A DNA stretch of 64,000 nucleotides. Source: Aurantiochytrium sp. KH105. Lineage: Eukaryota; Sar; Bigyra; Thraustochytrida; Thraustochytriidae. Positions 1 through 64,000 of this stretch are shown here, piece by piece. Each line of letters opens with the position of its first letter. Within the stretch, counting starts at the first letter, position 1. The stretch lies in assembly GCA_003116975.1 (NCBI GenBank), contig BGKB01000019.1, forward strand, positions 558,001 to 622,000, written 5' to 3'. Below the pieces are notes generated by a model. It was not told where the DNA came from, did not search any database, and worked only from the letters and a program-made list of their open reading frames with translations. The position numbers and the translations under genes were made by a program.

Positions 1-444
1 TCACCGATCGATCGATCTTCTTGCCTGCCGTCCACACATAACACTGGCAGACAGACAGAGGAGAAAGAGAAAGAAAGGCCTCTTTCCGGGACTGCTTCTC
101 GTGCCAATGGCGCCGACAGCGGCGCGAAGAGCGTGGAGGCCGGGGACGGCGCCGGCGACGAGCCGGGCCTCGAGCTGCGAGAGCGCAAGAGTCACGCACG
201 GTGGTGGTGTCGGGGTTCGCTCGGAAGGTGATGTGGCTCGAGGGTGTAGCCAGAGTCACGGGTTGATGATGAAGAAGAAGGCGATCCAGAGGCGCGCGCA
301 CACCTCGAGTGACAGGCAGAGAGAACCTCGACGTTTGAGAACGCAGAGCGAGTCGAACTTGGCACGTTGACCAGGACGAGAACGCCGAGCGCGCGCAGCA
401 GCTGAGCAGAGCAAGAGCACAAGAGAAGAGGAAAGAAAAAGGGC
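1..444. other. Left-edge intergenic / 5' flank of zinc-finger gene
   Basis: No gene can be supported here. The sequence is purine-rich and contains short GATC repeats near position 6. The frames open through it have arginine- and serine-rich, non-conserved translations. It presumably holds the promoter and 5' UTR of the plus-strand gene that starts at 445. Confidence 0.5.
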
Positions 445-2070
445 ATGCCGGTGACCTTCGCACCTGCGAGACTGCCGGCTGCGCGCGGCGGCGGCGGCAG
501 CGGCGGCGGCAAGTCGAGGGCGCACGGGAAAACGCGCAGCCTCGACCGCAGGGAAACGCTGGAGCGCGACGCGCGCACGCTCGACCTGGAGGAGCAAGAA
601 CCGGAATTCTCTTGCCCAGACTGCGGCGAAGATGTACCTGTCCGTAAGGTTCAGGAGCACGCGCGTATCGCATGTGATTTTCGCATCGTGACCTGCAAGG
701 CGCCAGGGTGCCAACTCCGCGTGCCATTCGTTGACCTCGACTGGCACCGCGAAGTGGACTGCAAGTACACCCGTCGAAGGCGGAGACTTGTTCGCTCCGC
801 ACAAAGCCACGTCGAAGAAATGGCAACTGCGTCTTGCAAGGCCTGTGGCGAAAGCTTCCCCAAAGCCAAAGCCGAGAGACATGCATGGGTATGCCAAGAA
901 AAGCTGGTCGCCTGCCCCAATGTTATCACTGGATGTCTCGCTTTTGTCAAGGCTTCCGATCTCGACGAACATCTTGCGCAGGATTGCAAGCACCAGGCGC
1001 GTCGTCGTGATCTCGCATGCAAATTTCGTGAAATGGAGGTCTCGGGAGTCTCATGCGAGGCGTGCGGGCAGCAAGGCATTGATGTAAGAGGTTGGCGCAG
1101 GCACAGAGAAAACGACTGCCCGATGCGTTTGATCCAGTGTCCTCTTGGTTGTGGTGCAAAGGACATTATATGGCAGCACCTTGGGGACCACTACGAAGAG
1201 TCCTGCCCACGACGACAAAAGAGAGACGAACTCATTAAAAGTGGACAGGCCAAAGTTACAACAAGTTTTCGATGCACCATGGGATGCGGCGCACGAATAC
1301 CAGAGGCTTGTATGCCTGGCCACATTAAGCGCGAGTGCCCAAATCGCTATGTCCAGTGCGAGTGTGGTCACAGCATCCGTATCAAGGATCGCGCTCTACA
1401 CCAGCGCACGGATCTCGTCTACACTGTGCATCGAGTAGCGCGTTGCATCTTTGCAGTTCGTCGCGAGGGTCTCGCGTCTCTTTCTCTGGCACGCGGACGA
1501 ATGCCGCAACAAGTCGCTTGTCCACTGGCGTGTGGCGAGGATCTCACACACAAAGAGCTCCAGGATCATGTTCGCCATCTGTGCAGCAACCGCCTTGTCC
1601 AATGTCGATTTACCCACATTCAATGCGGACTTCACGGAAGGAAATTGCGCGCCGGCGACATTGCGCGTCACGAGCGAGAGGAATGCGCGGGCGCCGCTAC
1701 ATTTCGCAAGCAAATCGAAAACGGTCAGCGACGCAAGCTTCATGAAACGTGTTCACAAGCATGTGGCACTGCGCTTCCCTATGCCCGCATGCGCACACAC
1801 CAGAAGCATGTTTGCGCGCAGCGTCCTGTCCCGTGCCGTCTTGGATGCGGCCAGCTTGTCCCCTGGGCAGGACAAGAGGCGCATATTCGTGCAGGCTCTT
1901 GCACGGTTGCCCTACAGCGTGATGCGCTTGCTCGTCAATCCGAAGAACGCGCTCAGAAAAAGAAGGAGTTGCAGTTGCAAGAGCTAAGAAAGCGCGAGGA
2001 AGAAGAGAGAGAAGCAGACGAGCTCACCGTCAGCTCTGAAGAATCAGCCACGTCTACTGAGGAAAACTGA
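445..2070 (+). CDS. TRAF-type zinc-finger repeat protein
   Basis: A 541-aa protein built from about six tandem Cys/His units of roughly 60-65 residues. Each unit has a CxxCG-type pair, a following His, the pattern Cx(R)xxxC, and a second His before a final Cys, which is the TRAF-type zinc-finger spacing. The units run from about residue 50 to 490. The fourth unit contains an extra stretch of about 25 residues between its last His/Cys pair and the next unit; no splice sites that keep the frame were found there, so it is read as coding. A Lys/Glu-rich coiled-coil-like tail (EERAQKKKELQLQELRKREE) precedes a Ser/Glu-rich end. No RING or MATH domain is visible, so it is not a full TRAF. Such finger arrays usually mediate protein contacts; the partner is unknown. 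The start is the ATG at 445. Confidence 0.75.
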   Translation: MPVTFAPARLPAARGGGGSGGGKSRAHGKTRSLDRRETLERDARTLDLEEQEPEFSCPDCGEDVPVRKVQEHARIACDFRIVTCKAPGCQLRVPFVDLDWHREVDCKYTRRRRRLVRSAQSHVEEMATASCKACGESFPKAKAERHAWVCQEKLVACPNVITGCLAFVKASDLDEHLAQDCKHQARRRDLACKFREMEVSGVSCEACGQQGIDVRGWRRHRENDCPMRLIQCPLGCGAKDIIWQHLGDHYEESCPRRQKRDELIKSGQAKVTTSFRCTMGCGARIPEACMPGHIKRECPNRYVQCECGHSIRIKDRALHQRTDLVYTVHRVARCIFAVRREGLASLSLARGRMPQQVACPLACGEDLTHKELQDHVRHLCSNRLVQCRFTHIQCGLHGRKLRAGDIARHEREECAGAATFRKQIENGQRRKLHETCSQACGTALPYARMRTHQKHVCAQRPVPCRLGCGQLVPWAGQEAHIRAGSCTVALQRDALARQSEERAQKKKELQLQELRKREEEEREADELTVSSEESATSTEEN

Positions 2071-2313
2071 AAAGGTGGGATTTTAGCAAGGGAGACACAA
2101 TCGTGAACAACCTATTGATCACAATTAAATATTCTTTTGAGGGTTGTTGGACGTATGTGTGAATGTACTGCCCCAAAAAAACGAGTTTCGGTGTTTTGTA
2201 AAGACCGTATACCTGCTTGCTGTTTTGCTTACTTGGTTTGCCTACTTGGTTTGCTTACTGGTAATGAACCGATTAATCGATGAAAAGATCACATGTAGGT
2301 AGGCCTAGTTCCT
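2071..2313. other. Convergent intergenic spacer
   Basis: An AT-richer 3' flank shared by two convergent genes. It contains a short imperfect repeat of 'acttggtttgc' near 2230-2255. No polyadenylation signal can be assigned with confidence. Confidence 0.4.
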
Positions 2314-4026
2314 TCAACTGTCGTGCTCTGTATCAGCGCGGAGACGTTCGTGAACATCTTCGATCATGATCTTGATTCGATCTCCGAACTCCAGTCCACC
2401 TTGAAAATCTTCCACGAGAACTTCTTCTCGAGTTGGGCGCCGTCTTTGTGCATGACAGGATTTGCTTATTCTCCTGCCGCTTCCGGCATCGTGATGGTCG
2501 TCACTCCGATGCTCTCTTGACCAGCCGGGCATGACTTGCTGCTCTTGGCCGAGTCGTATCTGCTCCTCTTCAAGATTATTCAGGAGAGTGGCTTCGGTGG
2601 CACTGAGCGCATTGAATTCGGCCAAAAGGTCTTCCATGTCAACCGATGGACTATTGATGACCTCCGCGCATCCGCCGTCCTCGAATGGATAAAGACCGGT
2701 GGTGTCAATAGTTGCTGGTGCGAAGAAACGGCGTTTTGGCAACTCGGGAACGCGCTCAAGCCGACGCAGTAACTTGTCAATATCCCTTTCCGAGTACTTG
2801 TTTGGCGCAACAGTGTTGGCGGCTCGCTTCAAGACGTCCACAGACTGCTTTTTGCGCCATCGAGAAGGTCGCTTGCGCACTTGAGCTCTTGGTCTTCGCT
2901 CGCGCTGTCTTGGTGCAGAGTGAATCTGTCTTTCGACAAGTGCCTTCGATCTGGCCCCTGCTGCGTGCGCGGTTTGTGGCCGCACAGTCCGAGGGACATG
3001 AGGAGTCGCTCGCATTTGCGTCCTTGGAAACGTCATGGCTGGAGCATCCACTGCGAGATCGTCGCCACTCTCTTGCGACTGGGCATCAAGATCAGTGGGA
3101 AAAGAGTCAAGGCCATACGATGTCGCCGATGAGGAGTCGAGATCAGAAACGGGGGTGAATGAGATTGCCCCCTTGTACACCTCGAAAAGACTGTTCATTC
3201 GCTTGTCGCGCGGATCTGCGGTCTCCGACACACGAAAGATTTTGAGAAAATGTTTGCTCAAGCGACTGCGACCAAACGCTGAAAGTGCGAGGACGCCAGC
3301 GCGCACCATGCGCTTCAAGGGAGCCTCGACGTGGCGAAACGTATTTGCGAGCATGGTCAAAATGTCGCCCTCCACGAGCAGATTTCGTGCCAGCGCGTAC
3401 AGCCCTTCAACTTGTGTCAGAGGCAAGAGCGCAGCGTCGGGTCCGAAGGCTTGGGTTTTGTCAGCAGCTACGTCGTCAGGGGAGGCGCCCCCGCTCTTAA
3501 GCGCTCGAATAATAGCAGTGAAATTGTCGCCGAGCGTCTCGAGATACAGAAATGTGAAGCGACAAGCGTCAGCAGCGAGCACGGGAGCCTCCTTGCCAAA
3601 CTTTACCATACTTTGCAGGACGGGCTCCAGTTCTCCACTTGTGAGGGCCTTTGCATGCGGTCCTCGGGCGACCAAACACAAGAGGCGAATCGCGAGATGA
3701 CAGCACTCAAGATCGTGAGGCCGTTTGCGGATAATAGTTGAGAGTTTGCGTGGCCGAAGCGCTGCGCGCACTTCACTCCGTCCGCGAGATGAGGCTTTGC
3801 TGATGAAGTCGAGTACGCGAAGGATCTCAAAGGTGGCTCGGCCTTGAAGGCAGGTGACCAGTGCAGGTGCAAGATCTTTCCCGAGTGCGTGATGCAGCGC
3901 AACCGGGTCGCGTCTCACGAGTTCGCCGAGCTTCCGCACGTCCGCGACCTCCACGGGCGGCGTCCGGAGCAACTCGAGCAGATTGCGCACAAGCGCTGCA
4001 GTTACGCCCTTGAGCGTTGGCGCCAT
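2314..4026 (-). CDS. Helical-repeat (armadillo-like) protein of unknown function
   Basis: From the first in-frame ATG (4024-4026 on the forward strand) this encodes 570 aa. The N-terminal 290 residues are Leu/Ala-rich paired helices suggestive of an ARM/HEAT-like fold (for example LLELLRTPPVEVADVRKL). The rest is basic and low in complexity (about residues 320-420), followed by an acidic C-terminus. No catalytic motif was recognised. The open frame continues upstream to 4227 without another ATG, and about 20 codons just before the chosen Met (LFAPDQLRELARAA) look protein-like. The true start may therefore lie in an upstream exon. The family is not recognised. Confidence 0.6.
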   Translation of the reverse strand: MAPTLKGVTAALVRNLLELLRTPPVEVADVRKLGELVRRDPVALHHALGKDLAPALVTCLQGRATFEILRVLDFISKASSRGRSEVRAALRPRKLSTIIRKRPHDLECCHLAIRLLCLVARGPHAKALTSGELEPVLQSMVKFGKEAPVLAADACRFTFLYLETLGDNFTAIIRALKSGGASPDDVAADKTQAFGPDAALLPLTQVEGLYALARNLLVEGDILTMLANTFRHVEAPLKRMVRAGVLALSAFGRSRLSKHFLKIFRVSETADPRDKRMNSLFEVYKGAISFTPVSDLDSSSATSYGLDSFPTDLDAQSQESGDDLAVDAPAMTFPRTQMRATPHVPRTVRPQTAHAAGARSKALVERQIHSAPRQRERRPRAQVRKRPSRWRKKQSVDVLKRAANTVAPNKYSERDIDKLLRRLERVPELPKRRFFAPATIDTTGLYPFEDGGCAEVINSPSVDMEDLLAEFNALSATEATLLNNLEEEQIRLGQEQQVMPGWSREHRSDDHHDAGSGRRISKSCHAQRRRPTREEVLVEDFQGGLEFGDRIKIMIEDVHERLRADTEHDS

Positions 4027-5226
4027 TGCCGCTCTTGCCAGTTCTCGGAGTTGATCTGGCGCGAAGAGTCGATCGAGGGAGGGATTTTGCCCCGCCCGTG
4101 CGCCTGACGGCGCTCTCGAGCGACCACGCCACTCAGCAAGGTTTTCCCTTCTTTCTTTGTCGCTCCTCAGGGGAGCGAGCGAGTCAGCCGCCTGCCTGTT
4201 TGTCCCCACCGCAAGGCAAGCGAGCACGACAAAGCAAGCCGAAAAGCCAACGAGTATGGTAGTATATAGTCAGACAGTTCTCGCGTCTCACAATGTATTG
4301 CAAGTCATAATCGTCGGACCAAGCCAATCGACACGCTGGGTGAGGTGGCTCGTCACGCACGCGATACGACTCCTTGCTCGTCTCTTTAACCCCCTTCGCA
4401 CTACCCTCTTGAATAGTATTTCCAACGGCGCAAAGGTTACAGTTCCTGCCACACTGACTGCTGCAAAAAAGACTAGGCCGACCCAGATGCTTGTCGTGGA
4501 GTGAATACCACCACTTTTTATCACAACTACTACCACAACGGGCTTCGGCAGGCACAGTAAGACACTGGATAGACTGCTTCCTCGTTGGTAGGTGGCTCGC
4601 CGTATTGCGAATCAATGTCAGATTCATTCGCATAAACTTCAATCACCAAGCAGCGGAACTTCAAGTGATTCAAGTTCAACTCCAGTGACGCTCAACGGAT
4701 CGCTGGCGAGGGTTCCGTGAGCGTCCCCGGACCCCGTTCCCACGGGTACACACCAGGGTACGCGAACTTACCTTCCTCTTTCCGGGTCTGTCGATCCTGA
4801 TCAGGTCAGGGCCGCTGGCGTCCGCAAACTGACGTGCGAGGCGCGCGCCTCCGGGGCCGGGGCGGGGCGGGCGCCTGTCCCGCTGCCGCGAGGGCTCCTG
4901 CGCCGCCGCCCGGGGCCTGCCTGCCGCCGCCTGGCCCGGCGAAGCTGGCTGCCGGCTGCAAGTTTCTGCTGACTGGCGGCTGAAATTGGAGGACTCCGTT
5001 GTCTGGCGAGCGAGGCCGCGCGCTCGCTCGTCGCAGCGGGCACACCATACGCTCTCGCGCCCTCTCGCGCGTGCGAGAGAGGCGGCGCACTCTGCGTGCC
5101 GCCGCTGCCGCGCTGTCGTGCTTCTCGATCGCTCAACGTGCTGGGACTGAAGAGGGGGGGGGAGAAGCTGCGCCAGAACCGGTTCGATCTCTCTGGCCGT
5201 GCGGCAGACCTCCCCAAGAAAAACAC
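4027..5226. other. Divergent intergenic region
   Basis: About 1.2 kb between the divergent ARM-like gene and the lipase gene. It probably contains both promoters. The 5' part may include an upstream exon of the minus-strand gene. The frames at 4184-4642 (-) lack conserved features and overlap the 5' end of that gene. The 4800-5226 part is GC-rich and lacks an in-frame ATG for the lipase frame. No RNA gene was seen. Confidence 0.4.
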
Positions 5227-8200
5227 ATGGTCGCGGGCTCCCAGCGACGCCTCACGCGAGGGCTGACAGACCTGCGCCTCTCCGAGCTCCGAGAGGATGG
5301 AGACCATGTTGAGGCTGTGCAGCAGCTCGAGCGTCTCGAGAAGACGACCATGTTTCTCAACGTGGGCATGGTCCCGCAGCTGAAAATTGAGGTGCTCTCG
5401 TCTCGATCGCTCGACATGGTATGGCTGACGATGGGTCTCGTGGCGCTCTTCACTCTCATTGCCTCGTCCGTCTCTTTGGCAACGATTGGCATTGGATCCG
5501 AGGATGGGGACATCGACACCCAAGTTGCCGTCGTGTGTCTGTCGGGGACCGTGCACGTCGTGACGGCCGTCATTGTGGTTTTTGTTGTAGTTGCGTACCC
5601 ACAACGCATCATTCGCAAGCTCGTCGTTCCCGGAAACTCGAAGCCGCTCCCGGAGCAGTTACTTGTGGTTGGCGTGGTGCTTTTCCTCTTTGGAAGCCCA
5701 ATCACCTCATTCTGGGGCGCTGGCTGGTTTTGGGTGTCGACGCGGAAAGCTCTCGAGGAGAACCCATCGAGTGATTTTCTCCTTCACAAACTCAGCTTTG
5801 ACAGTATGCACTCACTCAAGCTCCTGTCCCTCGTTAGTGCCGTCATGTCTTACATGTGTATTGCCATGTTCGGCGTTCTTGCAGAGCTCACGCGCGTGAT
5901 CTTACGCTCTGCAGAGATGTCCTTTGCTTCAGCAGATACCGAGCAGCATTACGAAGACTCTTTTCATCGTGCACAAGCGTCGGAAAACGGCACACAGACT
6001 CACACGCAGAATCAGACGCAGACGCAGACGCAGACGCAGATGCAGACGCAGCCACTTGGGAAACAACCAAGTGAACTATCCGAAGGAGCGTCTGTACAAT
6101 CATCAGAGCCAACCGGCGGGCCAAGCGAGCCGATTGCTCGCATGAAGACGCGGCAGAAACGACCTGGACCGAGACGCGATAGTGCAGAGCGGTCCGAGGT
6201 GTACTCTGAGGGGGGAAATGGATTCTCCCCCTTTGGTCTCGAGGCTGTTGTGCAACGAATGCGAAGACTCCTGGAGAAACAGCTCTGGGATGAGCGAGGC
6301 TATAAGGAATTGCTCTACATGTCGAAGCTCGGCTTTTTCAATGTTTCATTGGCAATAGCGCTCGTCATCTTCAATTCCATTTATGCCACGCGCTTGAATG
6401 TTATCTCCAACGTAGTTCCGCTGATGGGAATCATTACGGTAATTCGCGTCTGCACGTCCGAAGGGTCCCCTTGCGCGGACGAAGGCGTGTTTTCTCGGGC
6501 TGTGGGCGCGGGCGTCATTTTCTTGTTAGAGTTCGGCCTGTTGTTCTCGTATTCGCGGCTTCTACAGCGCGCCAAACGCGCGCTTTGGCGCGTGCCATAT
6601 TCGGTGACGCGTCCGCAGCAGGTGAGCTTTTTGTTTTATGCGCTGCAGTCTTTGCTTCTCTGCTCGCTGATTGGATTCCTGGGCATACTCGTTGTGTCCA
6701 TAACAAGTGTGGACTTTTGGCTGTACAGGCCGATTCGCAACGCGCAAGACGAATTTGAGCTCGTGTATGATCCACTCTACCAAGTTGGACTTACTGGAGC
6801 CTCGATATCGATCAACTACTATGGTTTTTACCTCGTTATCTCATCCTCCCTCATGGCCATGGCGTATCTTCCTGCAGACTCGGTGGGCGTCCGCGGCTGT
6901 TTTTGCCCAATGTCTCGCCCTGTGCGACAGCGCGAAACGAAAGAGCTCCGGCGCGCGCGCTCGCAAATGTCTGGCGCCGATCTGGATATTGGTGACTCGT
7001 TGGCGCGCTTGTCAGCGCTTGGCAAGGCGCACGAGACCTCTGCTGCACTCACAGAGCAACAGAAAGAGAACGCACTTCTCTTTTTCAGGGAGCGTCTCGT
7101 CGTGCGTCGCAATTTGCGTCTCGAGGACCAAGAGCGACCAGTGTACATAATGTCAGAGGAAGGGGCGCGCAAGATACAGCACGTGGTCCCGCTTCTTGCG
7201 CTGACGCGGTTAGGCACGGAGGTTTCCTCGACCTCGTCGCGCAGGTTGCGCAACCTCGAAGTGTCCGAGTCATGGCGTGAACTAGCTTCCATGGCCCGTG
7301 CAGAAATTGTGGGCGAGCCTTCGATCGTCACCACGGTTCGCGATCTCAACGTCATGATTTTGGAGACGGAAATTCTTGCCTTTAACTTTACGGTCGTCAC
7401 CTACTTTCTCGGGCGTAAGCGGGGAGAAATGAGCTTTGAGGAGGAGGCTGCTCTCATCGAGTCTCCGGCATTCTCGCTGGAGGAGCACATTATCGACGAC
7501 GATATTGACACGCATTGTCTCGTGGCCAGCAGTGACGACCGCGTCTTTGTCGCTTTTCGCGGCACAGCATCCGAAGCCAATGCACGAACGGACTTGGCCA
7601 TGCAATTGGTGCCATGGGACCTGGCCAACGACGTTGAGCTCGTCAACGACCTGCAAAACGCCCAAGAGTCACTTTTCGCCAAACGCGGGCTCACTGCGCA
7701 CGTCCATCGCGGTTTTCTTGAAGCCTATGGGCGGATTCGAGACCAGATTCGCGCCCATATTGAACGACTGGCTGTGGATGAGTACGGGAATCAGATTCGG
7801 GCAGTCTTTTGCACGGGGCATTCCCTTGGCGCAGGACTCGCGACGCTTTGCGCCTTTGACCTCGGCGCGCTATTGCGCAAGCGAACAAACCGTGTTGACG
7901 TGGCGATTGCGTGCACGACGTTTGGCTCCCCTCGCTGCGGAAACTTTGTCTTTCGATCGCGATACAATTTGCTCGTGCCCAAGACAAATCGGTTCGTCAA
8001 TGCAGGCGACATCATTCCCAAAGGCCCTCCACGGAATCTCTTGCGGGCTCTTACACTAAAAGGCTATCGGCACGTCGGTCGGCAGGTGCTCATGGATGGT
8101 AATGGGCGCTTCATCATCAGTCCTTCCCGTATTGAGCGTTTTTTGCAACACGGGAACCTTTTCTATGGCAACAAGCCCAAGTCGCACACGACTATGCGCT

Positions 8201-8650
8201 ATGCATACAGTCTGCTTCTTTGGTGCATCATGGCGCACTACCGCGTTTTTGATCCGGATCTCTGGCACGTGCATATGGAAACCATCGATTCTATTGGCCG
8301 TTCGCGCAAGCAATACATGAACGCCGTGGTTCGCGAACGATACAATGAAGTGATTCGAAACAAGGGCTTTCGCTACCGAGTGGGGCGCACGGAAGTTCGT
8401 GATATGGGAATGCAAACCGAGATTTCTCAAGACGGAGATGAATTTCCTGCTCAGGCCTTGCTCGACCAATTTCGCCGCATTGCTCAAGTCAACCCCAATG
8501 ATCCTAGCGTACGCTCGGTGCTTGACCGGATGCATCACGTCATTGATCACATAGACCATCGAGACACAACTCACAATGACAATGATGACGAAGTCACTGA
8601 CACGGAAGAGGAGTTGGCGGAGGAGGAGGAGGTGGAGGAAGATGATGATC

Positions 8651-8688
<38 letters not shown>

Positions 8689-8901
8689 GACCACTTTGCC
8701 GAAACATCGCAAGAAGCAGCATACGGACACGAGCGGGACAACAACTGCACCGACAAGGGCGATTCGGAGGACCATGTCGGGGCCTCTAGCTCGCCTTTTT
8801 TTGTGTCGCCCGATCACGCATCAGCCGTGCAACATCCTTTCAAGCAGCACAAACGCGACAACAACCAAGACGACGACGCGCTGCATCTCGACATCGTGTA
8901 A
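5227..8901 (+). CDS. Polytopic class-3 lipase, sn1-diacylglycerol-lipase-like
   Basis: A 1,224-aa membrane protein. The N-terminal two-thirds carries about eight or nine hydrophobic segments (for example MGLVALFTLIASSVSLATIG and LLVVGVVLFLFG), split by a soluble loop containing a Gln/Thr repeat (TQTQTQTQ). The C-terminal lipase_3 domain has the nucleophile elbow GHSLGAG with Ser866, a following acidic residue in NAGDIIP, and a His in GYRHVG. These form a plausible Ser-Asp-His triad. Animal DAG lipases (DAGLA/DAGLB) share four transmembrane segments plus this catalytic domain and release 2-acylglycerols; here the membrane part is about twice as large. After the lipase domain comes an acidic tail with a 12-Gln run encoded by CAA repeats (8650-8690). 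The ATG at 5227 is chosen because the frame upstream to 4999 contains only a TTG. Confidence 0.8.
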
Positions 8902-9412
8902 TTGCCTGTAGTAGGCGTAGTAGTACGACAGACAAGCAAGCAAGCAAGCAGGCAGGCAGGCAGGCAAATAAGCGCCTGACCCACTGTCTGACTAGCAGTG
9001 ACTAAACCGAAACTAGTTATGATTCTATAGAACCTACACGAATCTAAGCGCATCGTCTCCAACGTGTTGTTGGCACGAAGAAGACTCCATCCAATCCGAA
9101 TCCATCTCGCCGCCGCCGCCGCCGCCGCGCACGCTCGCGCCGCGCGCCACTCCGGCCCCGGTGAGGTCAGGCCAGGCCAGGCGGGACCAGGCCAGGCCAG
9201 GCCGGGCAAGCAGGCACGCACGCAAGCTTGGGCGAGGCGAGCTCGGGCAAGAAAGCTAGCTCGCGGGGCAGCGAGAACGGCGACGAGGGAGGCCTGCACG
9301 TTGACGTGGAAGACGTGGCCACGCGCGGCGACACGAGGGGCCGTCACAACGGAGCGCGGGAGACGAGCGTGGAGAGGAAGGAGACCGCTTGGGCTTGCAG
9401 AGAACCGCCAAG
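8902..9412. other. Intergenic region with tetranucleotide repeat
   Basis: Spacer between the lipase and SERCA genes. It holds a CAAG/CAGG microsatellite at about 8932-8968 and a degenerate CCAGG-type repeat around 9165-9215. No gene was seen. The SERCA promoter and 5' UTR lie in the right part. Confidence 0.5.
8932..8968. repeat. CAAG/CAGG microsatellite
   Basis: Successive caag then cagg tetranucleotides, directly downstream of the lipase stop codon. Related TTGC/CAAG arrays recur at about 16899, 24591 and 42768. Confidence 0.85.
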
Positions 9413-12400
9413 ATGCTGTCAAGTCGCAACCATGAGCCGTGGCACCTGGACGTCACAGAGTAAGTTTCTCAACTTTTTGGGGCGGGGGGGGGGAGGGGGG
9501 TGTACGACGGGGCGCGTCGATGACAACGCGAGCAGAGAGTGTGGCAAGCCATGGATGTGGATGTTGGACGCAGCGAGCTCGTTACAATCTCGCGTCGACA
9601 CCTCTGCTTGCGTGTTTCGTGTTCAATTGGTCGCGGAAGTGCAGCTGGTCTGACGGAACGAAAATGCATCCTTGCACAGAGTGGTGGACGCCCTGCGGAC
9701 GAACCTGAGTCGCGGACTCACAGAAGAAGACGCAGCGCAGCGCGCGATGCTGCATGGTAAAAACGAGCTGCCCGCAGAAGAACCTACACCATTCTTCAAG
9801 CTTGTGCTCAAGCAGTTCGAAGATCTCATGGTTCTTCTTCTCCTTGGCGCTGCAATGATCTCCTTTGTGCTCGCCATCTTCGAGGACGAAGAGGACAAAA
9901 TCACAGCATTCATGGAACCGCTTGTGATCCTGCTCATTCTTATTGCCAACGCCATTGTAGGCGTTGTGCAAGAGTCGAACGCTGAAAAGGCAATACAGGA
10001 GCTCAAAGAGTACGAGGCGGCGTCAGCCGTTGTCCTTCGCGATGGCGTGGAGCGGCAACTTCCTTCGTCTGATCTCGTTCCCGGCGACCTGGTCAAGATC
10101 CAGGTCGGGGGCAAAGTTCCTGCGGACTGCCGCGTTGTTGTTATTCATAGCGCTGTCATGACAGTAGACCAGTCTGTTTTGACGGGCGAGAGCGACTCCT
10201 GTCAAAAGACAGTCGAACGGCTCATGCGGCGTTCAAGCATCAGCGAGCCAACGCCGGCCGGCCTGCAAACCGCGATCAACGATACGGTTGTGAACCAAGA
10301 CAAGATCAATATGATCTTTGCAGGAACCCTGGTTACGCGCGGCAGCGCGCTCGCCATAGTCACGGCGACAGGCGTGAACACGGCCATTGGAAGCATTCAT
10401 CGTAGCATCTCGGACCAGGAGCCGGAAAAAACACCTCTCAAGATCCAGCTTGATGAGTTCGGTGAGCAGCTGAGCAAATGGATTGCTATCATCTGCATTG
10501 TCGTTTGGGTGATCAACATTCACCACTTTGATGACCCAATTCATGGCGGTATTCTGCGCGGTGCCATTTACTACTTTAAAATCGCGGTGGCGCTTGCTGT
10601 GGCGGCAATTCCCGAAGGCTTGCCGGCGGTGGTGACCACCTGCTTGGCGCTCGGGACGCGACTCATGGCCCGCGAGGGCGCGATCGTGCGCTCGCTTCCC
10701 AGCGTTGAGACCCTGGGTTGCACGTCTGTCATTTGCGCAGACAAGACCGGTACGCTGACGACGAACCAAATGGTCGTGAACAAGATTGTAATTGCGACAG
10801 ACATGCGTGGCGCCGCAGCGGGCGTGAAATCGAGCGAGAGCAATGAAGGCGGCAATGCGATGAGCGCGATGGCGGCCTTTGCGAGCGCTGTGACAGGCGG
10901 TCGCGGCGCCGCAAACGGCGGGCAAGCTGGGGTTAGCCACGGCAAGCAGGACCCGGCGCTCTTGGAACTCGATGTCGAGGGGGCCGATTACACGCCCGTG
11001 GGGAGAGTAACACTTACCCCATCACTGACCTCGAACAGCAGCCCTGTGGTTCTCGAGAACCCGGCTGCGTCGAACCCGGCGCTCACCGATATGGCGCGCA
11101 TTGCTGCACTCTGCAACGAAGCCTCGCTCGAGTACGACCCTAGCTTGCACACGTTTGTGCGCACGGGCGAACCGACAGAGGCAGCTTTGCGTGTCATGGT
11201 CGAAAAGCTTGGGCTGCCCAATGACATGATCGTCAACGACCGCGAGGACTTGCGCGACCTTATTCAGCGCGGCGAGTCGGCCGTAGCAATCACTTCGCAA
11301 GCCTGCTCGTGCTCGCGATACTGGAAAAATCAGTACAAGAAGGACGCGATGCTGGAATTCACCCGTACGCGCAAGAGCATGAGCGTCATTTGCACGCCAT
11401 CTGTCCCAGAGTCAATGGCTGCAAATCAGACCGCGTCTGGGGCCAGGCCTCGCCTGCTTCTTGTCAAGGGCGCTCCAGACTCGATTATCCACCGCTGTGT
11501 ACGCGCGAGGCTCAACTCGGGCGGAACCGTTCCCGTGACGAACAGCTTTCGAGATGATTTTATGGCCAAAGTGAGCGAGCTTTCCTCGCAGGGCCTCCGT
11601 TGTCTCGCCCTGGCCCAGGGGGAGGCTCCTGCGGAGTCTCAGTCAGCCCTCGACATTACCAACGTGAAGCACTTTGAAGCCATCGAGCAACAACTCACCT
11701 TTGTTGGTCTCGTCGCGATGCGCGATCCCCCACGACCCGAGGTGCGCTCCGCCATCCATGAGTGCCAACGCGCTGGTATCCGAGTCATGGTGATCACGGG
11801 CGACGCCAAGGAGACGGCGGAAGCCGTCTGTCGCGAGATCGGGGTCTTGCCACGTAAACACGCGGACGACGCGGCGGCCCACGAGCCGTACATGGCAGGA
11901 CCAAGCGACCGCGAGCTCGTGGGCCTCATGCACGCTCCGTCGGACGACCCAACACTTGGGGGAAGATCGATTTCTGGGGCCACGTGGTCCGGCATGAGCG
12001 CCGAGGAGCAGCGCGTCGCTGTGAAGCGTCTTACAGTCTTTTCGCGCGTCGAGCCCAAACACAAGCTCGAGGTGGTGCGATACCTGCGCGAGGCGGGTGA
12101 GGTTGTGGCCATGACCGGTGATGGCGTCAATGATGCGCCGGCCTTAAAGCAAGCGGACATTGGCATTGCCATGGGGTCGGGTATGCCCGTTGCCCGAGAG
12201 GCAAGCAACATGGTCCTCGTGGATGACAACTTTAACACGATCGTGAGTGCCGTACGACAGGGACGCGCCATCTTTGCCAACACCAAGCAGTTCATTCGGT
12301 ACTTGATTTCTTCTAACATTGGCGAGGTAGCGTGCATCTTCTTCACGGCTTTGCTTGGCACTCCAGAGGCTCTGATTCCCGTGCAGCTGTTGTGGGTGAA

Positions 12401-13136
12401 CTTTGTCACGGATGGATTGCCAGCGACAGCGCTCTCCTTCAATTTGCCAGACTCGGACGTGATGCGCCGGAAACCGCGCAGTCGCAAGGAAGGAATCGTC
12501 GACGCCTGGATGGCTTTTCGGTATATGGTGATTGGTCTCTATGTGGGCCTTGCGGTCGTGCTTGGGTTTTGCTGGTGGTACACGCTCTTTGAGGGCGGGC
12601 CGCAAATTTCATTTTCTCAGCTCGTATCCTTTGAAAGTTGTGTCGAGGAAGAGGCACAGGCACAGGGATACTCTTGCAAGATCTTCAAGCACGGGCACGA
12701 CGGTCAGATTCGGCACCCGAGCACGATTGCTCTGTCCATTCTCGTCACGATCGAAATGTTCAATGCTCTGAACTCGCTGTCAGAGAACGAATCTCTCTTT
12801 AGCGTGCCACCTTGGTCGAACGCGTGGCTCTTGGCTGCGATTGCGCTTTCTTTCGGACTCCACTTTGGAATTCTCTACGTCCCGTGGCTGGCAAACATTT
12901 TCTCTGTAGCGCCCATCACGTTTGACGAGTGGCTAGCGGTCTTTTGGTTCTCCTTTCCCGTGCTTGTTCTCGATGAGACGGTAAAGTTCTTTTCGCGTCG
13001 CTTGCTCACCCGGGGTCTCCTGGGTCACCGCTCCTCGCGTAGCAAGGGTTCCTCGTCGAAGCTAAAAAAGCATTCGTTCAACTTTGGCGGGGTGAGCTTT
13101 GGCGACGATGATCCGAGTGGTCTCAAACAGGTCTAG
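9413..13136 (+). CDS. SERCA-type Ca2+-transporting P-type ATPase (2 exons)
   Basis: Spliced CDS: exon 1 is 9413-9459 and exon 2 is 9680-13136, giving 1,167 aa. The P2A Ca2+ ATPase pumps Ca2+ into the ER at the cost of ATP. Visible motifs: TGES (actuator), PEGLP in M4, phosphorylation site DKTGTLT with Asp370, KGAPD in the nucleotide domain, and TGDGVNDAP at the hinge. Stretches such as NELPAEE and VPLILIANAIVG-like M2 sequence match SERCAs closely. A poorly conserved Gly/Ala/Ser-rich insert follows the phosphorylation domain (around 10800-10960). The open frame from 9672 starts only with TTG, and its first 26 bases are intronic or junction sequence. Splicing at gtaagt (9460) to ...cacag (9679) restores MLSSRNHEPWHLDVTE in front of VVDALRTNLSRGL, which matches the usual SERCA N-terminus. 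The tail is Ser/Lys-rich. Confidence 0.92.
9460..9679 (+). other. SERCA intron 1
   Basis: A 220-bp GT-AG intron with donor gtaagt and acceptor ttgcacag. It falls after 47 nt of coding sequence (phase 2) and contains a G-rich run at about 9479-9500. Splicing restores a continuous SERCA-like N-terminus. Confidence 0.85.
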
Positions 13137-13534
13137 TATGTTACTCATGTCGAGGTCTTTCACGTTTTACAAGTAACAACACGAGGTCAGAAGGAATGAA
13201 GCGTGGGATCATATGTTCGTTCCTTCTCTTTCCCGATTGAATGAATCTTGCGCAGGAATGCGCTCTGTCAGATTTCCGTATAACACGCTTCGCTCAGTTG
13301 GTCAAGGCGGATGGATCTTTTCCTAGGACAAAAAGTATAGTCGAGTGAAATCAAAAAAGAGATGAAGAAGATACTGATAATGAAAGTAACCTTTCGTGAG
13401 CGGCATTGCCGGAGGCACTTTCGTTGATCCTTGCTGGTGAGTGCGCGCAGAAGGCTGAAAATATTATTGTTCTCTCTCACACACACACTGTAAGTATCGT
13501 GCGTGTTTGGAAAAAGAACTCGTGTGGTCACAAT
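13137..13534. other. Convergent intergenic spacer
   Basis: An AT-richer 3' region between the convergent SERCA and K+-channel genes. It has a short ACAC run near 13479-13490 and no supported gene. Confidence 0.5.
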
Positions 13535-16336
13535 CTATTTTTCATTTTGTGAGACCTGCATTATGGCCAGCGTGGAGGCAAGCATGACATGAAGCTGCTC
13601 GACGCTTCCGCGAAGCTTGCGGTTGTCCTCGATGAGGAGCTCTACAGATCGGTCCACCTTGCTCAACCAGGCTTGCATCGACTTGAATTGCGCCTTGCTG
13701 ACGCCATCGCCCCCGCTCGGCCCATTGCCCATATCGTAGTCGCTATCATCATCATTTTCGTCGTAGAGAGAGTCCGCCAAAGAGGTGTAGCTGGAGCTGC
13801 TTGTCAGCTGCGATCGAAGGTCCCCCGCGGCATCTGATTCCGCCGCCTTGACATCATCGTCGCGCGTGGCGACACCGGGAAAGCTGGTGATGAAGTTTTG
13901 CGCTCGAATTGCAGACATGTCCACCTTGGAGTTGGCACCTTTGTCGATGCTCCGGCGTCTGTTGACGTGCTCGAGTCGCTTTTTCGCGTTAAAGCGGATC
14001 TCGCTGGCCACATCAGGATATTCGTCCATGAGTGACCTGAGATCGGCCTTACTCAAGGCATAGACATGGCATTCTGAGGCAGCAACGACAGAAACGCGAT
14101 GTCTTTCGGAAAGCATGCAGCCAATTTCGCCAAAGTATGAGCCCTGAATGATGCTCTTGAACTTGCGACCGTCAGAAAGGACAACCACGGCGCGACCTTC
14201 GATAAGAAAATACATTTCATCAGCGTGCTGCCCGCGCGTTGAAATGTAGTCGCCCTTTGCGTATTGCAGCGGTCGAAGAAGCGACACGGTCGACGCAATG
14301 AATTGCGGGCTCTTGTTGAGGAAAAAGGGTACTTTCGGTACGAGGTGTCGATGAACGTGCAGCGTTACCTCGGTGCGCAATTGCGTCGAGAGCATGGACA
14401 GCACGCTGGCCATTTCGTTTGGGTCTGCGTCGCTGCTTTCGCGTGTAGTTGCGTAATCAAAGTAAGTCATGATGCGCCTGCGCATGGCCCACGGCATGTG
14501 TGTTTCGCGCATAAAATCCACGAGGAGTCGCTGCTTGCGCTTGACAGCAGCTGTGCGCCTGTCAAACATTGTCATGATCGAAGAGATGGTGCTGATAACA
14601 AAGGCATACCAGCTGACGCCAACGACCATGCAGACAATGCTGAATATTTTCTCACGATTCGTGAAAGCCCGGACGTCTCCGTAGCCAATGGTGGTGAGCG
14701 TGCTAAAGGACCAATAAATGGAACTTAAATATTTGGACATGTCGTCATGATTTTCGATGCCGTATTGTACGATCCAACTGTCCTCCGGTATGGTGTCATG
14801 CCCTGCCCAAGCGACAAAGTACCAAAAGCAGCCAATGAGGTGCGTGACGAGGAAAACACCGAAAATAACCTTGAACATCCGCGTAAAGGCCCCGTTCATG
14901 CCAATGTTGTGACGCTCCCACTGCTGGAAGTAGCGCATGAGTTTGAAGACTCGCAACAGCTTAAGGAGTCGTAAGAGCTTCATGAGGCGCAACAGCCGAG
15001 GAAGTCGCGCAATCTTACCAAGTCTATTGATCTGCGCCTCCTCGACGCTTGAGTCAAGCGAGACGAATCTGTAGATTGGCACGGAAGCAACGACGTCCAG
15101 AATGAACCATGTACGCATGTAGTGGAGAACGATGAGCTTGGGCTCAACAATTAGCTCTCCATTGGAATCCTCGTAGGCGCAAACCACATTGACGAAAATG
15201 TCCAAGATGAAGAGCACGTCCACAAGAAGATCAAAGGTGGCTGCGCCGCCGGTGACCTCAATATCGAAACACACGCGCACCGGTACGGTGAAGACAACAT
15301 ACAAGAGCATTGCAATCAAGAGTGCCTCCCACACGCGTCGAAAACGATTGCGGGGCAGCATGATAAACCAGTGCTTTGAAGTGTACGCCGTCTGTTTGTA
15401 GAAACGCGGATCGGTCTCGTCGTACATGTCGGCGTGCCCTGCGCCAGAGACGCCGTAGAGCCGCATATCATTTTCTACCTGTTTGATGCCCCCGATTGTT
15501 TTCGCAGCGACGCGCAGCTTGCGCCAGTGTTTCTTTGTTGTTTCTTCTTGCTCGCTCGGTGATGCTGTATGTTCATCTCGCGCAGGCGTAGTGATTTCTT
15601 GCTCGAGCCGTTGTCCAGCCTCAGAAGGAAGATCGCCAACAGCATCTTGCATTTCGCTGGCGATAATTTCAGAGCTCGTTCGACGCCCCCCTGAGTCTGT
15701 TCCGCTCGCGGGGCGCGATAGACTATTGCCCTTGTTGCTCTGTCGAAAGCTCTTCATTTTCATTGAGCCATCCTTGGCAGTGTGCTCCTTTGTCGATCGT
15801 CGCACGGCGCTATGTCGGGATGTGAGATCTGGAAGAGCATCTTCGAGACTTGGTGACGGGAAGTTGAAAGCGTCGGAACCGCTGCTCTCGGACGACTTTC
15901 CTTCCACATCGGTCTCCTTGCGTGATGCGGCATCAAAGCTAGCCTCTGAGGAGTTGCGTCGTTTCGTTGATTCTGTTGCAGTCTTGGTCCAAGCATTGCC
16001 TCCGTAGACCTTTCCATCAGCCTTGGTACTTTCGTTTACAGAACTTTCTGATGAGCTGGCGCAGTCGCTCTCGCTCTCGCTTTCATTCTCGCTGTCTTCT
16101 TCGCCATCAGCTACCGTGGGGAGGGGAACAACTCTTGAGCGTGGGTGTGCTGCCGCGGAGGAGCCGACGTATTCCTCGTACTGGTATTTGAGGAGGTCAA
16201 CCCCGCTCGGGCCAAATCCTTCTGCAGAGTCGAGCGCGCTCAGATCGCCATTGAACCGGGTTCGTTCTCGTGGCCTTTGGAATGATTTATTGCGTTCAAT
16301 TGACGCCAGGAGCTGGTTTGGGTTCACACCGCTCAT
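13535..16336 (-). CDS. Voltage-gated K+ channel with cyclic-nucleotide-binding domain (KCNH/HCN/CNG superfamily)
   Basis: A 933-aa channel subunit. The N-terminal 300 residues are Ser/Glu-rich and disordered-looking. Six transmembrane segments span about residues 330-590. S4 (about 440-472) is very regular, with Arg or Lys every third residue for about nine turns (RLPRLLRLMKLLRLLKLLR), so strong voltage sensing is expected. The pore helix leads to TIGYGD (Gly551-Asp554), a K+-selective filter. After a C-linker, a CNBD (about 650-780) contains FGEIG and a downstream Arg in the phosphate-binding cassette, so nucleotide binding is possible. The tail ends in a coiled-coil-like stretch. No PAS domain was recognised, which leaves the choice between the EAG, HCN and plant-type subfamilies open. 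The start is the ATG at 16336. Confidence 0.88.
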   Translation of the reverse strand: MSGVNPNQLLASIERNKSFQRPRERTRFNGDLSALDSAEGFGPSGVDLLKYQYEEYVGSSAAAHPRSRVVPLPTVADGEEDSENESESESDCASSSESSVNESTKADGKVYGGNAWTKTATESTKRRNSSEASFDAASRKETDVEGKSSESSGSDAFNFPSPSLEDALPDLTSRHSAVRRSTKEHTAKDGSMKMKSFRQSNKGNSLSRPASGTDSGGRRTSSEIIASEMQDAVGDLPSEAGQRLEQEITTPARDEHTASPSEQEETTKKHWRKLRVAAKTIGGIKQVENDMRLYGVSGAGHADMYDETDPRFYKQTAYTSKHWFIMLPRNRFRRVWEALLIAMLLYVVFTVPVRVCFDIEVTGGAATFDLLVDVLFILDIFVNVVCAYEDSNGELIVEPKLIVLHYMRTWFILDVVASVPIYRFVSLDSSVEEAQINRLGKIARLPRLLRLMKLLRLLKLLRVFKLMRYFQQWERHNIGMNGAFTRMFKVIFGVFLVTHLIGCFWYFVAWAGHDTIPEDSWIVQYGIENHDDMSKYLSSIYWSFSTLTTIGYGDVRAFTNREKIFSIVCMVVGVSWYAFVISTISSIMTMFDRRTAAVKRKQRLLVDFMRETHMPWAMRRRIMTYFDYATTRESSDADPNEMASVLSMLSTQLRTEVTLHVHRHLVPKVPFFLNKSPQFIASTVSLLRPLQYAKGDYISTRGQHADEMYFLIEGRAVVVLSDGRKFKSIIQGSYFGEIGCMLSERHRVSVVAASECHVYALSKADLRSLMDEYPDVASEIRFNAKKRLEHVNRRRSIDKGANSKVDMSAIRAQNFITSFPGVATRDDDVKAAESDAAGDLRSQLTSSSSYTSLADSLYDENDDDSDYDMGNGPSGGDGVSKAQFKSMQAWLSKVDRSVELLIEDNRKLRGSVEQLHVMLASTLAIMQVSQNEK

Positions 16337-16898
16337 CGTCTCGATGGAGGTCGCTCTCGGCCCTAGCTTGTCCCGACCTCCTCGGCCCAGGTACTCACTT
16401 GCTGGTTGGCTTGAGGTCGGTTGCGGCTAGCTCGGTCACAACACAAACAAGAAGAGCCACGCCACGCCTCCGACGTTGCCGCTCTGCGGCACGCGGGCAG
16501 CGAGCGCCCTGCCTGGCGGGCAGCTGCGCCTTTTCGTTTTGTCGCGCAGCGCACCACGGCCGTGGTACAAGCCTGCGCTGTAGCGTTGATCGACGTGGCG
16601 GGCCGCAAAGCGAAACGGACTCCCAAAACCCATTTTCGTGACTCTGGGTTCTTTTTTTCTTTCCCTACCGCGGGGCTTGGAGCGTTACTTTGCTTTATCC
16701 AAGGCGGGCCGGCCCTGCTTGCGTTTTACTCTTTTGGAGGAAAGCGGTGTGGAGGGGGGGGAAGGGTGAGCGCGCTACCCTGGCGACGGCGTAGCCTCTT
16801 TATTGTAGTACCAAATGGTCTGTGGTGATAAGAATCGAGTGCCGACGCGGCTTCCATAATCAAACCAATACCGCACTAATGGTGATCATCGTCATCAA

Positions 16899-16936
<38 letters not shown>

Positions 16937-17614
16937 CAAAAGCCCAAGGCTTGATAAGTTGCCGAACGGTCACCATGGTGGTGAAGGTCTCGAGTCCCTC
17001 GTTGCTTGTTTTGTCGCAATCACTCACTGTCAATCGTAACGGCACCATTATCTTCCATGGACACAGTGAATGACACAGTGCTCCACCGCGAAGCAGAGCA
17101 GCAGCAGCACCCACCATGGCCACATTCTTGCTGGTATACTACCTCTGCACTAGTCTCGCGATCACAACTAGTTTGATAACTAGAATTGCAACTACGCGGT
17201 GAGAACATCACGGCGCGTTCTGAAGCGAACGCGGGCTCACGGCGCTGATGCAGAGCTTCTTGGAGAGCCTCAAGCAGAGGTTCTTGCGGAATGTGGCGGC
17301 GTGGGGGCGGTGACCGTCAGGGGGCGGGCTCGTAGCGCGCCCGTAGAGGGCCCTAGGCGTCTGCGCCGCGGACGCGTGCAAGCGCGGGCGCGATGGAAGG
17401 CGGGAATGTTTCGCAGCAGCAGCAGCCTCGATGAGCTGCGCAGAGCAGGGCAGGGCAGGGCAGAGCTGCAGACACATCAGAGGGGCGCGTGAAGCTGCAG
17501 CACAGCGGCAGGAGGCCCAGGCAAACCCGCAACTTCGAAAGCACCAAGAACCTTCGAATAAATCTAGCGAGCCAGCAGCCAAGAGCAAAGACAAAGACAA
17601 AGCTTTCGAGCACA
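16337..17614. other. Divergent intergenic region with TTGC microsatellite
   Basis: About 1.3 kb between the divergent K+ channel and cystatin genes. It contains the TTGC array at 16899-16937. The frames crossing it give Arg/Cys/Ser-rich, non-conserved translations, so it is treated as promoter and UTR sequence. Confidence 0.5.
16899..16937. repeat. (TTGC)n microsatellite
   Basis: About nine perfect ttgc units in the intergenic region between the K+ channel and cystatin genes. Confidence 0.9.
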
Positions 17615-18001
17615 ATGACGGACGCAGAGGTCAAGCAGCAGGAGGAGCTCGTCGACTCGCGCCGCGAGGAGGTGCCCCGGCAGCAGAAGCTCGTGGGCGC
17701 CTTTGGCGACCTCCAGGAGCCCGATGAGACCACGCACCAGCTCCTCGACACCTTTTTGCCAAAGCTCGAGGAGACCGTCCAGTCGTCCGGAGAGAACACC
17801 AAGGTCTCGGACGTCGCAGATGTCAAGATCATTGGTGTCCAGCGCCAGGTTGTCGCGGGCACGAACCACAAGATCTTCCTCGAGATCAAGTCGTCCGGAT
17901 CCAAGTTCGTCATGACTATTTTTGAGCCGCTCCCCAGCGCGCGCGCCGCCCCTGAGCTCATGGGCGTCGAGAAGCACGAGGGCGAGGAGAAGACCGCGTA
18001 A
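17615..18001 (+). CDS. Stefin-type cystatin (cysteine protease inhibitor)
   Basis: A 128-aa cytosolic cystatin with no signal peptide. The hallmark first hairpin QVVAG is at residues 78-82, followed by TNHKIFLEIK, as in stefins. A conserved-type N-terminal Gly is available at residue 28 (LVGAFGD). The second hairpin reads EPLPSA where secreted cystatins have PW, which again is stefin-like. These three elements form the wedge that blocks papain-like proteases. The N-terminal 25 residues are charged and longer than in animal stefins (about 98 aa in total). The frame extends upstream to 17489 only from a GTG; the ATG at 17615 is preceded by an A-rich leader and is preferred. Confidence 0.88.
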   Translation: MTDAEVKQQEELVDSRREEVPRQQKLVGAFGDLQEPDETTHQLLDTFLPKLEETVQSSGENTKVSDVADVKIIGVQRQVVAGTNHKIFLEIKSSGSKFVMTIFEPLPSARAAPELMGVEKHEGEEKTA

Positions 18002-18793
18002 GCGCGTTTTGCATAAATAAGTCTGACTCACCCTTTTATTTGCACGCCGACATCCCCTTTTCCTCCCGTCGCTGGATTTCTTTTTAACCTGCAACTAATT
18101 AGTAAGGCTACCCGAGGTAGGTAGACAAACCACTAAGTGACGTTTGAGTGATTTTTGAATTAGAGTTGAATTGATGCACGAACTAAGCCTTGCGAAAAGC
18201 TGCCGCAGTTGTGATGTCATCGGTGGGTGGCCTTGATTGATCGCAATACCCACGGTAGACGTCACGACCAAGCAAGTTACAATTTATACCGAAAGGAAAG
18301 TAATTTCATTACTTTCACGCTGTCATGGGGGAAGGTTGTCCAGAACTTGGACGGCGCGATTTACTTTGAAACGCGCCGAGTATACAAGCCATGCAGATCC
18401 TTTCTGTTTGTAAGTTGCCTGTAGGGCTGACTGTTGCGCTGCATTGTTCATCATTTGCAGGTTTACAGTGGGCCACGTGCTTTTTCCGTACTGAATGACT
18501 GAATGAATCGATCAAAAAAAAAACGAGTGAATCCCCATACGATCGTCTGCACGTAGGCTTGGTCATCTGTGTTTCTTCTTTTTTCTTTCTCTTTGCTTGC
18601 AAACTACGCTATTCTGAGGTGGTTTTTTAAAATCTGCCCGTGACTTGGGACTTGCATGTCCGCGAATTTCACTCAACATCTCTTCTTGGATTGCTGAGAA
18701 TGTTGCTCCTCCTCTTGATGGCCCTCCTCCTCCTCCTTGATCCCCCAAAAAAGGAAAGAATGGAGTCGTGGACGTGTGAGTTTGCTGCACCGT
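18002..18793. other. Convergent intergenic region
   Basis: About 790 bp of AT-richer sequence between the convergent cystatin and lipoyl/KGD4 genes. The frames across it have no recognisable content, and no RNA gene was seen. Confidence 0.5.
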
Positions 18794-19984
18794 CTAAGGG
18801 TCAGCACCACCCAGCTGGATACGGAGAGCCTCTTCCTCGGTGAGCGGCGGCAATCGACCAAAAGTGGCAGGAACGTTGTCCATGTACTCAACAATGGTCT
18901 CTGGCATGCCGGGCGACGATCTGACGTCGGTGTGCCGGGTCGTGGGCTCGGCGGGCGCAGCAGAAGTGCCGGAGGCACCGCTGCCGCTCTCGGCGTAGCC
19001 AGCGGCGCTACCGCTATTTGCGGGCAGAATGCCCATCTCCTTGTCGATCACATCGCGCTTGCCGTAGCGAAAGTGAATCATGGGCTGCTTGAGCGGTTCA
19101 AGGTTGTCGTCGTGGCTGCTCTGCTGTGATGATGGTGCACTCGAGGTGTCCTCGCCGCTCGGGTTGGGCGTAGCGTCCGCGGCGCCTGACTTGGGCGCAG
19201 CGGCGCCATCGCCCGGCTGGATCTTGGCGATGGGCTGGTCCGTGTGCACGGTGTCCTCAACCTTGGCCAGCTGCTCCGTGAGCGTGCCAGCGACGGGCGA
19301 GCGAATATCCACGGCGACCTTGTCGGTCTCGATGACGCAAATGACCTCGTCCACCTCGACGCTGTCACCGGGCTGCTTGATCCACTCAACGAGGTCGCCC
19401 TGCGTTACGGCCTCGCCCATGGCCGGCACGGGCACGGTAACGGGCTCCTGATCTGCGGCGGGCGCCTTGGGCGCCTCCTTGGCGGGTTCCTCGTCCTTTT
19501 TGTCGGCACCCGAGGAAGCCTTGGGCGAGGAGGCGGCAGCGTCTCCGAGCTCGATCTCGGCAATGGGTTGGTCCGTGTTGACAGTGTCCTCAACATTGGC
19601 CAGCTGCTTTGTGAGTGTGCCTGCGGCGGGCGAGCGGATGTCCACGGCGACCTTGTCGGTCTCGATGACGCAAATGACCTCGTCCACCTCGACGCTGTCG
19701 CCGGGCTGCTTGAGCCACTCGACAATATCTCCCTGCGTCACAGCTTCGCCCATGGCCGGCACGGGGACCGTCACGGACTCCAGCTGCAGCCCGGATGCCC
19801 TGAATCCCCGGATGGACGCCGCCATCGCGCCCGCATGCCTCTGCATCATCGCGGGCGCTGCATCCCCGGCGACGCCAAGCACGGATACGCGTCCTCCCAG
19901 GTGCGTCGCGGCAGCCTTGTTGTTCCTGGCCACGCTCAGCGCCAGCGCCCTCGCCGGGCTCGCCTTGACGCACCTCGCCAGCAT
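18794..19984 (-). CDS. Mitochondrial double-lipoyl protein fused to a KGD4/MRPS36-like domain
   Basis: A 396-aa protein with three visible parts. Residues 1-65 are Ala/Arg-rich without acids, like a mitochondrial targeting peptide. Two lipoyl domains follow (about 70-148 and 181-258), each with the lipoylation motif ETDKVAV; the acceptor lysines are Lys111 and Lys222. This motif resembles the 2-oxoglutarate dehydrogenase E2 (DLST). After a Ser/Ala/Pro linker, residues 297-396 contain PMIHF..GKRD and, at the C-terminus, VPATFGRLPPLTEEEALRIQLGGADP-like sequence (only key residues matter: PA.F.R.P....E...I..GGA). This resembles KGD4/MRPS36, the adaptor that recruits E3 to the OGDH complex. The E2 catalytic core and the peripheral-subunit-binding domain are absent. 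The likely role is an E3-binding, lipoyl-bearing accessory subunit. The start is the ATG at 19984. Confidence 0.82.
   Translation of the reverse strand: MLARCVKASPARALALSVARNNKAAATHLGGRVSVLGVAGDAAPAMMQRHAGAMAASIRGFRASGLQLESVTVPVPAMGEAVTQGDIVEWLKQPGDSVEVDEVICVIETDKVAVDIRSPAAGTLTKQLANVEDTVNTDQPIAEIELGDAAASSPKASSGADKKDEEPAKEAPKAPAADQEPVTVPVPAMGEAVTQGDLVEWIKQPGDSVEVDEVICVIETDKVAVDIRSPVAGTLTEQLAKVEDTVHTDQPIAKIQPGDGAAAPKSGAADATPNPSGEDTSSAPSSQQSSHDDNLEPLKQPMIHFRYGKRDVIDKEMGILPANSGSAAGYAESGSGASGTSAAPAEPTTRHTDVRSSPGMPETIVEYMDNVPATFGRLPPLTEEEALRIQLGGADP
19222..19442 (-). repeat. Second lipoyl-domain repeat unit (DNA-level duplicate)
   Basis: Nearly identical to 19553-19773; the core coding for PGDSVEVDEVICVIETDKVA is almost base-for-base the same. 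This implies a recent duplication or ongoing gene conversion within the gene. Confidence 0.8.
19553..19773 (-). repeat. First lipoyl-domain repeat unit (DNA-level duplicate)
   Basis: Partner of the unit at 19222-19442. The two units are separated by a divergent Lys/Pro/Ala linker-coding stretch. Confidence 0.8.
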
Positions 19985-20674
19985 CGCGGCCGTCTACAAT
20001 TCACGCGCGGAACCTCGACTGCTCGCAGGCCCCGCTCGCACCGCCAGCACCTCCAGCAGCGCTGCTCGTGCCGTCGCCGTCGTCGTCGTCGTCGTCGCAG
20101 GCGTCGCAGGCGTCGTACGCTCGCTTCTCGCGCGCGATCCGCCAAGCTCCGGCGCTCAGGAAACCAGGCCGCGGCGCGGCGCGGCGAGACGACGCGGCGG
20201 AGGCCGCGCGGCGCAGCGCAGCTCCTCGCGGCGCGGCGGGGGGCGCTTGCGGGCGGCGGGCTCGCGCTCGGCTCGTCTCCTCCTGCGCGGGCGCGTATCC
20301 GGGTCTGACTCGACTCGGCTCGACTCGTGCGCTGCAGCCGCCTGCTGCTGCAGCCGAGCCCGCGAATCCGCGGTTTCGCCCGCGTCCCCGGGAGAAGCGG
20401 CCCGGAGAGACAGACGCAGGGCGAGGCAGGCGTAACGTCGGGAAACCGCCGCGAGGGTAACGGACAGGCAACGGGCACGTGCGCCAGACTGTTGGGGCGA
20501 GCTAAAGCGCGAAGCACATTGCGCGACGCGCGAAGGGAGAGCAGAGCAGAGCGGGGGCTGCGGCGAGCCGGCGAGACGACGAGGACGCGGCCAGCCAGGC
20601 TGCCGGCAAGCCCGCCAGCAAGCCTGCTGTGAAGTTGACGAAGGGTCACAGAGGGAGAAGGGAACTGAGACAGG
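19985..20674. other. Divergent, very GC-rich intergenic region
   Basis: Promoter-side spacer between the lipoyl/KGD4 gene (-) and RIC-8 (+). It contains a CGT/CGTCGT run near 20070-20100. Both strands are open in several frames only because of the high GC content; the translations are Arg/Ala/Pro-rich and not gene-like. Confidence 0.5.
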
Positions 20675-22389
20675 ATGCTCAAAGAGCGAGCCGCAAAGTT
20701 CGCAGAGGAGGCCGGGCAAAAGCTGACGCAGGGCGAGAGCCTTGGGAGCCTGTACGTGCGCAAGGAATGAGGAGACGAATAGAGAGGAAACGATTGAGAG
20801 TGCATTTGTCCTCTTCTTCTTTTCTCCTTCTTCTTCTTCTTCTTCAAGCCTTCGTCTCTTGTTATACTTCGTAGGAGAACTGACAAACTTGAACAAACCA
20901 TGCCAGCTTTGCGGACGAAAATGCGCAGGTAGACTTTTACAAGGACCTGGCACAATGCATTCGGGAGGGCAAGGAGGTCGCGTCTGCGCTCGAAGCCACA
21001 AAGATCGCACTTTGCGAGCGCAAGCCCGCCATTAAACCTCTCAGCGAAGACCCGGAAGTGCTCGCAGGTGTCTGCGCTGCTGCCGCAGAGCATCTCGGGT
21101 CCAAAGTTTCCCACGACGCGCTCAAGTGTCTCAACAATGCATTGTTTGATAATCCGCCTGCACAAAGCGTCTTCCAGTCGATCGACCTAGCACGAGGAGC
21201 GCAACCGCTCGCGCAAGTCCTCGCTCAAACACAGGACCTTGAGGCGCTCAAACTCGCGGGAAACGTGGGAATGATCATCATTACCGCGCGTCAGGGCGAC
21301 GCTAGTGCTGAAGCTAACGCTGGCGCTGCGTCCGAGGCGGCTAGAGTAAGTAGTCAAGATTCCAGCACAGATGCACAAGACGAGCAAGTAGCCACCGAGA
21401 CCGCCGCATTGGCCGAGGCTGCACTTCAGGGGGCGGTCACGCTCGCGGCACAGCTACGCGGCAGCACTGACGGCGATGAAGAAGATGCACTAAATCTATT
21501 TGCTGGCGAGGACAAAGGCGCAGCCGCGCGCGCGGCATTGACGGCCTGCTTCAAGCTTATTTATGCTGCCATGGTCGTGCAAGCAGACGTGCTCGCCTCG
21601 CGCGCGGCCGCGTCTCGGGCCTCACGCGCGGGCATTGACGCCCAAGGACTGGCGGCCTTTCTGGACAGTCTACGACTTGACGCGCAAGAGACGCCCATGA
21701 TTGACAGGTTTGCTCTAGCAGTCGTACAGACGCTGTGTGCTGCGCAGCCCGCCAGCGACGCCACAACGAGCGATACGCAGCGCGCAGAGCAGCACAGCGT
21801 GCGCGAGGTTCGACTGCAAGCTGCCAGTGTGGCCATGCTCGCGTGCGAGATCGAGGGCTTTTGTGAGCTCTTTGTGCGTAGGGGCGGTCTGAAAGGACTG
21901 CTCGAGATTTTGGACTTTTCTCTATGCGAAATTGCCAGCGAGGTCACGGATCCCGTCCGCGCTGTGCAGACCGTGGGCGAACTCATGCCCTATATTATCA
22001 CATGCACGCGTGTGGTCCAGGAGTCGCGGCGCGGTCTCGAGGAGGCACAGGCGCGCATCTTTCCTCGTACAATTCCGCCCCTGGTTCGGGGAGACACCGA
22101 AACGGACGCCGCGTTTGACGCCCGGGGAAAAGAGCGACAAATGGCTGGCGATACCCCGAAAGATGTTCTCGGGGGCCGGCTCATTGTCTTCCTCACTTGC
22201 CTCAACTCGAGCTTGAAACGCTGCGTCGGTGAACTCCTTTACGAGCTCTGCGATCAGAGTCCGAACGAAATGTCGCGGCGGTGCGGATACGGAAATGCTG
22301 CGCACATGATTGCCATCAAGGCTGGGACCATTGGTGACATTCTCAAAAAGCAGGACGAGGATCGCGCGCGCCGCAACGAGGCTCAATAG
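20675..22389 (+). CDS. RIC-8 family G-alpha chaperone/exchange factor (2 exons)
   Basis: Spliced CDS: exon 1 is 20675-20751 and exon 2 is 20907-22389, giving 519 aa, the usual RIC-8 length. RIC-8 (synembryn) folds heterotrimeric G-alpha subunits and acts as a guanine-nucleotide exchange factor for them in the cytosol. The all-helical armadillo-like body ends in a segment close to the family signature: ELLYELCDQSPNEMSRRCGYGNAA, where the LxELC...GYGNAA core is diagnostic. The long uninterrupted frame begins only with GTG at 21058; conserved-looking codons upstream (VDFYKDLAQCIREGKEVA) show that the exon continues to 20907. Joining to MLKERAAKFAEEAGQKLTQG at 20675 through donor gtacgt (20752) and an acceptor ending at 20906 keeps the frame. 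The exact acceptor is less certain than the existence of the intron. Confidence 0.78.
20752..20906 (+). other. RIC-8 intron 1
   Basis: A 155-bp GT-AG intron with donor gtacgt, an internal CTT-rich pyrimidine tract at about 20811-20846, and the proposed acceptor tgccag. An in-frame TGA at 20881 rules out simple read-through. Confidence 0.65.
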
Positions 22390-22523
22390 ACCCTACCGTA
22401 CCCTAGGCCCAGGCTTTGAGATTGTGTGTGTAAAAGTGGATGCTTCTTTCTTGATGCAGGTCAAAAGCGAGCTCATGATGGAGTCCATGAAGAAAATAAA
22501 AGAGGTTGGCAAACGCCAACTTT

Positions 22524-22660
22524 TGACGGGGCCTTGCTCGCCATTGATTTTTAAACGGTGTCGAGTGCACAATTGTCGCCCCGGTCGTCACGTCGCCCAC
22601 GGGCGTGCGTCGCGTCGCCTCGGACAACGAGAACGCACGCCCCTCGAGCGCAATAAATGA
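22524..22660 (-). pseudogene. Decayed copy of the GPKOW 3' coding end
   Basis: The sequence 'tttgacggggcc.tgctcgcc' at about 22524 and the following 120 bases align, with scattered substitutions and small indels, to 22924-23050 inside the GPKOW gene. Shared blocks include 'gcccacgggcg' and 'cctcggacaac'. The frame is interrupted, so this is a non-coding relic. Confidence 0.75.
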
Positions 22661-22814
22661 GACACCGCTTCCGCAATCGTCCGCTTCAATTGTGTAAGAG
22701 TCGCTGCTTGTTTCCTGATACCTCGGACAACGAGAACGCACGCCCTCCGAGCGCAATAATCGAGACACCGCTTCCGCAATCTTCCGCTTCAATTGGCTGC
22801 TTGTTTCCTGATAC
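22618..22814. repeat. Two-unit tandem repeat (about 100 bp)
   Basis: Unit A (22618-22720) and unit B (22721-22814) both begin 'cctcggacaacgagaacgca' and end near 'tgcttgtttcctgata'. They differ by a few substitutions and an 11-base indel. The first part of each unit derives from the GPKOW-like relic. Confidence 0.85.
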
Positions 22815-22881
22815 AGGTCGAAACTAAGAGTATAGAGTCGCAAAGAAGAAGAGATCAGTGAAACATCGTGCCCAGGTGCTT

Positions 22882-24471
22882 TTACTTTAGGACGACGAGC
22901 TCCGCCACCTCATCGTAGTCAAGTTTGACGGGGCCATGCTCGCCATCAATTTGGACGGTAGCGAGTGCGCGACTGTTGCTCCGGTCCACAAGTTGCCCAC
23001 GGGCGCCCGTGGCGCGGCCTCGGACAACAAGAACACGCCCTCCACGCTTGGGTAACGCCGTGCTGAGCTGAGACTGTCTGGCGTTGACGAGAGCGCGTGA
23101 TTCGAGACGAACCGCAGCACTTGCGCGGTCGTCCTCTCCGCTCTTGACTGACTCAACAACTCCCTTTTCGCCGACCAATCTACCATCGCCCACCGACCGC
23201 GAGATGATGCGCACACGAATGCCGGGCATGAGCCAGCTTCGATGTCGTCGTGCATCCCGCCTCGCTTTCTTTGACCCCCTTGCCACGTCATCGTCACCAT
23301 TATCGTCGTACATGTTTCCTTCGTCTCTTTCATGTCTGTGCATTCGTTTTCTGCTCTTTATATCCTTTTTGTGTTTCTTCTCTTCCTTTCTTTTGCGCTT
23401 GGATGACTTGTTGCTCCCGTTTCGCTTGCTCGCCTCCACGTCGTCGCCGCTGCTGGACTCGTCATCGTCGTCATTTCGGGCCTTGGTGACTCGTGCAAGA
23501 ACGCGATTACGAAAGGCGATACACGGGTTTTCGTCGGCAAGCTGTGTATGGTCGACAACTTCCACCAAGTCCCGCTTGACCTTAACAATCCGATCATCCT
23601 CCTCGCTACTTACAACGACAACGTCATTGTCAACCTCGACGAGAATATTATTCAATCCCGGAACGGAGTCTGCCTGAGTGACGACGCCAAAGATTTGATC
23701 GTCATCCTTGGCGCTGGTTTGCGCGCCATCTTCTGCTTTCTGAAGTGAGAGTCCTCGTTCATCGTTGCCCAGAGGTTTTAAGATCGACTTGGGGAATTTC
23801 ACGAGACTTCCGTCCTCGATCCATCCTGGTCGAAACTTTGGCGTTGCACTTGTTGCATTCGTGTCATTGACAGAGGAGGTTTTCTTCTCAGCCTGTCCGC
23901 TTTCAGCAAGCTTGCGACGCTTGCGCTCTTTGAGAAGTGCTTCAATATCCTGCTTTGGGGTGGCACCAAGACCTAGAAGCGCGGGTCGCGGGATGCTCGG
24001 CGCAGGGCCAGCGGCGCTAGATCCTTTTTCTCCATTCCCTGCTGCCGGATTCCAGCCCATGCCGCGAAGCATGGCAGCGCCAAAGTCATCGATAGATACA
24101 GCCTCGTATTGCTTCTCTGAGGAGTCTGGGAGATCTTGGATGTGTCTCTCGAGGCGTTCCTTCTCGTCAGCAATGGCGCGAATTGCCGCTGGCTGGTTGC
24201 GCAGGAGCATCGGCAAGGACTCGTCCACATCTTTAGATTTCACGAGCGGGATGACCACTGGTTCTTTCGGCTCGGCGTCAGCTTCGTCAGCCGCGTCTCG
24301 CAGCTGTGAGCTATTGCGCCTAGATCTCTCGTCCTCTTCCTCTTCCTCTTCCGCCGCCGCAAAGGCGTCGTCGACCTCCTCACCCTGCTCCTTGCCATCG
24401 TGATGGTTGCTCTGGACGCCCCGTCGCGTCTTGAGCTTGACGGCCCGAAAGCTGCTGGCCGAAGAATCCAT
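22882..24471 (-). CDS. G-patch/KOW splicing factor, GPKOW/Spp2/MOS2 family
   Basis: A 529-aa nuclear protein. An acidic, Ser-rich N-terminus leads to the short G-patch-like element EAVSIDDFGAAMLRGMGW (about residues 150-165), the part that binds and activates the spliceosomal DEAH helicase Prp2/DHX16. A Lys/Arg- and Asp-rich spacer follows. Two KOW-like modules lie near the C-terminus: one begins LMPGIRVRIISRSV and the other GGRVLVVRGRATGARGQLVD, followed by a VKLDYDEVAELV end. This order is that of human GPKOW, plant MOS2 and, for the G-patch, yeast Spp2. The ATG at 24471 is used because the frame upstream to 24546 starts only with GTG. Confidence 0.85.
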   Translation of the reverse strand: MDSSASSFRAVKLKTRRGVQSNHHDGKEQGEEVDDAFAAAEEEEEEDERSRRNSSQLRDAADEADAEPKEPVVIPLVKSKDVDESLPMLLRNQPAAIRAIADEKERLERHIQDLPDSSEKQYEAVSIDDFGAAMLRGMGWNPAAGNGEKGSSAAGPAPSIPRPALLGLGATPKQDIEALLKERKRRKLAESGQAEKKTSSVNDTNATSATPKFRPGWIEDGSLVKFPKSILKPLGNDERGLSLQKAEDGAQTSAKDDDQIFGVVTQADSVPGLNNILVEVDNDVVVVSSEEDDRIVKVKRDLVEVVDHTQLADENPCIAFRNRVLARVTKARNDDDDESSSGDDVEASKRNGSNKSSKRKRKEEKKHKKDIKSRKRMHRHERDEGNMYDDNGDDDVARGSKKARRDARRHRSWLMPGIRVRIISRSVGDGRLVGEKGVVESVKSGEDDRASAAVRLESRALVNARQSQLSTALPKRGGRVLVVRGRATGARGQLVDRSNSRALATVQIDGEHGPVKLDYDEVAELVVLK

Positions 24472-24596
24472 CCGCCCTCCCTCCCTCCGTTCCTCCGGTC
24501 CTCCCTCCGTTTTACCCTCCTTCCCGTGGCGCGGGGTTGTCGCCACGCCGCGCGCAGGTCGCTAGCAACGTCGAATCTGGACGTTTGCTTGTTTGC

Positions 24597-24627
<31 letters not shown>

Positions 24628-25236
24628 GCTTGCTGCTTGCTTTCTTGTTCGCAACTTTCTCGTGCGAGTGATGACCCAGGGGAGGGGTACGCGCAGCGCG
24701 CACCCATTAGTGCACACCTCCCGAGTACACACCGTTTGACTGAGGCAGACAGGACTGGATGCTGCTGTCGGTGCGGCCTGCTGGCTGCTGTTGGGGACAG
24801 GCGTCCGCGCCGTGCAGCGCGGAGTCCAATTCCACGGTGGTTCTCATTGTCCCGTAGGACCCGAGTGGCCCTCGCGCGCAGTGCAGACAGCGTTCGTGCG
24901 AGTGCGGAGATGGGCAGCGCAGCCTATACTTGATTGCATGACTCGGAGTGTGGTGAGTTCTTTCTTCGAAGTTGGCAGCGGAAAACCTCGACTCGGAGAA
25001 GAGCGACTGCAGTTGGCGAGTCAGGGCCGCGCGGAAAGACGCGTCAAGGAGGTAACCTCCCATACACTGGCAGAATAGGACTCGCGCTCGCACCAAAATC
25101 ACTTGCTCGCTCGTGAACCGTGTGTCCGGGCCGTCTCCGACAGGGCGTCGGAGATCACCTGCAAGCAAGGCTGACCCCAACACGCGCGTGCGCGTGCGTG
25201 CTTTGGTGACAGGCATTGAGAGACGCGTGAGCGAGG
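24472..25236. other. Divergent intergenic region with TTGC/TGC repeats
   Basis: Promoter-side spacer between GPKOW (-) and the ankyrin gene (+). It holds an interrupted TTGC/TGC microsatellite at about 24585-24652. No gene is supported. Confidence 0.5.
24585..24652. repeat. Interrupted (TTGC)n/(TGC)n microsatellite
   Basis: Blocks of ttgcttgc separated by ctgc units, just upstream of GPKOW. Confidence 0.85.
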
Positions 25237-27732
25237 ATGACAACGCTGCCATCCTTACAGGGAGGCGCAAGCGTAGGAGCTGCAAGCTCTTCACATGACG
25301 TGTTTGCGAGGGGTGAGGATGAGGACGCAGAGACCGCGAGCGACCTCCGTGCCGTCCTGCTAAGCTGCATTCGAGAGGGCAACGGGGAACAAGCCCTCGC
25401 AATTGCACAGTCCGGCAAGGTGCTGCCGCAAAAGCACGCGCGCGTCAAGCCTGGGCAAGCCGGAATCGACTTTCCTCTCGAGGTCGCTGCTGCGTTTGGA
25501 AATCAACAAGTCGTGGCTGCCCTTCTCGAGAAGGGCTTTGCGGCAGAGCACACCAAAAGTCTTATTAAAGCTGGTGCCTCCGAGGCTACGACTTCAGCTG
25601 ATGACCCTTCGAGCAGCAGCGGCAGCGGCGGCGGCGGCCAATCAGTGGCAAATGACAACGATTCGCGCCTTGGCGGGAGTCCCTCTTCACATTCGATATC
25701 GCACAACCACATAGCCACGGCTTCCTCGTCTGCTCTGGGCGCAGCAATGTCGTCATCGACATCATCAAACCGATTTCAGCCTACACGACCTCGATCCATG
25801 AGCCGCAAGTCTGTGCAGAGTAGCAGCAGCTACAGTAGCGGCAAGTCGAGAGGACGGATTTCGCGGGGTATTGGGAGCCAAGGCAACCTTCACAACGGGT
25901 TTAGCGGAGGCAGCGGCAACAATCAAAGCGGCCGCGTCTCAAATGCAGATGCTCCACGCCATGTGCACTTCTTTCGCACGCAGCCTCGAAGTCGGCCAAA
26001 GCCGGGCATCTACAGTCCGCTGCACTGGGCGTGCTACAAGGGACATCTCGGCATCGTCTGCCTGCTACTTCGATACGGCTTTGACCCGTCAAGTGTGGAC
26101 ACCGATGGCAACACTGCATTGCATCTCGCTGCCACGGCGTGCAGCGAAACGTCTGATAAGGACTGTCAGCACGCCGTTATTATCGAGGTTTTACTCAGCG
26201 AGAACGTCGACATTTTTGCGCGCAACATGTTTGGCAACCGTGCGCTGCAGCTTGCAGCAGACGCTCGCGCCAAGCTTCTGCTACAGCGCGCCGAGCAGGA
26301 TGATCGTACTCGCAGCGGCCTTTTGTCTTTGTCGCGCATCATTCAGGCCGAAGAGACGTTGTCCAAATTGCTCAATTCCATCTTTCGAGACAATGCGCAC
26401 GAGGAGGAAAATGCTGAGAATGGTCACGACATCTTTGCGACGCGCGTTTCGTCCGATCGAGCCGACGCTGCAGCGCCCTCTTCATCTGTGGCAATGGCCC
26501 CCTTACTTGGTCGTATTCCTGCGGACGACGTTGTCGAGCAGACCCCAGAGGAAGCTCGCGCCAAATTGGAGATGCAGCGCGCCGCGCAGATTAAAGCGAG
26601 CCGCACCGACGCGCTAACGGTTCTCACCATCTCTTTGCGACGGCGAATCCATGATCTTGCCAAGGCTGTGGACGTGGCCATCGCCTGCAAAGTCAACAAG
26701 AATCTCCTTGCTCTCGGTAAGCGCACCTTGCGTGAGCTGACACATCGGCAACACTGCGAAACGGCTTCGCTCAAGATGCTAGGCGACCTCGTCGATGAAT
26801 CAAACGTTGTCTATCTGCGGACGTACGCGGGCATTTTGCGCAAAGCGCGCGAGGTCAACGTAGCTCGGCATGTCTTTCTGCGCACATCTCGCGTTTACCT
26901 TTATATGGAGTCCAAAATGCGTCTGCAGACCCTCTATACTAGCCTCATTGCTCGCGAAATGGCTTCCGAGGAAATCCCCGTGGATCTTGTGTGGGAGCTC
27001 AACGCAAGCCTGCAGGCTTTTGTACAGCGGCGAATTTATTTTGGCGCAAGGAAGCCCAGCAACCTTTTGCAAGACCCAAGCGAAATGGCGCACGCTGCAC
27101 TAAGCGGGGACGGACTCCCCGTTTCGAGGAGCGATCCTAGCACAGCGTCAGGCAAGAAGGGTCGCGGAGCCAATGGCGGTGGCGGAAAGCGAGGTAAAAA
27201 GGGAAATGGGGGGCGAAAGGGTAAAAAGGCAGACGCTTCCGATCTTGCAGATGGAGAGCAAAAGTCGGCAGAGGAGTTGGCTGCCGAGGCCGAGGCCGCA
27301 GCGGCTCGAGCAGAAGCTGCACGTGCAGAGGCACTTTTCAACGAGGACCCGGACGATTTTCTCATGCGCACGGCTGGTGCTCTTCTCCTTCGCTTGCGAA
27401 TTGAAGTGGAATTTACTGAACTGTCAACCAAGACATTTGCCAAATCCGACTGGCCTGATTCTGCGGCTCACATTGCTGCTCTCGAAGGTGCTCTGCATCG
27501 CCTAGATGAGCTCGCCCTTCAATGCGAAGCCCTCACGCGGGTCGATTGCGGCGCGACTGTGAGCGAGGACATACTGTTGGCTGGCCTCGCGCGTTCGCGA
27601 CAGCTACAGCGCGATCTCAAAACTGCCAAGCGTAATCTTGCTGACAAGGAAGCCCAAACTGAAGCCGGCGAAGACGACCTTGCGCCGAAAGCGAGCAAGG
27701 GCAAAAAGCGCGGCGGCAAGGGTAAGAACTAG
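25237..27732 (+). CDS. Ankyrin-repeat protein of unknown function
   Basis: An 831-aa protein starting at the ATG at 25237. An N-terminal helical segment (ETASDLRAVLLSCIREGNGE...) is followed by a long Ser/Gly/Asn-rich region (about residues 110-240). Three ankyrin repeats occupy about residues 257-350, visible as YSPLHWACYKGHLGIVCLLL, then DTDGNTALHLAAT and FGNRALQLAADAR. The following 270 residues are predicted helical and charged (TISLRRRIHDLAKAVDVAI), with no recognised domain. The C-terminus has two Gly/Lys-rich basic patches (KKGRGANGGGGKRGKKG and the terminal KGKKRGGKGKN) flanking an Ala/Glu helix. The basic patches suggest binding to nucleic acid or to acidic lipid, which is an inference only. 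Confidence 0.7.
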   Translation: MTTLPSLQGGASVGAASSSHDVFARGEDEDAETASDLRAVLLSCIREGNGEQALAIAQSGKVLPQKHARVKPGQAGIDFPLEVAAAFGNQQVVAALLEKGFAAEHTKSLIKAGASEATTSADDPSSSSGSGGGGQSVANDNDSRLGGSPSSHSISHNHIATASSSALGAAMSSSTSSNRFQPTRPRSMSRKSVQSSSSYSSGKSRGRISRGIGSQGNLHNGFSGGSGNNQSGRVSNADAPRHVHFFRTQPRSRPKPGIYSPLHWACYKGHLGIVCLLLRYGFDPSSVDTDGNTALHLAATACSETSDKDCQHAVIIEVLLSENVDIFARNMFGNRALQLAADARAKLLLQRAEQDDRTRSGLLSLSRIIQAEETLSKLLNSIFRDNAHEEENAENGHDIFATRVSSDRADAAAPSSSVAMAPLLGRIPADDVVEQTPEEARAKLEMQRAAQIKASRTDALTVLTISLRRRIHDLAKAVDVAIACKVNKNLLALGKRTLRELTHRQHCETASLKMLGDLVDESNVVYLRTYAGILRKAREVNVARHVFLRTSRVYLYMESKMRLQTLYTSLIAREMASEEIPVDLVWELNASLQAFVQRRIYFGARKPSNLLQDPSEMAHAALSGDGLPVSRSDPSTASGKKGRGANGGGGKRGKKGNGGRKGKKADASDLADGEQKSAEELAAEAEAAAARAEAARAEALFNEDPDDFLMRTAGALLLRLRIEVEFTELSTKTFAKSDWPDSAAHIAALEGALHRLDELALQCEALTRVDCGATVSEDILLAGLARSRQLQRDLKTAKRNLADKEAQTEAGEDDLAPKASKGKKRGGKGKN

Positions 27733-28166
27733 AGAATCAAATGATCGGAGCCTTTATAGAGAATCGGTCAAGGCTTTTCTTCTTCTTCTTCTTCTTCTTC
27801 TTCTTCTTCTTCTTCTTCTTCTTCTTCTTCTTCTGAGCGTGCATGCAATATTTTTGAGCCACACGTTGCTTGTCTCCTTTCAGGCGACCCCTCTAATGGA
27901 AAAGAAATTCGTTGCGCAGAAACCATCACTTGGCGAAGCCCGACAGACAAATCAAAATTTTAGGCTATCCTGAGTGGTCAGTCGATAGAGACTGCAGCGT
28001 ATGCCAATCTTGTGCCCGACATAAGACTATCTTTCAAAAAAATTCTTCGAAACGATTGCAGGACTCCATAGTTACGTTGTTGCGTAGTCAAGAGGTCACC
28101 AAAGTTCACGAAAGTGCGATTTGTCACAGGTGGTATAGTATACCTAGTCCCTTTGGTGCTGAGTGC
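27733..28166. other. Convergent spacer with CTT microsatellite
   Basis: AT-richer 3' flanks of the convergent ankyrin and LRRC56 genes, with the CTT array listed separately. No gene was seen. Confidence 0.5.
27777..27834. repeat. (CTT)n microsatellite
   Basis: About 19 near-perfect ctt triplets, 45 bases downstream of the ankyrin gene stop codon. Confidence 0.95.
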
Positions 28167-29897
28167 TTAGCGCACCTTTTCCTCCTCCATGCCAAGGGGA
28201 GACGCGCAGTCAGATAGAAAGTCCGCATGGTCATACAGCTCGTCGAACTTGTTCATGTCTTGGTTAACGCTGCAGCTTGTCCCAGGGCTCACGATAGAAG
28301 AAGCTGACGCCTGACGTTTCTTTGGTGGGTGTGGTCGCGTTGCGTAGGTGCGTGTGTGTGACAAAGACGGTTTGGCGCTTGGTTTGCGCCGCACAAAGCG
28401 AGAGCGCGGAGACTCCGTGTTATTGTTGTTATTGTTGTTGTTGTTGTTGTTGCTGCTGCTGCTGCTGCTACTGCTACTACTGCTGGTGAGTGAAGCCGAC
28501 CGAGCAACTGCGGAGGCAGCAGCGCCTGAACCTGCGAAAGCCGGTGGCACATCGAGCTGTAACTCGCGGAGATCTCGCTCCAAGTCGTCACTAAGCGCCA
28601 AGAGCTCGCTGAGCTTGCTGTCGGAGAGAAGAAGGTCCTCCACGTCGGCACGGCTTCCAAAGCGTGGCGTGAGATCGTCTTCTGGATTAACCAAGCCCCA
28701 ATCCTCGCTGGCCAGCGAGGCGGCAACCTGTTTGAGGCGCTGTTGGTTCGTCTCGAGCTGCGAAGCCTTTTTCCGACGTCGCATCGAAGCAGCAAGATTG
28801 CCAGCAAAGACCACATTTGAGCCATGCGTAAGCGCCGAGGCGCTCTCATTAGAACTGGCGTCCGCAGCATTTTGGGTCTCCCCGCGCGTTTTGTCTGCAG
28901 AGCGGTCAGAAAGAGAATTTGCGCCAAAGGATCCTTGTTCCAACGGACTCGCAAATCCCCCGCGCGTGGAACCTGAGCGTCCTCGTGGCGTGCTTGGTCG
29001 TGCTCGAATCATTTCGAGCTCGTCATTCGCGCCATGACAGGCGTTTGCCCAGCGCGCTCCCTGTGAATCCATTGTCTCGCAGCCTTGCTCGTGATCCTCC
29101 CAGGAAGCATGAATGCGCGTCGGAAGGCTCTCCAAAAATGCCGCGATCTCGTCCATCGTGGTATCACTGATGGGCTCGCGGTCGTGCATTTCAACCGGCG
29201 TTTCGTCAAGGTGTTCAATTCCAGGCACGAGCTGCACAATAACACGCCTATAGAGTTCAACGTTTGCAATCGGATTCTCTTGGAGAAACAGGTGACTTAA
29301 TTCGGGACACGTGCCAAGCTGGTCCACTTCGTTGAGGTCACCAATGAGATTAGCGCGGGCATCTAAAACCCTGAGCTGCTCATGCATGGCCAAAGGCGTG
29401 AGGCAACGGACGTAGTTGCCAGGAATATGAAGCTCCTGGAGCGCGTCGAGCGCAGAGATGCCGTCCAAGTCACGAACTTGGCTCGCCGCCAAATTCAATA
29501 CGCGAAGATGCCGAAGACTCGTGCCAAAGTCTCGAAAGCTCGCAAGAACACTGCGATCGAGAGTCAAGGTGCGAAGGTTAGGCAAAAAGTATCCGATTTG
29601 AGCAATCGCTTGGTCTGTGGTGTCAACGCGGAGGGCTAGTGAGGTCACGGACTCTAGGTCATCACTCTTGGCGATTTCACGAAGTTTGGTGTCCGTGAGC
29701 ATGTCAATTTCCATAAATTCGCGTTCGATCTCCTCTGCACAGAGGGCACGTTTGCAGCCTGTCTCGTCCGCTGTAGCACCTGTTTCTTTGCGTGCTGCAG
29801 GTGATGGACGAATCATGAAGGACGATGACGCCCGTGCGAGGTGAATTCTCCGCGCAGACCCACTCTTGGGCGCTGTGGCACCCGAGGTTTGGAGCAT
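28167..29897 (-). CDS. LRRC56: Leucine-rich-repeat ciliary protein LRRC56/ODA8-like
   Basis: A 576-aa protein. After a basic N-terminus, residues about 70-235 resemble LRRC56 in order and spacing: LREIAKSDDLESVTSLAL, then LPNLRTLTLDRSVLASFRD, GTSLRHLRVLNLAASQVRDL, DGISALDALQELHIPGN, LRVLDARANLIGDL and CPELSHLFLQENPI, ending in VPGIEHLDETPV. LRRC56 (Chlamydomonas ODA8) is needed for maturation and transport of outer dynein arms into motile flagella, so the organism probably makes a flagellated stage. The C-terminal half is low-complexity and contains Ser and Asn homopolymers of about 12 and 11 residues encoded by GCT/GTT-type repeats at 28420-28500. The start is the ATG at 29897; an internal Met at residue 28 is possible. 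Confidence 0.82.
   Translation of the reverse strand: MLQTSGATAPKSGSARRIHLARASSSFMIRPSPAARKETGATADETGCKRALCAEEIEREFMEIDMLTDTKLREIAKSDDLESVTSLALRVDTTDQAIAQIGYFLPNLRTLTLDRSVLASFRDFGTSLRHLRVLNLAASQVRDLDGISALDALQELHIPGNYVRCLTPLAMHEQLRVLDARANLIGDLNEVDQLGTCPELSHLFLQENPIANVELYRRVIVQLVPGIEHLDETPVEMHDREPISDTTMDEIAAFLESLPTRIHASWEDHEQGCETMDSQGARWANACHGANDELEMIRARPSTPRGRSGSTRGGFASPLEQGSFGANSLSDRSADKTRGETQNAADASSNESASALTHGSNVVFAGNLAASMRRRKKASQLETNQQRLKQVAASLASEDWGLVNPEDDLTPRFGSRADVEDLLLSDSKLSELLALSDDLERDLRELQLDVPPAFAGSGAAASAVARSASLTSSSSSSSSSSSNNNNNNNNNNNTESPRSRFVRRKPSAKPSLSHTRTYATRPHPPKKRQASASSIVSPGTSCSVNQDMNKFDELYDHADFLSDCASPLGMEEEKVR
28421..28484. repeat. Coding (GTT)n/(GCT)n trinucleotide tract
   Basis: Forward-strand gtt and gct triplets that encode the Asn and Ser homopolymers of LRRC56 on the minus strand. 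Confidence 0.85.
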
Positions 29898-30370
29898 CTT
29901 CTTCGCAATTGGTCGGTCAAACAGCTCAGCTCAGCTCAGCTCTGGATTCTCTGCACAGCGCGACCTACGCGCAGCGCCAAGAGGGGGGGCAGCGCGCCCG
30001 CGTCCTCTATCGCCTGTCTCGTGCGTCTGCGGCGACAAAGTAAAGGTCTCCACACCGCATCGCTCTAAGAGAGGGAGGGAGAGCCCCTCCCTCTTTCATA
30101 TAGCCGTTGATAAGGGTACACACCCCCAATAAAAAAAAGAATGACTAGGCCTAGAGGTCGATTTCTTTGTACGTGCTGACTGACTGACGCTTCAATCTGC
30201 GACAACGTTGGCCGGCTATGGGACTGCAGTTGCTTCTTGCACGTGCGGATTGATGCGACGAAAAATTGCAGCGCACAGAGAGAAGTGAACAACGAAAGAG
30301 TGAGGAAGTTCTTCCGTCCTCTTCCCCTTGCCCCGCACGAAACAAGAGGCCCTGTCAGCGGACTTTTCTG
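29898..30370. other. Intergenic spacer
   Basis: 5' flank of LRRC56 and 3' flank of the sterol reductase gene. It has a short CAGCT repeat (tcagctcagctcagctc) at about 29926-29942. No gene is supported. Confidence 0.5.
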
Positions 30371-31549
30371 CTAGTAAAGTCCAGGAACGATGCGAAAAGG
30401 GACACGACGCTTGTACGCTTGCCAGGGTGACCCATATTTGGCGGCGCAAATAGCTTCGTCATCGAGCTGACGAGGAATAAAGAGCGCCACGTAATACAAA
30501 GGATAGAGAAAAGGAAGAAGAGAACCGCTCACAAGGAAGCCTGGCAAACTCAGAGCGACGGACTGCAGAATCTCGCCAAGATAATTGACGTGACGCGAAA
30601 GACCCCAAAAGCCAGAGCAAAGAATCCGAGAGTCGGGCACTGTCTGCTGTCGCACCAGACCTCTGAAGCAGGTCGTCGATGTTGGGTTCTGCTTGAAAAA
30701 GAATTTTTGCATGTTAGCGCCACGCGTCAGCACCCAACCAATGTAAAAAAGGCAGAGTATAGACAGTACCGCTCCTGGCGATAGGTCAGCACGCTCTGGA
30801 GCCGCGACGACTGCCCAAATTCCAACGCAATAAAAATTTGCATAAAAGCAAAGACATCCCCAGGTGAGTTTGAAGCCAACCTTTTCGCAGAAAAGATCAT
30901 ATGTGTAAAGATGAATCTCCTCAAAGAACATGTACTCGCAGAGAAACCAGCCCATCATGACAACGTAGGCGATCATGGCATTCGAGAGACCGTGACGAGG
31001 GCTCTGCGCGCGTTGCTGGGCTGCAGCTGAGCATACATTGAGTGCAAGCATGCAGGCCCCAGCCAAGTACAAGAACATTTTGATGTCAAATTGGTTTCCG
31101 AGGCGCGGATTGAATTCGAGGCCAAGGTAAAACCTGGTGGCAAAGCGTCGTCGGCGTGCAGCATCTAGCTCGGCTTGCGAGGGTTTCGGTGGCTCGGGAC
31201 GATCATGGGTCGCACAGCGGGCATACTCTTCTTCATGCTTCAGGCCCATTACATACATTGCCAAGGAGGCGCACAAGCCGACAATGTTGGCCGCAAGCGC
31301 ATGGTCCCAGGCGCGCTCTGCCATGAATTCGGGGCGAATCAGACCGGTGCTGCACACGCTGGCCCAGCCAACAAGGGTCACGAGCAGAACACGCAAGCCA
31401 TTAAGTCTGTACGTAAGCGGCTTGCCGCGCCGATCGCAAGCATAGCCCTGAACCCTTCGAGCTGGCAACAACACGTGCAACACGGCACAGACCGAGTAGA
31501 CGCCCGCGACAGAGACAAGGCTCTCCACCGAGGGAAGAAGTACCACCAT
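30371..31549 (-). CDS. ERG4/ERG24-family sterol reductase (probable ER membrane enzyme)
   Basis: A 392-aa polytopic protein from the first ATG (31549); the frame upstream begins only with TTG. Family hallmarks are clear near the C-terminus: SGFWGLSRHVNYLGEI, then PRQLDDEAICAAKYG and W..YKRRVPFRIVPGLY, the NADPH-binding end shared by delta14-, delta7- and C24(28)-sterol reductases and the lamin B receptor. Internally, NPRLG..FDIKMF corresponds to the family's NPR..DxKxF motif. The usual E(L)RPG that follows is replaced by YLAGACMLALN, so this belongs to a divergent branch. Multiple hydrophobic segments agree with an ER sterol enzyme. Which double bond it reduces cannot be told from sequence alone; a delta14-reductase-like role is the first guess. 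Confidence 0.82.
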   Translation of the reverse strand: MVVLLPSVESLVSVAGVYSVCAVLHVLLPARRVQGYACDRRGKPLTYRLNGLRVLLVTLVGWASVCSTGLIRPEFMAERAWDHALAANIVGLCASLAMYVMGLKHEEEYARCATHDRPEPPKPSQAELDAARRRRFATRFYLGLEFNPRLGNQFDIKMFLYLAGACMLALNVCSAAAQQRAQSPRHGLSNAMIAYVVMMGWFLCEYMFFEEIHLYTYDLFCEKVGFKLTWGCLCFYANFYCVGIWAVVAAPERADLSPGAVLSILCLFYIGWVLTRGANMQKFFFKQNPTSTTCFRGLVRQQTVPDSRILCSGFWGLSRHVNYLGEILQSVALSLPGFLVSGSLLPFLYPLYYVALFIPRQLDDEAICAAKYGSPWQAYKRRVPFRIVPGLY

Positions 31550-32224
31550 CGAAGATCCCTGGCCCTCCAAGCCCTGCTTTACCCCACGTTCTCAGCGCGA
31601 TAACACAGCACGAACGCGCGAGAGGGCAGACGGAGCTAACCAAAGCACGCGCGCGTCCGTGCCCTCGAGTCTGTCTGTTTATGCTCCTGCTCTGACGGAC
31701 TTGCTCCCTTGTTTGCAGGTGAGCGAACTCTTTTCCCCTTCTTTTTCCCGTGCTCCAGAACTCACTCCCAAGCACAACACCTCGCACAACTTTGTGACAA
31801 CGCTGGCTGAGGACCCTTGCAAGTTGAGGGCGAAAGAAACGTTCATGGGTTTCATGCTTGCACGAGAAAGGGCGAAAGAAATGTTCATGGGTTTCATGAT
31901 TACACGAGAGGCGTCCAGGACGCAAGGAGGTAGGGCAAATGTGCAAAGGCGTAAATGAAAGGGAAAAGCTGAGAATAAAAGAACGTGTGTGAAGAATACA
32001 AACAAGAAGCCACAATAATGACCCATCTTCCCTCCCTCCCTCCCAAATTTGCCTCTTTCCTGATTGCTGTATGTTTGGTTCAACTTGTGAAGAGAAAGGT
32101 TCGTTTTGCGTTTTCTGTTTTTTGGTATTTTTGTGAAAAGCTTCATTTTCCTCTCCCAGATGCTAGGAAGCTTTGATCTTTGTGATTTGCAAGGATGACG
32201 CATTGTGCGAGGCGCCTCGCCTGG
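31550..32224. other. Intergenic region with a 42-bp tandem duplication
   Basis: 5' flank of the sterol reductase gene and 3' flank of the three-exon membrane-protein gene. It contains the 42-bp duplicate at 31828-31910 and a CCCT run near 32030-32045. Minus-strand frames through it are Ser/Arg/Leu-rich without recognisable content. Confidence 0.5.
31828..31910. repeat. 42-bp tandem duplication
   Basis: Unit 1 (31828-31869) and unit 2 (31870-31910) both contain 'gttcatgggtttcatg' preceded by 'gggcgaaagaaa'. They differ at about four positions. The duplicate lies about 280 bp upstream of the sterol reductase start codon. Confidence 0.85.
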
Positions 32225-32785
32225 TTACCAAACTGATTGTTCCTGCGTGATGCGATACAGAAGATAGAGCGTGGTAGCCGCGAGAAGATTACTGCAGTAA
32301 ACAAGGAAAAGACCGCCGCCACTGAGCTCATCAACGCGGTAAAGTACAGTCGGGAACGCGAAAATTGTGAGCGCCATGCCAGACTCGAGAAAGTCGCCGA
32401 GGCCACCAACGAGACCCGTTGACTCGTGCGAGCCAAACATCATGGGCAGCACCAGGAGGACGATGAAGAATACTGTTTTCCAGCAAATTCGTGACCCGTT
32501 TAAGTTAGTTCATCTTACCAATCCGCTCACGCGTGTACTTGGGTGCAGTGCCCGCCGCTCCTAGTGCCTCTCTGCTCAACAAAGAAGGCCCCGCAAGGCT
32601 GAGCAAGGTGCTGCCCCCTGCAGCAGCAGCAGCAGCAATAGCAGTCCCAGACGGGCATCTCGTGTATCCTATCTTGTCCACGTACCATTGAAGAGCGGCC
32701 ACCAAGCGCCACCAAGGCCGCATCCAAGGAGGAGGAAGGTAAGGCTGGCTACCCCGAGCCCGCCCGCGGTGAGTGTCGCCTGCAT
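32225..32785 (-). CDS. Small multi-spanning membrane protein (3 exons)
   Basis: Reconstructed from splice signals: exon 1 is 32785-32686, exon 2 is 32617-32519 and exon 3 is 32472-32225, giving 148 aa and ending in TAA. Donors are gtacgt and gtaaga, and acceptors are ctgcag and aaacag. Both introns are phase 1, and the frame is open across all three exons. The product begins MQATLTAGGLGVASLTFLLL, and exon 3 starts VFFIVLLVLPMMFGSHESTG. Four hydrophobic stretches are visible at about residues 8-24, 66-80, 90-108 and 117-136. The protein ends in YRITQEQSVW. No family was recognised. The introns are only 68 and 46 bp. The short gene lies tail-to-head with the sterol reductase. Confidence 0.7.
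32473..32518 (-). other. 46-bp intron of the small membrane-protein gene
   Basis: A GT-AG intron with donor gtaaga and acceptor aaacag. It contains 'actaac', a good branch-point match, in its 5' half. Confidence 0.7.
32618..32685 (-). other. 68-bp intron of the small membrane-protein gene
   Basis: A GT-AG intron with donor gtacgt. It ends in a run of gct triplets that leads into the ctgcag acceptor. Confidence 0.65.
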
Positions 32786-33293
32786 CTTCGGCGGCGCGGT
32801 CAAGGTCGCGTCCAGTCGAATCAAGTCTGTTGCGGCCGCTTCACGCTCAATCGATCCGGCTCACCATCGCTCAGAATCAAGCCTGACAAATGAACCTAAA
32901 ACTCACTCGTGTCGATACGTTAGCAGGCAGAAGGACCCAGAGTGCGTGCGCGCATGCGTCGCAGAGAAATTTATATCATGTCAACACATTCTTATCAAGC
33001 TATCTATCCGTATTTCTACAGCAACAACGAGGCGTCATTGGAGCGGGGAACTCACTGTCAGTGAACTCTGAATGCCTCGCTACTTGACACATTTGTCCAG
33101 CGTCGTTCCCTTCAGGAGCCGCAACCACGACGTTCTCGATGACACTCTGGAGGAACTTGTGCCACCAACGTGCTTGCGCACATGCGTCAAAGAGGACGTC
33201 GCATCATGTCAACACCTTTTCATGCCTTTTAATATCAATCAATCTGCCTATCCATCCACAACACCACCTACAACAAAAAAAGCAAAGAATTCA
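32786..33293. other. Spacer containing a decayed 3'-end copy of the USP gene
   Basis: 5' flank of the small membrane-protein gene and 3' flank of the USP48-like gene. About 230 bp of it (32941-33169) is a degenerate duplicate of the neighbouring 3' region of the USP gene. Confidence 0.6.
32941..33169 (-). pseudogene. Decayed copy of the USP48-like gene 3' end
   Basis: This stretch aligns to 33170-33420. Paired blocks include 'atcatgtcaacac' (32975 and 33204), 'ggagcggg' (33040 and 33303), 'cctcgct.cttgacac' (33076 and 33332) and 'ctggaggaacttgt' against 'ctggaggagctcgt'. The coding part of the copy carries indels and cannot encode the same C-terminus. Confidence 0.75.
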
Positions 33294-35404
33294 TCATACG
33301 TTGGAGCGGGATAACAGTGAACCCTGAAAGCCTCGCTCCTTGACACGCTTGTCAGCGCCACTTCCTTCAGAGACTGCAAACACGTCGTTCTCGGTAGCAT
33401 TCTGGAGGAGCTCGTACCATCGGGTAGGACCATCAAAGTCCGGATCGTCCGAAGAAGATTTTGTGATCTTGAGGCAAATTTCGTCATCAGCGTGAACTCC
33501 GGCCTGCTCCAGCGTGAGCGAGAGATCCTCGAGCCGCTTGCCACGGTGATAGGTGTGCAGCCAATCGGGATCGATTTGGTCGAGCGTTGCCTGAAGGGAT
33601 TCATGGTAATAGACTTGGACCAAGAGGTTGGCCAGAGTCATGGAGCTTGAAGCCGAGACAAAAACCTTTTTGGCAGAGTCGTTTGCTCGTTTGGAGCGCC
33701 GCACAGGGGCTGTGATCGACTTGTTTGATTTCGCTGGTTTTGCTTGAGGACCCGAAGCAGATGAAGACGAAGACGAAGACGAAGACGGGGCAAGTTCGGC
33801 AGTGATGGTTACCCCATCAGGCGTCTCCGCGACTTCGTCGTCTTCTTTACTGCTGTTCACTGGCGTTTGTCCGACGGACGGTACCGCGGCGGTTTCCGGC
33901 AAAAGCAAAATGCCGAGGCGGCGATCCTTGTAGACCGTAGCCTCATGTGCCGCGCGCTTGAGTCTTGCGTCCATGCACGATTCGCAAATCGCTGGTTCAA
34001 AACTGAAACTCTGCTTGCTCTCATCATCCTCAACGAAAAAGGTTTCCGTGCAAAAGCCTTCATGCAAAACGAGACGAAGAGCCGTCGCCGAGTCGTTGTC
34101 GCTACCATAATAAGTCAATAGGGCTTCCCACTCCGCCTCAGACACGATTTCGACGAGATTGCTTGACACGCGTGGGACTTCCATTTCTTCCGGTGTCAGT
34201 GGCGACCTCGACGCATAAGTTCCATCACGGCGAAGCCAGTGCAAGAGACGAGGAGAGACGATCCGCTTGCCATGTTCGCAGGTGACTTCGGGCCCAGACA
34301 TTGCATCTGCGAGGGGGCTGGCGTTCTGGTCATTGGCGCGGTTATTGACAAAGAGGCGCCATCTTACGAGCCAGCCTCGTGGAATCACAAAGTAGTCTCC
34401 CTTGGTCAGAACGCCTTTGGTCAGAGCCGGGCGCCCGGTTTGCGTGCGCTTTGCCAAGGCGCGCAAAGCTTTCGCACCGGGTCCATCCTTGAGCTGTGCG
34501 GTCTTGCGCGAAGCCAAATCGCTGGCCTGATCCTTGGAAGCACGGACGCTCTCGCTACAGATCGCGCACGCAGCATGAGATCCAGCATACACTCGCGTGG
34601 AAGCCTTGCACCGGCCGCCCAACGCCTTGCATACAACAAAGTCCCAGTCCTCTGCAGACAACAGCTGTTTGTCCTTGTTGCCCAACGAGAGTTCCCCATG
34701 CTCGCAGGTGATGCTTGCATTGATATCTGTGGATGGTTCGTTACCGCCAGTGCTCGAAAGCGCCTCGAGAACGGTTCGTGCTGCGCCCTTCTTCCGCCCC
34801 CCCTTTGCTGGGCCACGGCCTCTCCGGCCACGGTGCTGCGAATCCTCGCCGTTGGCGCTCGAGCCTAATGTCCCTGTCGCTGCAGCAACCATTTCGTGCA
34901 CTTCTGCGGCCTGATTCTGCTTCACCTTGTTGTAGTGCAGCCACTCTGCTGCCCAGGCTTTGGCAATATAGTAGAACCCGCTGCGATCCCCACTCATGCG
35001 TGCTGATGAGATACGCGACGAACGCAGAATGTGGTCAATCCGTTCGCGCGCATCTCCTGTTTCTTGAATAAGCTCAACCCGCTTGCGTAGCTCCCCAAAG
35101 CAGGAGGCACATGCGAGATCTTGCTGCGAAGCCTCATCAACAACATAAGGGAGGGCGCGTCGATTCTTAGCCTCGACACGACAAGCGGCTGCCATTTCAT
35201 CCCATACCGCCGGCCGCACGCGCTTGAGGTGAGCTGCGCCGCTGGGACCGATTCGAGCGCGGCCGGCGGCCACATCGCTATGACAGCAAAGGTAAGGGGT
35301 CACATCTGGCGGGCTCGAAAAGACCACGTCCATGTCTGGAGGAGATTCCTTTTTGTCGCCAAGCGAATGGGCAGCTGCGGCGTCATTGACATCGTCCTTG
35401 CCCT

Positions 35405-35435
<31 letters not shown>

Positions 35436-38390
35436 ATCCTCCTCCTCCAGATCGTTGTCATCGACCGAGTTTCCATTTGCTTTGTCGTTGTCATCTTCTT
35501 TATTTTCAGCACGATGCTGAACGTCGAGATCTCCGCTGAGATCCACTGGGTCTTGCTGCGAAACTGGGAGCGTCATGTCGATCATCGCAGGCTCACCCGT
35601 CCCGCTTGTTCCGTTGGTAAGAGGGGCCGCGGGTGCACCATTGGCAGGCACATCTTGCCCTGAAATCCATGCACTCATCCAGTCTGTAGGCACCCATACG
35701 CCTTGGCCAACTTCGCCAGCATGAGGCGGGCCGCTTGCTGCATCAATGAACAACTTGCGATACAAATTTTTGCGCCCAGATACCCCCTCTTCAAGCTCGC
35801 CGCTGCGACGGGTGTATGCTTCGAGTTCATCATCGAGGTGCGCATTGGCACGTTTCGTAGCGGCGTCAAGCTCGGTCGAGAGGCGAACCAAGTCCTTTTT
35901 TTTCGCCCGCAAGCTGCTCTTGAGACGGTAGACAAGCATGTAGGCGTTCCGGCTGGACGTGGGACGATTTCGAATGACCGACACCTTGTTGTCATCCATT
36001 GTGTACCAAACATGTGGGTCTTGTGTCACATCGAGTACGTCTGCAGTATAATGGCCAGAGTTGGCGCTTGCGCCCTTGTGCGTGAGCACGGCGGTGAGCG
36101 AGTACGCAAGATCACTCGCGGCGTACATGTTGGTAGAGATTGTTTCATGAAGCGACTCGGAAAGCATCGTGCGCAACGTCTCGTTCTTGGCAAAGTCAAG
36201 GGACTCGGGGATCTCGATCGTGTCCTTGACCTTTTTCTTCGTGCCTTGCTTGCCATCCCAGACAAATCGATTAAGAAGAACAATGAGGACATCAGGGAAT
36301 TTGGCAATCCGTACGAAGCGCTCTGCGTCCTGCTTGGAATTGCAGTTGCTGCACTCGTACTGGTCATGACCCTCGAGTCTTTCCACCGCAGCATATGCCT
36401 CGAGCGCGGATTGCAGCGTGGAGTGACCCTTGATGTTGACCTGGATTTCCTGAATGTCTTCGGGCCGCTTTGATGCCTTGCGACAATTGAGGCACTTTAC
36501 CACATTGTCGACACTGCCGAGGAACATGTCGCCAATGCATTTGACCTCCGGATTCGTCTGCTTTTCTGCAATGCCCGATATGAGATTGAGAAGAAGTTTA
36601 TGAAATTCCTGAGCATCCTGTTGGTAGCTTGAATCAAGCTCTAACAGGGACACGAGCTTGCGGAGGTCCTGAGTCTTGGCATTTCCGTTTTGCATGAGTG
36701 CAAAGACGAGCTGCAGCTCCTGCATGGGGGCTTCGTGTTTCTCAATTTCCGTGCTCGGTGACGTTGCGGGCGTCCAGGAGAAGATGAGATGGCGAAAGCT
36801 CGGTATCATAAAGAGAGTTTGGATGAGCGCATTCACATAGCATGTGGCCCCGAGATTGATGAGTCCCACAGGCATGAGCGACTTTGGCTCGCGAAACCTG
36901 GTGCGAGGGTCTGGCCCAAGAAGGCTTGACACGCTAAACTTGGAAGTCCAGATGCCTGAATTCTCCCCGAGACCGTAGAGACAGTTTGGATTGCTGGCAC
37001 AGTTTCTTTTCCGCCCCTTTTTTCCGGGGCCGTGCATCGCGGCGGTGCACGCAGGTTTGCCGCGCATAAGAGGATCCTCTCGAAGCTTTTTGGCCATAAC
37101 CGCAAGACTTTCGTCCTTGTTCCCCGTCGATGGTGAGGCGCCAGCCTCGGCAGTAGTTTTAGTCAACGAGCCTCCGTCTTCTCGTCGCCTTGTTCTGCCC
37201 AGTTTCAAGACCTTTTCGTTTTCCGATTTCTTGTTCTTTTCGTTCACTCTTGCATGAGCGGCTTGTTCACTTTGCTTTGATTTCACCGATGGAGCATCGG
37301 GTGGAGCAGCAGAAATTTTGGCCTGGAATTCCGGGAGGTCTTGTTTGGCTTCTACGCGATCAGGTAGGTCAGAGGTTGTCAATTTCCGCGGGCGACCTCG
37401 CCGGCGTTTGATCGGCGACGCGTCAGAAGTTTCCTCTGTGAGAGATTTCCTGGCCCGTTTGGCTTCTACGCGATCAGGTAGGTCAGAGGTTGTCAATGTC
37501 CGCGGGCGACCTCGCCGGCGTTTGGTCGGCGTCGCGTCAGAAGTTTCCTCCGTGAGAGAATTCCTGGCCCGAGAGCGAGCGCGAGGACGCCCTGGCTCGA
37601 CGGCTGCTGGGGATGAAATCGACTTGGCCCGTGTTAATTTCGACGGCGCGACTTCATGCTCGGCCGCGGTGCTATCGCTGACCTGCGTTTTCTTCTTTTT
37701 CTTCTTCTTTTTCCGACTTTTTTCACGATCTGGGCTTGCAGCAGAAGGACCGTCCTTTGTCGTCGTTTTCTCGGAGGACACTTTCTCGCTGCGATGACGA
37801 CGTTTTTTGGACTTTGAACGAGGCTGTGGCAATTCATCGGGCGCTTCAACATCGCGAGCGGCCTTTTTCTCGACTTTTGCAGCTTTCGCCTCTTCGGCTT
37901 TTAGGTAACGACGTTGGCGTCTGACTTCAGACTCGTGCACGTTTAGCGTGAACTCGTCATCGACACCATAGGTGCTCTTATGTTTGCGTTTGCGCTGCGG
38001 AAATCGCCGACCAATCTGCTTTGCAAACGCCTCATCGTCCTTTGGACTCTGCTCGCTCTGGTTTTGCGCTTTCTCGTTGTCGTAGTTTGCCTTTTTGGGG
38101 GGCGGGTCGACCTCTTGCTCGAGCACGTGCTTTCTCGCTCCATCCTTGGTTTGCCTTTGGTCCTCGCTTCGCGGAGACGTTATTGTCGAGCTTGTCAGGG
38201 ATTTTTGTTGTTTGGCCGGGGCTGGGGTGCGAGCTTCTGGCTCCTCGGGAGGTTCAGGCTCGGAAGCGATATTCTTCCTTGCGTGCGCCGCGGCATTTTC
38301 GCCACCCGTTTCCGCCGCGGCGGTGGCGACAGTGACGGCGGCAGCGGCAGGGGCTTGCTCCTCGCGCTGTGCGCCAGCATCCTTTGCCAT
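33294..38390 (-). CDS. USP48/UBP26-like ubiquitin-specific protease with AT-hooks
   Basis: A 1,698-aa cysteine deubiquitinase from the ATG at 38390; the Met two codons earlier is a GTG. The Lys/Arg-rich N-terminus (1-450) includes two tandem 37-residue repeats, each with an AT-hook core RRRGRPR. The USP domain starts at about 505: Cys box GLINLGATCYVNALIQ with Cys517, QQDAQEF, a zinc-binding CxxC pair set, and His box SGHYTADV with His780. An NAYMLVYRL end closes the domain, as in USP48. A poly-Gln tract of about nine residues follows. Two or more DUSP-like modules start with CEHG, as in USP48, and a ubiquitin-like fold lies near the C-terminus. Animal USP48 and plant UBP26 act in the nucleus, UBP26 on histone H2B; a chromatin role fits the AT-hooks. 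The substrate is an inference. Confidence 0.88.
37348..37570 (-). repeat. 111-bp coding tandem duplication (AT-hook unit)
   Basis: Two adjacent units of about 111 bp, each containing 'cttctacgcgatcaggtagg' on the forward strand. They encode the duplicated SLTEETSDA(T/S)P..KRRRGRPR segment of the USP protein and are more than 90% identical by eye. Confidence 0.9.
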
Positions 38391-38919
38391 GTCCACCTCG
38401 CTTGCACAGACGCTGCGTCACGGGCAGGTTTCTTCTGCCTGCCTATATGAGGTCCTGCTTCCGCTGCTACGCGCTCGCGCTCGAGCCCTTCGTCCAGGTC
38501 CGCTGCGCCCCGTGCGCCCCGTGCGCGCAGGATGCCGCTCGCTCGGATTTTGCCCTCGAGCTCTCTCTCTCTTGTGGTCAAGCCTCTTAACCATCAGCAG
38601 AGACAAACAGAGACAGCCTTCCACGAGGATGGCGCTTCTGCGAGGATGGCACTTCTGAAAAGGTTGGCACTTTCGCGAGGATGGCGGCTGTTTCGCGAGG
38701 ATGGGCCATTGGAAAAAGGAGCATTTGCGCTTTGTACATCTTGACAACATCGCAATGCGGCTCGAGGTTATAGACCTAGGAAGGTTTGGACGGTATTTAC
38801 TTTTGTCGAGCATGGACACGAAGGCCACTCATTCACTTCCAGCATCAAGAAAAAGCAAAAAAACAACGAAAACAAGCGAGATGATCTTTCAACGATTGAT
38901 TTTGCCAAAGATTCTTCTA
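38391..38919. other. Intergenic spacer with short direct repeats
   Basis: 5' flank of the USP gene and 3' flank of the trypsin-SRCR gene. It carries a degenerate cluster of 'gcgaggatggc' direct repeats at about 38621-38705. No gene was seen. Confidence 0.5.
38621..38705. repeat. Cluster of degenerate 'gcgaggatggc' repeats
   Basis: Four to five copies spaced about 18-30 bases apart, roughly 240 bases upstream of the USP start codon and in the 5' direction of that gene. They could be a regulatory array or simple slippage. Confidence 0.6.
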
Positions 38920-41900
38920 TCATGCAATAGCTAGGAATTCGCAATATTGGTCCGCCGAAGACGTGAAGCTTCCCGGAAAGCTTTGCGTCGAGCACTCGAG
39001 CTCGTCAGCATCATTGCGAACAATGTAGGACCAAATGTTGCCTTGACCGAATCGTACGAGGCCAGAGCCAGGAACATCAACCACTTCACCCCGCTTTCCA
39101 AGACGCTGGAAATCATCGGCGAGATCACCAGAGCTCGCCATTGCGGAAAGCTGTGCAAAGGAACAAACACGTTCGCCGCGAGGAGTGGAAGGCGCAGGGT
39201 CGTAGCCAATCACGCCAGGGCTGCAGACAAAGGTGGTTGTTTCGGAGAAAATGGTAAAACCATAGTCTTCTCCGCTGCCAAAACGAAGAACGCCCGCCCC
39301 ATCAGTGGTGCAAGCCTCGCCTTCGTTGCACAAGACAGAGCCAAAGTCAGTTACGTCGTGCGTCGGCGGCTGCGTGGGGAAGGGTGTCGGCGCATCGGTA
39401 GCGAGCTCACACTGGAGAGCAATGGTTTCGGAGGATCCGCAATTATGTGTACTGAAGAAGGAGCACTGGCTGAGCGCTGACTCTGAGCCAGTGCAATCAA
39501 CGTTATCCATGAAGAAACTGTTGGTACCAGTCACGCTGGTGTAGGTTCCGCCAGCGAGACCCATGCTACGGCATGCGACGGCAGCGGCATTGTCATCAAA
39601 GTAATCGTCGCACACTTGACCAAAGGTCGCGCCCCCGTCAAAAGAGACGAGCAACGTTCCGCTAAGAGCGCCCTCGGCAGCATCGGCGAATTTAGCAACA
39701 AAGCGAATTGCTTCCTCTTCGCAGGAGAGCATTGCATGTCCAGAAGCAGTGTCGGGGCTGTAGCTCGCCGAACCGCATGAGGTGCCGGAGACAAGGGTGC
39801 ACTCCGCCAAAGAGGCTTCATCTCCATTGCATTGGATGCTTTGCGTTGATAGGGCAAGGCCGTCGGGAACATAGGCAAAGTAGTTGCTCAAATCCATGAG
39901 ACTGCTCGAGGCAAAGCCCATTGACTTGCACGCAACGTCTCGCGATTTGTAGTCAAGACCAGCGGCGCAGACCGTGCCCCACTCGCGATTGTCGTCTAGG
40001 ACCTCGAGCACACCAGGATTGGCGTACACCAACCGCGCGCTCGGCCCCGAGGCGATCACCGTGCGCGGAGTTTCCGTGGGTTGCGGTGTCGGAGGCGGCG
40101 CTGTGGGCGACGCCGTAGGGTTTGGCGTATCGTTGGTGCACTCAAGATACGCATACCTGGCGCACTGGACATGAACACTGAAGGCGCATTCGAGCAAATT
40201 TGTGGCTAACCCGTCGCAGGAGGGGTTGCCAAATCCGTACGTCGACGAGGAAGCACTTGAGCTCAATGGTGGGTCATACTCTCTCGAAACGCCGGTAAAT
40301 CCCATGCTCGCGCAGGCCACCTTTCTCGCTGTCTCGCCCAGAGCACTGTATGAGCTTAAGCAGATTGGGCTCCATTCTCCGCCGCGGTACATGACCTCGA
40401 GGCGGCCGACGTTTTTGTCGAAACCAGAGACCCAGTGAAGACGCGTGCGGAGTCCAGAGGCAATGATATTGCCCGCACCAGAGGGATCGGAAGGCGCCGT
40501 GACAGGAGCCCGCGTTGGAGTTTTCGTATCAAAGCACTCCACGACCGCAGGCCGGGACGGTTCTCCATAGTAGTAGTTACCGTAGGCGCTATGCTGGTCG
40601 TCGTACTCACAGTCGTGAAGCGCCGATTCGCCTCCGCGGCAATAAAAAATGGGCGAGTAGCGTTCAAACTTTTTCGGAACGTCCGGCATTTCTGTCTGCA
40701 GATCCCAGCGCAGTGCGCCGTCAGCATATCCGACCTCACGGCAGGCCACGGCAGCTTCGACGTCACCAAAGTCCGCGTTCACGCGGAGAACCTTGAACTT
40801 GCGCGAATTGGGTGGCTTGACAAAGATAAAGCCCGGGTTCGAGTAAATCAGTCTGGCCGTGCTCGATTTTTTGATGACCTTATTGGCAAACTTGGGCTTT
40901 CGCGTGGGTTTTGGTGTTGGTGCAATTTGCAAAAGCGACGTGGGAACCTCGTTGCTGTCGACACCATCGAGAACGTAGGACTCGATCCAGTCAACAAAGG
41001 TGGAAACGCGCGTGTAGACGCCGTAGGCTTTGGGCGCGGCGCACCCGTAGCCCCAGGACACGATGCCAGCGAGATATTGGTTGCCGACACCGCCGTCACG
41101 AAAGAGTGGGCCGCCGCTGTCGCCCTGGCAAGAGTCCTTGCCGCCCTTTTCGTAGCCGGCGCAGATCATGGTCTTTTTATCAATCTCACTCTTCTCGTAA
41201 ATGCCCTTGACGCAGTCCTTGTAAGGAACAAAGGGGACGTCTACTTTACGCAGAAGGATTGATTCAGAGTAGTACGTAATGTAGTTAATTCCGTAGCCGT
41301 AGAGATCACGCTCCCCGTCGACGTCTAAGAGATCTCCACCCTTGGCGTTGCCCTTGTTATTTGTTGCGACTGCATTTTCATCGTTGGAGCCTTCGGCGGC
41401 GCGTCGAAGATTGCGGTTGTCCTTTGAGGAGGCGGTGTCCGTGGTGTTCTCGGACATTTTTTTGCCAAAGTAGCCGTCGGTGCTTCCGTAACCAGCAACG
41501 GTGAGGAGCATGCCCTTTTCCTCGAGCTTGGCCGCCTCACGGAAGTTGACCGGCTGGACGTCCACAATGTCGCGACTGAGACGAAGGAGAGCAAGATCAT
41601 TCACGTTGGTGTTGGAGTCGTACTCTGGGTGCACGATGATGTCGACTACATCGCGTACCTGACGGGTCTCTTCGACAGAGGCGTCAAGGTCGGTCTCGCC
41701 GAGGATGATGCGCACTCCCGCACGCGTTTGGCCAGCCGCAAGTGGCCCGGGAAGAACAATCGAGTCGACGCAGTGCGCCGCGGTGAGGACCCAGCCCGGT
41801 GCGATAAGGTTCCCGCCACAAATATGACCGTACTCAAGGTCGGGCCCGGATCCGGTTTGAAGACTCACGATCCAGGGAATGGTGTCCGTTTCGGTCTCTT

Positions 41901-42048
41901 GGCCGCCCACGATGTTCAAGACTCCGCTGCCGAAGTCTTCGACTTGGTCGGGCGTCGCGAGGTCGGCCTCGTCCGCATTCGCGGGCGCAACCGCCAGCAC
42001 CATTGCCAGGACCGCCAGGCCCTTGACCACCTTGTTCATCTTGGCCAT
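38920..42048 (-). CDS. Secreted trypsin-like serine protease with SRCR domains
   Basis: A 1,042-aa predicted secreted protein. The ATG at 42048 gives a clean signal peptide (KMNKVVKGLAVLAMVLAVAP, cleavage near ANADEA); the frame upstream to 42471 has no ATG before it. The S1 protease domain begins with IVGG at residue 46 after a short propeptide and has the full triad: His92 in TAAHC, Asp151 in NDLALL and Ser311 in GDSGGP. A Gly/Asn-rich insert lies between about 205 and 250. Four SRCR-like modules follow, each with (R/K)..V.C...G..., separated by Thr/Pro linkers such as PTASPTAPPPTPQPTETP, which look O-glycosylated. A Cys-containing C-terminal module of unknown fold ends the protein. Trypsin-SRCR combinations are best known from animals. 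Its role may be extracellular digestion or recognition. Confidence 0.85.
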   Translation of the reverse strand: MAKMNKVVKGLAVLAMVLAVAPANADEADLATPDQVEDFGSGVLNIVGGQETETDTIPWIVSLQTGSGPDLEYGHICGGNLIAPGWVLTAAHCVDSIVLPGPLAAGQTRAGVRIILGETDLDASVEETRQVRDVVDIIVHPEYDSNTNVNDLALLRLSRDIVDVQPVNFREAAKLEEKGMLLTVAGYGSTDGYFGKKMSENTTDTASSKDNRNLRRAAEGSNDENAVATNNKGNAKGGDLLDVDGERDLYGYGINYITYYSESILLRKVDVPFVPYKDCVKGIYEKSEIDKKTMICAGYEKGGKDSCQGDSGGPLFRDGGVGNQYLAGIVSWGYGCAAPKAYGVYTRVSTFVDWIESYVLDGVDSNEVPTSLLQIAPTPKPTRKPKFANKVIKKSSTARLIYSNPGFIFVKPPNSRKFKVLRVNADFGDVEAAVACREVGYADGALRWDLQTEMPDVPKKFERYSPIFYCRGGESALHDCEYDDQHSAYGNYYYGEPSRPAVVECFDTKTPTRAPVTAPSDPSGAGNIIASGLRTRLHWVSGFDKNVGRLEVMYRGGEWSPICLSSYSALGETARKVACASMGFTGVSREYDPPLSSSASSSTYGFGNPSCDGLATNLLECAFSVHVQCARYAYLECTNDTPNPTASPTAPPPTPQPTETPRTVIASGPSARLVYANPGVLEVLDDNREWGTVCAAGLDYKSRDVACKSMGFASSSLMDLSNYFAYVPDGLALSTQSIQCNGDEASLAECTLVSGTSCGSASYSPDTASGHAMLSCEEEAIRFVAKFADAAEGALSGTLLVSFDGGATFGQVCDDYFDDNAAAVACRSMGLAGGTYTSVTGTNSFFMDNVDCTGSESALSQCSFFSTHNCGSSETIALQCELATDAPTPFPTQPPTHDVTDFGSVLCNEGEACTTDGAGVLRFGSGEDYGFTIFSETTTFVCSPGVIGYDPAPSTPRGERVCSFAQLSAMASSGDLADDFQRLGKRGEVVDVPGSGLVRFGQGNIWSYIVRNDADELECSTQSFPGSFTSSADQYCEFLAIA

Positions 42049-42764
42049 CTTCTTCACCGCCTGCGCCCGCGTTTTGCTCTCCGCTGCGCACGGCCGAGCT
42101 CGAGTCTGCTGGGCTTTCGCGAGCCCTGGACGGTTTCCAGGCACTCCCAGTTCCGGTTTTGCTTTTGCTCTTGCTTTCGCTGCCTCGCTCAGCTGTCTCG
42201 CCGCGAGGCCCCTCAGCGCCTGGCTCGGCCCGAGCAGCCTCTTGCCCAAGCCGGTCTGGCTGCCCTTCGAGTTCCGCCTTTGCCGGCCGCGCTCGCCGTC
42301 GCGTTGATCACGACTCGGATGCGACTCCGTCTCGGCCTCTTCGCCTTGGAGCTGGCACTTTCGCAGACTCCCGCGACACCCCCCGCAGGTCGGGCCCGAA
42401 GCCGCCGGGCCGGCCTGCGGGGGGGGGGCACCCCAGGCACGCCCGCGCCGCCGGGCCGTTCCCAGCGGCACGCGACCCCCCCTCGATCACGAGCCTGGCC
42501 GCAAGACGCGAGCCAAACCCGAGCCGTGGGCGCGGCTCGAGCTGCGCGAGCTGCGCAGCGGCGGAGGCCGCCGCCCGTGCCAGCGCTCGGCAGGCGGCCG
42601 CGCTGCCGGCCGAGCGGCCGGCAGCGTGCACGCGCTGCTTTTATTCTCACAGCCAGGCCAGCCAGCCAGGCCTACAACGAGGAGAACGCGAGGGGGGGGG
42701 GGGAACGTGTCGTACGTTGGCAGTGCCGGTAAAAGGGACTCCAGTGGACGAAGGAGTAGTATAC

Positions 42765-42767
<3 letters not shown>

Positions 42768-42811
<44 letters not shown>
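42768..42811. repeat. (CTTG)n microsatellite
   Basis: About eleven perfect cttg units. Confidence 0.95.
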
Positions 42812-42812
<1 letters not shown>

Positions 42813-43503
42813 TCTTGCCTTCCTTGCTTCGAGACCTGGCGCGGAGGCGCGGCCGGTTTCGCGCTTTTCTCCGCCGGCGGCCAGTGGCAGCTGCAGATTG
42901 CGGTAGTTGAGGGAGGGAGGGAGGGACGTGCAGGCGGGGGACGCTGTCTTCGCGACTGGCTTGTCCAGTGGTTGGTAGTACACACGTCCAGCACCCGCAA
43001 AAATTCGGCTCCGAGCCTCTCTTTCTTTTGATGAGCACGGGGAAGGAGTCGCTCGCGTGGCCGAGCGGAATACTTGGCGAGCGCGTGACGGAAGACGTTC
43101 GCCGGGTTGGTGATCTCGGCAGCAGGAGCAAATGGGTGTCCGGTCTGGTCTAATTTCTAGTCTAACCGCTCCAGAGGCCTCGCCTGGCGTGCGAATTTGG
43201 AGGGCAAAATGGCGAGCAGCGTGAGATGTTGAGCAGCAGCAGCAGCATAGCAACGCGCAGCGCAAGGCAGGTCTCTTCGTTACATCCTTTCCCACCCTCG
43301 AAAGAGAATTCTGAGGGGGGGAGGGAAGAGGACTTGCTTTTGAGGATCATTCATGGTGGAAGGCTTGAATAAAAAGCAGCAACAGCTACAGGACCTGAGC
43401 TCAGCGGTCACGATGGTAGATGGCCCGCTTCGACCGGAATATTCCTCCAGCGTAGAATTGGTTTCTTGGAAATGGTCGAGCTTTATTTATTTTTCGTAGA
43501 GTC

Positions 43504-43529
43504 GCAGCAGCAGCAGCAGCAGCAGCAGC
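43504..43529. repeat. (CAG)n microsatellite
   Basis: Eight to nine cag units in non-coding sequence. Confidence 0.9.
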
Positions 43530-45032
43530 TATTTGTAGCGCCTCTTAAGCCCTAGCTTCAAGTCGATTTTCCTGTCTGTGAATGGTCATCGAGAAATCGA
43601 TCGGTTGGACACGATTTTTCGAGCCCAAACATTTGATATTCAAAGGTTGTCGGCTGGCGAATTTTATGATCTTGATCTTCGTCTCTAGGCCTCAAGAAAC
43701 TGATCAGGTGACGCACCTCAATTTACCCCCGTTTGTGGATGGATGGATGGAATATAGAAAAAGCCTCGATAAAATTGCAAAAAGGGATCTTGTAAAGGGA
43801 TCGCGCTGACAAGTGTCTCGAGACTAGAAGCTACACATGATTGTTTCGAACATTTTTGTTTTGACTGTGCTCTCACGCTCGAGACTCATGCGATTTCTTT
43901 ACACCGCACTGATACGAGTACCGTGGCGGTTATGAAACGACAACGTCTTGATCGGTTACTCCGCGCTGGTGGCTTCGGCCAAAGAAACCTGACACCGAGC
44001 CATCAAGGGTCATCCTCGCGCTCTGCTGGGCGCATTCGCCTCTCGTTCCCTCGTTGGCCCGCCGCCCGCCAGCCGGCCTGTCCTCCGCCGGCGCATATTT
44101 CCGCGCAACGTGCGTCGATTTCCCGCCAGCAGCGGTGAACGTGCGGGCCGTCAGTCGTCGCGTCCGGGTCCCATCGTCGGGCTCGGTGGGCAGCTGTTTG
44201 TTATGAGGAGTGCATGTCATGCCATGGCGAGAAGGTACCACGATCCATCCACCTTGGATGCGAAGCATCTGCTTTGCTCTGCACTGACTGTGAGCGGCCG
44301 CACACGACTTCTCTATCCGCCCCCAAGCGCCACTTCGCTTTGCCCACGGTTCACTGGCCACCGGTCGCAGCGCAGCGCGCGATGCCGGCCAGCCTGAGTG
44401 AGAGCCAGGTAGGTAGGTATTCGTATTCCTCATAGATTCCACGCCATACAATGCAGCATTTCATTCCACTCCACGCCATGACCCCGTGCCATGCCGTTTC
44501 CAGCCCCGGCCAGCGCGGCCGCCCGCGGGGCCCGAGGAGAGGTGAAGTACATGCGTGCCGCACAACTCATGAAGGCGCGCGGCGAGGCAAGGCGCAGTAC
44601 GAGGCGCACACGTGCGCCAAGTACAAGTATACACGCCGTGCACGTGCCTCGCAAAGAAAGAAAGAAGCGACGGAAAGAAGGGAGAAAGGAGGAAAGGAGG
44701 CGAAGGGCGGCAGGCGGGCACCGAGCAGACCGACAGCGCGTGTCGAGGCGGCACGTGCAGAGCGAGCGCAGCGCGAGAGCAGGCGTGGCGCGGCGCGGCG
44801 CAGCGCAGGCGAGAGGAGAGGAAGAGGCTCGGAGCGGGCGGGAGACCGACCGGCCGGCGGGGTGAGCGGCAAGCAGACTGGCGAAGCAGGCGGGCTGGGC
44901 CAAGGAAGGTGCACGCGCGCGCTCACTCGCGACAACAAAGCGCAAAAGCGGCGGCAACAACCACACCCGGAGCAGAGTGAGCGAGGCCGCGGGCGTACTG
45001 CTCGCGCAGACACGCGGGCTCGCAGGCACGCA

Positions 45033-45033
45033 G

Positions 45034-45073
<40 letters not shown>

Positions 45074-45083
45074 TCGAGCACGA
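45033..45083. repeat. (GAGCAC)n hexanucleotide repeat in the 5' leader
   Basis: About eight gagcac units that end six bases before the ATG of the PH-acyltransferase gene, so they are probably in its 5' UTR. Confidence 0.85.
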
Positions 45084-45088
45084 GGAGG

Positions 45089-46981
45089 ATGGCGGACTCC
45101 GACTCGGATTATGACTCGGAGCTGGAGCACAGGATGCCCGGAGAAGGCACAGGGTTGTCGCCACAGGAGCTGTTCGACGCCAAGATGAAGACGCTGGCGC
45201 GGTCGGTGATCAAGTCTGGCCAGCTCAAGACGCGGCGACGCGTGGGCCTGCGACAGCGCAAGCGCGACAAGATCTTTCACAAGGTGATCGGCGAGTGGTC
45301 GCCCAACACCGTCTTTATCGACAACGAAAAGGTGATTGTGCAGAATCTCGAGGTCACCTCGCAGCGCACCGAAATTATGCTCTCGGCGATCAAACACGTC
45401 CTCCCCCAGGACGATGAGCCCGAGTTCGCCATCACTTGGACGACGCGTGAAAAAGAGGAGTCCACCACGCGGTCCCCGCTGCGGCAGCGCGAAGCCGAAG
45501 ATGGCGAGTTCTCCTTTGGCTTTGGCGCCGACAGCGACGAGGAGGACGAGGACGAATCCACTGTCCGGTACAAGGACGAGGTGCTCGTCTTTCGCGCCGC
45601 AAGCGGCGAGGAGGCGCGCGCATGGATCAACTCCATCAACAAGGCCATCCAGGTGAGCCAGTCCACCCACCTCAAGTCGTCCTTCACCCAGCTGCGTGAG
45701 TACAATACAGCTGTCGATGACGACGGGCAGACCCTGCAACGACAGCGCCGGCTCACGAACGCTCTTCGCGTCGGCCGCAAGAAGAAGTCGCGCCTCAATG
45801 TCCAGGCCGAAGAAATCTGGGCGCGCGCCAACAAGGAGGCCAAGGCTCTCCCTCGGCCCATGCAGACGGTCGGTCGCACGGTGGGCGCCGTGGCCGCTGG
45901 ACTCTCCATCACCATGGTGGGCGGCTTTGCCAAGTCCTTTTTCAAGGCTCTCGCCGCGCCCTCGACGCTCCGACGCACTGCGGCAAGCAAACTCCAGACC
46001 ATCTGGATCGACGCCATCGCCTGGCTCTTGCCGCCGCAGCTTTTTCACCTGAGCGGGGATGTCCCGAAACCCATCAATCTGCGCCGATCGCTGAGCCGTC
46101 GCTCGTCCTCTTCGCGTCGCCGAAGCCGCCGTCGCTCGGGCCGCCATGGTTCCTCGCAGGCTGACGTGACGCGCATCTTTCTCGCCAACAGCGCCTGCCA
46201 GGCTGACGTGCTCTTTCTCATGTTTGTGGCCAAGGCCCTCGAAGACACGCACGGCAACGTCAAGGCCTTTCTCGGCCTGCGCGAGCGTCTCGAGCTTCTC
46301 GGCCTCGGCCCGCTTTTTGAGCTGTTCGGCTTTGTCTTTCTCTCGCGCCGCTCCAAGGACGATCGTCAGGCCAAGGATCGCAAGCAAATTGCCCGCCACT
46401 TTCGAAGTCTCCTGGCGGACCACGCCTACGAGTGGTCGGTCATCTTTCCCGAGCGGGGCTGGCCCACACGAGCCTCCATTGAAGCGGAGCGTGAGGCCGA
46501 TCCTGCTCGCCCAGAGCTCCGTACCCTTCTCCTTCCCGATGCAAATGAGCTAACGGCAACGCTCGAGACGCTCGAGGGCCAGAATGTCGAAATTTACGAC
46601 GTGACCATTGCCTACGAGGGCTACACGGACGATCTCGCGGAAAACGAAAAGGCGCTCAACAAGAACACCGTCATTCCCTCGTACCGTAATCTGCTCAGCG
46701 GATCGGCGGCCTCGGACATCCACATGAATCTTGTCCGCTTTGATCCGGAGGATATTCTTGATCACGAAGACGGCGTCGCCGGCTGGCTCGACGAGCGCTG
46801 GGTGCGCAAGGACCAGAAACTGAAACACTTTGCGCTCTACACGGCATTCCCTCCGGAGAACGACGAGGAGCCCATCGCGCGCGACGCCTTTAGCGTTGAA
46901 GGAGACATTGTACCCATGATTGGCGTCTGGGCCTTGAACATTGCTGCTCTCATCTTCGTTGTCATCTACCTGCTTCTCTAA
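45089..46981 (+). CDS. PH domain fused to a degenerate LPLAT/AGPAT-like acyltransferase
   Basis: A 630-aa protein. An acidic start is followed by a PH-like module (about residues 35-195) interrupted by an acidic insert; it ends with the typical helix EEARAWINSINKAIQ. Residues 270-310 are amphipathic and hydrophobic, and an Arg/Ser block (SRRSSSSRRRSRRRS) follows. Residues 360-520 align by pattern with the lysophospholipid acyltransferases of the AGPAT/LCLAT type: substrate-binding FVFLSRR, IFPERGW at the FPEGTR position (453-458), and YDVTIAYEGY. At the NHxxxxD active site the sequence is NSACQAD, so Ser368 takes the place of the catalytic His while Asp373 is kept. A C-terminal hydrophobic segment (VWALNIAALIFVVIYLLL) looks like a tail anchor. 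Acyltransferase activity is doubtful; a lipid-sensing or scaffold role is possible. Confidence 0.78.
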   Translation: MADSDSDYDSELEHRMPGEGTGLSPQELFDAKMKTLARSVIKSGQLKTRRRVGLRQRKRDKIFHKVIGEWSPNTVFIDNEKVIVQNLEVTSQRTEIMLSAIKHVLPQDDEPEFAITWTTREKEESTTRSPLRQREAEDGEFSFGFGADSDEEDEDESTVRYKDEVLVFRAASGEEARAWINSINKAIQVSQSTHLKSSFTQLREYNTAVDDDGQTLQRQRRLTNALRVGRKKKSRLNVQAEEIWARANKEAKALPRPMQTVGRTVGAVAAGLSITMVGGFAKSFFKALAAPSTLRRTAASKLQTIWIDAIAWLLPPQLFHLSGDVPKPINLRRSLSRRSSSSRRRSRRRSGRHGSSQADVTRIFLANSACQADVLFLMFVAKALEDTHGNVKAFLGLRERLELLGLGPLFELFGFVFLSRRSKDDRQAKDRKQIARHFRSLLADHAYEWSVIFPERGWPTRASIEAEREADPARPELRTLLLPDANELTATLETLEGQNVEIYDVTIAYEGYTDDLAENEKALNKNTVIPSYRNLLSGSAASDIHMNLVRFDPEDILDHEDGVAGWLDERWVRKDQKLKHFALYTAFPPENDEEPIARDAFSVEGDIVPMIGVWALNIAALIFVVIYLLL

Positions 46982-47403
46982 TTTCTGACTCGTTCTCTCG
47001 GTCTCAACGGTACCGGTCTCTGACCTTGGGATCAAAGCTTGAACACAAACACAGAACCCCAATACACAGAAAGATGGGAAAGAAAGTCTCCTTGTTTCCT
47101 CGCAAGGACCGTCTCGTTACACCTTTATTTTCTTTTCTTTTTTTAGTGCTTTGATCATTTTCTTTTCTACTTTATCATGAGTCAATCAAATAATCAGCGA
47201 TTGAACTTCGTTTGCTTGACAGGCATGCTGGCTCGTGGAAAGGAGGAATGCCGTCATACTTTGTTTGAGAAATCCAAGCCCAACAGAACACTGTTTACTT
47301 TGCTTTGCCAACGTGAAGTGGTTTTGTTTTCTCCCACTTTTGAAAAAAGGAGGGCGTGGTCAGCGTATTAGTTGTCTGTCAATGATATACATACACAAAA
47401 GGT
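46982..47403. other. Convergent intergenic spacer
   Basis: AT-richer 3' flanks of the PH-acyltransferase and AMMECR1 genes, with T-rich stretches near 47120-47170. No gene is supported. Confidence 0.5.
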
Positions 47404-48033
47404 TCACGCGGTCTTTGCTTGCTGATACGCTTCGTATGAAAGTCGTGCTTTCGAACTCTGGTACCGCACGAGCTTGATGGACGCGATGAGCGACTCCGAA
47501 AGCGATCCGCGATAGCCAGCCTTGCGCACGAGTGCGGTCAGCGTCTCATCCACTGTCCAGCCTTGCTCCTTGGCCACCTCGGGCAAGAAGGTTGCCCCGC
47601 ATGTGCGACCGTTGCTTGGGTTGCTAAAGGAGATACGGATCCCATGCTTGCCAATCTCCCAGTCGCGAGCATCGCGGCCATTCTCAAAATTGACGAGAAG
47701 AGACACGCCCACTGAAAGTCCTGGCACCTCGGAAAGCGACACGGGCTGGAACCTGCTGTCCTCAAGCGCAGCTACCAAGGCGTAGTCGCGGATGCCGCTG
47801 CCCAGCTCGAGGTCCGAGAAGTTTCCAATACAGCCGCGCAGGGCGTCCTCGCGCGTCGTCGTCCACGTCACAAAGAGCGGCGCCTTGAGGGAACGGTTTG
47901 CAAAGGTTGCTTCCGGTAGAGCGCGGCCCTGAAGTTTGGCCACGAGCACGTCAAAGCAGAACTTGCAGTGATCCTCGCTCGCCGTCAGCGACGGAGGAGG
48001 AGACCCCGCTGCCGCAGCTGCGAGCCCCGCCAT
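47404..48033 (-). CDS. AMMECR1-domain protein
   Basis: A 209-aa protein that is almost entirely one AMMECR1 domain: KFCFDVLVAKLQGR, then FVTWTTTREDALRGCIGNF containing the invariant LRGCIG, SRFQPVSLSEVPGLSVGVSLL, W.IGKHGIRI, and FLPEVAKEQGW. The end KLVRYQSSKARLSYEAY also matches. The family is present in all three domains of life; its molecular role is not settled, and human AMMECR1 is linked to a developmental syndrome. Only about 20 poorly conserved residues precede the domain, and the ATG at 48033 is the natural start. Confidence 0.93.
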   Translation of the reverse strand: MAGLAAAAAGSPPPSLTASEDHCKFCFDVLVAKLQGRALPEATFANRSLKAPLFVTWTTTREDALRGCIGNFSDLELGSGIRDYALVAALEDSRFQPVSLSEVPGLSVGVSLLVNFENGRDARDWEIGKHGIRISFSNPSNGRTCGATFLPEVAKEQGWTVDETLTALVRKAGYRGSLSESLIASIKLVRYQSSKARLSYEAYQQAKTA

Positions 48034-48498
48034 CGCAGCGAAACCGAGCCCCCACTTCGAAAGAGTTGAGAGAAGAAGAAAGCAAGATCAGTAACCCACG
48101 GGCGATGCGCTCACGGCGACCGCGCGAGCTCTAGCCGCGCCCCGATCCGCTGCCTGTCTTGCTGTCCTCGTATACGCGGTCTGGGCGTCTTTGGACCTCG
48201 AAAAGCTTGCGAAAAATCTAAGGTAAAAAGAACGAACAAGAAGTCCTTCTTTCCCAAATATAGAGGACAAATACATGTCCGTTGGCGCCGGCCAAAAAAA
48301 TAACCTTGAAATCGAACTTATTGAACTTGAATTTGGAGACTTTCCTTTTCTTATTGGTATTTATCGCGTCAAGTGACAAAAGTAGAGCGAGCGTCTTTGC
48401 GAAAGCAAGCTGTTGTAATCGAGATTTGACCACCAGACAATATCGTAAAGGGCATCGCGTGCAGCACGAGACCGTGCGTGGTTGGGTGAACGTGCGCC
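48034..48498. other. Shared promoter region of AMMECR1 (-) and FKBP12 (+)
   Basis: A 465-bp divergent spacer, AT-richer in the middle (48285-48360). No extra gene or RNA was seen. Confidence 0.5.
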
Positions 48499-48976
48499 AT
48501 GACCAAGAAAAAGAGCGCCGTCACGGTGGAGATCTTCTCCGCGTAAGTTGATTCCTTCTCTCTTGCTTGCTTGCGCTCTTTAGTTTGCGTTTCGTGACGG
48601 CGTCACAGCACGTGCTCGCAGAACGCGCGCTTCAGCAAACATGCGAAGACTGACACACATACACACAAATGGTCGCAGCGGCGATGGCGTCAACTATCCA
48701 AAGCGTGCGCAGACGGTGACAATTCACTATACAGGCTATCTTGCGGATGGTACGCGCTTCGATAGCTCCCGAGACCGCGGTAAGCCTTTCAAATTCAAAC
48801 TTGGTGCTGGACAGGTCATTACGGGTCTCGACGAGGGCGTTTCGCAGCTTTCGGTTGGCGAGCGAGCCAAGCTCGTCATTCCCGCTGACCTCGCATATGG
48901 AGAGCGCGGTTTTCCCGGTCTCATTCCAAGCAGTAGCACGCTCATCTTCGACGTGGAGCTCATCACCTTTACCTGA
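48499..48976 (+). CDS. FKBP12-type peptidyl-prolyl isomerase (2 exons)
   Basis: Spliced CDS: exon 1 is 48499-48542 and exon 2 is 48679-48976, giving 113 aa, a single FKBP domain. The reading is [15 protein letters not shown] joined to [19 protein letters not shown], matching the FKBP12 start (VETISPGDG..FPKRGQ). Pocket residues are kept: Tyr in VHYTG-like IHYTG, FDSSRD, the VI.G.(D/E)EG segment, and [12 protein letters not shown], with FDVEL at the end. The enzyme isomerises Xaa-Pro bonds in the cytosol and is the FK506/rapamycin target; the usual Trp at the pocket floor (VIxGWEEG) is Leu here (VITGLDEG). The uninterrupted frame from 48641 begins with an unrelated N-terminus that is intronic. 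Confidence 0.92.
48543..48678 (+). other. FKBP12 intron 1
   Basis: A 136-bp GT-AG intron with donor gtaagt and acceptor gtcgcag, phase 2, after 44 nt of coding sequence. Confidence 0.88.
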
Positions 48977-49378
48977 CCATTTCCAAACCTATCTTTTGAA
49001 ATTATAGCTCTAAACAAAGACTTTTGTCCCTGAATGTAGGCACATGCAGCATGATCGACATGGGCGTTCCTCTTTCGACTTTCATTGCATGAGCATGCTC
49101 GTGTTCCTGAACCCTCGTCTCAACTTTTTATGCTCGTCGAAGTTCGTAACTCCTCGCATCGCTTGTCGTTTCTCTGCCTTGCAAAAAAATGACAATGCGG
49201 AATACTGCAGAGGTCTTGTTCGTCTGTTTGGCAATCACGTTCTCGTCCTTGAACACCTCTTTTTTCCTTGGCGTCGTTGCCACTTTCAAGGCGCATCGAT
49301 TGAGCAAGGTCACGCACGCACACATTGCTGCGCAAGCAAAAGCAAGAGGGTCAATCTTTCAACCTTGCATGTGCACAC
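48977..49378. other. Intergenic spacer
   Basis: 3' flank of FKBP12 and 5' flank of presenilin. The presenilin frame extends into it (to 49325) only from a TTG. No gene was seen. Confidence 0.5.
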
Positions 49379-50539
49379 ATGCTCGGGACGCACGCGGTAG
49401 CGTCAGACGCGACGCTCGCAGAGGCGCCAGCAGGGGCAGCAGTAGGCATCGCAAGCGGCGATGAAAACACGCGCGCGGCAGAATGCGCTGACGAGGGTTC
49501 GCACGAGCAAAGTTCTCAGGGCCACCATCATGGCGGCGCCATGACGACGCTTGCGGCTCGGGCCGTCCGTGCCTTGCTCGGGCCGTCAGGGGAAGGAAGA
49601 GACCCGCGCGCGCAGGCAATCTTTGACAAAGCAAATTGCCTGACCGCGCCGCTCGCCTTTGTGCTGGTTCTGGTGTGCGCGTACGTCTGGGGCCTGGACT
49701 TGGACCCAGCAGGAAGCGGGCCCTTTGCGCCGGAGCGCTTTCGGCCTGCAGATGGCGATGACGCAAGAGCTCGTACTGCCAAGGGAGCTGCTTATGCCGC
49801 AATCATTATGGGGGTAATCATTGTGCTTACTTTTGCCTTCGTGGCCATGCTGCACTTTCGTCTCGAAAAAATGGTGCACGGCCTCGTACTTGCAACCTTT
49901 ACAGGCTTTTTGGGCGGTCTGCCTGCGTACATTATGGTGCGCGCGAGCGCCTGGCACGAGTTTCCCGTTGATGCAGTGACACTATGCATAGTGTGCTGGA
50001 ACCTTGGTGCGCTCGGGGCCTTGGCGATTCTATGGGAAGGCGCACCGCAACGCCTTTCGCGTCTGAGCTTACTGCTCGCTAGTGTGGCGCTAACGTGGCC
50101 GTTTTGTAGCTTGCCAGAGCTCACGCTCTGGTTTCTGGTCCTTTTTATGGTTCTTTGGGATCTATTTGCAGTCTTGACGCCCTGTGGGCCATTTCGCTAC
50201 GCCATGGAACTCGAGCAGGAACGCAAGTATATGGCAGAAGATTTTCAGATGCCCCAAGGAATGGTTTACCAGGGCTCCCTCTACGAGCTTGGACTCATGG
50301 ACTTGGTCTTTTACGGCGTCATTGTCGGTCGAGGCGCCATGGTGGATGCCTGCACCACGGCTGCCTGTTTTTGCGCCGTCATGGCAGGCCTGCTCATCAC
50401 CATTGCCGTGACTCCAGACAATGTGACCATCCCCGCGCTGCCGATCGCGCTCACGGTGGGCGTCATTGTCTACTTTGGCAGTCGATACTCGCTGCAAGCC
50501 TTTTGCTCTGCGATGTCCGCGGAATTGCTCTCGATCTGA
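49379..50539 (+). CDS. Presenilin (gamma-secretase catalytic subunit) with variant GxGD motif
   Basis: A 386-aa polytopic aspartyl protease of ER/endosomal membranes, with about nine hydrophobic segments. The first catalytic Asp is in LWDLFAVLTPCGPFR (Asp261), matching YDLVAVLCPKGPLR of animal presenilins. The second is in YELGLMDLVFYGVIVG (Asp308), where presenilins have LGLGD. The PAL motif is PALPIALTVGVIVYFGSRY. The N-terminal 70 residues are hydrophilic with a His patch (HHHGG), and the cytosolic loop between the two catalytic helices is very short, so the usual autoproteolysis site region is reduced. The other three gamma-secretase subunits are not in this window. The start is the ATG at 49379. 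Confidence 0.88.
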   Translation: MLGTHAVASDATLAEAPAGAAVGIASGDENTRAAECADEGSHEQSSQGHHHGGAMTTLAARAVRALLGPSGEGRDPRAQAIFDKANCLTAPLAFVLVLVCAYVWGLDLDPAGSGPFAPERFRPADGDDARARTAKGAAYAAIIMGVIIVLTFAFVAMLHFRLEKMVHGLVLATFTGFLGGLPAYIMVRASAWHEFPVDAVTLCIVCWNLGALGALAILWEGAPQRLSRLSLLLASVALTWPFCSLPELTLWFLVLFMVLWDLFAVLTPCGPFRYAMELEQERKYMAEDFQMPQGMVYQGSLYELGLMDLVFYGVIVGRGAMVDACTTAACFCAVMAGLLITIAVTPDNVTIPALPIALTVGVIVYFGSRYSLQAFCSAMSAELLSI

Positions 50540-50912
50540 TCCTCAACATGTTTTGCCCGAGGCTTGCTGCTCTGTTCTGCTCTGCTCTTTGCGCGACGGC
50601 AGAAAAAAAGAAGGGAAAAGGGGACGAAATGAGCGTGTCCCCGTTTTTTGCCGTTTCGACCCAACTAACGCAGGGGCTCAGGCTTTTCGGCAAGGCCTTG
50701 GCGGATGAGGAAGGGGTCCCAAGAAAGAGTGCACGTGCCCGCTTGTACAAGGAGGGCTTTTGGCCTGGACGCGCAGTACTCATTCTCCGGGCTGCGGCGC
50801 GGCCCTTGGGGATGAAAAGACGGGCGGCCCAGCCTGGGTGGTGCTGTGCTCGCTTGCTCGCTGGCTGGCTGGCTGACGGACCACGCAAACGAAGTGCCCT
50901 GCTCACGCACTC
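50540..50912. other. Intergenic spacer upstream of the NACHT gene
   Basis: A 373-bp spacer between presenilin and the kinase-NACHT-ankyrin gene on the same strand, with a short CTGG repeat near 50860-50875. It presumably holds the promoter of the NACHT gene. Confidence 0.5.
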
Positions 50913-53900
50913 ATGGAGACAGCCGCGAGGGATGATCTGCGCGGGTCCAGGGCGCTCACGCAGCGTCTGAACCGCGCGGGAGCCAATGCGCTCCTTCGCT
51001 CGCTGCTCATCGACTTGCGTCTTTACGCCCGTCCAGGAGAAGACCTTGTGCGCTTCATGTGGACGTGGTTTGCCAAGGGCAGGACCGTCGCCTTGCAGGG
51101 CCGAGAGCGTCGTAGCGCTGCCGCCGCTGCGCTCGACGAGGGCCTCCGGGAAACCACGGCTCCCATCCTGCAGGATCTCTTGGCTGCTCTTCTTCGCACG
51201 GATCCTGAAGACGCAGCTGCCTTTGTCGCTGACCTCCTGTACAAGCGACTCTGCGCAGCAGGCGTCGGGGGTGTTACAGTCGTACAATGCAAAGAATGCC
51301 GAGTTGTATCGCATCTGAGCCTGCGACGTGGCGTTTTCGAGAGCTCGAGTGCGTTTCCGAGCTCTGAGAGCGAGTACAGACATTTGCTGCAGACCTTGCT
51401 CGCAAGCTATGATGATGCTGAGGACCTTGCAGAGAACCTCGTGCAGCAGGTAATCCGGGGCGTTCCGGCCGTTGACATTCCTTCGCCCAGCAACGACGAC
51501 GCGCAAGCGTGCTCAGGCCCTTTTGTTGTGGCTTGTGACACGTGTGCACACATTTGCAGCTGGAAGCCTCTTGCAAACGCGAGTGCATTCGCATCAAAAA
51601 CTCTTGAAAATGGCGAGGATAAAGACGCACAATTTCAAATTGAGGTCGAATGGACGAGTGTACCTGCTGTGCTACGGGATCAAAGAAAGGAGATCGAAGG
51701 CATGATACCACATCTGTTTTCAAGTGCCGCGCGCGTCGAGCTCGAGGTGCTTGCGGGCGGTTACTCTTCCGCCTTTGTGTTCAAGTGTCGGTCGTGGTGC
51801 TCCGAAGGTCGAGAGGAGGAGCAGAGCGTGGTGAAAATTGACGATGAAGAAAAACTGCATAGCGAGGTGGCGCGCATGGAAACTGCTGCGCCCTATCTGG
51901 GCGATAGCGCGCCAACTGTGCTGGCTTATACGCGTCGAAAGACAACCGCGGGTGTGCGCATCCAGCTGTGCGGGGCTTGCTGGACCTTGCCGCGCTTCAT
52001 CAAGGAGAACTCGACCCTTATTCTTACCCTCAAGTCGCTCTATGCGATGCAGTACAAGGACCAGCGCGTCTTGCAATCAAAGTCTGCTTATCCCTCGCGG
52101 GAGTCCATGATGCGAATCATGCAGCCACCTCGAAGCGACGAACGGTCGCCAAGGCGCGATGAAGGCTTTAAAGATCGCAGCCGAGGGACACGAGTTGACA
52201 CCACGCAAGAGACAGCCTTGCTGTCTCGTCGGCCCTCTTCAGGTCGACACTTTGTGACAGATTTTGAGGATCTCTTGTCTATGGTTTTTGGCGAAGTCAT
52301 GGCCAAATGCTATGAAGATTCGAAGCGCAAAGCGCACGTCGACCTGGTGGAATTGTACGATTTGCGTTCCAAGATGCAGCGTGGTATCTTTGATCAATTG
52401 GACCTTTTGCGAGCACTGGAGCTGGATCGACTTGGTTTGGATCGCGCTCGCCTGGGTACGGCAGAGGACATTGCTCGATTTTTCGCGGGCTTTTTGCGCC
52501 AGGTCGATGGGCGCGACATGGTCAACCTTGCGCTTCAGCACAATGATCTGAATGGAAACAACGTTCTTGTGGATGCCATGGGCATGGCTTGGGTGATTGA
52601 TTTTGCGGACTTTGAAGAAAGTCACATCGTTCGGGATTTGGCCAAGCTTGAAACCTGCCTCATGTTTGAGTATACGCCTCTGGTCGACTCGGTGAGCGTG
52701 TCCCGCGCTTTGCAGTTTTGGCGTGCGCGACTGCCCCTGCAAGGCCTGGAGCCGCTCTTTGTGGCCGTGGGTAGGTTGCGTCAGTTTGTGGCAGATCTCA
52801 CGGAAAACGCGGGTCGTTCTTCGCAGCATGCTTTTGCCTTGCTCGCGTACACGCTGGATGTCTTGCGCTACCCGGATGTGAGCGTCGCAAGCAAGCTGTG
52901 GGCGCTGCAATCATGCATTCTTCGCGCGCAGGAAATCCTTGCGGACCAATCGCCAGCGCCCGCGGCGCTCTACGCAGAGCTACATTCAACGCAGGGGCTC
53001 GATCTCGAGGGCGTGGAGACCCGTTATCTAGCGGGCTGTCGTCTCAAACACGCCTACTACACGGACGCTGTAACGTGCGAGCGTCTGCCCATCTCACCGA
53101 GGCTGGCTCTGGCATACAATGCGACAGTGTGCATGCCAGAGAATGTTGTTTCGGAGCGACTGGAAGAGGACTTTGATCGCGTTTTTCTTTTACGCGAAGA
53201 TGTAGAGGATGGCAGTTTGTGCGGCCGCTTGGCCATCTTTGGCAACAGTGGCATGGGCAAGACCTTGCTCGTCTCACTGCTGGTGACTCGCCTCGTCGCG
53301 CTTACCAATCTAGTTCCTTATGTGGTGAATGCCGTGGAGTTGGCACAAACTTGCACTCGACTCGCGAGTCCCGGTGAACAAGGCGAGGAGGATCTGCTTG
53401 ACGCCTTTTGGTCGGCAAAGTATGGAAGCCGCGCGCTGCGCACTGCAATGCTTCGTCGTGCGCGAGCACAGGGTCGGCTTGTGATCGTCTGTGATGGACT
53501 TAGCCAGGCTGCTGGATCGTGGGAGGTGTTACTGCGCCGTCTCGTGGCGCTCTCGCGACCTTTGCTCGAGGAGACAGAGTCAGAGGCGCCAGCTTCGACG
53601 GACGGGACGGACTCGACGGACTCAACGGACGATGGGATGTCTTCTGGCATGGAGGCAGATGAAACGAAGCCCCGGTCAGCTGCTACACGACAAGGTATGA
53701 CCGAAGTCCTTGATGAGGGCGGAGAGATGTCCTCAAATGGCTCGCGAGAGCACGAAAGACTTGGGGAAGTGCGGCTTGTGCTTGCGACGCGTCCTTTGAA
53801 CGACCAAATTCAGCAAGCTGTGGAAGGCGCGGGATTTATTCGATGCCACTTGCAACCCCTCGAGGAGAAGCACATTTTGGCCTTTGCGGAAACATACATG

Positions 53901-56690
53901 CATCGTGCACCACCACGACTTGTTGCAGACGCGCTGCGACGAGATCATCGTCTATGCCAGGACACGCTTCAAGTGTCTTTGCTGCTGACGTCGATTTTGG
54001 AGACGACGGCCCAGGTCAAAGGCCAAGAAGAGAAGACTGGGGAAAGGGACGAAGAGGAGGAAGAAAAGATGGCCGATTCCCCGGACGAAGCCGATGAGGA
54101 AGGTAAGATAGCCGATCGGTGGAAAAAGGTGCACAGATCGCGAAGCTCCATTGAGCAACTCTTCTCGGCGCTGATTGACCATAATCTCGCGCCACTGCGG
54201 CTCCCGCTGCTCGAGCAGACTTCATTGAAACGGATTCTTGCAAAGGTGAGCTTTGACGTGCAAGTATCGGGCCAAGCGGGGTCCTTTTTCTCGATGAAGT
54301 CGCTCTTGGATGCTACGGGATCAGAGCTGGATTTCGAGGGCGGAAAATACTGGATCGGCGCAGCTCGTAGTGACGTAGGGGAGGGTGCGGGTGCTGGAAC
54401 GGCACGATTGTTGTCCACGAGTACGTTTGCACGTGCGTTGAATGCTCTCTTTGAGTCCGTGCATATGGATGCACATCCATTGCTGCGCTGCAGAGACCGA
54501 GCGCAGCCCGTGCTGGTGCGGGAGTACGCCATTGAAAGCGCGAATGCACAGGCGTACCTTGCGGCCTCGTACGCTGTTGCCTCTTGCAGAGGGCGGGAAG
54601 ACTTGGAGCAATTAATGCGAAGGCTGTTGCAACAGCCGAATTGTGTGGGCGATCGGGTGGCCAAGGCTCTTGATGCCGCACTGCGGGACGTGACACGGTT
54701 TCTCGTCAGCGATCGCGTCCGAGAAGACGTCGAAGCATTGGAGACAGAGGTGCAGAGACGACTCGGGGGTGGCGAACGTTTTCAGCGAGTGGGTCTGCTC
54801 GTTGAAAGTCTGCTCGCGCGGGTCAAGAATCCTCGCAACAGGGCCAATCTGCGGCGAGTCTCTGATCTCTATGAGCAGTGGGAGATCTCGGCTTTGCTGA
54901 GCGTGGTGGAGAGCAATTTGGCCTTTTTGGCATTTCTGGTGGAAATGTTGCCGATTGATTTACGCGAAGTTCTCGTCAACGAGGTAATGGCTCCCGAAGT
55001 ACGGGATGAGCTGCTCTGCATGAGCGCTGGATCGACTCAATTCGCGGCAAGCGTGGTACCGGCTCTTGTGTGCGGGAGAAGTGGGCCTGTGGCCAAGGGC
55101 CTTGCCGTGTCTGCTTGCACGCAAAGTCCACGAACGGGCTGGAGTGTGCTCATGCACTGCGCGGCCTCGTGCCAGGAAGCTGATGTGCTTCGGATGCTGC
55201 TGGCATGTGGCGCAAATGTGGACGATAGTCCGGAGCGAGCGCGAGGTCTCACGGCGCTGCACGAGGCGTGTCGGTCGGGAACAGTCGAGACCGTGCGCGT
55301 GCTTGTGGACGAAGGTGGCGCGCGCGTGAACCAAGCGACTCGTACGGGATTAACGCCGCTATTGGTGGCATGCAATGCGCGACGCGCGGATATTGCGGCA
55401 TTCCTGATCTCTCGTGGAGCCCTTTTAGATGCGACGACAGAGTCTGGGCTCACGGCCGGATACTATGCTGCTAAACGGGGTTGCATACAGGTGCTCACTG
55501 TGCTGGCCGAGGCAGAGGTGGACTCTGGCAAGGCAGAAAATGTGTCGACGTATTTGCGTGAGCATCGCGTGCACGTGCGCTATGGATCGCGAGAAGAGCA
55601 TTTGACGTTGCTGGGCACGGCTGTGAAATGGGGACGCCCCGGGCTAACGCAGTGGCTGTTGGCGCACGGCGCGGATCCGGACGTGCCGATTGAGATATGC
55701 AAGCATGAGATCTTGCCGGTGTGGCTGGCGGCCAAAATGAACGGGCTTCGCTCGGTACGATATCTATCGGAGGCTGGGTGTCGATTCGATGTGTGTGACT
55801 CGCGGACTGGGTGTACGCCGCTGTTGGTAGCATGTCTGTACGGTCGCAGTCGCGTGGTGGATTTTCTATTGAGCCTTTCTGAGGAGCACGGCGTGGACGT
55901 GTGCGCGCGCTCGACGCATGGCGAGTCGTGTCTCGAACTGGCGCTGCGACGTCCCTTTGTGAATGTCACACGCGTATTGGTGGAGCGTGCAGATCTTTGT
56001 GGCCGGGCCTTTCTCGACGCCGTGGGCCCAGCGCTGACAAAGCTGTCCCAGAGCGCGCAGCAGGCGAGTAAGGCATTGAGCGTGCTGCGTTTGGTCTTTG
56101 AGAGCCGCGTCTTGGGTCCTCGCGCGCGGGATTCGAAGGATGTCCTTGCCCTTTGCGTGCGCAACTTTGCCGCGCATGATAATGTTCCGGCCCTCGAATT
56201 TCTGGTGACGAGAGTGCCCCAATTGCGTGAGGACGGACGACTTGTGAGCGTGATGCTTCCCGTCGTGTTGCGGGCGCGAAACTTGGGTCTGGCGCGACGA
56301 CTCGTGGAGGGGGTTGCAGAGGAAGAGATTCAGGAGGATGCAACAACAGCCCAGCTCCGCAGTGCGTTGATGAAGGATGGTATCGATGACGACACTGAAG
56401 AAGGACTTTCTCTTCGTGTGGACTGTGGTACTGGGGAGCTTGAGAATGCCATCGATGGCTACCTTGCCGCGCATGCCGTGGCTTCGCCCTTTGTGCTCTC
56501 GGATGGAGGAAGCGGCGAAAAGAAGAGTAGCAGGACGCGCAAGAAGAAGATGAAGACAAAGACGAAGACGAAGACGTTTTCGAAAGGGCCGTTGCCTATA
56601 GACGACGACCTTGACGACCGCGACAACGCCACGTCAACAGCGGCGTTCGAGGACGATGGTGGTAGTGGTCAGCAGTCACGAAAGAAGTAA
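50913..56690 (+). CDS. APH-like kinase / NACHT NTPase / ankyrin-repeat protein (NLR-like STAND protein)
   Basis: A 1,925-aa single-exon protein. Residues 1-285 have no recognised domain but carry CKEC and CDTCAHIC cysteine pairs. Residues about 287-700 form an aminoglycoside-phosphotransferase-like kinase: Gly loop GGYSSA, a candidate ATP lysine in SVVKID, catalytic loop QHNDLNGNNVLVD (His543, Asp545, Asn550), metal site VIDFADF (Asp563) and the following VRDLAKLE. This is the pattern of phosphotransferase-like domains attached to bacterial STAND proteins. A NACHT NTPase follows: P-loop GNSGMGKT (777-784), Walker B VIVCDGL (Asp861), sensor VLATRP, then a helical arm (LQPLEEKHILAFAETYM). A mostly helical region leads to about eight ankyrin repeats (about 1406-1730), for example GLTALHEACRSG. 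The end is Lys-rich. Ligand-gated oligomerisation is expected by family; the trigger and output are unknown. Confidence 0.85.
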   Translation: METAARDDLRGSRALTQRLNRAGANALLRSLLIDLRLYARPGEDLVRFMWTWFAKGRTVALQGRERRSAAAAALDEGLRETTAPILQDLLAALLRTDPEDAAAFVADLLYKRLCAAGVGGVTVVQCKECRVVSHLSLRRGVFESSSAFPSSESEYRHLLQTLLASYDDAEDLAENLVQQVIRGVPAVDIPSPSNDDAQACSGPFVVACDTCAHICSWKPLANASAFASKTLENGEDKDAQFQIEVEWTSVPAVLRDQRKEIEGMIPHLFSSAARVELEVLAGGYSSAFVFKCRSWCSEGREEEQSVVKIDDEEKLHSEVARMETAAPYLGDSAPTVLAYTRRKTTAGVRIQLCGACWTLPRFIKENSTLILTLKSLYAMQYKDQRVLQSKSAYPSRESMMRIMQPPRSDERSPRRDEGFKDRSRGTRVDTTQETALLSRRPSSGRHFVTDFEDLLSMVFGEVMAKCYEDSKRKAHVDLVELYDLRSKMQRGIFDQLDLLRALELDRLGLDRARLGTAEDIARFFAGFLRQVDGRDMVNLALQHNDLNGNNVLVDAMGMAWVIDFADFEESHIVRDLAKLETCLMFEYTPLVDSVSVSRALQFWRARLPLQGLEPLFVAVGRLRQFVADLTENAGRSSQHAFALLAYTLDVLRYPDVSVASKLWALQSCILRAQEILADQSPAPAALYAELHSTQGLDLEGVETRYLAGCRLKHAYYTDAVTCERLPISPRLALAYNATVCMPENVVSERLEEDFDRVFLLREDVEDGSLCGRLAIFGNSGMGKTLLVSLLVTRLVALTNLVPYVVNAVELAQTCTRLASPGEQGEEDLLDAFWSAKYGSRALRTAMLRRARAQGRLVIVCDGLSQAAGSWEVLLRRLVALSRPLLEETESEAPASTDGTDSTDSTDDGMSSGMEADETKPRSAATRQGMTEVLDEGGEMSSNGSREHERLGEVRLVLATRPLNDQIQQAVEGAGFIRCHLQPLEEKHILAFAETYMHRAPPRLVADALRRDHRLCQDTLQVSLLLTSILETTAQVKGQEEKTGERDEEEEEKMADSPDEADEEGKIADRWKKVHRSRSSIEQLFSALIDHNLAPLRLPLLEQTSLKRILAKVSFDVQVSGQAGSFFSMKSLLDATGSELDFEGGKYWIGAARSDVGEGAGAGTARLLSTSTFARALNALFESVHMDAHPLLRCRDRAQPVLVREYAIESANAQAYLAASYAVASCRGREDLEQLMRRLLQQPNCVGDRVAKALDAALRDVTRFLVSDRVREDVEALETEVQRRLGGGERFQRVGLLVESLLARVKNPRNRANLRRVSDLYEQWEISALLSVVESNLAFLAFLVEMLPIDLREVLVNEVMAPEVRDELLCMSAGSTQFAASVVPALVCGRSGPVAKGLAVSACTQSPRTGWSVLMHCAASCQEADVLRMLLACGANVDDSPERARGLTALHEACRSGTVETVRVLVDEGGARVNQATRTGLTPLLVACNARRADIAAFLISRGALLDATTESGLTAGYYAAKRGCIQVLTVLAEAEVDSGKAENVSTYLREHRVHVRYGSREEHLTLLGTAVKWGRPGLTQWLLAHGADPDVPIEICKHEILPVWLAAKMNGLRSVRYLSEAGCRFDVCDSRTGCTPLLVACLYGRSRVVDFLLSLSEEHGVDVCARSTHGESCLELALRRPFVNVTRVLVERADLCGRAFLDAVGPALTKLSQSAQQASKALSVLRLVFESRVLGPRARDSKDVLALCVRNFAAHDNVPALEFLVTRVPQLREDGRLVSVMLPVVLRARNLGLARRLVEGVAEEEIQEDATTAQLRSALMKDGIDDDTEEGLSLRVDCGTGELENAIDGYLAAHAVASPFVLSDGGSGEKKSSRTRKKKMKTKTKTKTFSKGPLPIDDDLDDRDNATSTAAFEDDGGSGQQSRKK

Positions 56691-56883
56691 GGATGGTGAT
56701 AAAGATGATGGTTGTGCATGCATAACTGTTGCACGATTTGGTGTCATATCCCTAGCTACTGCTCTGAATCAATAAAAAGCCAAAAATTGTTGTGTTGAAC
56801 CCTCTATACCAATCTATGCTGGCCAAAGGGGGGCCGCGCAGGTTTGTCAATAGGAAACTTCAAGTTACGTACGTGCCAAAAAT
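56691..56883. other. Short convergent spacer
   Basis: 193 bp between two convergent stop codons. 'aataaa' occurs at 56770 and is a candidate polyadenylation signal for the NACHT gene. Confidence 0.4.
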
Positions 56884-57375
56884 TTACGCGGAAGAGGCGA
56901 GCTTGTTGGACTTGCAGAACTCCTGAAGCTTGGACTCGGCCTCGTCGGGCATGGACTTTTCGCTGGAGAGCTTCTTGAGCTCCTCGTTGAAGGTCTTCTC
57001 GTCGACGTTGCGGTCCTTGACGAGGGCGTTGGCGAGCTCGGTGTAGCCCTGGCGGATGGCGGCGAAGACGAGACGGGCGGTCTGGGTGGCGTGGAGCGGG
57101 TTGGTGCTGGAGATGGTCTGGTGGAAGATGTTGTCGTAGTCAAAGACGTCATCCTTGCGGTAGAGCTTGTCGAGAACCGGGACGAGGGCGTCGGCCTGCT
57201 CCGGGGTGATGGAGGAGATCATCTCTCCGAGCTTGGCGACATCCTTTTCGGCGGCGCGGAGGGAGAAGTCCTGGAGGAAGGTGGCGGTCTGCGTCGGGTC
57301 CGGCTCGTTGTTGATCTGGCGCGAGGCCTGGGGGGGCACCTCTTCCTTGTGCTCGGGGGTCTGGAGGGAGGCCAT
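56884..57375 (-). CDS. Small soluble helical protein, unknown function
   Basis: A 163-aa protein from the ATG at 57375 (MASLQTPEHKEEV). The frame further upstream to 57663 is Arg/Ser-rich and not gene-like. The body is predicted alpha-helical with acidic and basic alternation (SLRAAEKDVAKLGEMISSI, then LVFAAIRQGYTELANALVKD). Codon use is strongly biased to C- and G-ending codons (GAG, AAG, CTC, GTC), as in highly expressed genes of such genomes. An Arp2/3 p16 (ARPC5)-like helical subunit was considered, but no diagnostic motif was found. No signal peptide or membrane segment is present. The function is left open. Confidence 0.75.
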   Translation of the reverse strand: MASLQTPEHKEEVPPQASRQINNEPDPTQTATFLQDFSLRAAEKDVAKLGEMISSITPEQADALVPVLDKLYRKDDVFDYDNIFHQTISSTNPLHATQTARLVFAAIRQGYTELANALVKDRNVDEKTFNEELKKLSSEKSMPDEAESKLQEFCKSNKLASSA

Positions 57376-57791
57376 CTTTCTTGCTCTTGGGTTGTTTGTT
57401 TGTTGCTCGAGTGCTTGCTTTCTGTTTGCTCTTGGCTTGGTTGATCTGTTTCGGCTTTGCTGGCCGTCCGGGCGGCCTTTGCTCCTCGCGGCGCCAGGCC
57501 CGCGGGTTCCTGAGCTTCTTCCCGCGCCTTTGCCTCTTTTCTCGAAGGAAGGCAAGATTGGACGAACGTCTGCGGACCGCACGCGGCGGCCAGTGCGGGT
57601 CGAGATCGCCCCGCGCTGCAGCTGCTTCTTGCTACTTGCGCCTCTCGAGTCCGAATACCTCACCGCACGGCATCAAGGCCAGGCATGTGGCAAGGCAAGG
57701 CATGGCCAGCGTGCATGGCCAGGCATGGATGGCATCGCGCTGCTCGGCATCTAGACCCGGGCCTGGCGGGGCCCGAATTCCCTCACTCGCA

Positions 57792-57853
57792 TGCACGCAC
57801 GCACGCACGCACGCGGCCGCGAGGGAGAGGAGAGGAGAGGAGAGGAGAGGAGA
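57792..57853. repeat. (GCAC)n and (GGAGA)n microsatellites
   Basis: About five gcac units (57792-57814), then, after a short GC-rich gap, about six ggaga units (57824-57853). Confidence 0.9.
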
Positions 57854-59692
57854 AGCGGGCGCGGTGTTCCGCTGCGCTTCGCAACCCCGGCTGAGTCTCA
57901 GCGCCGGCCGCTCGTGGCTTCGCCTTTTGCATCTCCCATCTCCTCTCCTCTCCTCTCATCCCATCGCGTCCCGTCCCGTCTCGTCTCGTGTCGGCGCCGG
58001 GCCAGGCCCCTGCACGCGTGCCCCGCGAACGCGCCCCCGCCTGCATCTGGCGACAGCGCGCGTGCACGTCGCGACGCCCGCCCATACCTGCCTGCCTCGC
58101 GCGGCGCGTCCCAGTCCCCGGCGGGAGCTTCTTCTCCTCCGCTGCTGCTGGTATAAAAAGAGCAAGCGAGCAGTGCGCCGGGACGCGTGAGCCTCGCGTG
58201 CGCGCGGGGACCCCCCGGCGCGCACACCCCGAGAGCCTCAAGACGGCAACGCGTGAGGCCAAGGACTTCGCGTACTACGTTGCAGCAGAGGCAGCAGTCG
58301 ACGCAAAGGGCAGGCCATCGTCGGAGGCAGAGCTGCAGCTGCTTTCGCGTGGCGACCGGCTTTTGCATCTCGCGTCGCGAGCGCGCGGCGAGGAACGCGA
58401 AGTGCACGCAGCAGGGATCAAAAGCGGAGCAGTGAGAAAGAAAGCGCGACGGCGAGGGCGATCAGGAGCGCTAGCATCACCATAATCGTCGTCATGGGAG
58501 CGTGCGTGGAGATAGCAGTCAGCGCAAAGCGTGCTGCAGAAGCATTGTATACAGGCAGACTGCAGCTATTTTTAATGCCTAGGAAAGAACCGTTTGTGCC
58601 GCGAAGCTGGGACCAAATTCGACTGAGAGCGGTCGAGATGGCCGTCCGCCAATGAAGCGATGGCTCCCATGGCCTCGATGATGGATGTCGAAGCCTACTA
58701 GCTATAAGGCCGACCGAGGCACGACCAACAGTCAAATTGAATAGACGGAGTCAGGAGGAAAGGAAAGGACCCTCCAAGTCATGAAGGCAGCTTGACACGA
58801 TGGGATTCTCCTCTCCTCTCCTCTTTTCTTATCGTCCACGTTTACGTCCACGTCCGGACGGTGGCGTTTGGACCGCGCCGCGACCGTTGTGGCGACCGCC
58901 CGTCTGCCCAGCCTGCAGCTGCTGCCGGTTCGTTGCGGGACTATTGGCTGGTCCAAGCACGGCATTTTGGCATGCTGCGCTCGTTCGTTCATTCGTTTGT
59001 GGCGAACAAGACACGGGCGCTGGCGGCGCGAGTTTGGAAAGAAGAGGTGAGGTGACCTGACTCGGCCGGACCCCCGCGGAGATTTCCTCGTCCCCGATGG
59101 ATTTGAGCCCTGCAGCAACAACGACACCAACTACGACACCAACGGCGAACGAGGCCAGGCTCTGGCGGGGAACTTGAAGGCGCGCAAACGCCGCCGCTTG
59201 GACGTTTCTTCTAATCCAGCCATGGCCAACCGCGTCTCGAGCACAAGACCGCGCGTTTTGACGGTGCGATTCGCGCTTCAAAACTGTAGAAGGAAACTTT
59301 CGTTCGAGATGGAATGGAGAGCAGCGACGAACTGCTTCTCCCGGGGAGCCAGAAGAGAGGGCCTGACGATGATACGATCTCAGAGAGCGAGCGTCCACGC
59401 GCTAATCATTTGGATGTTCGTTTTCATTCGGTCCGCCGAGGGGCTAAGCAAGGCAAGGCAAGGCAAAGCCGTTCTCGTTGAGATTTCTTTTGACCGGCGG
59501 CTGCAAGCATGCCTTGCTTGCTGTTGCTGGACGACGTGGGGACGAAACTTGCGCTCGCGGGGTGCTCGCCATGTGATCAGTTGGCCGTTGCCAGAGCCCC
59601 GGCTCCTCCCTCCCTCTCTCCGCTGCCGTCCGCGCAGAGGTAGGTCCTTGATGGGCCTCGATTTATCGCGCGCTGATGGAGCTCCGGGACCT

Positions 59693-59782
59693 CACTCTCT
59701 CTCCGCTACCGCCGCCAGGACTGGCCTCGTCTGCCTCCACTCTCTCTCCGCTACCGCCGCCAGGACTGGCCTCGTCTGCCTC
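59693..59782. repeat. 45-bp perfect tandem duplication
   Basis: Units 59693-59737 and 59738-59782 are identical by eye and contain 'ccgctaccgccgccaggact'. Confidence 0.92.
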
Positions 59783-61172
59783 GCCGCGGCCTTTGCGCCA
59801 TCGCCACGAGCGCCGTAGCGCCGCGCTTCGACTGATCCTGCGCTCGTTCAAACGATCGATCGTTCGATCGATCTTTTGATCGCTTGCTTGTGCATGGGTT
59901 GATCGATCGCTTGCTTGATTTTGCCTGGTTGTGTTGGTTGATTTCGGGGACGACCTGGCTGAAAGACCTGGAAAGAAGCCCCGCAAGGCACGTCAAGAGC
60001 CAGGCGAAAGACTTGAAAGACGCGGCAGGCGCAGAGCCAGCCGGCGCAAGAGAGTGCGAGAGAGTAGGCACGAGTCCGTCAGCTGCCGGCTGATGCTGCA
60101 GTTGCCATGGTTGCAGGCAGCGGTCTCTGCAAGCAAGAGCAACGGTCGCGAGGCATCTCGCATCGCTGCTTGGCGAGGGAGGGAGGGAGGGAGCCTGGAG
60201 GCCGCCGTGTGCATGCGTACGGCAGCGCATCGCGTAGCACACATCGCGTCGGCGGGATGTCAAGGATTTCACTTGCCTTGCCTTTTCGCCTCTTACTTTT
60301 TCTTGAAATCATTCCTTCTCCCAGGCAGGCAAAGCCGGCCGCGCCGCTCGTTGACTGTGCCGAGGCGGGAGGAGGGAGACTGAGGGAGGGAGCTAGAGAG
60401 CCAGGAGGGAGCTAGGGAGCCAGGGAGAGTCTCGTGCGGACGCCTGGACGCGTCTCCGCCCACGAAGCGTGCCGCCACGGCGACGCAGGCGACCGTTGGT
60501 GTCTCGCTCGCTCGCAGTCGCTCGCTTGGCCGCTTGCACTTGCTTTCCTCGGCTCCGGCGCCGCGGCTGTGTGGCCGGCCACTTGCCCAGGCGCCGCCCC
60601 ACCTCCTGTGGGAAGGTAGCTTTGCCTGCCTTCGGTGGGCCAGACCTGTATCCCAACAGCTTCCCCGCAGCCTACTGCTGACGTCCTCTATCTCCCTGTT
60701 GCTGGCCTTTTCAATTTTTTGTTTCGGAAGCAGGTGTGCGCTGCAGTGGCCGCTGCTGCAGCTGCTGCTGCAGGCCTGCCGTTTGTTTCTTCCACCTCTG
60801 CCGGCGACACTACACGCAACCTGCGCTGGCGGTGCATGCGTGAACGAGATTCGCTGCCGATGTTTTCCTCGTTCGGTCTCAGCGCTCGACTGATCGATCG
60901 CCCATCGATCGATCGCATCGTCGACGTAAAAAACGGTTGGCCTCGAGAAGCGCCGGGGGCTTGGCTCGGCTTTTGGCTGCTATGCTATACTTACTTGTCG
61001 CTCTTTGAACATTTGGCTTTTTGTTCCCCTGGCCACTGGCCGCGTGGCTGGCGGCGGTCTTTCACTCTGCAGCTGCCTGGCCTGCGTCCTTGGCGTTCTC
61101 GCGGCCGGTCCAGCGCTTCTCCGCGCCGCCGCTCAGCTTGATGGCCGCAACGGCCGGCCGGCCGGCCCGGAC

Positions 61173-61201
61173 GAGGCGAGGCGAGGCGAGGCGAGGCGAG
61201 C
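61173..61201. repeat. (AGGCG)n microsatellite
   Basis: Five to six gaggc units following a GGCC-rich palindrome cluster. Confidence 0.85.
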
Positions 61202-62171
61202 CCGAATGACGCGGCGGAGGCGCGGCTTTGTGGCCAGGCAGACTGGGAGGGAGGGAGGGAGGTGGGCAGAGGAGGCCGGCCGGCGGTCGACACATGCAGC
61301 TCAGCTGCCGCGAGTTGGGATCGCCCGGGTTTTCTTTTCGCTCCTTGGAATCGAATCGACCTGGCTTGGCGCGGCTTGGCGCGGCGTGGATTGGCGTGGC
61401 TTGGGTGGCGCGCCGCTGCTGCGTCTGCGGCGAGGAAGAAAGGGACTTGAAGGAACTTGGAAGGGAGGGAGGGAGTGAGGAAGGAAGGAAGGAAGGAAGG
61501 GCAAGATGGATACCGCGATGCAGATTGGCGGCAAGGGCGCGCTCAAGAACGGAGAAAGCGGCGGCGGGCTGATATACTGGGGGCTTCTGCGCTCGAGGGC
61601 GCTTCGATCGGAGATCGATCGAGCAGGTTGGTCGAAGAATCGATCGACAGTGACGGATTGAACGGACGAACGATCGAACGGTTCAATTCAAACAAACGCC
61701 ATGACCGCGCGGCAGGCAGCAGCAGAGGGCGTATCAGGCGGGCAGGCGCGGGCGAACAAAAGGCGCTCCCGGAAGACCCCGGAGAGTGAGCTTCGGTCCC
61801 GGGGAGGTGCGGTGCGGAGAGGTCGGGTGAGAAAAGCGAGCAAAGGTGGCCTGACGGCGCAGCGAGCTCGTAGATGACACGAGAGCAGACGCAGGCGAGC
61901 AAACAAGCCTCATTAGCAAGCAAACAGGGGCCTGACGCGATCCGCCGCTGTTCTCCCCTCCTCCCTCCGTCCCCCCAACTCTCGTCTGCATCTGCGGCGG
62001 CGGTGCGGCAGAGGAGAATGAATGCATGAATGAATCCATGCCTAATCACACGCTCGGACCTGTGCTCGCAGTCGGAGGCGGAGCGGGACCTGCCGCTGCC
62101 GCGCACGATGCCAGGACCAGCAGCGATCCGCACCGCATCGGCGGCAGGCTTCATTCACTGTCAAGATGATT

Positions 62172-62211
62172 TGAAATGAAATGAAATGAAATGAAATGAA
62201 ATGAAATGAAA
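62172..62211. repeat. (GAAAT)n pentanucleotide repeat
   Basis: Eight gaaat units. Confidence 0.95.
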
Positions 62212-62268
62212 GACCCGTCGCACTCGAACCGCCAGGGGGTTGGCCAGCGGTGGTGGCTGCAGTTCCTT

Positions 62269-62299
62269 CGATCGATCGATCGATCGATCGATCGATCGT
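62269..62299. repeat. (GATC)n tetranucleotide repeat
   Basis: About seven to eight gatc units; the array is self-complementary. Shorter GATC runs occur near 1-18, 59850-59880 and 60895-60915. Confidence 0.95.
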
Positions 62300-63950
62300 C
62301 CGTCAATCCTTCATTGGGTTGGGAGGGTTTTGGCGGGGCGGCGCGTCTTTCGCCCGCGAGACTTGATCCAGCGAGGGGCGCGTCGGAGGTCTTTCGTGTC
62401 TTTCGGGCGCCCCTCTGGCGTGGCACGCTCTCTCCGCGTGCTGCCCTTGCTTCCTTTCTCTCTCCCTGGGGCCGTGGTGAGGTGAGGCGAGTCCCTCACT
62501 CACTCCCTTCCTCGTTCACTCCCTTTCTCCCTCCCTTCCCTCTCTGGGCCAGCCAGCCTCGCTCGCCCACGCCTATAGGCCTACAGAGAATACCGCGGCC
62601 TGGAAGCTGGGTAGCTTGCGCGTGCCCCCACAGCGAAGGCAGGGCGGCGCCCGTCCCGGCGAAAGAGCCATGCAGCCCGCCCCACACCCGCCCAGGGGCA
62701 AAGAGAGCGAGCCCGTGGTGACTGCGGGCCTGCTGCTCGAGCAGACAACCGACTGCGGGGGCGTTCGCAGGCTCGGGGGGCACGCCGAGAGTGTCTGCCG
62801 GCGCGGTTCCCGACCCCCTTTGCTAATAAAGTATGTAAGCCCATGTCAAGGCAAGGTAGCAAGTAGTAAGGGGAAACAGGGCCCCGGAGGTAGCTGGGGG
62901 GGGGGCGCCGGCGAAGGCGCATTTGGCGCGGGGAATTGCTACATTTGCGCACACGAGAGTTTCACTTGCGCAGGCGCGGCGCAAGTCCGGAACCGGGCGG
63001 GCGCGCGGCGACGTGTGGGGCGGGGCTTTAGCAGGCGCGTCGGAGCAGGGGTACCGCGCTTAGCGTGACTCGCAGCGAGCAGCTTGTGCCGCCACTGCCG
63101 CATGCCGTGCCACCTGAGTTCCTCGCTCACTCTGCCTGCGTGACCGGCCTCGGGCTCGTCTCGATCACGACGACACCTCGAGGCAGCTCCGGCTGTTTGC
63201 AGCGACGGCGACGGCGACGGCGACAGCGACTGCGACTTCAAGGTCGCGAGGCCTACGAGAGACTCGTATCGATGTCGGTGCGATGCGATCGGCCAATTTG
63301 ATGCAATGGAATGCAGCGCAGGGTGCAATGCAGAATGTAATACAATGCCATGCAGTCCAGCGCCCTCCGTCAGGGCGTGATGCCGTCGCCGCGCGCGCAA
63401 GACAAGCCAAGAAAAAGGCTACACAAAACATCATAACACGCGCGGCACGGCCGCCATGAGCCCTCAATTTGAGAAATTGCGCCGATCGAGCGGAGCGGCC
63501 GTGTGACGCACCCAACCAACCTTGGTTTCGCCATCAGTGGCAGGCAGCTGCAGATTGCACATCACATTGTTGACGATGAATGCAATCGCTGTCGCGGGCG
63601 CGGATCTCGATCTTTCCTTTTCTGGGCGCGCGCTCGGCCTTGGAGACCCGCCGGGGAAAGAAAGGAAAGCAAGGAAAGCAAGCGAACTTGAAGTTTGCTT
63701 GGGCCAAGGAGGATCGGGAGGAAGGAGTGACAGGTCGCCGCTCGCTGTCTCGGCTGACTCGGACGCGCGGCACGGAGCCGCGGGCGCAGTCTCCTCGCGG
63801 CACCGGGAACTCGGGTGGATGGATGGCCATTGAATGCAAGTGAGAGCGCGACTGCGTCGTCGCGGAGTCAGGCCATTTCAATTCACCCCGCCCGCGCGAA
63901 CACAGGCAGGCCTCGCCCGCCGCGTTTCGTTTGAGTCTCTCTGCTTGGCT

Positions 63951-64000
63951 AGGCAAGGCAAGGCAAGGCAAGGCAAGGCAAGGCAAGGCAAGGCAAGGCG
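63951..64000. repeat. (GGCAA)n pentanucleotide repeat at the window end
   Basis: Nine or ten aggca/ggcaa units running to the last bases. It does not match a known telomere motif. A smaller array of the same unit is at about 59448-59466. Confidence 0.95.

What the first reader, a model, noticed from the sequence alone, without database searches (positions are those of the whole stretch)
18794..19984. Two lipoyl domains fused to a KGD4/MRPS36-like E3-adaptor: a possible core-less E3-binding subunit of the OGDH complex
The protein has a mitochondrial presequence, two ETDKVAV lipoyl domains and a C-terminus with PMI.F...R and PA.F.R.P....E...I..GGA, the KGD4/MRPS36 pattern. KGD4 is known as the adaptor tying E3 to the 2-oxoglutarate dehydrogenase core, and normally lacks lipoyl domains. 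Here the swinging arms and the E3 adaptor are on one chain with no acyltransferase core, functionally recalling the PDH E3-binding protein. This would be an alternative architecture of a central metabolic complex.
Basis: partly seen in the sequence, partly recalled or inferred. Interest (0 to 1): 0.88.

Follow-up and report, generated by a model that had tools for sequence, protein, structure and literature searches.

The report
Lipoyl-bearing KGD4-like adaptor of OGDH complex
In a single-celled eukaryote, the small protein thought to dock the enzyme E3 onto a central energy-metabolism complex appears to be fused to two lipoyl "swinging arm" domains, an arrangement the papers we looked at do not mention.

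Summary
Window 18794-19984 (minus strand) is one intact 396-aa frame: basic presequence, two lipoyl domains (Lys111, Lys222), 105-aa tail. Two haplotype copies carry it; codon changes show purifying selection, tail included. The lipoyl domains are nearer to E2o-type domains than to this genome's E2p or E2b. The genome also has a full-length E2o with its own lipoyl domain and core but no detectable E3-binding domain.

Pfam's KGD4 model (PF10937) does not match the tail. Its last block does match yeast Kgd4 and mouse Mrps36, at the same place near the C-terminus (exact chance 2e-8 to 6e-8 per protein end; 0 of 60,000 shuffles; 0 of 674 natural ORF ends). The upstream P-M-I-x-F motif is present but weak alone.

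Best reading: a KGD4-family adaptor carrying two E2o-type swinging arms, its C-terminal block docking on the E2o core and PMIxF on E3. It is core-less like an E3-binding protein, but adds arms to E2o's own rather than replacing them. No stand-alone KGD4 was found, but those searches have little power. Binding, lipoylation and taxonomic spread are untested. New variant of a known kind.

The parts
18794..19984 (-). Whole coding frame, 396 aa: presequence, lipoyl domain 1, lipoyl domain 2, KGD4-like tail
   Evidence: translation; second copy on contig C185; purifying selection
19793..19984 (-). Putative mitochondrial presequence, residues 1-64 (end taken as RGFRAS by eye)
   Evidence: 9 K/R, 1 D/E; cleavage site inferred
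19553..19771 (-). Lipoyl domain 1, residues 72-144, lipoyl Lys111 (19652-19654)
19220..19438 (-). Lipoyl domain 2, residues 183-255, lipoyl Lys222 (19319-19321)
   Evidence: 88% identical to domain 1
19112..19219 (-). Low-complexity linker, residues 256-291
   Evidence: 3 nonsynonymous changes between the two copies
19046..19096 (-). KGD4 N-terminal motif region, residues 297-313 (PMIHF at 301-305); expected E3 contact by analogy
   Evidence: weak alone; role inferred from PMC9974300
18797..18904 (-). KGD4 C-terminal block, residues 361-396; expected E2o-core contact by analogy
   Evidence: role inferred from PMC9974300

Best explanation
[quoted passage not shown] Its C-terminal block would sit on the E2o core, its PMIxF motif would hold E3, and its two lipoylated arms would be extra swinging arms next to the bound E3: loaded with succinyl by E1o, unloaded by E2o active sites, re-oxidised by the tethered E3. 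Shown here: the intact frame, the two lipoyl domains with ETDKV lysines, the second copy under purifying selection, the family resemblance of the tail by block test, and a separate E2o without a detectable E3-binding domain. Inferred: mitochondrial import, lipoylation, binding to E2o and E3, participation in catalysis.
For: Frame and domains. Lipoyl domains E2o-like: best NCBIfam models are sucB TIGR01347 (E 2.5e-44, N-terminal part only, below its whole-protein cut-off) and PRK05704 (2.7e-44); 44-48% identity to PDB 9njt E2o and 46-47% to Ruegeria OdhB, against 24-31% to own E2p, E2b and E3BP-like domains. Tail: block score 42.5, 0 of 60,000 shuffles, 0 of 674 natural ORF ends with best 25, exact P 1.5e-8 to 5.8e-8 per C-terminus, 2e-4 to 9e-4 expected over an assumed 15,000 genes; Smith-Waterman to mouse Mrps36 64 (z 6.8, 1 of 20,000 shuffles), the same as yeast-mouse 61 (z 6.8, 1 of 20,000). 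Selection on the tail: 1 of 8 codon changes nonsynonymous. E2o (C8/C132) passes sucB cut-off, 483 against 378.65 bits, with lipoyl domain and core but no E3_binding match, so an adaptor is needed as in other eukaryotes (PMC9974300 sections read). Two E1 genes of the OGDH type are present as two pairs of loci.
Against: PF10937 does not match. BLASTP with yeast Kgd4 is not significant (E 11), 109 of 20,000 shuffles do as well by Smith-Waterman; a two-sequence profile gives only 6.6 bits, 9 of 20,000 shuffles do as well. A Gumbel fit to the block-test shuffles gives a weaker 6.7e-5. Without the C-terminal anchor a block this good is expected 0.6 to 2.2 times by chance in the whole six-frame genome, and a genome search with mouse Mrps36 does not list this gene while listing 8 other places (E 0.02 to 2.8), six of which score higher by Smith-Waterman, 71-80 against 64. 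The best outside match of lipoyl domain 1 by identity is a PDB chain named as a pyruvate dehydrogenase E2 (9y7v_D, 51%). E2o keeps its own arm. One report cited in PMC8146983 (passages) found no gain of OGDHc activity on co-expressing MRPS36.
Confidence: 0.7

Rival explanations
1. The tail is KGD4 as proposed, but the lipoyl domains are mainly anchors or tethers: unloaded lipoyl domains dock to E1o or E3 and raise local concentration, with little part in acyl transfer.
For: PMC10203282 (passages) proposes a structural anchor role for extra lipoyl domains of E2o; E2o here has its own arm.
Against: Both lysine motifs are intact and neither domain has a nonsynonymous change between the two copies, 0 of 5 and 0 of 4.
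Confidence: 0.15
2. The tail is not KGD4; the protein is an accessory lipoyl carrier (for OGDH, or a lipoate store) whose C-terminus resembles KGD4 by convergence or chance.
For: No PF10937 match; weak N-terminal motif; no relatives outside the genome to confirm the tail: the 4 bacterial loci found match only within residues 61-275, none in viral contigs.
Against: Exact P of the anchored C-terminal block 1.5e-8 to 5.8e-8 in a protein of the very pathway; order of the two motifs as in KGD4; tail under purifying selection.
Confidence: 0.12
3. Annotation artefact: the lipoyl part and the tail belong to different transcripts.
For: No transcript data were available.
Against: One open frame without stop or length change in both copies, with low nonsynonymous share on both sides.
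Confidence: 0.03

Closest known systems
KGD4 / MRPS36 / Ymr31 (Pfam PF10937; called E3BPo in Chaetomium thermophilum, PMC10203282 passages)
   Same: PMIxF motif followed by a C-terminal block with P..F/Y.R..P....E...I..GG near the C-terminus
   Different: Two lipoyl domains in front; one-residue insertion in the block; no match to the Pfam model
E2o / DLST / SucB (TIGR01347)
   Same: Lipoyl domains of E2o type
   Different: Two domains instead of one, no acyltransferase core; the genome has a separate E2o
PDH E3-binding protein (mammalian PDHX, yeast Pdx1; recalled)
   Same: Lipoyl domain plus an E3-recruiting part on a chain without acyltransferase activity
   Different: No E3_binding domain PF02817 here; a KGD4-like tail in its place; OGDH-type lipoyl domains
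Actinobacterial OdhA, which uses lipoyl domains of another chain (recalled; PMC10415282 seen only as a listing)
   Same: Arms supplied in trans to a 2-oxoglutarate dehydrogenase
   Different: Other organisms, other subunits; here E2o keeps its own arm

Membership tests
KGD4/MRPS36 (PF10937) | Match to the curated profile above 22 bits | tested here: not met
KGD4/MRPS36 (PF10937) | Conserved C-terminal block close to the C-terminus | tested here: met
KGD4/MRPS36 (PF10937) | Conserved N-terminal P[LM]IxF motif upstream of it | tested here: inconclusive
   Motif present, in the right order; alone not significant
KGD4/MRPS36 (PF10937) | Small single-part protein without lipoyl domains | tested here: not met
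   Two PF00364 domains
KGD4/MRPS36 (PF10937) | Binds E2o core by C-terminus and E3 by N-terminus | not testable with these tools
   Known for mammals and yeast from PMC9974300
E2o / DLST | Acyltransferase core PF00198 | tested here: not met
   Absent in this protein; present in C8/C132
PDH E3BP | E3_binding domain PF02817 | tested here: not met
   No match in this protein nor at its loci

The most novel reading that the evidence does not exclude
A new subunit class of the OGDH complex in which the E3 adaptor itself carries catalytic swinging arms, so that arm number and E3 number are coupled on one chain and part of the lipoyl work has moved from E2o (whose own lipoyl domain is unusually diverged, 30-33% identical to these) to the adaptor.
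Probability: 0.35. Interest if true: 0.8.

Novelty: new variant of a known kind. Interest (0 to 1): 0.62.

Why it matters
How E3 is recruited to the eukaryotic OGDH complex was settled only recently, with KGD4/MRPS36 as a small adaptor replacing the lost E3-binding domain of E2o (PMC9974300). A lineage in which that adaptor carries E2o-type arms would be a natural experiment on why arms and E3 must be kept together. It would tell whether arms may act in trans, and would show that OGDH and PDH complexes arrived separately at a core-less, arm-bearing E3 tether.

Tried and rejected
Pfam and PDB sequence searches with the tail: no KGD4. PDB searches with yeast Kgd4 and mouse Mrps36 found no solved relative. 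Stand-alone KGD4 in the genome: PF10937 (0 of 14 controls ring, so uninformative), yeast query (nothing), tail query (the two copies plus one chance match, E 2.55, in a frame overlapping a Myb-like ORF), mouse query (8 places, E 0.02 to 2.8, this gene not among them). I aligned 6 of those 8; by eye none ends in the GG[AP] block, so they were taken as chance. Relatives elsewhere: viral contigs, none; bacterial and archaeal contigs, 4 loci that match only the lipoyl part. The lipoyl-domain tree leaves the deeper grouping open (5 of 10 inner branches). Idea that this is an artefact of two joined genes: rejected on the two copies. No structure was predicted: all 11 requests were answered busy.

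Literature: searches; I looked at the listed rows only (15 of 15, 20 of 46, 20 of 238, 20 of 702, 40 of 133, 15 of 377). No listed title or abstract start mentions a lipoyl-KGD4 fusion. This does not show that it is not in print.

Full report
What is there. The window lies in an unnamed eukaryotic genome of 76,034,492 bases in 367 contigs, which seems to hold two haplotypes: genes come in pairs of near-equal score, and the window matches contig C185 at 93% over 4242 aligned positions around this gene. Matches to a PUFA-synthase model (PfaA, best 930 bits, under its cut-off of 1010; the same model also rings in 11 of 14 bacterial and archaeal controls, none over the cut-off) with another long frame facing it on the same contig suggest a thraustochytrid; that arrangement is recalled and the organism is not proven.

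The gene. 18794-19984 on the minus strand is one frame of 396 aa. Pfam finds two Biotin_lipoyl stretches, with lipoyl lysines 111 and 222. The two domains are 88% identical in protein. The first 64 residues have 9 K/R and 1 D/E. The copy on C185 is 98% identical. Of 28 changed codons 7 are nonsynonymous (expected share 0.69, P 2.7e-6): 0 of 5 in domain 1, 0 of 4 in domain 2, 1 of 8 in the last 105 residues.

What the lipoyl domains are. NCBIfam's best models for the protein are sucB (TIGR01347, E 2.5e-44) and PRK05704 (2.7e-44), both covering only the N-terminal lipoyl part. Identity is 44-48% to a PDB E2o (9njt), 43% to the E2o of 7q5q, 46-47% to Ruegeria OdhB, 46-51% to the first domain of 9y7v (a chain named pyruvate dehydrogenase E2), and 24-31% to this genome's E2p, E3BP-like, coreless and E2b domains. 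To this genome's own E2o domain it is 30-33%. In that tree of 13 rows the pairing of the two domains is supported (97/96), while their place among E2o domains is open (87/97), and the own E2o domain is a long branch. In PDB searches by domain 1 the first domain of 9y7v and 9njt score alike (63.8 and 63.9 bits). So E2o-type is the best reading, but it rests on resemblance, not on a resolved tree.

What the tail is. Side by side the tail shows, in the same order, P-M-I-x-F and a C-terminal block. Scored against the two family members, the block reaches 42.5; none of 60,000 shuffles of the tail does (best 36.0; best anchored 29.5), while a Gumbel fit to the same shuffles gives 6.7e-5. None of 674 natural ORF ends of the window and of the loci then held does (best 25). 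An exact calculation gives 1.5e-8 to 5.8e-8 for a block anchored at the C-terminus, thus 2e-4 to 9e-4 over an assumed 15,000 genes; without the anchor 0.6 to 2.2 such blocks would be expected in all six frames of the genome. The N-terminal motif alone is weak (2752 of 60,000; 30 of 674). Pairwise, the tail is as close to mouse Mrps36 as yeast Kgd4 is (Smith-Waterman 64 and 61, both z 6.8 and 1 of 20,000 shuffles; BLASTP 2e-4, and 2e-6). It is not close to yeast (41, z 3.7, 109 of 20,000; BLASTP E 11). A two-sequence profile gave 6.6 bits with 9 of 20,000 shuffles as good. A genome search with mouse Mrps36 lists 8 other places and not this gene; the six I aligned score 71-80 by Smith-Waterman but by eye lack the C-terminal block. 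The family assignment therefore rests on the placed block, the motif order and the pathway context, not on a database-level hit.

The rest of the machinery. Acyltransferase cores: 8 matches, read as 4 pairs. C8/C132 is E2o (sucB 483 bits, cut-off 378.65) with one lipoyl domain and no E3_binding match. C1/C246 is E2p-like (TIGR01349 443.1 bits, cut-off 445) and C39/C29 I read as E2b; both have E3_binding domains over the cut-off. C96/C147 is E3BP-like: E2p-type, ADRRVVDD where a DHRxxDG motif is expected (recalled), E3_binding below the cut-off. Two pairs of OGDH-type E1 loci are present. C17/C36 is a second core-less lipoyl protein, of E2p type.

How it would work. In mammals the N-terminal residues of MRPS36 cross-link to E3 and the C-terminal residues to E2o, in agreement with yeast; eukaryotic E2o lacks the E3-binding domain (PMC9974300, sections 2.1-2.4 read). 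Carrying this over, the C-terminal block would hold the chain on the E2o core, the PMIxF region would hold E3, and the two arms at the N-terminus would swing beside the bound E3. With 4 to 6 adaptors per 24 E2o (PMC10203282 passages; PMC9974300 model) this would add 8 to 12 arms to 24; that number is an inference from other organisms. Against a central role, PMC8146983 (passages) cites a study in which adding MRPS36 did not raise activity in human cell lysates.

What it is not shown to be. Lipoylation, import, binding and expression are untested. Whether a stand-alone KGD4 also exists is open: tail-like copies are absent at close range, but no search able to find a diverged KGD4 in this genome had a working positive control. 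The taxonomic spread is unknown: no eukaryote collection was available, viral contigs gave nothing and bacterial contigs only lipoyl matches.

Verdict. A core-less, arm-bearing KGD4-like adaptor of the OGDH complex is the best reading (0.7). It works like an E3-binding protein. As a member of KGD4 it meets the C-terminal block, has the weak N-terminal motif, and fails the Pfam profile and the single-part build, so I file it as a variant of that kind rather than a plain member. Papers: named sections of PMC9974300; passages of PMC10203282, PMC8146983, PMC7050145 and PMC12221091; Heublein 2014 was not held and is known to me only as cited.

Noticed in passing
G000 C17:547374-547592 and C36:407731-407949 (loci L019, L020): A second core-less lipoyl protein: one E2p-type lipoyl domain (62-64% to own E2p and E3BP-like domains), no E3_binding match and no core, ending in a short unassigned tail.
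   Followed up: partly
G000 C96 and C147 (loci L005, L006): E3BP-like E2p paralogue with ADRRVVDD where a DHRxxDG motif is expected (recalled) and only a weak E3_binding match.
   Followed up: partly
G000 C8 and C132 (loci L001, L002): The lipoyl domain of the genome's own E2o is unusually diverged (long branch; 30-33% to the lipoyl domains of this finding, 41-42% to PDB E2o domains).
   Followed up: partly
window 50913-56690 (+): 1925-aa frame with TCAD9 and weak APH phosphotransferase-like matches, an AAA-type ATPase match and ankyrin repeats, an architecture that recalls NLR-like proteins.
   Followed up: no
window 38920-42048 (-): 1042-aa frame with a trypsin domain followed by scavenger-receptor cysteine-rich (SRCR) domains.
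   Followed up: no
window 5227-8901 (+): 1224-aa frame with a class 3 lipase domain behind what look like membrane segments (for the lipase; membrane segments by eye).
   Followed up: no
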